From an uncultured Flammeovirgaceae bacterium (lineage in GTDB: Bacteria; Bacteroidota; Bacteroidia; Cytophagales; Cyclobacteriaceae): 33,760 bases of DNA. The DNA is taken from assembly GCA_937883755.1 (NCBI GenBank), contig CAKZYA010000039.1, forward strand, positions 1 to 33,760. The letters run 5' to 3'. Positions 1 to 33,760 of the stretch are shown here, in pieces. Under the pieces are notes generated by a model, which was not told where the DNA came from, did no database searches, and worked only from the letters and a program-made list of their open reading frames with translations. Position 1 is the stretch's first letter; the number at the start of each line of letters is the position of its first letter. A program made the translations under genes and the position numbers.

Positions 1-383
<383 letters not shown>

Positions 384-641
384 ATGGGATCCATTGCTAT
401 ACCTCTTCCATCGGCTAGTGGCCACCAAGACATTGAAGTAGACATTCGCGTGAACGGAAAACTTCAACAGCAAAATTACCGAGTGGAAGTTTTTTACTGG
501 AAAGATTGTTACCATCGCCACAATCGGGCGGAGTGCATCCGGGAAATTCTGAATGGCTACGATAAAAGCTGGCAACTGTACTACATCGGTATGCCAACCG
601 AGGAGTACGTACCTATTACTTTTATGAAGCGTAGCGCTTAA
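384..641 (+). CDS. small conserved-looking protein of unknown function (85 aa)
   Basis: An 85-residue soluble protein starting at ATG 384, with no signal peptide or membrane segment. It has a composition typical of a real folded protein, mixing charged and aromatic residues (WKDCYH, IREILNGYDKSWQLYYIG, MPTEEYVPITF). It resembles small hypothetical proteins of Bacteroidota that begin MGSIAIPLPSASG, but this is from memory and no function is known. Two residues (Cys and His in the KDCYHRHNRAEC segment) could bind metal, but this is speculation. It ends two bases before the stop of the convergent glutaredoxin-like gene, a tight packing that supports both ends. A 91-residue frame on the other strand at 300-575 is considered a shadow. 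Confidence 0.65.
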   Translation: MGSIAIPLPSASGHQDIEVDIRVNGKLQQQNYRVEVFYWKDCYHRHNRAECIREILNGYDKSWQLYYIGMPTEEYVPITFMKRSA

Positions 642-643
642 TT

Positions 644-898
644 CTACAGAAGCTTTTTCTGCTTTAGCACGTCGCGCAGTTCACCCATACCAGGGTTTTT
701 CAACCAGGTATCGTCAATCTCCAGTACCGGGAATTTTAATTTTCCTTCGTATTGGTTGCGTACTCGTTGGGCAGCCTCTTCGTCTTCTTCTACATTACGG
801 TAAGTGAAATCGACCCACTCCCGTTGGAGAAAATTCTTAAAGCCACTGGTTTTTAAACACCAGTCGGCACCATATAATACAGGTTGGGAATCACTCAT
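644..898 (-). CDS. monothiol glutaredoxin-like protein
   Basis: An 84-residue thioredoxin-fold protein of glutaredoxin size. The N-terminal strand and active-site turn read VLYGADWCLKTSGFKNFL, with one cysteine (Cys14) in a WCLKT motif in place of CPYC or CGFS. The cis-proline motif is visible as KFPVLEIDD near residues 55-63. With one active-site cysteine it probably works through glutathione mixed disulfides or as a thiol carrier, not as a classical dithiol reductase. Its start ATG overlaps the stop of the upstream antiporter gene by four bases (ATGA at 895-898 on the minus strand), so the two are translationally coupled. The pairing suggests a redox link to cation efflux, which is inference. 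Confidence 0.85.
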   Translation of the reverse strand: MSDSQPVLYGADWCLKTSGFKNFLQREWVDFTYRNVEEDEEAAQRVRNQYEGKLKFPVLEIDDTWLKNPGMGELRDVLKQKKLL

Positions 899-2091
899 TG
901 CACCACTTTTTTAGGAGTAGGAAATATACTAGCTAATTGGGCTGCATTGGCAATAATGAATGGAGCTACGGCCATGGTTAAAATAGATACAGCTAAAAAT
1001 ACTTGATAGTTGTTATCAGAAATTAGTTCATTATCTAACCCGGTTTTAGCCAGAATGAACGAGAACTCTCCGATTTGAGCCAGCCCGAATCCAACCATTA
1101 GCGAGTTCTGAACCGAGATCCTAAGTGCTCGGGATGCCAAAAACCCAGCCATAATCTTAACCAGTACAATAAATACAAACCAGAAAGCAATGGCCGCTGG
1201 CTCAGTCATAAATACGCGGTAATCGAGCAACATCCCCATCGATATGAAGAAAAAGCTAATGAACACATAGCGAAAAGGCAGAATACAGGAAATCGCCAAA
1301 TGATTGTAATCTGTTTCGGCAATAATAAGTCCGGCAATAAACGCCCCCAGTGCCAGCGAAAGGCCCATTTGCTGAGTAAGTAACGTGATGCACAGCACTA
1401 CCAGAATGGTGGCAATGAGAAAAACCTCCTGATTACGAGCCCGCATTACTTCTTTAAAGAAACGGGGAATGATAAACTTAGCTAAGACCCACGCCACCAG
1501 CGCAATACCAGCTAATTTACCCACTAGTATTAAAATAGTCATTATTCCCCCTTCGCTCTTACCAGCAATAATAGGGGTGAATAACATCAGCGGCACGATG
1601 GCAATATCTTGAAACAGCAGCATAGCCAGGATGGCTTTACCGTGCGGGGTGTTGATCTCCATCCGGTCTTGCAGCAGTTTAATTACAATAGCGGTACTAC
1701 TGAGAGCGGTGACAAACCCCCAGAACACAGCTTCAGGCAACGCTCGATCCATTCCCATCATTAGAATAGCAGTAATACCGATGGTAAATACTACCTGCAA
1801 CAACCCACCGAGCAGTACATAGCGTTTGATCTTCATCAGGTTACTAAAGGAAAACTCTAGTCCTACCGTAAACAGCAGAAGGATGACCCCAATCTCAGCG
1901 AAGATTTCAACATCATGGGTGTTTTTGAGTAAATCTAGAGTACTAGGCCCTACCAAAATACCAGTAACTAGGTAGCCAATGATGTAAGGTATCTTAAGTA
2001 GGTTGCATAGCATGACAATAACTACTGCCACCGCAAATAGGATGGCAATATCAGTCAGCATAGGAATTTCGGTGACAGCAGCAAAAATCAT
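895..2091 (-). CDS. Kef-type (CPA2) cation:proton antiporter, membrane domain only
   Basis: A 398-residue, very hydrophobic protein of the Na+/H+ exchanger family (PF00999), with roughly twelve membrane segments. Family signatures include the GYLVTGILVGP segment near residues 39-49, the EIGVILLLFTVGLEFS segment, and the ALGAFIAGLIIAETDY segment. KefB/KefC proteins normally carry a cytoplasmic RCK/TrkA-N domain after the membrane part. Here the protein ends after the last helix with ASIFPTPKKVVQ, so the regulatory domain is absent. Start ATG 2091 is used here; an internal ATG at 2061 (MLTDIAILF) is also credible. The downstream glutaredoxin-like gene overlaps by four bases. It probably exchanges K+ or Na+ for H+; the ion cannot be told from sequence. 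Confidence 0.9.
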   Translation of the reverse strand: MIFAAVTEIPMLTDIAILFAVAVVIVMLCNLLKIPYIIGYLVTGILVGPSTLDLLKNTHDVEIFAEIGVILLLFTVGLEFSFSNLMKIKRYVLLGGLLQVVFTIGITAILMMGMDRALPEAVFWGFVTALSSTAIVIKLLQDRMEINTPHGKAILAMLLFQDIAIVPLMLFTPIIAGKSEGGIMTILILVGKLAGIALVAWVLAKFIIPRFFKEVMRARNQEVFLIATILVVLCITLLTQQMGLSLALGAFIAGLIIAETDYNHLAISCILPFRYVFISFFFISMGMLLDYRVFMTEPAAIAFWFVFIVLVKIMAGFLASRALRISVQNSLMVGFGLAQIGEFSFILAKTGLDNELISDNNYQVFLAVSILTMAVAPFIIANAAQLASIFPTPKKVVQ

Positions 2092-2396
2092 AGGTTAGAA
2101 TATTTTCAGTAGTTAGTACGAAAGATTTCCTAAGGTGTTTTCGACCCCTTTATCTTGATCAAACTCTTTAGTGCTGTCAATATACTAATGAACCATTTAA
2201 GGAGCCGAAAGATATGGTCAACTTTTCATTATAATTGATAGTATTCACCTTCCCTACTGACTTATTTTTCACCTACTCTTTATCCCTCTGATTACGGGAT
2301 TTTCAATACACGCTTAGACAAATAAGCTGGTTGATTTGCAGGAACAATCACTTTTTATCACTTTTCAAAATTATTTTAACCCTAACGTACCTGATC
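2092..2396. other. divergent intergenic region, nothing specific seen
   Basis: This 305-base AT-rich gap separates the divergent antiporter and DUF2911-TPR genes and must hold both promoters. No TAnnTTTG box, hairpin or array could be assigned with confidence. An in-frame TTG at 2331 would extend the DUF2911 gene but would put about 22 residues ahead of a normal signal peptide, so it is not used. Confidence 0.5.
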
Positions 2397-3542
2397 ATGA
2401 ACCGTAACATTTACCTACTGGCGGCAATCTGTTTTCTAAGTAGCAGTATTTTTGCCCAATCAATCACCCTTCCCCCGAGTGGTAGCAATCAAAAAAGTGA
2501 GGTAACTCAGTACATTGGAGCACTAGCTAAAGTCACTATTGCTTACAGTAGTCCTGATGTTACTTCCCCTACCGGCGACGATCGTACCGGACAAATTTGG
2601 GGGCAAGTGGTGCCCTACGGGCTTAACAATCTAGGCTTTGGTCCGGCTACTGCAGCTCCCTGGCGAGCAGGCGCTAACGAGAATACTACAATTACCTTTT
2701 CACACGATATGCTAGTAGAAGGAAAACCTATTGCCGCTGGCACCTATGGCTTACACATGATTGTAGAAGAAAATGAACCCTGGACACTAATTCTTTCCAA
2801 AAATGCTTCCGCCTGGGGTAGCTACTTCTATGATGAAAAAGATGACGCTCTTCGGGCAGAAGTAAAACCAGCCGAAAGCGAGTTTCACGAATGGCTTACT
2901 TACGAATTCATCGATCGCCGGCCTGATCAAACTACGGTAGCTCTGATGTGGGAAAATAAAAAAATACCTTTCACCATTGAAGTACCGAATGCAACCGCCT
3001 TGTATTTGGATAATATGCAACAGGAGCTTCAATCTACCGCCGGATTTAACTGGCAGGGCTGGAGCCAGGCCGCTAATTTTGCTCTTCAAAATGATACTTT
3101 ATTAGAGGAGGCTTTAACCTGGGCTGAAACTGCAATCAGTGCGCCTTTTGTTGGTCAAGAGAACTTCAATACCCTACAAACTAAAGGTCGAGTTCTGGAT
3201 AAGCTAGGTCGTAGCGAGGAAGCTGAAACTATGCTAATGCAAGCGATTAATCACCCCACTGCCGGACCATTACAAATTCATGGTTACGGACGGCAATTGT
3301 TGACCCAAGGTGAAACTAAGAAAGCACTGGAGGTATTCCAACTCAATGCTGAGAAGCACCCTGATATCTGGCCGGTAAATGTTGGCTTAGCCCGGGGATA
3401 CTCTGCCACAGGCGACTACAAAAAAGCGTTGAAGTACGCTAAACTGGCTCACGAAGAAGCTCCCGACACACTGAACAAAGACAATTTGCAAGCCGCTATT
3501 GAGGTACTAGAGCAAGGTGAAGACTTTAACCAGTCTAATTGA
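2397..3542 (+). CDS. secreted DUF2911 protein with C-terminal TPR repeats
   Basis: A 381-residue exported protein. Starting at ATG 2397 gives a clean signal peptide (MNRNIYLLAAICFLSSSIFAQ) with predicted cleavage after AQ. The following ~165 residues match DUF2911: the VTIAYSSPDV segment, the GQIWGQVVPYG turn, the WRAGANENTTITFSHD motif, and KPIAAGTYGLHMI with WTLILSKNASAWGSYFYDE. The last ~170 residues form helix-turn-helix repeats of TPR type, with alternating Ala/Leu/Tyr helices such as GDYKKALKYAKLAHEEAP. Function is unknown; DUF2911 proteins are common periplasmic or surface proteins of Bacteroidota. A shorter paralogue without TPRs lies at 16266-16802. Its 3' end faces a long hairpin-rich non-coding region. 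Confidence 0.88.
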   Translation: MNRNIYLLAAICFLSSSIFAQSITLPPSGSNQKSEVTQYIGALAKVTIAYSSPDVTSPTGDDRTGQIWGQVVPYGLNNLGFGPATAAPWRAGANENTTITFSHDMLVEGKPIAAGTYGLHMIVEENEPWTLILSKNASAWGSYFYDEKDDALRAEVKPAESEFHEWLTYEFIDRRPDQTTVALMWENKKIPFTIEVPNATALYLDNMQQELQSTAGFNWQGWSQAANFALQNDTLLEEALTWAETAISAPFVGQENFNTLQTKGRVLDKLGRSEEAETMLMQAINHPTAGPLQIHGYGRQLLTQGETKKALEVFQLNAEKHPDIWPVNVGLARGYSATGDYKKALKYAKLAHEEAPDTLNKDNLQAAIEVLEQGEDFNQSN

Positions 3543-3560
3543 TCGTTGTAATAGAATATT

Positions 3561-3675
3561 AATTTAGGGGTATTTTCCCAGGACGAGCGACAGCGAATTC
3601 TGGAGCCTCCTGCTTGAGATGCCAGAATTTGCTGTCGCTCGTCCGTCAAGAGTATTTATATTTTATCCCTAAATT
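3561..3675. repeat. nested long inverted repeat
   Basis: Two 23-base arms at 3581-3603 and 3622-3644 are complementary except for one base, separated by an 18-base loop. They contain GACGAGCGACAGC and its complement. An outer pair, AATTTAGGG at 3561-3569 and CCCTAAATT at 3667-3675, flanks them. The stem is longer than a usual terminator. It lies 19 bases after a stop codon and could end transcription, but the outer arms also resemble a small non-coding mobile or REP-like element. Confidence 0.9.
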
Positions 3676-3741
3676 ATTTTACTACTATAGATAGCAATTA
3701 TTGATTGCTTACGATACTTAATCTCGAGACAAGTTCAGCAT

Positions 3742-3781
3742 AATCAGCACTCCCCATTCCTAGGAATGGGGAGTGCTGATT
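3742..3781. repeat. perfect 40-bp palindrome
   Basis: All 20 bases on the left (beginning AATCAGCACTCCCC) are exactly complementary to the 20 on the right (ending GGGGAGTGCTGATT), centred on CCTAGG at 3759-3764 with no loop. It could extrude as a cruciform or fold in RNA from either strand. It sits between convergent genes, where a bidirectional terminator would fit, but no T-tract follows on either side. Confidence 0.95.
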
Positions 3782-3833
3782 CTTACTAATGAACAATCCC
3801 AGGGTAGAGCTCCGAGGAATACTCTCAATTAAA

Positions 3834-3864
3834 TCCCCCTGCACCCCATTTTCCATAAGGGGGA
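3834..3864. repeat. short inverted repeat (TCCCCCT / AGGGGGA)
   Basis: The arms TCCCCCT at 3834-3840 and AGGGGGA at 3858-3864 enclose 17 bases. It is the third inverted repeat in the same intergenic gap and is weaker than the other two. Confidence 0.6.
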
Positions 3865-4029
3865 AATAGTCAACGGGCAGACTAAGTTCACTCTGTGGAC
3901 GAAATAGACCTAATCATCCTTTCCCCGCGCCGCGTGGGCTTAGAAAAAAGACTACTGTAAAATAGGACTGGGAGATTTCTCCGTGATTTTACTATAGGAA
4001 GTGCACTAATCAACCAATATTGGGATAAA

Positions 4030-4923
4030 TCACTTAAGCTCGGCCTTCAATTGGTCAAGTCCCTTCAGATTTTGTACTAAGACTTCTTTTACATCCTGTT
4101 CATCCTGATGGCCAATAACCCCGATAGGACCTTGGTAGTTACTGTTTTGAATAGCTTGCATCATCGCTAATTCTTCGGTACCATCTCCTAGTGCCAGTAT
4201 TTTCTCTCCCTCTCTCACCATACCGTTGAGATTAATACACAGTAAATGATCTTGCATCTTCTCTAACAGTGCCGGAAATTCATCAATTTCATGGTGAGCG
4301 TGATGAAAATTGTAAACCATTCCTAAGTGATCATCACCTAGCGAATCAATAATTGCTAACTGATTCATTGGATTACCAAACCAATCGCCGTGATTATACA
4401 TACCTAACGTACACCCCTGCTGCTTAGCCCGTTCTCTAAAATCAGCAATAAAGGCAATGGTGCGCTGACGTTTTTCTTCATCAGATAATCCTTCAAAAAA
4501 TTGGGGTGAGAACGAAAACCAGCATTCAGTTTGTACATTATTAGCTACTATCTTGTCCCACAGGGCTTCATTGTCCTCACCTAAGTAACCTACTGAATCC
4601 TGATCAATCCAAAACCAAACTGACTGGAGATCGATGTTGTATTTATCTAGCATCTCAAGTTCGGTCTCAAAAGTGGGCAAATGTTTCTTACGCCAATCGT
4701 AGGCCAGCTGAGAAATACCTAGCTCCTGTAGCATCGCTGCCCGCTCTTCGGGGCTGCGCTCCTTACTGTCAAACGGCACAATACACCAAGCCACCAGATT
4801 TGATTTGTCAAATAAGAAAGAAGCATTTTCAGTTTGGTTACTTTCTTTAGGAGCACAGGAAAACATCGCACTCAGTCCTAGCAGCACGAGCAGAGTGGTT
4901 TTAATATTCATAGCTTTTATCAT
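4030..4923 (-). CDS. sugar phosphate isomerase/epimerase-like TIM-barrel lipoprotein
   Basis: A 297-residue protein of the xylose-isomerase-like TIM-barrel superfamily. The N-terminus is a lipoprotein signal (LVLLGLSAMFSCAPKES), placing it outside the inner membrane. Barrel features follow: ISQLAYDWRKKH, DLQSVWFWIDQDS, CTLGMYNHGDWFGNP, LGMVYNFHHAHHEIDEFP and YQGPIGVIGHQDE, with His, Asp and Glu at strand ends suited to metal binding. Related Bacteroidota proteins are annotated as sugar phosphate isomerases/epimerases, but the substrate is unknown. Its start overlaps the stop of the propeller gene by four bases (4920-4923), which supports coupling. A second ATG at 4911 gives a shorter signal peptide and is equally possible. 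Confidence 0.85.
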   Translation of the reverse strand: MIKAMNIKTTLLVLLGLSAMFSCAPKESNQTENASFLFDKSNLVAWCIVPFDSKERSPEERAAMLQELGISQLAYDWRKKHLPTFETELEMLDKYNIDLQSVWFWIDQDSVGYLGEDNEALWDKIVANNVQTECWFSFSPQFFEGLSDEEKRQRTIAFIADFRERAKQQGCTLGMYNHGDWFGNPMNQLAIIDSLGDDHLGMVYNFHHAHHEIDEFPALLEKMQDHLLCINLNGMVREGEKILALGDGTEELAMMQAIQNSNYQGPIGVIGHQDEQDVKEVLVQNLKGLDQLKAELK

Positions 4924-6089
4924 GGTTGGTATCCTTCGTTATAAAATACACTTAATCCATCTTTTCCAGCTACGGCGATATCATTTCTTCCGTCACCGTT
5001 CAGGTCAGCTACAGTCATAAAAAGCCCAGCCCCTTTACCCACTCCCAATGAGCCATAACTAATGGTATGCTTAGTAAACGACTCCCCGTTCCATTGAAAG
5101 TAGTACAACCCGAGCGGATCACCCGAGCCAGGATCACGACCGTTATGCGCCCGGAAACGTTTTCCGGTAATCAGTTCGGGTTGACCGTCACCCGTTACAT
5201 CTTCCCAAGCCATCGTATGGAATTGCGCGTTATAGGGATCAATCGGGTGAGCAATCCAGCTTCGTTGTCCGCTTTCATCTGAGCTTTGCTCGTACCAGAC
5301 TAAACCATAGCCATGCCCCTGCCCAACAATTAGATCATTTTTACCATCATCATTCACATCTACAACCAAGATCGGTACACTAGCTGAGCCTAATGATAGT
5401 TCACGGTGCATTTTCCACTCACCCGAGAAAGGGTCACCTGGAGCTTCATACCATTGTTCATTACTGATTAGGTCTCCTCGGCCATCGCCGTTAATATCCC
5501 CAAAGCCCAGTCCATGTCCCTGTTCTGGTCCTACTTCGTAACGGGCAAACTTACCATCTTCCAGCTGATAGAACTTAAGTTCCTTTCCGGGATTGTTCGG
5601 CACAATTTCCGGTTGTCCATCACCATCAATATCCCAGGCCTGAGCGCATTCTACCGGGCCAGTAGAATCAATAAGGTGCTCTTTCCACATTTCATTACTA
5701 CCCGGGTTTTCCCGCCATAGCATGGTCTGATCGCCCCAACTTCCGGTGATAACATCTAAGCGACCATCATCATTAACATCCATCGGAATGCTGGCAAAGT
5801 CGTTATAATATTCCCCCCCACCCCAGCGAGCTACATTGGTAATAAAATGACGGTGCTGGAAGTTTGGCCCTTCGTACCAAAATGCGCCGGACACTAAGTC
5901 TAATGTATCATCCCCATTTACATCAAATGCACCCACTGCTTCGTAGCTTTCCATAGCGATATTCTTTTGGTGAAACTGTACAGGCTTTTCAGGAGGACTC
6001 TCAGCTTGGCTCAGCACCTCTAGTGGCATAGAGCAACACAACAAATAGAGTAGCCGACGAACTAAGTAGTGATAATCAAAAGTTAGCAT
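4920..6089 (-). CDS. secreted seven-bladed FG-GAP/VCBS propeller protein
   Basis: A 389-residue exported protein with an N-terminal hydrophobic signal (RRLLYLLCCSMPLEVLSQ) and seven Ca2+-binding loops of DxxxDGxxD type. These fall near residues 56-65, 104-113, 153-162, 198-207, 244-253, 297-306 and 362-371 (for example DIDGDGQPEI and DLNGDGRNDI). Seven evenly spaced loops fit a single complete seven-bladed beta-propeller. Several loops are followed by a WYE or FWYEGP blade motif. Such proteins in Bacteroidota often bind glycans or are linked to polysaccharide use. It is the first gene of a two-gene operon with the TIM-barrel lipoprotein. No partner enzyme beyond that is nearby, and its ligand is unknown. 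Confidence 0.88.
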   Translation of the reverse strand: MLTFDYHYLVRRLLYLLCCSMPLEVLSQAESPPEKPVQFHQKNIAMESYEAVGAFDVNGDDTLDLVSGAFWYEGPNFQHRHFITNVARWGGGEYYNDFASIPMDVNDDGRLDVITGSWGDQTMLWRENPGSNEMWKEHLIDSTGPVECAQAWDIDGDGQPEIVPNNPGKELKFYQLEDGKFARYEVGPEQGHGLGFGDINGDGRGDLISNEQWYEAPGDPFSGEWKMHRELSLGSASVPILVVDVNDDGKNDLIVGQGHGYGLVWYEQSSDESGQRSWIAHPIDPYNAQFHTMAWEDVTGDGQPELITGKRFRAHNGRDPGSGDPLGLYYFQWNGESFTKHTISYGSLGVGKGAGLFMTVADLNGDGRNDIAVAGKDGLSVFYNEGYQP

Positions 6090-6384
6090 CAGGGTTGCAA
6101 CTTAGGTGGATAGGTCAAAGGTTTTGCAATTTGAAAATAGCTGGTTAGCAGTAACCGTAAATCTACGAAACTTCTCGGAAAGCTTAGCTGAGAAAACCTA
6201 CGTAACCAAGTAGTGCTCTTAATTAAACTCTTCTGCTACCAAAAGTGCTACTTCAGCAAACCAGACTGAACGACTTAAAACTTCTATCTACCGCGAGAAA
6301 ATAATCACTCGTCGATAATAATTAGGCAATCCCCTGTAAATATCTCATTTTTAGACGACTTCACACCAACTAACCTTTATAAGC

Positions 6385-7200
6385 ATGGAAAATTACCAAG
6401 ATCAGCTTGATCAGGCCTATAACTTGATCATTGAATACACTCCTAGACTATTATTAGCCATTATCACGCTCATTATCGGCTTATGGATTATCAACCGGAT
6501 TACCGGGCTACTCCGTAAAACACTTAATAAACAATCGTACGACCCAAGCCTGATTAAATTCTTAATGAGCTTATTGAGTTGGACACTCAAGCTTTTGCTC
6601 TTCATTAGTGTAGCGGGAATGGTAGGTATTGCAACTACCTCTTTCGTAGCAGTACTCGGGGCGGCTGGTTTAGCCATTGGATTAGCTCTACAAGGAACAC
6701 TAGCCAACTTTGCAGGTGGGGCACTTATTATGATTTTCCGCCCTTATCGGGTTGGTGACCTGATAGAGACTGAAGGGCATTTGGGGGTAGTGAGAGATAT
6801 TCAGATCTTTACTACCATTCTTAGCTCGCCTGAAAGCAAGACGATTATTATTCCTAATGGGGCAATTTCTAACGGTAGCATAGTAAATTACACTGCACTG
6901 GGAGTTATCCGAGTAGACCTAACCGTGGGCATTTCTTACGGAGCAGATATTGACCAAGCGAAGAATATTCTTTTGGAACTTATGAAAAAGGATAGTCGAG
7001 TTTTATCCGACCCCGCTCCATTTGTAGGAGTACAGGAATTAGGCGATAGTTCGGTTAACTTAGCAGTACGCCCTCATTGCAATCCGGCAGATTACTGGGA
7101 CGTATACTTTGATACGCTCGAAAATTCTAAAAAAGCACTGGATGCTAATGATATAGAGATTCCGTTTCCTCAGATAGACGTTCATCTTGACGGAAAATAA
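6385..7200 (+). CDS. small-conductance mechanosensitive channel (MscS family)
   Basis: A 271-residue MscS protein with membrane segments near residues 19-39, 60-82 and 86-115. The third segment carries the pore-lining Gly/Ala pattern (LGAAGLAIGLALQGTLANFAGG) followed by the FRPYRVGDLIE signature of the beta domain. The TIIIPNGAISNGSIVNYT segment is the conserved PN motif. Length matches the minimal three-TM MscS class (E. coli MscS is 286 residues). It opens on membrane tension to release solutes during hypo-osmotic shock. It stands alone, followed 39 bases later by a GC-rich hairpin. Confidence 0.95.
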   Translation: MENYQDQLDQAYNLIIEYTPRLLLAIITLIIGLWIINRITGLLRKTLNKQSYDPSLIKFLMSLLSWTLKLLLFISVAGMVGIATTSFVAVLGAAGLAIGLALQGTLANFAGGALIMIFRPYRVGDLIETEGHLGVVRDIQIFTTILSSPESKTIIIPNGAISNGSIVNYTALGVIRVDLTVGISYGADIDQAKNILLELMKKDSRVLSDPAPFVGVQELGDSSVNLAVRPHCNPADYWDVYFDTLENSKKALDANDIEIPFPQIDVHLDGK

Positions 7201-7239
7201 GCTAGCTACTTCATGATGTATATTTGGTGTCGCTTATTA

Positions 7240-7263
7240 AACAGCCGGGCTAACCCGGCTGTT
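7240..7263 (+). terminator. stem-loop after the MscS gene
   Basis: AACAGCCGGG and CCCGGCTGTT form a perfect 10-bp stem around a CTAA loop, 39 bases past the mscS stop. No T-run follows, so it is either a weak or factor-assisted terminator or an mRNA 3' end protector. Confidence 0.6.
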
Positions 7264-7366
7264 GCCGTTACAACCCTTTGCGAACCCAATAGAAAGGTAA
7301 CTTGTAAATGGCAAATAATACAAGTAGATTACTATTACCACTACTAACCTTATTTCGCTACTATCA

Positions 7367-9433
7367 ATGCTGCAACGATCTAGCCTTCCCTACTTTAAGA
7401 TCATTCTACTATTACCAATACTTGCCGTATTCGCTCTCCCAGGTTTTGCCCAGCCCCACTGGAAAGAAATCGTTTCGGTAGAAGATATATGTATTGCGTA
7501 TCCGCAGGAGATACAAGAGATGCTCGAGCAGTTTGATCTAGACTACCCCGGATTAGAGAAAGTAAAATTAGCAAGGGCTGAAGGTAACTTACCTCAAGCC
7601 TGTCAGGCATTACTTGACTACTATCACAATTGTGATAATGCTGCTCATCTTCGGAAAGAAAAGCCCCAACTCACCACCACCACGGTAGCCGAAGCCGATA
7701 CTATTTTAACCAATGTCTTTACCATTCAAAATGTAAAGGGACAAGTGCCCGTTGGCGAAGATGGTCACCGTGATTGGTACCACAAAGGCCCAAATAATGA
7801 TCGGGAATGGGCGTGGCTTTCTAATCGGCACACACAGATTCATCAGGTTCTTACTGCTTATTTTGAAACGGGTAATCCCAAGTACGCTCAATACATTGAT
7901 TTCTTCCTACGAGATTTTATCATCAAGAGTATGCCCTACCCTGCCGTTAAAAGTCGCACCTCAGTATGGCGAGGGCTGGAAGTATCATTTCGTAGTAAAG
8001 TCTGGTCAGAGGTTTTTTACAGCCTCATCAATACTGGTTATTTATCACCCGCCACCCAACTGCTAATGTTAAGTAGCTTGCCCGATCACGCCCACTATAA
8101 TCGGAATTTTCACGGAGGCAATAATTGGCTGACGATGGAGGTTTCGGCTTTAGCGACAGTAGCCACGAATTTTCCCGAATACCGGCAAGCTGAGGAGTGG
8201 CTAGATTATTCAGTGCAGGCAATGGTAGAAAGTATGAAAGACCAAGTGTACCCTGATGGGGTGCAAACTGAACTCACCTCACACTACCATAATGTGTCTC
8301 TACGAAATTTTGAACTCTTCAAAGAAATCTGTGATCGAGCCGAGAAGACTCTTCCGGCCTACTATAACGAAACTCTGGAAAACATGTACCGCTACATTGC
8401 CCATGCAATGCGCCCTGATGGCAACAGAGTTCTAAATAACGACGGCGACCGGGGTAGTGACCGAGCTATTATCTTGAAAGGTGCAAATACATTCGGCAAA
8501 CCCGAGTGGGAGTATATTGCCACCAATGGCAAATCAGGTACATTACCAACCGATGGCCCGTCCTATTTTCATCCCTGGGCGGGGCAACTCATTTCCCGCA
8601 GTGGTTACGACAGTCTCGCTCACTGGTCGTTTTTTGATGTAGGCCCTTGGGGTAGCGGGCATCAGCACAATGACAAATTACATCTTTCAGTAGCGGCTTA
8701 CGGTCATGATTTTTTGGTAGATGCTGGACGGTTTGCCTACACTGGAGCGGTAGCCGAGAAATTTCGTCCATACGCTCGGAGTAGTGCGGCTCATAATGTG
8801 ATGCTAATAGGTGGACAGGGGCAGGATGCTGGCCCTACTCACGCCCAAACCCAACTCAATAGTACTTGCTATAAAATCACCAACGATTTTGATTATGCTA
8901 CTGGCTCATTTGGTGAATTCTTATCTACCGAGGGTGAAATCAAACACCAGCGGGCAGTTATGTACGTACGGAGCGAATTCTGGGTAGTAGTGGACCACAT
9001 AAAGACCGATCGCCCTCGTAAAATAGAAGCCCTATGGCATTGGCACCCTACTTGCCAGGTTATACAGGAATCTTCTACAGTGAAGACAAATCACAAGCAG
9101 GGAAACTTAGCGATCGTTCCACTTAGTAAGCAACCATTTTCTGTCAAGTTTATTAAAGGACAAGAACAACCAGAACTACAAGGCTGGTACAGTCCTGAAT
9201 ATAATCTTTATGAACCTAACCTTACTACTAGCTATCATGGTGAAATAGAAGGAGATGCTACACTAGTATGGCTTTTACTGCCTTCGTCAGATAAAATTGT
9301 TGTCCCTGAGACTACTATTTTGCAAGAAACTGAACAGTACGTCAATCTCAGAATAGAATCATCTCAAAACATCTGGGAGCTAACCATACCCTATTCCAAT
9401 AGTGGATTAGCAAGCGTTCAAGAGATTCAATAA
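7367..9433 (+). CDS. heparinase II/III family polysaccharide lyase
   Basis: A 688-residue exported enzyme. A signal peptide (ILLLPILAVFALPGFAQ) is followed by an alpha-toroid N-domain (Hepar_II_III_N type) and a beta-sandwich Hepar_II_III domain (PF07940). Candidate catalytic residues seen: Asn252/Asn253 in HGGNNWLTMEVSALA, His306/Tyr307/His308 in TELTSHYHNV, and His432/His434 in GSGHQHNDKLHLSVAAYG, which probably contributes a metal or substrate site. Such enzymes cleave uronic-acid glycans (heparin, heparan, alginate or related) by beta-elimination, and the exact substrate and PL family cannot be fixed here. No SusC/SusD pair or sulfatase is adjacent, so this is not a typical polysaccharide-utilisation locus. 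The ATG at 7367 opens directly onto a normal signal peptide. Confidence 0.9.
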   Translation: MLQRSSLPYFKIILLLPILAVFALPGFAQPHWKEIVSVEDICIAYPQEIQEMLEQFDLDYPGLEKVKLARAEGNLPQACQALLDYYHNCDNAAHLRKEKPQLTTTTVAEADTILTNVFTIQNVKGQVPVGEDGHRDWYHKGPNNDREWAWLSNRHTQIHQVLTAYFETGNPKYAQYIDFFLRDFIIKSMPYPAVKSRTSVWRGLEVSFRSKVWSEVFYSLINTGYLSPATQLLMLSSLPDHAHYNRNFHGGNNWLTMEVSALATVATNFPEYRQAEEWLDYSVQAMVESMKDQVYPDGVQTELTSHYHNVSLRNFELFKEICDRAEKTLPAYYNETLENMYRYIAHAMRPDGNRVLNNDGDRGSDRAIILKGANTFGKPEWEYIATNGKSGTLPTDGPSYFHPWAGQLISRSGYDSLAHWSFFDVGPWGSGHQHNDKLHLSVAAYGHDFLVDAGRFAYTGAVAEKFRPYARSSAAHNVMLIGGQGQDAGPTHAQTQLNSTCYKITNDFDYATGSFGEFLSTEGEIKHQRAVMYVRSEFWVVVDHIKTDRPRKIEALWHWHPTCQVIQESSTVKTNHKQGNLAIVPLSKQPFSVKFIKGQEQPELQGWYSPEYNLYEPNLTTSYHGEIEGDATLVWLLLPSSDKIVVPETTILQETEQYVNLRIESSQNIWELTIPYSNSGLASVQEIQ

Positions 9434-9546
9434 GATGCAAACCTTAGATTCATTGCTGATCACTCGACTTCTGTTCTATTAGTACTTCCTGTAAAGGACA
9501 CAACGAACATTGTACATTGAGAAAATCCTGCCTAATTTTACATTCA

Positions 9547-9554
9547 TATTTTTG
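9547..9554 (+). promoter_or_regulatory. candidate -7 promoter box (TATTTTTG)
   Basis: This matches the Bacteroidota -7 consensus TAnnTTTG, followed by GCAC, 52 bases before the start of the GlmU-like gene. No clear TTG is seen at the expected -33 spacing. Confidence 0.45.
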
Positions 9555-9606
9555 CACCAATATCTACCCAGCCTAGCCACCACATTTATATAACCACAAA
9601 GTAGAT

Positions 9607-10851
9607 ATGCAATTAGTTTTTATTGATCTGCCCCAACGCTGGACGGCTTTGAAGCCGTTTACGCTTACCCGACCTATTGCCACCTTACGGGTAGGTATTT
9701 GTACGCTAGGCGAAAAATGGCAGATGTGGCTAAAGAACGAGCTAGAATCAGAAACTTTTTCGTACCTGACTATTTCCTATCTTCAGAAAAAATATCCGCT
9801 TAAGATTGAGGCTGACAACTTGCTAATTAACCCAGCCGTTTGCCCCGATGCATCTCTAATAAAGTTTGTTACTTCGTTGAATCCCCGTAGTATTCTTATT
9901 CAGGATGATAGTTTCATTGCTGCGCGTATTTCCGGAGAAGGTTTGCAGGCGCTAGTACAAAACGAAACTCTTTTAGATAATCTATCCAACAACTTATCGA
10001 ATTACAAATGCCTAACTTATACTGAATCGATTACGCAAATTCATCGTCCTTGGGATATTTTTCTGAACAATGGAGAACAAATTCCGCAAGACTATGAACA
10101 GATAACTAAAAATCGTAGCTCGGCGAGCATTTCTGATTCTTATACCCGAACCTATGGTGATTCTCAAATTTTTGTAGAAGAAGGAGCAGACATTAAAGCC
10201 GCGATTATCAACGCCGAAGGTGGCCCGGTTTATATAGGCAAAAGCGCCACTATTCACGAGAATGCTGCGATTAAAGGCCCGTTTGCTATGCTGGAAGGCG
10301 CTCACATAAATATGGGAGCAAAAATCCGGGAAGCTACTACCATCGGTCCTAACTCTAAGATTGGTGGCGAGGTGAAAAATATTGTGGTGCAAGCCAATAG
10401 TAACAAAGGGCACGAAGGTTTTCTGGGCAACTCCGTAATTGGCAAATGGTGTAACTTTGGAGCGGATACCAACACCTCTAACCTCAAAAACAACTATCAG
10501 TCGGTGAAACTGTGGGATTATCATACCAGGCGATTGGAAGACAGTGGGCAAACCTTCTGCGGTCTAATGATGGGCGACCATAGTAAATGCGGTATTAATA
10601 CAATGTTTAATACTGGAACTGTGGTAGGCGTATTTACCAACCTATTTGGTGGTGGATTTTTACCTAAGTTTATTCCATCCTTCTCTTGGGGAGGTAGTGA
10701 GTCATTAGAAGAATATAGATTTGATAAAGCGGTAGAGACACTCACGAGAGTGCTAGCCCGTCGCAACCAACAACCCAATCCGCATGATTTGGCAATCCTT
10801 GAATATATTTGGCAACATCGGTCTTCTGAGTTCAGAAATATAATCGCGTGA
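9607..10851 (+). CDS. GlmU-like sugar nucleotidyltransferase/acyltransferase-fold protein
   Basis: A 414-residue protein typical of Bacteroidota, with an N-terminal nucleotidyltransferase-like domain (NTP_transf_4 type, opening QLVFIDLPQRWTALKPFTLT). From about residue 190 it has a left-handed beta-helix of hexapeptide repeats: PVYIGKSATIHENAAIKGPFA, GAHINMGAKI, TTIGPNSKIGGEV, and NSVIGKWCNFGADTNTSN. This arrangement resembles GlmU, which makes UDP-GlcNAc, but the N-terminal half lacks the usual LAAGxGTRM loop. It may be a diverged or specialised sugar nucleotide enzyme. Its likely role is in cell-wall or envelope sugar activation, which is inference. It ends 11 bases before the convergent MarR gene. 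Confidence 0.85.
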   Translation: MQLVFIDLPQRWTALKPFTLTRPIATLRVGICTLGEKWQMWLKNELESETFSYLTISYLQKKYPLKIEADNLLINPAVCPDASLIKFVTSLNPRSILIQDDSFIAARISGEGLQALVQNETLLDNLSNNLSNYKCLTYTESITQIHRPWDIFLNNGEQIPQDYEQITKNRSSASISDSYTRTYGDSQIFVEEGADIKAAIINAEGGPVYIGKSATIHENAAIKGPFAMLEGAHINMGAKIREATTIGPNSKIGGEVKNIVVQANSNKGHEGFLGNSVIGKWCNFGADTNTSNLKNNYQSVKLWDYHTRRLEDSGQTFCGLMMGDHSKCGINTMFNTGTVVGVFTNLFGGGFLPKFIPSFSWGGSESLEEYRFDKAVETLTRVLARRNQQPNPHDLAILEYIWQHRSSEFRNIIA

Positions 10852-10862
10852 CTCTTTCTACA

Positions 10863-11501
10863 TCAGCCTACATAGGTTCGAATAATTGTATCGAGAGTTT
10901 CATCACGACTCTCAAAATAAATCTTTTGATGGAACTGATCTAGTTTTATTAACAGCTCCGTAAGCCTTCTTACTTCATTGTCGTCCAAATCACCTAACAA
11001 TAAATCTGATACTTTTGCAAGCTGATCGTCAATTTGTGCTATGGCTTTTTGCCCTTCCTCAGTAATAAAAACCTGTTTTGTACGGAGGTCTTTTTGATCA
11101 GGTTTATCATATAAATATCCCATCTTATGCAGACGCTTAACAATTTCAAAACTGGTAGTAGGCTCAAGCATTGCTTTGTATACTATGTCTGATTTTCTTG
11201 ACCCAGGATGCAATTGAACCAACTTTAGTACACCGTACTCATCTATGGAACGTAGAAGTGCATTTTTAAACATTTTCTTGCCCCATAGGCTTGTATAGCG
11301 AGATAAGCGTCCGACGAGATAAGCGGCGTAATTATTATCAGGTGGGGTTTCATTGACATTAGGAAATTGCTCTGAATTTTCTGTATGAGAAGATCCAATA
11401 ATCCACTGGGCAAACTCTTTAATACTACCGTTGGGATGATCATCAGAAAAATGCCGCAACAGCTCAAGTATTCGAATAGCTTGGCTAATATCTTTACTCA
11501 T
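10863..11501 (-). CDS. MarR-family winged-helix transcriptional regulator
   Basis: A 212-residue protein with a winged-helix domain in its second half. Helices DIVYKAMLEPTTSFEIVKRLHKMGYLYDKPD form the recognition segment and wing start, followed by DQKDLRTKQVFITEEGQKAI, a classic MarR wing. The C-terminal helices (DLLLGDLDDNEVRRLTELLIKLDQF) form the dimer interface. The ~75 residues before the HTH are longer than in minimal MarR proteins (about 140 residues) and have no clear domain. It is transcribed divergently from the TonB-dependent receptor with a 125-base gap, so that receptor is a plausible target. Confidence 0.85.
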   Translation of the reverse strand: MSKDISQAIRILELLRHFSDDHPNGSIKEFAQWIIGSSHTENSEQFPNVNETPPDNNYAAYLVGRLSRYTSLWGKKMFKNALLRSIDEYGVLKLVQLHPGSRKSDIVYKAMLEPTTSFEIVKRLHKMGYLYDKPDQKDLRTKQVFITEEGQKAIAQIDDQLAKVSDLLLGDLDDNEVRRLTELLIKLDQFHQKIYFESRDETLDTIIRTYVG

Positions 11502-11571
11502 ATCTATTTTATTTTTGTAGTAAATTATTCAAAATACGTAACAAATATTCTCTCAAACCCGTTCATTGATC

Positions 11572-11579
11572 TATATTTG
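11572..11579 (+). promoter_or_regulatory. candidate -7 promoter box (TATATTTG) of the TonB receptor
   Basis: An exact TAnnTTTG match followed by C, 47 bases upstream of ATG 11627, in the gap shared with the divergent MarR gene. No convincing -33 TTG is visible at standard spacing. Confidence 0.5.
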
Positions 11580-11626
11580 CTACGAAAGTGTAATAAAATT
11601 ACTAATTATCCCTTATCCAAACAGTT

Positions 11627-14017
11627 ATGAATAGTAAATTTACTCGGGTTTGTATTAAATTTTTTCTGATTCCACTTATTTTCATTGGCTATTTTGACGT
11701 AACCTACGGACAAAGCACTGGCGAGATCAGTGGATTTGTGCGCGATGCTCGCACCGAAGAGCCGCTGATTGGTGTGACCGTTCGGTTAGAAGATAGCACC
11801 TTAGGTAGCATTACCGATGTGAATGGTTTTTATACCATTAAAAATATTCCGACGCAATCGTATAATATCACCGCTTCCTACGTAGGCTATCAGTCCAGTA
11901 CCCGCTATAATGTAGTCATCCGTTCGGGCGGAAATCCCAATATCAATTTCACCTTACAAGAAGCAGTAGACGAACTGAGCGAGGTGGTAATTCAGGCTAG
12001 TCCGTTTGAAAAACGACTGGAAACGCCCAACTCCATCCAGCGATTGTCACAAGAGGAAATTGCGACTTATCCGGGTGGAAACAATGACATTGCTAAGGTG
12101 GTACAATCGCTACCTGGCGTTTCGGGTTCAGTAGGTTTTCGGAACGATGTAATTATCCGAGGCGGAGCACCTAATGAGAATGTGTATTACTTAGACGGAG
12201 TAGAAATTCCGAATATCAATCACTTTGCTACCCAAGGAAGTGCTGGGGGACCGGTTGGCCTACTGAATGTTTCTTTTATTGAAGGAGTGACTTTGAGTAC
12301 CAGCTCGTTTCCGGCACAGTACGATAACGTGCTATCAGGTGTGCTTCAGTTTGACCAGCGTAATGGTGACCCACAAAACCGACGATTGAACTTCCGACTC
12401 GGTGCTAGTGAAGCGGCAATTACATTGGAAGGCCCCTTATTTAAGAAACCTGCCGAAGATTCGTTGGCTAATACCACATTTATCTTTTCGGTTCGTCGCT
12501 CTTATCTTCAGTTTTTATTTCAACTGATTGACTTACCCTTTCTACCTGATTATTGGGATTATCAGTACAAAATCAACCACAAAATTGATGATCGTAACGA
12601 AATTAATCTAATCGGTATCGGGTCGCTCGACGACTTTCAGATTAACCCACCCGAAGATGCCACTCAGGACCAGCAGGCCGTTCTGGATCAGGTTCCAGTA
12701 ATTAGGCAATGGACGAGCACAGTTGGGCTTAGTTGGCGCAAACGCTTTAAGGAAGGAAAAGGATTCTTTCGAGCTACTGTGAGCGGTAATATTCTAAATA
12801 ATGACTTCCGACAGTTCGCTGATAATGTGAATGAAACTGATGAAATCTTTAGAAATGAATCAGTAGAAGATGAGAATAAACTGCGCTTTGAGCTTACAAA
12901 TTTTCTCAATGATTGGACGCTAAGCAGCGGTTTTCTAGCACAATATTCCCGCTACGAAAACAATACTACCGATGTTGTAAACAATGTGTCCTTTGAGACA
13001 AATCTAGATTTTTTCCGCTACGGTATTTTTGCTCAGGCATCTCGCTCCTTTTTTAACGAGCGATTCACGCCGTCGTTTGGCTTTCGGGTAGATGGTAATA
13101 CTTTTACCGATGATGGAAACAATGTACTAAATACCTTCTCACCTCGGGTTTCGTTGGCGTATAACGTTTCTCCTCGCTGGACACTCAATGCTTCCTGGGG
13201 ACGCTACTACAAGATTTTACCCTATACGGTGTTGGGTTTCCAAGATCAGAACGGTGATTTTGCTAATCAAGATGGAGATTACACCCGCAGCGATCACTAC
13301 GTAGCCGGACTGGAGTTCTTACCGCGTCGCTCTACTCGTATTACGCTAGAAGGCTTTTATAAAGATTACGCTAACTATCCAATATCCGTCCGAGATGGCG
13401 TTTCGTTAGCCAATCTGGGTGGAGATTTCTCAGTACTCGGTAACGAGGAAATTACTACTGATGGGCTAGGTCGAACGTATGGCGCTGAATTTTTACTGCA
13501 ACAAAAGCTCGCGCGCAATTTTTACGGAATTTTAGCTTATACCCTTTACTGGAGCGAATTTACCGGAAGTGATGGGGTTTTTCGACCTTCACTATGGGAC
13601 AATCGACATTTACTGACCTTTACCGGCGGTTACAAATTACCCCGTAACTGGGAGATTGGACTTCGGGTGCGCTATCTGGGTCCTGCCCCATTTGCTCCGG
13701 TTGATATAGAAACATCAACTGAAACCTACCCCATATTCTTCTTTGATTATGACCTTCTGGGTGATACTCGCCTCGGCGCATTCAATCAAACGGACATCCG
13801 AGTGGATAAGAAATGGAATTTCAGCAGTTGGACGCTGAACCTCTTCTTTGAAATACAAAACGTACTGGGTAGCGACTTACCCCAACCGCCGTCTTACGTA
13901 CTCGCTCGTAACGATGCCGGACAAATTGCTCTACCCCGTAACTTGGTAGAGATAGAGGAAGCTGATAACAGTTCAGTCTTGCCTACTTTAGGTGTCGTGA
14001 TAGATTTTTCTTGGTGA
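11627..14017 (+). CDS. TonB-dependent outer-membrane receptor
   Basis: A 796-residue receptor. The signal peptide ends at VTYGQS. A carboxypeptidase-regulatory-like domain follows at residues ~32-115 (GEISGFVRDARTEEPLIGVTV, ending ITASYVGYQSS). Next is the plug (IQRLSQEEIATYPGGNND, VVQSLPGVSGSVGFRNDVIIRGG, NVYYLDGVEIPNINHF). A 22-strand-type barrel of alternating aromatic and polar strands ends in an aromatic C-terminus (GVVIDFSW). It lacks SusC-specific length (~1000 residues) and has no SusD partner, so it is a general TonB receptor of unknown cargo (siderophore, cofactor, peptide or sugar). It is divergent from the MarR gene. Confidence 0.93.
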   Translation: MNSKFTRVCIKFFLIPLIFIGYFDVTYGQSTGEISGFVRDARTEEPLIGVTVRLEDSTLGSITDVNGFYTIKNIPTQSYNITASYVGYQSSTRYNVVIRSGGNPNINFTLQEAVDELSEVVIQASPFEKRLETPNSIQRLSQEEIATYPGGNNDIAKVVQSLPGVSGSVGFRNDVIIRGGAPNENVYYLDGVEIPNINHFATQGSAGGPVGLLNVSFIEGVTLSTSSFPAQYDNVLSGVLQFDQRNGDPQNRRLNFRLGASEAAITLEGPLFKKPAEDSLANTTFIFSVRRSYLQFLFQLIDLPFLPDYWDYQYKINHKIDDRNEINLIGIGSLDDFQINPPEDATQDQQAVLDQVPVIRQWTSTVGLSWRKRFKEGKGFFRATVSGNILNNDFRQFADNVNETDEIFRNESVEDENKLRFELTNFLNDWTLSSGFLAQYSRYENNTTDVVNNVSFETNLDFFRYGIFAQASRSFFNERFTPSFGFRVDGNTFTDDGNNVLNTFSPRVSLAYNVSPRWTLNASWGRYYKILPYTVLGFQDQNGDFANQDGDYTRSDHYVAGLEFLPRRSTRITLEGFYKDYANYPISVRDGVSLANLGGDFSVLGNEEITTDGLGRTYGAEFLLQQKLARNFYGILAYTLYWSEFTGSDGVFRPSLWDNRHLLTFTGGYKLPRNWEIGLRVRYLGPAPFAPVDIETSTETYPIFFFDYDLLGDTRLGAFNQTDIRVDKKWNFSSWTLNLFFEIQNVLGSDLPQPPSYVLARNDAGQIALPRNLVEIEEADNSSVLPTLGVVIDFSW

Positions 14018-14346
14018 AAATCAATTTTAAGTTATGTAGCTAGAGGTACAGTAGTAAACCTTTTCCGCTTACTGCTGATTATCATCCCCAAATCGTGGAT
14101 TCTCTCGTCTTTTGGAGGTTTATGTAACGTTTACATACCAAATACTACATCTGTACTTTTCCAATAGTAGCTCTCACTTTTTTTACGCTGAAGCCCAGTA
14201 GGTTCGTAAATCCATGAGGGTATACGCTACTCAGTATATTCTCATATTTTATTCATATAACTTATTGAATTAATCTAGCGTCACACTGAATTTATTGCAC
14301 TGATTTTGGTGTATAGAACGCTGTAAGTCATTTAATTTTATTGCTT
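14018..14346. other. 329-base leader region before glmS
   Basis: The gap between the TonB receptor and glmS holds one dyad (14121-14137) and otherwise AT-rich sequence. No glmS ribozyme core could be recognised. No clear terminator for the receptor gene was found. Confidence 0.55.
14121..14137. promoter_or_regulatory. dyad resembling a LacI-family operator
   Basis: TATGTAA and TTACATA arms are separated by CGT. The core TGTAACGTTTACA is one base short of the common LacI-family operator TGTAAACGTTTACA. It lies about 210 bases before glmS. No LacI-type gene is in the window. Confidence 0.3.
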
Positions 14347-16194
14347 ATGTGTGGAATTGTTGCCTATATCGGAAATCGCCAAGCCTATTCAGTAGTATTA
14401 AAAGGATTAAAGCGTTTAGAGTACCGAGGCTATGATAGTGCTGGACTAGCTTTGATGAACGGGGAATTATCCGTGTATAAAAAGCAGGGGAAAGTATCAG
14501 ATTTGGAAAATTACTTACATGAGGTAGGGCAAGCTAAATTACACGCCCCAATAGGGATTGGGCACACCCGCTGGGCTACCCACGGAGAACCTAACGATGT
14601 AAATGCCCATCCCCACTACTCAGGAAACAAAGAATTAGCAATTATTCATAATGGTATCATTGAGAATTACGATGCCTTACGGACTGAGCTGATCAGCAAA
14701 GGGCATCAGTTCGAAAGCGAAACTGATACCGAAGTGCTCATCCATTTTATTGAAGATATTAAGGAACACGAAGATCTTTCATTAGAAGAAGCCGTACGAG
14801 TAGCTCTGACTCGGGTGATAGGAGCTTACGCCATCTGTGTAGTTTCGGCGCAAGAACCTAATACCTTAATTGCTGCCCGTAAGGGCAGTCCTCTGGTGCT
14901 GGGATTGGGAAAAGACGAATTCTTCTTAGCCTCAGATGCTACTCCTATCGTCGAGTACACCAGCGATGTTGTCTACCTAAATGATAATGAAGTTTGTGTT
15001 ATTAAGGATGGGAAATTTACCATCAAAGATATTCACACTGAGTTAGAGACAGCACCCTACATACAAACTCTGGATATTGAACTAGAAGCCATTGAGAAAG
15101 GCGGGTTTGAGCACTTCATGCTAAAGGAGATCTACGAGCAGCCCAAATCCATTAGTGATTGTATGCGGGGAAGGATTAACGCCGAAACTGCCACTATGAT
15201 GCTGGGTGGTATTCGCGAATACATTGATAATATGGTAGAAGCTAACCGCATTATCATTATCGGTTGCGGAACTTCGTGGCACGCCGGATTAGTAGCTGAG
15301 TATCTTTTTGAAGATTTATGCCGTATTCCGGTGGAAGTAGAATATGCTTCCGAATTTCGTTACCGCAATCCAGTGATTACTCCCGGTGATGTAGTAATTG
15401 CTATCTCTCAGTCAGGCGAAACTGCGGATACGCTAGCGGCGATTGAATTAGCAAGAGTACGAGGAGCAATTGTGCTAGGAGTTTGTAACGTAGTTGGTTC
15501 ATCCATTGCTCGGGCATCGCACGCGGGTTCGTACACCCATGCCGGTCCAGAAATTGGGGTAGCCAGTACCAAAGCGTTTACCGCCCAACTAACCGTGCTG
15601 ACGATGTTCGCTATGTTAGTTGGGCACCGTAAGGGTACGCTGGATGAAAACGCTTACCAACAACTTATTAAGGAGATGAGCCTAATACCCGAAAAGGTAG
15701 AGAAAGCACTGAAACTTGATGCTCACATAAAGTATATCTCTGATTTATATAAGGATGCTACTAATAGTATTTATCTTGGGAGAGGCCACAATTTTCCGGT
15801 AGCTCTAGAAGGCGCGCTAAAACTGAAGGAAATTAGCTATATCCACGCCGAGGGGTATCCGGCAGCAGAGATGAAGCACGGTCCTATTGCGTTAATTGAC
15901 GAAGAAATGCCCGTGGTAGTTGTAGCCACTCGGGATAGTTCCTACGAAAAAGTGGTTTCTAATATTCAAGAGGTAAAAGCCCGCAAGGGACAAGTGATTG
16001 CGATAGTGACCGAAGGCGATGGTTTAATTGCCAGCATGGCTGATCATGTGCTAGAAATTCCAGCCACCAATCAGTTATTGACTCCTTTGGTGTCAGTGAT
16101 TCCACTGCAACTACTTTCGTATCACATTGCGGTGCTACGCGGTTGTAATGTTGACCAACCCCGGAACTTGGCTAAATCAGTAACAGTAGAATAA
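14347..16194 (+). CDS. glmS: glutamine--fructose-6-phosphate aminotransferase
   Basis: A 615-residue GlmS, which converts fructose-6-phosphate and glutamine to glucosamine-6-phosphate, the entry to UDP-GlcNAc and peptidoglycan. The start is the ATG at 14347, so that Cys2 (MCGIVAYIG) becomes the N-terminal catalytic nucleophile after methionine removal; the in-frame TTG six bases earlier would block this. The glutaminase domain (residues 1 to ~220) contains LEYRGYDSAG, HTRWATHGEP and HNGIIENY. Two SIS domains follow: GCGTSWHAGLVAEY with SQSGETADT, then GRGHNFPVALEGALKLKE with HGPIALID. The C-terminus DQPRNLAKSVTVE is canonical. Full length, no defects seen. Confidence 0.98.
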   Translation: MCGIVAYIGNRQAYSVVLKGLKRLEYRGYDSAGLALMNGELSVYKKQGKVSDLENYLHEVGQAKLHAPIGIGHTRWATHGEPNDVNAHPHYSGNKELAIIHNGIIENYDALRTELISKGHQFESETDTEVLIHFIEDIKEHEDLSLEEAVRVALTRVIGAYAICVVSAQEPNTLIAARKGSPLVLGLGKDEFFLASDATPIVEYTSDVVYLNDNEVCVIKDGKFTIKDIHTELETAPYIQTLDIELEAIEKGGFEHFMLKEIYEQPKSISDCMRGRINAETATMMLGGIREYIDNMVEANRIIIIGCGTSWHAGLVAEYLFEDLCRIPVEVEYASEFRYRNPVITPGDVVIAISQSGETADTLAAIELARVRGAIVLGVCNVVGSSIARASHAGSYTHAGPEIGVASTKAFTAQLTVLTMFAMLVGHRKGTLDENAYQQLIKEMSLIPEKVEKALKLDAHIKYISDLYKDATNSIYLGRGHNFPVALEGALKLKEISYIHAEGYPAAEMKHGPIALIDEEMPVVVVATRDSSYEKVVSNIQEVKARKGQVIAIVTEGDGLIASMADHVLEIPATNQLLTPLVSVIPLQLLSYHIAVLRGCNVDQPRNLAKSVTVE

Positions 16195-16253
16195 AGGTAT
16201 AAGGTACAGGGTAAAAGGTTGGTCTATGCTACCAACCTTTTACCATTTACCCT
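16194..16253. repeat. inverted pair of degenerate 7-bp arrays; probable bidirectional terminator
   Basis: Directly at the glmS stop codon are four heptamers (AAGGTAT, AAGGTAC, AGGGTAA, AAGGTTG) at 16194-16221. Then three complementary heptamers run at 16233-16253 (reverse complements AAGGTTG, ATGGTAA, AGGGTAA). The inner part pairs perfectly over 13 bp (16211-16223 with 16231-16243) around a 7-base loop. It lies between convergent glmS and the DUF2911 gene, so it may terminate both. Confidence 0.8.
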
Positions 16254-16265
16254 GAAACCATCGGA

Positions 16266-16802
16266 TTAAGCAGCCACACTAATTGGCACGACTACTTTGG
16301 TATCTTCCCAAGCCATGATCATCTCGGTGCCCGCTTCATTGAACATGATGGTAAAAGGCTCGTAGGATTCTTCGGTTTTAGAGGTTGGAGCTTCCACCCG
16401 CAATGCATCTTTGTCTTTATCGTAATTATAGTGCCCCCATTCGCCTAAGGCATTGTTAAAAATAACAGTCCACTTATCTTTTTCAGGTATTGCGTACATG
16501 GAGTAAGTTCCGGCAGCTAATTTCTGTCCATTCAACATTAAATCTTCGGTGAGAGTGATTTCAGTTGCTTCGTTAGCGCCCAATCGCCAAACCTCACCGT
16601 AAGGAACTAGACCGCCAAAAACCTGACGATCACGCTTGTGCGGACGGCAATAAACTACTTTTACGTAAGTATCGCCCTGCTTCATAGCCGCTACACTCAT
16701 GGGGCTAGGTTTTGGCTCCAATGCTTTTTGTGCTAATGCTGTTTGGCTAACGAAACAGCAAAGAAGTAAAAAAAGAGAAGTGTAAAGAATAGATGATTTC
16801 AT
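16266..16802 (-). CDS. secreted DUF2911 domain protein
   Basis: A 178-residue exported protein with a signal peptide (SLFLLLCCFVSQTALAQ) and a single DUF2911 domain. Conserved segments are KVVYCRPHKRDRQVFGGLVPYGEVWRLGANEATEI (positions about 48-82), KLAAGTYSMYAIPEKDKWTVIFN and LGEWGHYNYDKDKDALRVE. It is full length for the family and lacks the TPR tail of the paralogue at 2397-3542. It lies 137 bases downstream of murB on the same strand, too far for certain co-transcription. Function is unknown. Confidence 0.88.
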   Translation of the reverse strand: MKSSILYTSLFLLLCCFVSQTALAQKALEPKPSPMSVAAMKQGDTYVKVVYCRPHKRDRQVFGGLVPYGEVWRLGANEATEITLTEDLMLNGQKLAAGTYSMYAIPEKDKWTVIFNNALGEWGHYNYDKDKDALRVEAPTSKTEESYEPFTIMFNEAGTEMIMAWEDTKVVVPISVAA

Positions 16803-16939
16803 TTTAAATAGATTAAGTTCTGAGTTAGAAACGATGAAAGTGAGGTTTAGTTATAAGTATTAGAACTATTAAATTCAGAATTCTGAGTTTCAAGAACTGA
16901 ATACCTAATATCCCCCTTCGGTAGTACATTTTTATCTGG

Positions 16940-17968
16940 CTAGATGATGTTTACCTCAGGTTGGATGAGGATACCGAATTTCTCTTCTACTGATTGCTGA
17001 ATGTCATAGGCCAGCTTCTTTACTTCTTCACCCTGTGCTCCGCCCAGATTGACCAATACCAGTGCCTGACGGTCGTGAACACCCACATTACCAAACCTCT
17101 TGCCCTTCCATCCAGCTTGCTCAATGAGCCAACCCGCTGGAACTTTCACTTCATTTTTAGAAACTGGATAGCCTGGCACTTTATCAAACTGCTGCTGTAA
17201 CGTCTCAAATTGCTCTCGAGGCACAACGGGGTTCTTAAAGAAGCTTCCAGCATTACCAATTTCTTGGGGGTCAGGCAGCTTACTTTGGCGAATGTGGATT
17301 ACCGCATCACTCACCTCACGAATACTGGCTGATTTTACCCCGACTTCACCCAACCGTTCGGTAAGTACTTCTTCAATAGCTCCATATGAAGTGTTAATTT
17401 CCGGGTGTTTACTTAACCGAAAAGTGACTGAGGCAATAATGTACTGCCCTTTATAAATCGTTTTAAACACGCTCTCACGATAGCCAAACTGACACTCCTC
17501 ACCCGAGAAAGTTTGTCTTTGGACAGTATCGATTTTAACTGCTTCCAGTGAAGCAAACACATCTTTGATTTCTACTCCGTAGGCTCCAATATTCTGCATG
17601 GGTGCCGCCCCCACTGTTCCGGGAATCAGCGAAAGATTTTCCACTCCGCCCCACCCTTGCTCAATACAATGCATCACGAATTCGTGCCAGTTTTCTCCGG
17701 CTCCTACCTTAACCCAGATAAACTCATCATTTTCCTCCACCAGTTCAATACCCCGAATATTCATCTTAATGATTAACCCATCGTACTGAGCGGTAAACAG
17801 TAAATTGCTACCACCGCCTAAAATTAGCTTGGGGGTATTTTTCCATTCTTGCAGTCTGAGTAATTCTTGTAACTCTTCTACCGAACTCACTTCCACAAAG
17901 TGGCGAGCAGTAGATTCTATTCCAAACGTATTGTAGGCTTTCAGCGAGATATTTGACACTACCTCCAT
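16940..17968 (-). CDS. murB: UDP-N-acetylmuramate dehydrogenase
   Basis: A 342-residue type I MurB, the FAD- and NADPH-dependent enzyme that reduces UDP-GlcNAc-enolpyruvate to UDP-MurNAc. FAD-binding motifs seen: NTFGIESTARHFVEV, KLILGGGSNLLFT, GVENLSLIPGTVGAAPMQNIGAYG. The catalytic region holds QFGYRESVF (active-site Arg), GNAGSFFKNP (proton-donor Ser) and the C-terminal Glu in ILIQPEVNII. Length equals that of E. coli MurB. With glmS 1.7 kb away on the other strand, this block concentrates early peptidoglycan steps, though they are not one operon. Confidence 0.97.
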   Translation of the reverse strand: MEVVSNISLKAYNTFGIESTARHFVEVSSVEELQELLRLQEWKNTPKLILGGGSNLLFTAQYDGLIIKMNIRGIELVEENDEFIWVKVGAGENWHEFVMHCIEQGWGGVENLSLIPGTVGAAPMQNIGAYGVEIKDVFASLEAVKIDTVQRQTFSGEECQFGYRESVFKTIYKGQYIIASVTFRLSKHPEINTSYGAIEEVLTERLGEVGVKSASIREVSDAVIHIRQSKLPDPQEIGNAGSFFKNPVVPREQFETLQQQFDKVPGYPVSKNEVKVPAGWLIEQAGWKGKRFGNVGVHDRQALVLVNLGGAQGEEVKKLAYDIQQSVEEKFGILIQPEVNII

Positions 17969-18017
17969 TCTATCAATTTTCTATATTAGTGCAAAAACTT
18001 TACCCTTTTTACTAAGA

Positions 18018-18128
18018 GTGTTCAAGTGTTTATGTGTTCAAGTATTCGTGTATATTTGCCTTATATTGATTTTCTCTCGAGAAAAAATACTGCACGACAT
18101 TTACCCGAACACATGAATACCCTAACAC
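18018..18128. repeat. inverted pair of degenerate 8-bp arrays (GTGTTCAN family)
   Basis: Four octamers at 18018-18049 read GTGTTCAA, GTGTTTAT, GTGTTCAA, GTATTCGT. On the opposite strand at 18097-18128 they read GTGTTAGG, GTATTCAT, GTGTTCGG, GTAAATGT. Between them is an AT-rich core with a CTCGAG-centred dyad at 18076-18081. The consensus matches the perfect array at 33710-33757. The element fills the gap between murB and the small gene at 18135. Confidence 0.75.
18051..18058 (+). promoter_or_regulatory. candidate -7 promoter box (TATATTTG)
   Basis: An exact TAnnTTTG match, 76 bases before the ATG of the 63-residue gene at 18135. It lies inside the octamer element, just after the left array. 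No -33 TTG at the usual spacing. Confidence 0.45.
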
Positions 18129-18134
18129 CACTCT

Positions 18135-18326
18135 ATGGAAACTTTTGAAGAATATTTGACTAAGAAGAAAGTTGATAGTGTAGCGTTTCAGGCTGAGGAA
18201 GAAACCTTGTGGAATGAGTGGGCTATTTTGTTCGAGCAGCTTCATCCGAATAGTTTTACTACTCAAAAATTATTTCTGATCAATAAAATACGGCGAAGGT
18301 TTCCTTTAGAAGTTAAGAAGAACTAG
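18135..18326 (+). CDS. small conserved-looking protein (63 aa)
   Basis: A 63-residue, highly charged, helical protein (METFEEYLTKKKVDSVAF, WNEWAILFEQLHPNSF, TTQKLFLINKIRRRFPLE) without signal or membrane segment. Similar small proteins, sharing the LFEQxHPxSFTxQKLFLINKIRR pattern, seem to recur in Cytophagales genomes, though I cannot verify this here. It has a candidate -7 box upstream and the octamer array ends six bases before its ATG. Its 3' end overlaps that of cdaA by 14 bases. The basic C-terminus could bind nucleic acid or ribosome, which is only a guess. Confidence 0.7.
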   Translation: METFEEYLTKKKVDSVAFQAEEETLWNEWAILFEQLHPNSFTTQKLFLINKIRRRFPLEVKKN

Positions 18327-19287
18327 TAGTTTCAGCCTCTACGTCATCATCTACTTCTACCGCAGCATCAGGCTTACTTTTCTTCTCTTTCTTTTCCAAA
18401 TCTTTTCCCTTTTTCTCCAGCTCTTTTTCTTTTTTCTGAATAAAAGCTTCTTCTTCGGCCTTGGCTTGATTAATTACAAACTCCTCATTATCACGCTCTT
18501 CCGTCAGATACTGATTAATGCGCTGTCGCAACTCTTTGGTAGACAGGTTTCGATAAATTTCCCCATTTACTACGACTGCCATCTGCCCAGTTTCTTCGGA
18601 AACTACCACTATCAAGGTGTCCGTAATCTCAGTCATTCCGATAGCGGCTCGGTGACGTAGGCCAAGTTCAGCTGGAAGGTTCTCTCGTTCGGTCACAGGC
18701 AGAATACAGCGGGCTGCTTTAATTTTACCCTCGTAGATAATTACTGCTCCGTCGTGTAGTGGACTATATTTGTTGAAGATTGAGAGTAGTAACCGCTTGG
18801 ATACCGTAGCGTTTATTTCGTCTCCTGATTCGGCGTAGAACTTAAGCGGAGAATTTTTTGAGAAGACAATCAGTGCTCCGGTGTTTGAACCACTCAGACT
18901 TTTAGCAGCATCAATAATAGGAGTGAGATTAAGTTTCTCCTCCTCTTCTTTTTTGCGCCAGAATGTATTAAAGAAATTATCCCGGTTGATGGTAGTTGTT
19001 TTGCCTAATAGCAACAAGAATTTCCGAATTTCTTGCTGAAACAGGATAATAGCAGCAATCACCCCAACTTCCATAAACTGCCCTAGTATAGTAGATAGCA
19101 ACTCCATTTGAGCCGCTCTCACCACTAAGTAAAAGAGATAGAGTGTTAGGAAACCAAAGAAGATACTTAGGGCAACACTACCACGCATCAGCTTGTATAC
19201 CTGATACAGCAGCACTGTTACCAACAGTATATCAAAGATGTCGTTCCAGTTAACTTCTAAAAACCCTATGTAAAAAAGTTGTATCAA
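18313..19287 (-). CDS. cdaA: diadenylate cyclase CdaA (c-di-AMP synthase)
   Basis: A 324-residue membrane protein that makes the second messenger cyclic di-AMP from two ATP. Three N-terminal membrane segments (residues ~15-32, 38-58, 68-85) precede the DAC domain (PF02457) with DGA at 179-181 and RHRAA at 211-215, both required for catalysis. The last ~55 residues are a Lys/Glu-rich coiled-coil-like tail (KKEKELEKKGKDLEKKEKK) that Firmicutes CdaA lacks. The start appears to be TTG at 19287, which places LFYIGFLEVNW at the usual distance from the N-terminus; no ATG fits. It follows folP by only six bases, so they form an operon. No CdaR/YbbR gene follows. Confidence 0.95.
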   Translation of the reverse strand: MIQLFYIGFLEVNWNDIFDILLVTVLLYQVYKLMRGSVALSIFFGFLTLYLFYLVVRAAQMELLSTILGQFMEVGVIAAIILFQQEIRKFLLLLGKTTTINRDNFFNTFWRKKEEEEKLNLTPIIDAAKSLSGSNTGALIVFSKNSPLKFYAESGDEINATVSKRLLLSIFNKYSPLHDGAVIIYEGKIKAARCILPVTERENLPAELGLRHRAAIGMTEITDTLIVVVSEETGQMAVVVNGEIYRNLSTKELRQRINQYLTEERDNEEFVINQAKAEEEAFIQKKEKELEKKGKDLEKKEKKSKPDAAVEVDDDVEAETTSSS

Positions 19288-19293
19288 TATCGT

Positions 19294-20175
19294 CTACACA
19301 TTCTGTATATATTGTACCAATTGAATCACCTCCTGCGCTGCCTTTATATCGTGAACCCTCAAAATAGATGCTCCCTGCATCAGAGCCACAGTATTTAGCA
19401 CTGTAGTTCCATTCAATGCTTCATCTGGACTACCACCCAGTCGCCTGTAAATCATCGACTTACGAGATAAGCCTGCCAATAGTGGAACCCCCAGCTCCTG
19501 AAAAGCCCGTAGATTTTTTAGGAGAAAATAATTTTGATCTATGGTTTTAGCAAACCCAAAACCTAAATCAAGAATAATATCTGCTACTTGCTGCTCCCGC
19601 AAACGAGCTACTTTCCGTTGAAAATAGTCTAGTATCTCAACAATTATATCGTCATAATCGGTCAGATGTTTCATAGTTTGGGGTGTCCCTCGCATATGCA
19701 TCAATACATAAGGCACTTTGTGCTGGGCAACTACCTCAAACATTCGTGAATCTAATTCACCTCCCGAAATATCGTTTATCATGCAGGCTCCCGCATCTAG
19801 AGCTTCTTCAGCCACCTCGGCCCGAAACGTATCAACTGATATATTTGCCTCCGGAAAGTTGCTTACTACTTGTTCAATAGCCGGTATCACCCTTGACTTT
19901 TCTTCTTCTACTGAAATATGGGTAGCTCCCGGACGGGAGGAATACCCTCCCATATCAATCATTGATGCGCCCCCCTGTAACATTTCTTCTGCCCGTTTGA
20001 GCAGCGGTTGGTCGCGCTTGTGGTATTTCCCACCATCGTAAAACGAGTCGGGAGTGATGTTGAGAATCCCCATCACGTGAGGACGACGCAGGTCAATTAA
20101 CTTTCCCCGCAGATTGAGTGTAAATTTCTTAAAAAAGACGTTACTTTCTACTTCCAATTCAATTACCGTACCCAA
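19294..20175 (-). CDS. folP: dihydropteroate synthase
   Basis: A 293-residue DHPS, the folate-pathway TIM-barrel enzyme joining 6-hydroxymethyl-dihydropterin pyrophosphate and p-aminobenzoate; it is the target of sulfonamides. Motifs: VMGILNITPDSFYDGG (residues 34-49), the pABA/pyrophosphate loop MIDMGGYSSRPGA (72-84), INDISGG, the YVLMHMRGTPQTM segment, DLGFGFAKT and AGLSRKSM. No ATG exists near the expected N-terminus. TTG at 20175 or TTG at 20157 are the candidates, and the longer form is given. It heads an operon with cdaA, and lies 23 bases from the divergent DUF1599 gene. Confidence 0.95.
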   Translation of the reverse strand: MGTVIELEVESNVFFKKFTLNLRGKLIDLRRPHVMGILNITPDSFYDGGKYHKRDQPLLKRAEEMLQGGASMIDMGGYSSRPGATHISVEEEKSRVIPAIEQVVSNFPEANISVDTFRAEVAEEALDAGACMINDISGGELDSRMFEVVAQHKVPYVLMHMRGTPQTMKHLTDYDDIIVEILDYFQRKVARLREQQVADIILDLGFGFAKTIDQNYFLLKNLRAFQELGVPLLAGLSRKSMIYRRLGGSPDEALNGTTVLNTVALMQGASILRVHDIKAAQEVIQLVQYIQNV

Positions 20176-20198
20176 GTAAGAACTAATAGGAAAAAATC

Positions 20199-20747
20199 TT
20201 GAAAAACCAAACTTATCGCGAATATAGTCAAGTAATTGCCCGTTGTAAAGAGGTTTTCTTAAAGAAAACGCAAGATTACGGTACTGCCTGGCGAATTCTT
20301 CGTTTACCCTCGCTTACTGACCAGATTTTTATTAAAGCTCAGCGTATCCGTTCTATTCAGGAAAAAGGTACACAGCAGGTACAGGACTCTATTGCCGACG
20401 AATTTATCGGAATTATTAACTACTGCGTTATGGCTCTTATCCAACTCGACCTTACGGATGATCAACCACTGGATATGTCGGTTGAGGAACTCGAGCCAAT
20501 GTACGATCATATGGCTACTGAAACCTTAGAACTGTTAAAAAGTAAAAATCACGACTACGACGAAGCCTGGCGCGATATGCGAGTAAGCTCCATGACCGAT
20601 ATTATTCTGATGAAACTATTACGTACCAAGCAGATTGAAGATAACCAGGGAAAAACGTTGATTTCAGAAGGCGTAAAAGCCAATTACCAGGATATGATCA
20701 ACTACTCAGTTTTTTCACTTATTAAGTTATCAGTCCACAGTCCATAG
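20199..20747 (+). CDS. DUF1599 protein
   Basis: A 182-residue soluble protein made of two similar halves. Each half has a KxxDYGxAWRxxRxxSxTDxIxxKxxRxxxIE-type core: KKTQDYGTAWRILRLPSLTD near residues 22-41, and KSKNHDYDEAWRDMRVSSMTD in the second half. This is the DUF1599 duplication (PF07659), proposed for the family to be linked to nucleotide modification, but with no proven function. The start is TTG at 20199. Its last residues (SVHSP) and its TAG stop are encoded inside the heptamer array that begins at 20732. Confidence 0.92.
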   Translation: MKNQTYREYSQVIARCKEVFLKKTQDYGTAWRILRLPSLTDQIFIKAQRIRSIQEKGTQQVQDSIADEFIGIINYCVMALIQLDLTDDQPLDMSVEELEPMYDHMATETLELLKSKNHDYDEAWRDMRVSSMTDIILMKLLRTKQIEDNQGKTLISEGVKANYQDMINYSVFSLIKLSVHSP

Positions 20748-20826
20748 TCCACAGACTGCTGTTCTGATTTCAATCGTAAACTTATGAAAGCTGTCGACTG
20801 TGGACTGTCGACTTTGAACTATCGAC
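20732..20826. repeat. inverted pair of degenerate 7-bp arrays (AGTCNAC family)
   Basis: The left array at 20732-20752 reads AGTCCAC, AGTCCAT, AGTCCAC. On the opposite strand the right array, 20793-20826, reads AGTTCAA, AGTCGAC, AGTCCAC, AGTCGAC, starting right at the next gene's ATG (20827). About 40 unrelated bases lie between. The left array is partly coding and provides the DUF1599 stop codon. The arms can pair into an imperfect hairpin. Confidence 0.8.
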
Positions 20827-21897
20827 ATGATAAAGCACATTGCAAGAATAATAGTAGGGGGATTATTTATTTTCTCCGGCTTGGTGAAGCTAAATGATCC
20901 GGTGGGTACTGCTATCAAGCTAGAGGAGTATTTTGAGGTATTTGCGGTAGACTTTGCGCCTTTTTTCAGTGCTTTTGTTCCACTGGCACTTGGTCTTTCG
21001 GTCTTTCTGAGTGTACTAGAAGTAGCCCTAGGTGTAGCCGTACTGATTAATTACCGGATGAAGATAACCACCTGGGTACTAATGGGATTAATTGTCTTCT
21101 TCACCTTCCTGACCTTTTACTCAGCCTACTTCAATAAGGTAACGGATTGCGGTTGCTTCGGCGATTTCATCAAACTCACGCCCTGGGAGTCGTTCACTAA
21201 AGACATTATTTTACTAGCACTCATTGGCATTTTGTTTATTAACCGAAATCGGTTCAGTGAGGTCTTCTCCCTACAAGCGAGCCACGTTACTGTAGCTACT
21301 ACTACTATTGTTTGCACCTTTCTGGGTATTTACGCTATTCAGCACCTCCCCTACTTTGACTTTCGGGCGTATTACGTTGGAGCTAATATTCCTCAATTAA
21401 TGCAACCTTCCGAAACGCTGCGATATAAGTACATCATGGAAAAAGACGGTGAAACCGCCGAGTTTACTGAGTACCCTACCGAAGGCGGTTACGAGTTTAA
21501 GGAAATGGTACTACTCAACCCCGAAGCCCAACCCAAAATTACCGATTACAGCGTATGGAATGACGAAGGTGAATTTACTCAAGGCACCTTTGAAGGTAAC
21601 AAGTTAGCTATTGTAATGTACGATGTGAATAAAGCTAACCAGAAGGCCATCGGCGAAATCCAACAGTTAGTTGCTAGTTTACCTAGCGACATTACGCCAA
21701 TTGTTCTCACTGCCTCCGGTGCCGAAGCTTACGTCGAGTTTCAGGCTTCTCACCCCAACTTTACGGTTCCCCACTACTATGCCGATGCCACGGTGCTCAA
21801 AACCATTATCCGCGCTAACCCGGGCATTGTACTGCTATCTGATGGAGTAGTCCGCGGTAAGTGGCATTATAATGATATTTCCTCTGCAAAAAAATGA
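20827..21897 (+). CDS. BT_3928-type DoxX/MauE membrane protein with thioredoxin-like C-domain
   Basis: A 356-residue protein. The N-terminal ~145 residues form a four-helix DoxX/MauE-like membrane domain with the KLNDPVGTAIKLEEYF segment and the DCGCFGD motif at 107-113. Such CxCFGD cysteines in this family relate to quinone-linked redox chemistry, e.g. methylamine dehydrogenase maturation protein MauE. The second half looks like a thioredoxin-fold domain (KLAIVMYDVNKANQ, ITPIVLTASGAEAY, NPGIVLLSDGVVRGKWH) but lacks a CxxC. The family is conserved across Bacteroidota next to DUF1599, as here. The exact role is unknown; envelope redox or disulfide handling is a reasonable guess. Confidence 0.88.
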   Translation: MIKHIARIIVGGLFIFSGLVKLNDPVGTAIKLEEYFEVFAVDFAPFFSAFVPLALGLSVFLSVLEVALGVAVLINYRMKITTWVLMGLIVFFTFLTFYSAYFNKVTDCGCFGDFIKLTPWESFTKDIILLALIGILFINRNRFSEVFSLQASHVTVATTTIVCTFLGIYAIQHLPYFDFRAYYVGANIPQLMQPSETLRYKYIMEKDGETAEFTEYPTEGGYEFKEMVLLNPEAQPKITDYSVWNDEGEFTQGTFEGNKLAIVMYDVNKANQKAIGEIQQLVASLPSDITPIVLTASGAEAYVEFQASHPNFTVPHYYADATVLKTIIRANPGIVLLSDGVVRGKWHYNDISSAKK

Positions 21898-21978
21898 TCA
21901 ACGGTCACAATATTTAATAAAGTCGCTGTAAGTAGGTACTGTCTTAAATACAAAACAGCACCTACTTTTATCTCATTT

Positions 21979-23457
21979 CTAACGCCATTTTTTTGGTTGT
22001 ACCGTAAGCTCGATTGTTCCTGTACTGATTGTATATGGTACCTGAACCGTTCCACTTCTCCTACGAGAACTTGGCTTCTCTAAAACTAACGGATCATCAA
22101 AGAATAATATCGCTTCACCAAGTCTATCAGAAGCGATTGTGGTCTTGAATGTATAGGTATTCGATTTGGTAAAACTCGCTTCTCCTCCGAAGACTGACCC
22201 TTCCTTCTCCCCATTGCTTTTAAAATTTAAACCGAATTTAGATTCTACTTTAGTTGTGTACTCTTCTTCTCCAGCTTGATCATGCTCTATAACAATAAAC
22301 TTCCATGTATCTCCATATCTTCTAAAGTCCCAAGGGATAATAGCTTCATTTACAGTTACGGTTCTTGGACTTCCTGAGGGAATACATTGACACCTACCGC
22401 CCATTCTTTCCAATTCTGCTCTATTTATGCTTAATACTTTAGTCGTATTATCTAAACCTCCTTGATTGTTGATATATACTATTTCTATCACAAACTCTAA
22501 CTCACCGTCTGTATAGTCTGATGCCGGATCATTATACCAGTTATTAATTGAACTCATACTTTTCATCTTAAATGATGTAATATATTCTTTATACCTGTTG
22601 TTGAAAGAACCTTCATTAACTCCGAGTTCGGGGGCAATCCCATAATAAACGTAGTCACGTGGAGAATTTAAACCTTTCGCCTGCTCAATTACAGGATCAC
22701 CGGATGAGGATGAAGGTGTGCGAGGAGCCGGAGTATATGAAGACCTTCTTTCCGATGGAGAATGTTTTACTCTGCTATCGAATATTTCATCTATAAAGAC
22801 AAGAGAGCCATGTTTAGTATCTGTTAGCTTAGAGCTTTTTGATTTATCAAAACGTGCACGTAGCCCAGGATTATAATCTTCGGAATCTACCATCACCCGT
22901 TCATTGTCTTTCACCAAAACAATAGGTGTTTCGGGTGGCTTGATGTAGCTAAGTTCTATCACTTTTCCTTTGGTATCAAAACCGATCATACCCTTACCTT
23001 TATCTTTATCTAGTTCGTTAACAACACCAATTACTGGGACTTCATTACTAGTATCCCAAGTTTCACCCGAGAAGTGACTCAAATTGGGTACAAAGACAGT
23101 GAGCAAAGGATTATCTTCAACTACAGCTTCGAAGTTGCTATTATCTGAAAATGATGCTATCCTTTCCAAAATGGTTTTACCATCTTGTAGCTTATGATCT
23201 TTGACTAGCTGAAATAACACATCATAGTCGTTATCAAATTTTTTTAGTGCCTCTTTTTTGAAAGATTCCCGAATCTCAGGATCAACCATCGCTTTTGCAA
23301 GAGCATGACCAAACACTAGCTTATTTGTTTCATGTGGTTCAGTATTTTGCACTACGCTATTAAGGCTTTGTACTTCATATAGATCCTCTTGACAAGAATA
23401 GAGGCATAAACTAATTGTACAAAATAAAATACATATGAGATATTTATTACTTTTCAT
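21979..23457 (-). CDS. large lipoprotein of unknown function
   Basis: A 492-residue lipoprotein with a signal ending in CLYSCQED, so it is anchored at Cys22 in the outer or inner membrane. I do not recognise the rest. The part to ~residue 130 is helical and acidic, with FGHALAKAMVDPEIRESFKKEA and EALKKFDNDYDVLFQL. A Pro/Ser/Arg-rich linker follows near 230-260 (SPSERRSSYTPAPRTPSSSS). The C-terminal half is beta-rich with Thr/Ser/Lys strands (FKSNGEKEGSVFGGEASFTK, NTYTFKTTIASDRLGEAIL), like a beta-sandwich or pore-forming-type sheet, though no family can be named. It follows a small HTH gene on the same strand after 110 bases with several dyads. The segment is visibly more AT-rich than the neighbouring housekeeping genes, suggesting accessory status. 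Confidence 0.85.
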   Translation of the reverse strand: MKSNKYLICILFCTISLCLYSCQEDLYEVQSLNSVVQNTEPHETNKLVFGHALAKAMVDPEIRESFKKEALKKFDNDYDVLFQLVKDHKLQDGKTILERIASFSDNSNFEAVVEDNPLLTVFVPNLSHFSGETWDTSNEVPVIGVVNELDKDKGKGMIGFDTKGKVIELSYIKPPETPIVLVKDNERVMVDSEDYNPGLRARFDKSKSSKLTDTKHGSLVFIDEIFDSRVKHSPSERRSSYTPAPRTPSSSSGDPVIEQAKGLNSPRDYVYYGIAPELGVNEGSFNNRYKEYITSFKMKSMSSINNWYNDPASDYTDGELEFVIEIVYINNQGGLDNTTKVLSINRAELERMGGRCQCIPSGSPRTVTVNEAIIPWDFRRYGDTWKFIVIEHDQAGEEEYTTKVESKFGLNFKSNGEKEGSVFGGEASFTKSNTYTFKTTIASDRLGEAILFFDDPLVLEKPSSRRRSGTVQVPYTISTGTIELTVQPKKWR

Positions 23458-23490
23458 ACTATTTGAATTAGAAGATTTAGAAGAATAAAA

Positions 23491-23504
23491 AATCTGGCCA
23501 GATT
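23491..23504. promoter_or_regulatory. perfect 14-bp palindrome upstream of the lipoprotein
   Basis: AATCTGGCCAGATT is a perfect dyad, 33 bases upstream of the lipoprotein ATG. It could be an operator, and the adjacent HTH protein is an obvious candidate ligand, though this is untested. Confidence 0.45.
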
Positions 23505-23513
23505 ACTTAATAT

Positions 23514-23545
23514 AGACTATAATTAATTATGCTTAAATATAGTCT
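23514..23545. promoter_or_regulatory. AT-rich dyads in the HTH-lipoprotein gap
   Basis: AGACTATA at 23514-23521 and TATAGTCT at 23538-23545 are complementary arms, enclosing ATAATTAATTAT (23519-23530), itself a perfect palindrome. With the site at 23491 this makes the 110-base gap rich in symmetric sites, which suits regulation or transcript end formation. Confidence 0.4.
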
Positions 23546-23567
23546 TATGCAGTGCACAAATACAGCA

Positions 23568-23819
23568 CTATTCTGAATCTTCAAACTTTCTAAAGGCTAG
23601 AAATTCAGCTTTTCCAGGGTTTGTATAATAGTAAGTTTGACGGGTTGAACAGTAGGCAATCGGGAACCCAAAGTCTTCAATCAGTTCAGTTTTGAAGTCA
23701 TGAAATGCTCTCTTAGATAAACCTAATCGTTTAGCTACTGTACTTGGTGGACCAGTTCTATTCATTCTTACTAACTGATCAAACTGGGCAATACGTTCTA
23801 TATACTTACGTAAAGGCAT
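23568..23819 (-). CDS. small HTH DNA-binding protein
   Basis: An 83-residue protein with a helix-turn-helix near residues 24-46 (PSTVAKRLGLSKRAFHDFKTEL), followed by a short beta-wing with aromatic residues (CSTRQTYYYTNPGKAEF). The whole resembles HTH_11-type winged helices that stand alone in Bacteroidota. No ligand domain is present, so it likely acts as a local DNA-binding regulator. It lies directly upstream of the 492-residue lipoprotein gene on the same strand, a pairing I believe recurs for such proteins in Cytophagales and Flavobacteriia, but cannot check here. Start is ATG 23819. Confidence 0.8.
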   Translation of the reverse strand: MPLRKYIERIAQFDQLVRMNRTGPPSTVAKRLGLSKRAFHDFKTELIEDFGFPIAYCSTRQTYYYTNPGKAEFLAFRKFEDSE

Positions 23820-24081
23820 AGTGACTTATATATTATTCCTAACTGAGAAGATACCTTTCCGATGAAAGACTCATTTATAGATGCAAAAAAGTGAATGAGG
23901 TAAACACATTTTTCTAAAATTTTTCGCGTTGAGTGATTAAAGACACAGCAGGTTCATTGTTGAGAGGACGAAAAAGTATATCGTTAGTAAACTCGCTCTT
24001 AGCAATAACTTAATGTGGAAATACATTGTACTTTTTATAGATATTTTCTACCATTGAAGATTATCTCTACAGACTACTGTC

Positions 24082-24657
24082 ATGCCTGACCTACTTCAAG
24101 CCTGGAAAAAACAGTTACAACAAGGGAATACTGAGCCTCTAGCTATACTATTTACCAAGTTTGGTTCATCCTGTATTCGTAGCCTACAGCAAAAGGGGTG
24201 CAGTCTGGAAGATGCCGAAGATATTTTACAGGATGCTGTACTGATCTTCCGCCAAAATCTGATAGACAGTAAAGTTTGCCAGGCCGATAAGCTAAATAAA
24301 TACCTGTATACTATTTGTCTAAACCTGTACCGTATCCGGCGACGCCAGCCTATGCTAGAGGATATTTCTGAGGTGGTTGGTAAAGCAGTAGATCAAAATA
24401 GATCATCCATTCCTGAAGAAACTGTAGTGAAAGCTATGCAAGCATTTCGGCAACTTAGCTCCAAGTGCCAACAACTGTTAATTTCTTACTACGATCAAGG
24501 AATGCGCATGGATGAGATTGCCGAAGAACTTCAATTAGCTAACGCAGATGTAGCCAAGGCTACTAAATTCCGCTGTATACGCTGTTGGATTAAGCATCTG
24601 ACGACTCTATCCGGTAGTAATGTCCAAATAGAAGAAAAGAGCAAGCCGAATGAATGA
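24082..24657 (+). CDS. ECF-family RNA polymerase sigma factor
   Basis: A 191-residue sigma-70 family protein. Region 2 is seen in CSLEDAEDILQDAVLIFRQNL and NKYLYTICLNLYRIRRRQP, which would bind core RNA polymerase and the -10 element. Region 4 is SSKCQQLLISYYDQGMRMDEIAEELQLANADVAKATKFRCIRCW, an HTH for the -35 element. Length is normal for ECF factors. It overlaps the next gene, an anti-sigma-like TPR membrane protein, by eight bases, and that is followed at 26 bases by a TPR-CHAT protease gene. The context suggests control by sequestration and release at the membrane. Confidence 0.92.
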   Translation: MPDLLQAWKKQLQQGNTEPLAILFTKFGSSCIRSLQQKGCSLEDAEDILQDAVLIFRQNLIDSKVCQADKLNKYLYTICLNLYRIRRRQPMLEDISEVVGKAVDQNRSSIPEETVVKAMQAFRQLSSKCQQLLISYYDQGMRMDEIAEELQLANADVAKATKFRCIRCWIKHLTTLSGSNVQIEEKSKPNE

Positions 24658-25387
24658 AATGGACTATCTACTCATCGATAAAAAAATAGACGGCACCCTT
24701 ACCCCAGACGAAGTACTCCGCTTTGAGCGCAAGCTCGCCCAAGACGCTGACTTTGCTAAAGCGTATGAACTGCAACAAACTGCCATTGCCAGTTTGCAAC
24801 TTCAACAGCACCGTAAGCGTAAGACAGAAGTTCGGGCATTGTACGAATCGATAAAGGAAAAACAAGCTCAACGACGTAAACTTCAATGGTATTCGCTGGC
24901 TGCGGCCTTAGCTGTAGTAGTAATAAGTAGCTTGGCTTACATTACCATTGGTAGGTCGTCCTCGCCCGAAGCACTATTTGCCCAGTACTATACTCCTTAT
25001 CCGGTTATTTCTACCCGAAATGCCACTGATCGCAGTCCGACCGAACCTTCCGACAGTGTTCAGGCTATTCTGCGGTACGCTCAAGAAGATTATTCAGCAG
25101 CGATTCCTCTTCTAGAAGATTTATCTGAGCAATCCGAAAATATTCAATGGAAGCTTTTACTAGGGAATGCTTACTTGAAAAATAATCAGCATAACGAAGC
25201 AATTACCTCTTTTCAGCAAGTTGCGAGCCTCGCTGATCCAGTAGCCCAGCAGTACGGACGGTGGTACTTAGCCTTGGCATTGCTAAAAGTCAACCAACCC
25301 AAAGATGCTCAAACTCAGTTAGAAACTATTACCCAACAACCCGGACTCTACCAAACCCAAGCCCAAACTTTACTAGATGAATTGTAA
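24650..25387 (+). CDS. single-pass membrane TPR protein, likely anti-sigma factor
   Basis: A 245-residue protein. The cytoplasmic N-terminus (residues 1 to ~80) has the acidic-helical start IDKKIDGTLTPDEVLRFERKLAQD that many anti-sigma factors of Bacteroidota share (a D-G-x-L-x-x-x-E motif before a helix). One membrane segment follows at ~81-101 (AAALAVVVISSLAYITIG), then a periplasmic part of TPR-like helices (YAQEDYSAAIPLLEDL, KLLLGNAYLKNNQHNEAITSFQQ, LALLKVNQPKDAQTQLETI). It overlaps the ECF sigma gene, so its role as that sigma's anchor and inhibitor is inferred from position and N-terminus. Its long periplasmic TPR half differs from a minimal anti-sigma factor and could read an external partner. 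ATG 24650 is used; ATG 24659 is also possible. Confidence 0.8.
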   Translation: MNEMDYLLIDKKIDGTLTPDEVLRFERKLAQDADFAKAYELQQTAIASLQLQQHRKRKTEVRALYESIKEKQAQRRKLQWYSLAAALAVVVISSLAYITIGRSSSPEALFAQYYTPYPVISTRNATDRSPTEPSDSVQAILRYAQEDYSAAIPLLEDLSEQSENIQWKLLLGNAYLKNNQHNEAITSFQQVASLADPVAQQYGRWYLALALLKVNQPKDAQTQLETITQQPGLYQTQAQTLLDEL

Positions 25388-25413
25388 TCAAATAGCCTCT
25401 CAACCTACTAACC

Positions 25414-28400
25414 ATGAAATTAGGAATAATCTTTCTTACTCTATTGCCTCTGTGGGCAAACGCCCAAACACCCACTGATACCGTATTAGCTAATAAATAC
25501 TATGCCATTGGAGATTCATTAGGTAAACACGGTAAATACGATGAGAGTAATGCGTATTTTCAAATGGCGCAGCCTATTTATCAACAGGCAGAAGATTGGG
25601 CAAAATACTTGTCTTGCTATAATGTGATGGTAATCAATTTAATTGATATATCTGAGTTTGACTCGGCTTTACTTCTATCTCAACGTGTACTTACTATCGG
25701 ACAGAGGAGGCTAGGTAGTGAACACAAAGAAATAGCTGATGCCTATGAAAATATCGGTATCATTAATGAATATAAAGGCGAATATGATTTAGCTATAGAA
25801 TATTATCGAAAAGCTTTGATTTTGAAAATTGGCCTTTTTGGAAAGCGGCACCCTAATATAGCTAGAACCTACGATAATATTGGACTTACATACTGTATAG
25901 CTGGAAAATACGATTCTGCTTTGTTTTATCACCAAAATGCTTTCCACATACGAAAAACAGCATTAAAACAATTCAACCCATTATTAGCTATCAGTTATAA
26001 TTATATTGGTATAGTTTATGAAAGAAAGTGGGAACTTGATCGAGCTCTCTTCCATTATCTGGAAGCTCTCAAAATCAATAAGAAGCTTTTCGGAAATGTA
26101 CATCCTGACATATCTGCTAATTATAATAATATTGGTGTAGTTTATCAAAGAAAAAGAGAGCTTAATCAAGCATTGGCCTATTATCAACAAGCTCTCAAAA
26201 TTAACAAGAAGCTCTTCGGAGATATGCATCGTAAAACAGCTATTAATTACAATAATATTGGTATGATCTATGAAGAAGACAATAAACTTGACCAAGCACT
26301 CTTACATTACCAGCAAGCTTTCGAGATCAGTAAGAAGCTCTTAGGCAGAGTACATCCTAATACAGTTTCTATTTATAGAAATATTGGTGTGATTCATGAA
26401 AAAAAAGGAGATCTTGACCAAGCTCTCGCCTATTATCAACAAGCTCTCGAGATCAACAAGAAGCTTTTCGGATACGTACATCCCGAGATAGCTTATGATT
26501 ACGACAATATTGGTATAGTTCATGAAAAAAAGGAAGAACTTGCCCAAGCACTTATCTACTATCAGCAAGCCCTTAAGATCAATAAGAAGCTTTTTGGAGA
26601 CGTGCATCCTGAAATAGCTTATGATTACAATCACATTGGTGTAGTTCATGAAAAAAAGGGAGAACTTACCCAGGCACTTGCTTTTTATCAGCAGAGTATT
26701 ATGGCCAATCATGCTATCTTTGATGACACAATCACATCCGTTACTCCTTCATTAAAGGGGTATATGAATAGCTTGCTATTTTTAGATGCTCTTTTAGCTA
26801 AAGTCAATATGTTAAAAAAGATATACGAAAGCGATACCTCTTCAGTCTTATTTAACACAATACGGGCAACCAATCAGCTTTGTGATAGCTTGATTAATCA
26901 ATTGAGACAGTCATTTAAAACACATCAAGATAAAATAGCATTAGCTAAGAAAGCGAAACAAACCTACGAAGGGGCTATTAGCACTCATTTACTTTTTGAC
27001 TCTACATTTTCCGCAAACGAAACGGCGTTTTATTACGCGGAAAAAAGTAAAGTAAGTACACTAGCAGGGGTACTAATGGATTTACAAGCTAAGAAAATCA
27101 GTAATATTCCAGACAGTCTACTATCTCAAGAACAATCCCTGAAGGATCAGCGTAGTTTGCATCAATCAAAGCAACAGGATGCTTATCTAGAAGGAGATAG
27201 CTTACTAGCTCAACAGCACCAAAATGAGCTATTTACCGTTAACCAGCAGTACGATTCTTTAATTGAAGCTTTTGAACAGCAGTATCCCCAATACTACCAG
27301 CTAAAGCATAACAATGAGGTTATCTCGGTCGAGACACTACAAAACCAGCTTTCCCCTGAAACTGCTTTACTAGAGTATTTTATGGGCGATAGTGCTACGT
27401 ATGCTTTTACTATTACCAACAACAGTATTCACATAGCCACCCTGCCTAGCGATAGTACCCAGCAGAGTCAAATTCAGGAACTTCGCACTCTGCTAAGTCC
27501 AGAAGGCGCGGTTCAATTTAACCAGCAAAAGTACGAACAACTAGCTACTGCTTTATACCAAACAGTAGTTACTCCAGCATTGGATAGTCTTCCTACCTCT
27601 ATCACTAAATTGCAAATAGTACCTGACGGCGAACTAGGGTATCTGCCCTTTGAGCTTTTACTCACTGACAACACATCTGACGCAGATTATCGTAGTTTGC
27701 CTTACCTGATGCGAGACTACGTAATTAGCTATGGCTACTCGGCTACCTGGCTCTATCAACCATTTTCTCGGCGTGAACAGCCAGTCACCCAGCAGTACTT
27801 AGCTTTTGCTCCCAGTTACGAAAATGCATTGACTGATTCTATTCAGCTACTAGCAGTAGGAAGATTTCGCGATCAGGTACTTCCCTTGGAATGGAATCAA
27901 CAGGAGGCTAGAGCGATTGATCAGCACTTGTCTGGCCAAACTTACGTGGGTTTGGAAGCACAGGAGCGCTACTTCAAAAAGCAAGCTTCTCAATCTCAAA
28001 TACTTCACTTAGCCATGCACGCTCTGGTGGACGATCAAAACCCCATGTACTCCCGCTTAGTGTTTTCGCCTAATCCTAGCGACTCAGTAGAAGACGGTTT
28101 CTTGAACGCCTACGAGCTATACAATATGGAAATCCCTGCCGATCTAGCTGTGCTGAGTGCTTGCGAAACTGGTTACGGAAAACTAGAACGAGGTGAGGGA
28201 ATTATGAGTTTGGCTCGGGCGTTTGCCTATGCGGGCTGCCCCAGTTTAGTCATGAGTCATTGGACGGTAGACGATCAGTCGACTGCTCAACTAATGGGCT
28301 ATTTCTACGAGTTACTAGCGGACGGACTACCTAAAGATGAAGCCCTGCATCAGGCTAAGCTTCGCTTTCTGGATAAAACCAATATACCTACCACCCACCC

Positions 28401-28542
28401 TTTCTTCTGGGGCAGCTTTGTAGTGATGGGTGACACTTCCCCCATTACTCAACCGAACAACTGGACAGTGTGGTATTACGCCTTATCAATTATTAGCTTA
28501 TTAAGTATTACTACAGTAGTATACACCAGAAGAAAAGTATGA
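25414..28542 (+). CDS. TPR-CHAT protein (caspase-like protease)
   Basis: A 1042-residue protein. It has a signal peptide-like start (LGIIFLTLLPLWANAQ), then at least eight kinesin-light-chain-type TPRs of 42 residues (residues ~106-440, consensus HPEIAYDYxNIGxVHEKKGELxQALxYYQQALKI). A helical linker leads to a C-terminal CHAT domain (PF12770). The catalytic dyad is visible as His869 in LHLAMHALVD and Cys917 in LSACETGYG. Other CHAT motifs are GEGIMSLARAFAYAG and HPFFWGSFVVMGD. A C-terminal membrane helix (~1018-1036, YALSIISLLSITTVVY) would tether it. If the N-terminal signal is used, the protease domain would be periplasmic. The TPRs are near-identical at DNA level (~126-bp direct repeats). 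It overlaps the aroK start by four bases. Confidence 0.92.
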   Translation: MKLGIIFLTLLPLWANAQTPTDTVLANKYYAIGDSLGKHGKYDESNAYFQMAQPIYQQAEDWAKYLSCYNVMVINLIDISEFDSALLLSQRVLTIGQRRLGSEHKEIADAYENIGIINEYKGEYDLAIEYYRKALILKIGLFGKRHPNIARTYDNIGLTYCIAGKYDSALFYHQNAFHIRKTALKQFNPLLAISYNYIGIVYERKWELDRALFHYLEALKINKKLFGNVHPDISANYNNIGVVYQRKRELNQALAYYQQALKINKKLFGDMHRKTAINYNNIGMIYEEDNKLDQALLHYQQAFEISKKLLGRVHPNTVSIYRNIGVIHEKKGDLDQALAYYQQALEINKKLFGYVHPEIAYDYDNIGIVHEKKEELAQALIYYQQALKINKKLFGDVHPEIAYDYNHIGVVHEKKGELTQALAFYQQSIMANHAIFDDTITSVTPSLKGYMNSLLFLDALLAKVNMLKKIYESDTSSVLFNTIRATNQLCDSLINQLRQSFKTHQDKIALAKKAKQTYEGAISTHLLFDSTFSANETAFYYAEKSKVSTLAGVLMDLQAKKISNIPDSLLSQEQSLKDQRSLHQSKQQDAYLEGDSLLAQQHQNELFTVNQQYDSLIEAFEQQYPQYYQLKHNNEVISVETLQNQLSPETALLEYFMGDSATYAFTITNNSIHIATLPSDSTQQSQIQELRTLLSPEGAVQFNQQKYEQLATALYQTVVTPALDSLPTSITKLQIVPDGELGYLPFELLLTDNTSDADYRSLPYLMRDYVISYGYSATWLYQPFSRREQPVTQQYLAFAPSYENALTDSIQLLAVGRFRDQVLPLEWNQQEARAIDQHLSGQTYVGLEAQERYFKKQASQSQILHLAMHALVDDQNPMYSRLVFSPNPSDSVEDGFLNAYELYNMEIPADLAVLSACETGYGKLERGEGIMSLARAFAYAGCPSLVMSHWTVDDQSTAQLMGYFYELLADGLPKDEALHQAKLRFLDKTNIPTTHPFFWGSFVVMGDTSPITQPNNWTVWYYALSIISLLSITTVVYTRRKV
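25980..26690 (+). repeat. ~126-bp direct repeats encoding 42-residue TPRs
   Basis: Within the CHAT gene, successive units from about 25980 to 26690 share long runs such as AATAAGAAGCT and CAACAAGCTCTC in the same codon frame, every 126 bases. Such similarity implies recent duplication or gene conversion, so the number of repeats may vary between strains. Confidence 0.7.
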
Positions 28543-29042
28543 AACTCTTTTTAGTCGGCCTACCCGGTTCAGGAAAAAGCACGTTGGGGAAGCAACTGGC
28601 TAAGCGGCTTGACTTGCTATTTATCGATCTGGATGATGTTATTGAGGCTAAGGCTCAGCAGCCAATCCGAGAGATTTTTGCCCAGCAGGGCGAAGATTAC
28701 TTCCGTGAAGTAGAGCGAGAAGCCTTACTAAATACTATCTCGAAAAACTCAGATTTTGTAATGGCTACGGGTGGCGGTGCCCCCTGCTTTTTTGATAATA
28801 TGCTGCAAATGAACCAAGCGGGAACGACTATCTTTGTAGACACTCCGGTAGCAACCATTGCCGAAAGAATGAAAAAAGAGGGCGTTGCGGTTCGCCCTCT
28901 TCTCCATGAATTAGATACTAACAACTTCGCTGAGGCTTTCCACCAGAAGTTTGTCCATCGGCTACCACACTATCGGCAAGCCAAAATCACCGTAACTTCG
29001 GAAGAAGGCTTAGATGCTATTCTAGCTCAGCTTAGAAGTTAA
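28539..29042 (+). CDS. aroK: shikimate kinase
   Basis: A 167-residue shikimate kinase that phosphorylates shikimate with ATP in the pathway to aromatic amino acids. The Walker A loop is GLPGSGKSTLGKQLA (residues 7-21), followed by the shikimate-binding DLDDVIE (31-37), the EDYFREVEREAL segment with a binding Arg, and ATGGGAPCF near residue 75. The RPLL lid segment is near 120. Length fits AroK/AroL. Its ATG overlaps the CHAT gene stop (ATGA at 28539-28542), so it is probably translated with the operon. A housekeeping enzyme behind a sigma/CHAT unit is unexpected. It overlaps the 3' end of the porin gene by 11 bases. Confidence 0.95.
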   Translation: MKLFLVGLPGSGKSTLGKQLAKRLDLLFIDLDDVIEAKAQQPIREIFAQQGEDYFREVEREALLNTISKNSDFVMATGGGAPCFFDNMLQMNQAGTTIFVDTPVATIAERMKKEGVAVRPLLHELDTNNFAEAFHQKFVHRLPHYRQAKITVTSEEGLDAILAQLRS

Positions 29043-30648
29043 AGCCTAAGGTCAGCAAAGCGCGGGTTTGTGTATTTTCCTGAGGAATAAAGTCTGCACT
29101 CCGATACGGTGAGAAGTCTGAATCAAAACTAGTACGGCTTACTGTTAAATCTGCAAAGAAAGAAGACACATTAATTCCTACACCTCCCGACAGGATAATA
29201 CGATCTCGATTTAGGCGATCATCGGGGAATAAAGTAGGGTCATCATAGAAAGCGTACCCTGCTCGAAAACGTAGAATTTTGTACCGAAACTCACCGCCTG
29301 CTCGTAAGTTAATAACAGATTTGAATAAGTTTTCCACATCGTCATTTACGTCACTCACTGAAAAATCTTGGTTCGTTGAGAAACGATTTGCCTCATAATT
29401 CACGTATTCGGCATCTAGAGTAATAAACCCAGCTTTCTCGAAAAAATAGGCTAAACCAATACCGGTACGAGATGGAGTAGAAAGATTATATTCGCCTATT
29501 ACTTGATTCCCTTGTACTAATCCAGAATTTCCAGTTCCATCACCAATATCAAATATCTGACTCACATCGTCTACTTCTAGAATACCTGTTACTTCTGAGT
29601 ACAGATCAAAGAATTCTTCTGTTCGCACGCTGTAATAGGTTGGAGTTTGGTACGATAAGCCAATTGTCAGCTCATTAATTGGACGATAGATAATTCCTAA
29701 GTTAGCGTTGATTCCAGTTCCACTAATTTCTAGTACCTCGTTAACTTGATTGTAATCCACAAAATCTACCGAGACTGAATCTCTTCCCTCTCCTCCTGGA
29801 AAGAAGAAATTTCCATCATTAATAAAATCTATATATTGGTCAGTATAATTATAAGTTTCGCGATATTCTTTCTCCAGTTCGTAATTGAATCCTCTAAAAC
29901 CAATACTAACCCCTACATACAGTTTATCTTTATAATTTCCTCCGTAAGCAAAATTCCACTGAGAGAGGTTACCGGTAGCAGAGACATTTCCTGATTGATT
30001 GGTAGTAGCATCGTCGGGAGTGGATCTAAAAAAGTTTCTTCCGGTATCATCCGGTCTAATTAGAAAGTTTTGTAATGCAGCTTCCGCAAAACCGATTATA
30101 TTTCCGTCATCTACTCGTTGTTGAATAACGTCAAAGTTCTCGCCAAATTCATCTACTAGAAAATTAGCTTCACCAGCAAATGCGTCCAGAATAGAAGCTC
30201 CTGTAGTCGCAGAACCGTATTCAGCTTCAAAATTTAAAGAATTAAGTTGATTATAAGAAATAGCAAACGAACCGCCTCGCCAATCCGCTGGCATTAGATC
30301 ATCTTTGGTGTTGTTAATGACAATTCCAAAGTTAGCAATATTGAATTGAGTACCGAATACTTCTGCGGAAGTACCTAAATAATTAGTATTGGTATTACGA
30401 ACATTGATACCAGGCGTAAGCACTACTGAAGAACGATTATAAAAGCCTAATCCGGCTGGATTTAGTGCCGCTGCACTCACATCTCCTCCTAAAGCAAACC
30501 CGGCACCACCAATGGCCTGAAATCTGGCAGTACCAGTAGGAGCATACTGACCAAATAGTATAGCATCCTCAGCAATCTGAGAAAATACTGGACTAACCAT
30601 CATTAGTAGCCCAATTATGATAAGCGATTTATGAAGTATAGTATTCAT
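29032..30648 (-). CDS. OmpP1/FadL-like outer-membrane transporter
   Basis: A 538-residue outer-membrane beta-barrel. The start is ATG 30648, which gives a clean signal peptide (LIIIGLLMMVSPVFSQ); a TTG 18 bases upstream is not needed. The mature N-terminus (DAILFGQYAPTGTARFQAIGGAGFALGGDVSAAALNPAGLGFYNRS) is the conserved hatch start of FadL/OmpP1/TodX-like proteins (PF03349), in which SAxxxNPAGLG is the key motif. Alternating aromatic/polar strands follow to a C-terminal Phe (LLTLGFNF), needed for barrel insertion. It likely takes up hydrophobic compounds such as fatty acids; the substrate is unknown. Its 3' end overlaps convergent aroK by 11 bases. Confidence 0.9.
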   Translation of the reverse strand: MNTILHKSLIIIGLLMMVSPVFSQIAEDAILFGQYAPTGTARFQAIGGAGFALGGDVSAAALNPAGLGFYNRSSVVLTPGINVRNTNTNYLGTSAEVFGTQFNIANFGIVINNTKDDLMPADWRGGSFAISYNQLNSLNFEAEYGSATTGASILDAFAGEANFLVDEFGENFDVIQQRVDDGNIIGFAEAALQNFLIRPDDTGRNFFRSTPDDATTNQSGNVSATGNLSQWNFAYGGNYKDKLYVGVSIGFRGFNYELEKEYRETYNYTDQYIDFINDGNFFFPGGEGRDSVSVDFVDYNQVNEVLEISGTGINANLGIIYRPINELTIGLSYQTPTYYSVRTEEFFDLYSEVTGILEVDDVSQIFDIGDGTGNSGLVQGNQVIGEYNLSTPSRTGIGLAYFFEKAGFITLDAEYVNYEANRFSTNQDFSVSDVNDDVENLFKSVINLRAGGEFRYKILRFRAGYAFYDDPTLFPDDRLNRDRIILSGGVGINVSSFFADLTVSRTSFDSDFSPYRSADFIPQENTQTRALLTLGFNF

Positions 30649-30662
30649 GATAATAGGATAGA

Positions 30663-30706
30663 TCAAAAAAAAGAGTGTAGTGAGAAAACGCTCTCACTAC
30701 ACTCTT
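30663..30706 (-). terminator. strong rho-independent terminator
   Basis: A perfect 15-bp stem (30671-30685 with 30692-30706) around a 6-base loop is followed on the minus strand by a run of eight T at 30663-30670. It lies 33 bases beyond the stop of the Ser/Arg-rich lipoprotein gene, so it ends that transcript before the porin gene. Confidence 0.92.
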
Positions 30707-30738
30707 AGTACTAAAATCAAGCCAAGCTTGTTTTCCGA

Positions 30739-32079
30739 CTACGGTCTTCTACTTCTACTACTACCCGATGAGCGTGAGTAAGAACCACTGCTACGGCTAC
30801 TACTACCTCCTCTGCTGTAGCCACTGCTTGAACGGCTTGAACTACCTGAAGAGTAACTTCTACTTCGGCTACCAGAAGATGAACTACCAAAACTACTTCT
30901 GCTTCGGGAGCTACCGTAAGAAGAACCACGGCTATTGCTGCCTCTATTATTGTACGAGCGGTTATAGCTATTACTTCTACTTTGTACACTAGGTGCCGTG
31001 CTTCGCTGCCGTGTACCATAATTACTAGTTGATCTTTGCCGCTGTACTCGGCTTGGATCATATCCACGACTGCTCCTAGCAGTAGAAGGAGCTACACGCG
31101 AACGACTAGTGGGTGTAGAAACTCTACTTCTTGCGCGGCTTTGATCTCGATAAAGGCTATTTCTAGTACGAGCGTTGTAAGCATCTCGAGTGGTTCTATT
31201 AGCTGTGTAATTACTGCGTGTGCGAGTGTCGTACTGACGACCTGTATTACGAACTGCCCGAGATGTTCTTGCCGTGGTACCTCTAGTTACTCGACGTTGG
31301 TTAGCTATCACAATATCGTTTCGTACTGCCACTACTGCCGGAGGACAGAATCCAAAACGATTGTATGGGTTACCGAAGAATAATCCATCGTAGAAACCAG
31401 CTCTATACCCACCGAAGCCGCCACCAAAACGTCCCCAGCGGTTCCACCTATTCCAGCCCCAAGGGTTACCAAAGGCAAAGGCATTACCAAAGCCGAAGCC
31501 AAAACCTACGCTAACATTAAATCCAGGGCGGAATCCAAAACCAGCGCCAGGACCCCAAAATGGATCAAACCCCATTGGACCCATCATAAACGGATCAAAA
31601 AATGGATCGTAGAATGCCATACTATTCCAGTACGGATTTCCGAATCCACCACCCCACATAGGGTTGAAGAATGGGTCATTCCACATGCGAGCCCGGTTAA
31701 ACGCTGGGTTACCAAACGAAGCATAGTTAGCTTGAGCACCATTAAACTGGTTATTATCTAATGCCCGCTCTTCTTCAGTTCTATAATATTCACCCTGAGC
31801 TTCTTCAGTATTGTTATCGCTAGTGTAGCGATTAACATCTACCGCATCTGGGTTAAAGTTTTTAGAAGCTACCTCTTCCTGATATACGTAAGAGCCTTCT
31901 CTATCGTAAGCTGCTTTCTGTGGATCATTCAGCTTAGTTACCGCTACTGTAGTGCGGTCGCTGGAGTTAAAGTACAAATCATCATACTCCCCTTTCTGAG
32001 CGTACTGATCGGGCGCACAGGCGGTGAACAATACCACCCCACTGAGGCCAAGAGTTAATGTCGCAAGTAAGTTTTTCAT
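30739..32079 (-). CDS. Ser/Arg-rich low-complexity lipoprotein
   Basis: A 446-residue lipoprotein; the signal ends at LFTACAPDQ with Cys21 as the lipid anchor. The next ~90 residues are polar and acidic (QKGEYDDLYFNSSDRTTV and TSDNNTEEAQGEYYR). A middle part (~130-240) is rich in Gly, Phe, Asn, Trp and Pro (MWGGGFGNPYW, FGNPWGWNRWNRWGRFGGGFGG). The last ~190 residues are almost wholly Ser, Arg, Gly, Tyr and Thr (NNRGSNSRGSSYGSSRSRSS). No fold can be assigned. The tail is strongly basic, which would suit binding of acidic polymers or the cell surface, or phase-separating behaviour, all inferential. It has a rare strong SD and its own terminator, so it is a monocistronic, probably well expressed gene. 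Confidence 0.85.
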   Translation of the reverse strand: MKNLLATLTLGLSGVVLFTACAPDQYAQKGEYDDLYFNSSDRTTVAVTKLNDPQKAAYDREGSYVYQEEVASKNFNPDAVDVNRYTSDNNTEEAQGEYYRTEEERALDNNQFNGAQANYASFGNPAFNRARMWNDPFFNPMWGGGFGNPYWNSMAFYDPFFDPFMMGPMGFDPFWGPGAGFGFRPGFNVSVGFGFGFGNAFAFGNPWGWNRWNRWGRFGGGFGGYRAGFYDGLFFGNPYNRFGFCPPAVVAVRNDIVIANQRRVTRGTTARTSRAVRNTGRQYDTRTRSNYTANRTTRDAYNARTRNSLYRDQSRARSRVSTPTSRSRVAPSTARSSRGYDPSRVQRQRSTSNYGTRQRSTAPSVQSRSNSYNRSYNNRGSNSRGSSYGSSRSRSSFGSSSSGSRSRSYSSGSSSRSSSGYSRGGSSSRSSGSYSRSSGSSRSRRP

Positions 32080-32085
32080 AAATAT

Positions 32086-32092
32086 CCTCCTT
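32086..32092 (-). promoter_or_regulatory. strong Shine-Dalgarno site of the Ser/Arg-rich lipoprotein
   Basis: On the minus strand AAGGAGG precedes ATG 32079 with a 6-base spacer. This is a textbook SD. It stands out because almost no other gene in the window shows one, as expected for Bacteroidota. Confidence 0.85.
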
Positions 32093-32153
32093 CTATTTCT
32101 GGTAGTGTGTCTAATTTTATACGGTAAAACCGCCGATAAAGATTTCTTATGAA

Positions 32154-32161
32154 TATCTTTG
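32154..32161 (+). promoter_or_regulatory. candidate -7 promoter box (TATCTTTG) of proS
   Basis: An exact TAnnTTTG match followed by CAC, 63 bases upstream of the proS ATG. No good -33 TTG at standard spacing. Confidence 0.55.
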
Positions 32162-32177
32162 CACGTAAGAAATCAAC

Positions 32178-32185
32178 CAAATCTA
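32178..32185 (-). promoter_or_regulatory. candidate -7 promoter box (TAGATTTG) of the Ser/Arg-rich lipoprotein
   Basis: On the minus strand this matches TAnnTTTG, ~99 bases upstream of ATG 32079. Together with the plus-strand box at 32154-32161 it would make two divergent promoters with start points only a few bases apart. Confidence 0.4.
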
Positions 32186-32224
32186 CATAAAAAACAGCAA
32201 TTATTATACCAATAGAACAAATAT

Positions 32225-33703
32225 ATGGGTAAAGGAATTCCATCGCGCCAGGAGGACTATTCGGCCTGGTACAACGAATTAGTAAAGAAAGCTGACCTGG
32301 CTGAGCCTTCGGCGGTACGGGGCTGTATGGTGATCAAACCTTACGGGTTTTCTATCTGGGAAAAGATGCAGGCCGAGCTAGATCGGATGTTTAAAGAAAC
32401 TGGGCATACCAATGCCTACTTTCCGCTATTCATCCCAAAATCTTATCTAAGTAAAGAAGCCCAGCACGTAGACGGTTTTGCCAAAGAGTGCGCGGTAGTT
32501 ACCCACCATCGACTGAAAAACGCTGAAGATGGCAGCGGAGTAGTCGTTGATCCCGCTGCCAAACTAGAAGAAGAACTGATCGTTCGCCCTACTTCCGAAA
32601 CGGTTATTTGGAACTCCTACCGCAACTGGATTCAGTCGTACCGCGACTTACCGCTATTGATTAACCAGTGGGCTAACGTAGTACGCTGGGAGATGCGAAC
32701 CCGCTTGTTTTTACGCACGGCTGAGTTTCTTTGGCAAGAAGGACACACCGCCCATGCCACTGAGCAAGAAGCTGTGGATGAAACCGAACAAATGCTAGAA
32801 GTCTACGCGACCTTTGTAGAGCAATTTATGGCTGTTCCTGTTATCCGAGGACTGAAAACTCCTAGCGAACGCTTTGCCGGAGCCGTAGAAACTTACTGTA
32901 TTGAAGCATTAATGCAAGATGGAAAAGCTTTGCAGGCCGGAACTTCCCACTTTTTAGGGCAAAACTTCGCAAAAGCCTTCGATGTAAAATTTGCAACTAA
33001 AGAGGGAGGATTAGACCACGTTTGGGGAACTTCCTGGGGAGTTAGCACCCGACTGATGGGTGCATTAATCATGGCCCACAGTGATGATAATGGTTTGGTA
33101 CTTCCTCCTAAACTGGCTCCCATCCAGGTGGTGATTGTTCCCATCTTTAAAACAGAAGAGCAGTTCAGCGCTATCTCAGCGAAGGTAAACTCGCTCAAAA
33201 CTGAATTACAGCACTTAGGAATTACGGTGAAGTTTGACCATCGGGATACCCACAAGCCTGGCTGGAAGTTTGCCGAATATGAACTAAAGGGCGTTCCAGT
33301 TCGCTTAGCCATTGGTCCTCGCGACCTGGAAAATAATACAGTAGAAGTAGCCCGTCGCGATACCCTAACTAAGCAATCCATGGAAATGGACGACTTCTTT
33401 CCTCAGAAAATCCGGGATTTATTAGAAGAGATTCAGACTAATATTTACGACAGAGCTCTAAAATTACAGCAAGAAAATTCTCAGAAGGTAGACACTTACG
33501 AGGAGTTTAAGCGAGTACTGGAGCAAGACGGAGGATTCGTATACGCTCATTGGGATGGCACCGATGAAACCGAAGCAAAAATTAAGGAAGAAACCAAGGC
33601 CACTATCCGCTGTATTCCGCTTAGTGCTGAAGAAGAAGAGGGCAAATGCATCTACTCAGGAAAACCTTCTAACAAACGAGTACTGTTTGCGAAAGCCTAT
33701 TAA
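32225..33703 (+). CDS. proS: prolyl-tRNA synthetase (archaeal/eukaryotic-type)
   Basis: A 492-residue ProRS that charges tRNA-Pro. It is of the short type without the bacterial editing (INS) insertion. Class II motifs: motif 1 near [16 protein letters not shown], motif 2 [24 protein letters not shown], and motif 3 [20 protein letters not shown]. The anticodon-binding domain follows ([33 protein letters not shown]), with the C-terminal zinc-like domain ending KRVLFAKAY typical of the ProS-type 3 class. Bacteroidota commonly have this form. Full length and intact, start ATG 32225 ([16 protein letters not shown]). The stop is immediately followed by the octamer array. Confidence 0.97.
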
Positions 33704-33757
33704 ACTCAGGTGTTCAGGTGTTCAGGTGTTCAGGTGTTCAGGTGTTCAGGTGTTCAG
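33702..33757. repeat. perfect 8-bp tandem array (GTGTTCAG)6
   Basis: Six exact copies of GTGTTCAG run from 33710 to 33757, preceded by a partial diverged copy (ACTCAG) that starts at the proS stop. The window then ends with ATG, so the array or its flank may continue. The unit matches the consensus of the degenerate pair at 18018-18128. Confidence 0.97.
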
Positions 33758-33760
33758 ATG

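Follow-up and report, generated by a model that had tools for sequence, protein, structure and literature searches.

A TPR-CHAT protein of Bacteroidota as a candidate periplasmic protease that cuts a membrane anti-sigma protein to free an ECF sigma factor

What does a TPR-CHAT protease cut, and on which side of the membrane, when it is encoded beside a sigma factor and an anti-sigma-like membrane protein? Outside the CRISPR and gasdermin systems, few CHAT substrates have to our knowledge been defined. The locus that raises the question lies in a window of 33,760 nucleotides, meaning the whole stretch of DNA analysed, and a sequence-only reading of it had proposed cleavage of the neighbouring TPR membrane protein, here called MID, by the CHAT protein as a possible way to free the sigma factor. 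This core idea is supported by gene linkage, by a conserved catalytic dyad, and by covariation between the MID linker and CHAT residue 831. On these sequence grounds, the CHAT protein is probably a periplasmic, site-1-like protease that cuts the transmembrane anti-sigma MID and thereby releases the ECF sigma factor.

The three genes are arranged as first described, all on the plus strand. The sigma factor gene (P0001, 191 residues; 24082..24657) shares an 8-base overlap (24650-24657) with the MID gene (P0002, 245 residues; 24650..25387), and a 26-base gap (25388-25413) separates the latter from the TPR-CHAT gene (P0003, 1042 residues; 25414..28542). Taken alone, the window's sigma protein matches Sigma70_r4_2 (E 6e-4) and NCBIfam Sig70_bacteroi1 (E 9e-10), both under the curated cut-offs. 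Its ECF identity is borne out by a profile built from 36 relatives, which matches solved ECF sigma factors (SigW, E 5e-16) across profile positions 3-182 of 191; Pfam sigma region 2 is found in 17 of these 36 family members and region 4 in 12. A sigma gene sits just upstream on the same strand in 166 of 181 MID loci.

MID has the single-pass layout attributed to it, with a predicted anti-sigma-like cytoplasmic N-terminus and a TPR half. The predicted anti-sigma domain covers residues 1-79 (24650..24886), modeled by AlphaFold from the single sequence as helices 3-14, 19-31, and 33-78. The window protein matches the NCBIfam anti-sigma model NF052375 weakly (residues 15-108, 22 bits against a cut-off of 100), while 20 of 37 MID family members match it at E 0.01 or better and two match zf-HC2. 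Paired mutual information between sigma and MID peaks at 0.351, against at most 0.184 in eight permutations, and we infer that the MID N-terminus holds the sigma factor at the inner membrane face. The most hydrophobic 17-residue window marks the core of the membrane helix (residues 84-100; 24899..24949). The TPR part (residues 135-245; 25052..25384) is conserved and is recognized by TPR matches within residues 138-230 and by the single-sequence model. Between the two lies a juxtamembrane linker whose motif defines the predicted cleavage segment (residues 123-129; 25016..25036), modeled as coil with a pLDDT under 50. It contains the candidate sites Arg123-Asn124 and Arg128-Ser129, either of which may supply the P1 arginine.

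The third protein matches the CHAT domain PF12770 over residues 709-1007 (27538..28434) at 206 bits against a cut-off of 24 (E 8e-61). The His869 (28018..28020) and Cys917 (28162..28164) dyad, reported as intact, is confirmed in the window, and when homologues are compared it is present in 85 of the 85 linked CHATs in which both columns are readable, the window included (86 were aligned), and in 19 of 19 held-out CHATs. The TPR-coding part of the gene contains five 126-nt repeats (25995..26624). AlphaFold without an alignment gave an unusable model of this protein (pLDDT 34), and the topology is taken from hydropathy and charge counts, which agree. By eye, residues 1-17 (25414..25464) resemble a signal peptide, and a hydrophobic N-terminal stretch is found in 72 of 75 CHATs. 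The C-terminal membrane helix claimed for the window protein is present, followed by RRKV (helix region plus positively charged tail, residues 1018-1042; 28465..28539). Such a helix occurs at the C-terminus of 86 of 88 linked CHATs, and each of the 86 has a tail of net positive charge; of the two below threshold, L335 has none and L231 a weaker helix. For MID, Lys and Arg are more frequent before than after the membrane helix in 82 of 89 proteins. Since nearly all linked CHATs combine a signal-like N-terminus with a C-terminal membrane helix, the protease is predicted to lie in the periplasm beside the TPR half of MID, and both appear to face that compartment. These sequence signals would answer the topology problem raised by the first reading, namely a signal peptide on the CHAT protein as against a cytoplasmic sigma factor.

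The following course can be proposed. The MID N-terminal domain would tether the sigma factor to the cytoplasmic side of the membrane. The CHAT protein would be exported, stay attached to the inner membrane through its C-terminal helix, and expose its TPR array and caspase-like domain to the periplasm. An envelope signal would engage the TPR array, and the CHAT domain would cut MID after Arg123 or Arg128, in the short flexible linker beside the membrane, with Glu831 (27904..27906) in the S1 pocket holding the P1 arginine, as covariation suggests. The trimmed MID would then be degraded, probably via an RseP-kind site-2 protease, and the sigma factor would be freed. The genome contains two M50 matches.

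This scheme resembles the Sigma-E/RseA/DegS/RseP pathway, in which a transmembrane anti-sigma factor with a cytoplasmic sigma-binding part has its outer half cut by a membrane-anchored periplasmic site-1 protease, and cutting relieves inhibition. DegS is a PDZ serine protease, whereas the enzyme here is caspase/separase-like and carries a TPR array. In the type III-E CRISPR Craspase system, the TPR-CHAT protease Csx29 is encoded with Csx30 and the sigma factor RpoE/CASP-sigma, and in the authors' model cutting relieves sigma inhibition (PMC10028731). Both loci combine a TPR-CHAT protease, a sigma factor, and a protein that inhibits, or here would inhibit, the sigma factor. Here, however, protease and predicted cut site appear to be membrane-bound and periplasmic; because both the protease and the MID TPR half seem to lie there, the expected cut is of site-1 type, outside the membrane, unlike that of Csx29 on Csx30. 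Craspases cut at L|D, M|K, and A|S (PMC11106740), whereas the predicted P1 residue here is mostly Arg and sometimes Met. For gasdermin-activating CHAT proteases the substrate is commonly encoded nearby (PMC9729208), as it would be here, with a transmembrane anti-sigma-like protein as substrate instead. The earlier reading had seen no gRAMP or CRISPR in the window, and a search of the window found no CRISPR array, nor is there an ORF larger than the 1042-residue CHAT gene among the window's listed ORFs. gRAMP is larger than the CHAT gene. Open-access literature searches for a published sigma/TPR/CHAT trio turned up the work on Craspase, with no second trio of this kind among the records listed.

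The trio recurs beyond this strain, a point on which the proposal depended. The collection comprises 181 distinct MID genes; for 93 of them a CHAT gene lies no more than 1.7 kb downstream or 2.6 kb upstream, 73 lack one in the flanking sequence examined, and 15 are unassigned. Apart from nine found through CHAT searches, these loci were chosen by MID similarity and not by CHAT. The background is 79 CHAT matches in eight genomes totaling about 54 Mb; the window's genome has eight CHAT proteins, two of 59 relatives scanned have at least 33, and seven others have none. A scan of the genome contigs with the CHAT protein gave one distant locus only, and a MID search of plasmids gave no match. Among the linked CHAT genes, 62 lie downstream in convergent orientation, 27 downstream in the same orientation as MID, and four upstream, so that the order seen in the window is a minority arrangement. 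The claim of a single operon therefore suits the window, where all three genes share a strand, but does not hold generally. CHAT genes are often distant from MID genes, and at least two of the 73 MIDs counted as unlinked (L333 and L203) have one about 2 kb away. Downstream of MIDs without a CHAT neighbour, the largest clusters among the next two genes are one of seven members, long and outer-membrane-receptor-like by eye, and two of five.

Sigma factors frequently control neighbouring genes, and the CHAT gene could be an output of the switch, expressed under sigma/MID control and acting in the periplasm on other targets. The convergent orientation of most linked CHAT genes, which implies transcription separate from sigma/MID, and the many CHAT genes away from MID genes speak for this reading, which we nonetheless judge unlikely, as it does not predict how the MID linker pairs with the enzyme. 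The linker carries either Arg or Met followed by a small residue, and its type tracks CHAT residue 831, Glu with Arg and a non-acidic residue with Met, in 86 of 86 training pairs. With an acidic 831, the Arg-small motif occurs in 61 of 61 linkers (39.4 in shuffled linkers, sd 3.6) and Lys-small in only 9 of 61 (15.6 when shuffled); with a non-acidic 831, Met-small occurs in 25 of 25 (17.4, sd 2.2). The loose motifs overlap, with Arg-small also in 10 of the 25 Met-type linkers and Met-small in 9 of the 61 Arg-type ones. A rule written before fetching fits 19 of 19 held-out pairs, a result equaled by 56 of 200000 permuted pairings, although four of the 19 were bound to fit because both motifs are present, and two of the linkers had been inspected earlier. 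Three of three plasmid pairs also fit. The Emticicia pEMTOL03 locus is an example of a Met-type pair.

These counts depend on how sites and rows were selected. The site was defined by inspecting linkers, and the patterns were relaxed before CHAT columns were compared. The first pattern missed three linked MIDs, two with Met-Asp (L322, L334) and one with Arg-Glu (L343), for which later patterns were widened; L231 changes from Arg under the first pattern to Met under the second. Before counting, eight of the 181 MIDs (four linked, four unassigned) that scored below 100 or lacked a clear membrane helix were dropped, as were CHAT pieces under 450 residues or lacking the dyad columns. When the dropped linked rows were reviewed afterwards, L057, L299, and L258 fitted, L096, L186, and L271 were unreadable at 831, and the low-scoring pair L257 broke the rule.

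The output reading likewise does not predict that a site residue is lost where the protease is missing. In one MID family (f13), two genomes with an adjacent CHAT (L330, L331) have Met at a DPGL motif, and three without any CHAT match (L324, L326, L328) keep the motif without the Met. In a sample of one MID from each of seven CHAT-less genomes, two are still Arg-small by the loose pattern.

The pairing could instead reflect shared ancestry, the trio travelling together and one deep branch having happened to carry both the other linker motif and a non-acidic 831. We regard this as quite unlikely. The AU test does not reject a tree that keeps the Met type in one clade (p 0.98, the held-together tree being even likelier than the quick tree; p 0.35), and the Met type may have a single evolutionary origin, yet the careful tree has two Arg/Met changes, and no bootstrap tree out of 200 manages with one change. 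Columns 954, 886, and 825 also differ between the groups, but of the 268 columns 831 alone reaches a phi of 1.0, the next having 0.82. At D954, the second-best column, two held-out Arg-type CHATs have E or S instead, and the residue is out of register with separase D2151. Residue 831 is E in 75 of 75 rows of the Arg group; the 32 rows of the Met group vary there (L, T, A, V, S, Y) without any acidic residue. The chemistry of residue 831 fits an S1 position. In published clan CD structures, the acid that binds a P1 arginine is found where helix alpha1 begins (gingipain Asp163, MALT1 Asp365, and D or E in separases). Glu831 is therefore proposed as the equivalent S1 residue; the CHAT enzymes share the His/Cys dyad and this acid with separase, gingipain R, and MALT1, and differ from them in substrates and domains, the residue correspondence being by alignment only.

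It is improbable, too, that CHAT cuts MID to an end other than sigma release, the freed periplasmic TPR fragment being what matters or the cut ending the signal. The TPR half is conserved and these data do not fix the sign of the effect, but MID carries an anti-sigma-like part, and cutting an anti-sigma relieves inhibition both in RseA/DegS and, as modeled, in Csx30/Csx29. That another protease cuts the conserved linker, with CHAT as a scaffold, is very improbable given the dyad kept in all readable linked CHATs and a linker type that follows residue 831, even though the site motif, by the first pattern, occurs not just in 86 of 89 linked MIDs but also in 49 of the 73 classed as unlinked (Fisher 3.5e-7). 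The motif in unlinked MIDs calls for a CHAT acting in trans or for a second protease. As evidence, this association with a CHAT neighbourhood is weak alone, since the sequences compared are related to one another, the pattern was drawn up after inspection, and a MID without a CHAT neighbour may be served by a CHAT encoded elsewhere.

Cleavage of MID by a periplasmic CHAT protease to free the sigma factor thus becomes an idea that can be tested residue by residue, as enzyme pocket and target site change together in relatives. The analysis names a candidate CHAT substrate, its compartment, a cut site, and a specificity residue. If this is correct, caspase/separase-like proteases would take part in envelope signalling of bacteria, doing there what DegS does in E. 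coli, and a wider, CRISPR-free counterpart to the Craspase sigma switch would exist. A broader generalization, offered tentatively, is that a class of periplasmic site-1 proteases, widespread in Bacteroidota, consists of CHAT enzymes, every one paired with a particular transmembrane anti-sigma through a readable P1/S1 code in which Arg goes with Glu831 and Met with a non-acidic residue there. Such a code could partly insulate many paralogous sigma switches within one cell, with Csx29/Csx30 as a cytoplasmic cousin captured by CRISPR.

Directly after the CHAT gene, and overlapping it by four bases, comes a shikimate kinase gene (28539-29042).

The trio lies on the forward strand and comprises an ECF-type sigma factor gene (24082-24657, 191 aa), the gene of the single-pass protein with an anti-sigma-like N-terminal part and a TPR half, here called MID (24650-25387, 245 aa), and the TPR-CHAT gene (25414-28542, 1042 aa). 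The next gene, for shikimate kinase, starts at 28539. The genome measures 7.6 Mb and has eight CHAT matches, and the window is one of its entire contigs; short tandem repeats of 7-base and 8-base units at both contig ends (1-70 and 33698-33753) are probably assembly breaks. C129 and C165, in the C-terminal part of the sigma factor, are invariant or nearly so in 36 family members. The TPR-coding part of the CHAT gene contains five 126-nt repeats (25995-26624), the others being 71-75% identical to the first, which suggests an expansion of the TPR array.

As sole query, the window's MID finds matches in 40 of the 59 genomes of the relatives set, its own counted. At the thresholds used, a MID profile matches 325/390 genomes of the order set and 259/295 of the class set, counts that are inflated by TPR matches. 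The fetched loci yield a collection of 181 distinct MID genes, with a sigma gene just upstream in 166 and a CHAT gene nearby in 93 (62 downstream convergent, 27 downstream on the same strand, and 4 upstream). No CHAT gene is present in the flank read for 73, at least two of which (L344 and L345) have one about 2 kb away, and 15 could not be assigned. Eight genomes of the window's own family together hold 79 CHAT matches over about 54 Mb, so by our estimate it is not plausible that half of the MIDs would adjoin one by chance. In eight genomes of family f30, nine of the 11 CHAT matches adjoin a sigma/MID pair (L304-L312, read directly), a tenth (G647:C80) lies beside such a pair as judged from coordinates, and the eleventh is next to a low-scoring MID-like gene (L271). 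The annotated records of the Aureibacter tunicatorum plasmids pAT7 and pAT1 list sigma, a hypothetical protein (the MID) and CHAT consecutively, and a 3585-base locus of G013, a genome of the same family as the window's, is contained whole in pAT7, which makes a Cytophagales member of the Bacteroidota the very probable host. Emticicia oligotrophica pEMTOL03 is a looser case, its CHAT gene lying 2.6 kb past the sigma gene and separated from it by three others. Elsewhere, CHAT matches number at least 33 in each of G025 and G037, 26 in each of G083 and G137, and 29 in G417. Some shorter matches cover the anti-sigma/TM half of MID and leave the TPR half unmatched (L299, G028:C4:191575, G019:C34:10084, G019:C12:641352 and G028:C45:885). 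They too have CHAT matches within a few kb, so the CHAT partner family may extend beyond TPR proteins.

Past the TM helix, the MID linker holds a conserved segment that commonly reads PYPN....R-[GS] or DPGL..M-[SG]. The linked CHATs were divided by their partner's site, Arg-small (Arg type) or Met-small (Met type), and the most divergent CHAT column was sought. This is residue 831, a Glu in 60/60 Arg-type and 0/25 Met-type CHATs. When pairs are sorted by 831 alone, Arg-small is present in 61/61 partners of acidic CHATs and Met-small in 25/25 partners of non-acidic ones; Lys-small shows no enrichment. The motifs overlap: at some point in the stretch, Arg-small also occurs in 10 of the 25 Met-type linkers and Met-small in 9 of the 61 Arg-type linkers. 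After the rule was fixed, 20 held-out loci were fetched by coordinates, two of whose linkers (L344 and L345) had already been read. All 19 pairs fit, 13 of them combining Glu with an Arg-small linker and 6 a non-acidic residue with a Met-small linker. Four (L344, L345, L349 and L350) bear both motifs and were therefore bound to fit. At the twentieth locus (L363), the 6.3 kb retrieved contain no CHAT, and the linker shows neither motif. Permuted pairings equal this fit in 56 of 200000 cases, and in 87 of 200000 when the two linkers already read are left out. The plasmid pairs fit in 3/3 cases, the pAT7 MID being one already seen (L064) with both motifs. In the 107 rows whose columns can be read, Arg type goes with Glu 75 times and Met type with a non-acidic residue 32 times; 831 alone among 268 columns is perfectly associated with site type, and the second-best column, 954, reaches 0.82. 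Four linked rows had been set aside because of low scores; two of them obey the rule, L257 breaks it and one is unreadable.

Changes of the Met group number three in the first quick tree, four in a larger one, three in a thinned one and two in a careful 55-row tree. For this last tree, a one-change topology appears in 0/200 bootstrap trees, yet a single Met clade is not rejected (p 0.98 with the thinned tree and 0.35 with the careful one). The covariation between site and residue 831 may rest on one or two evolutionary events. Seven genomes without any CHAT match retain a MID, which by a loose pattern lacks the site in five and has it in two. In family f13, the MID of genomes without CHAT keeps DPGL while the Met is gone, and the MIDs beside a CHAT (L330 and L331) have the Met. 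In genomes that bear CHATs, a site is also retained by many MIDs with no CHAT nearby, and this is not explained by a strictly cis-acting pair.

According to a review, S1 specificity in clan CD peptidases is set by helix alpha1/L1, L4 and L5, with gingipain Asp163 and MALT1 Asp365 as the alpha1 acids for P1 Arg (PMC4357240); a modelling paper places an acid at the gingipain position in separases (PMC4626109). By analogy, Glu831, 38 residues upstream of the catalytic His, should be at the start of alpha1, as a candidate S1 position. In the aligned Craspase CHAT (type III-E CRISPR), a His stands opposite 831, as read by hand and uncertain by a few residues. Three residues before it is D543, an Asp reported to lie near the catalytic residues (PMC9729208). 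The P1 residues reported for Craspases are Leu, Met and Ala (PMC11106740), which would be in keeping with a non-acidic residue at their 831 position.

An N-terminal hydrophobic stretch is found in 72 of 75 full-length MID-linked CHATs, the three below threshold being L065 (start miscalled), L335 and L336. A C-terminal TM helix is present in 86 of 88, always with a positive tail; the two misses are L335, which has no such helix, and L231, whose helix is weaker. In 82 of 89 MIDs, more Lys/Arg stand ahead of the TM than behind it. These hydrophobic ends and charge biases, taken from hydropathy and charge counts rather than a trained predictor, suggest that the CHAT domain is outside with its tail inside, and that the MID N-terminus is inside with its TPR half outside. 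In a model of MID built from its single sequence, the N-terminal part forms three helices, the TPR part is confident, and a coil at 113-134 lies inside a stretch (78-136) with pLDDT under 50.

In the proposed mechanism, a signal would be received at the TPR array of the periplasmic CHAT protein, which as site-1 protease would then cut MID beside the membrane. The cut MID would undergo site-2 processing, and the sigma factor would finally be released. Like all 14 control genomes, the window's genome has M50 matches, the site-2 candidates, two in its case. Mutual information over 161 sigma/MID pairs, which shared ancestry also raises, has a maximum of 0.351 versus at most 0.184 in 8 permutations, and MID positions 40-80 hold 27 of the top 100 pairs. 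Together with anti-sigma model matches, this points to a putative sigma/MID contact. Proteolytic sigma release is already known, as is, in Craspase, the cleavage of a sigma inhibitor by a CHAT protease. The variant proposed here, in which a periplasmic CHAT would act on a transmembrane anti-sigma through a P1/S1 code and with no CRISPR, was not found in literature searches of open-licence papers.

In some loci, small genes lie between MID and CHAT. Six encode the motif G.[VI].DP and are otherwise dissimilar to one another (L066:4587-5015, L057:1022-1393, L071:8459-9160, L073:4427-4915, L081:4973-5128 and L091:4644-4829). Downstream of MIDs, this motif, first read off these same six genes and thus counted post hoc, occurs in 6/618 same-strand ORFs versus 0/590 on the opposite strand, all six in CHAT-linked loci. 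Two further genes in this position (L067:8073-8441 and L070:4792-5202) encode related small proteins with 33% identity.
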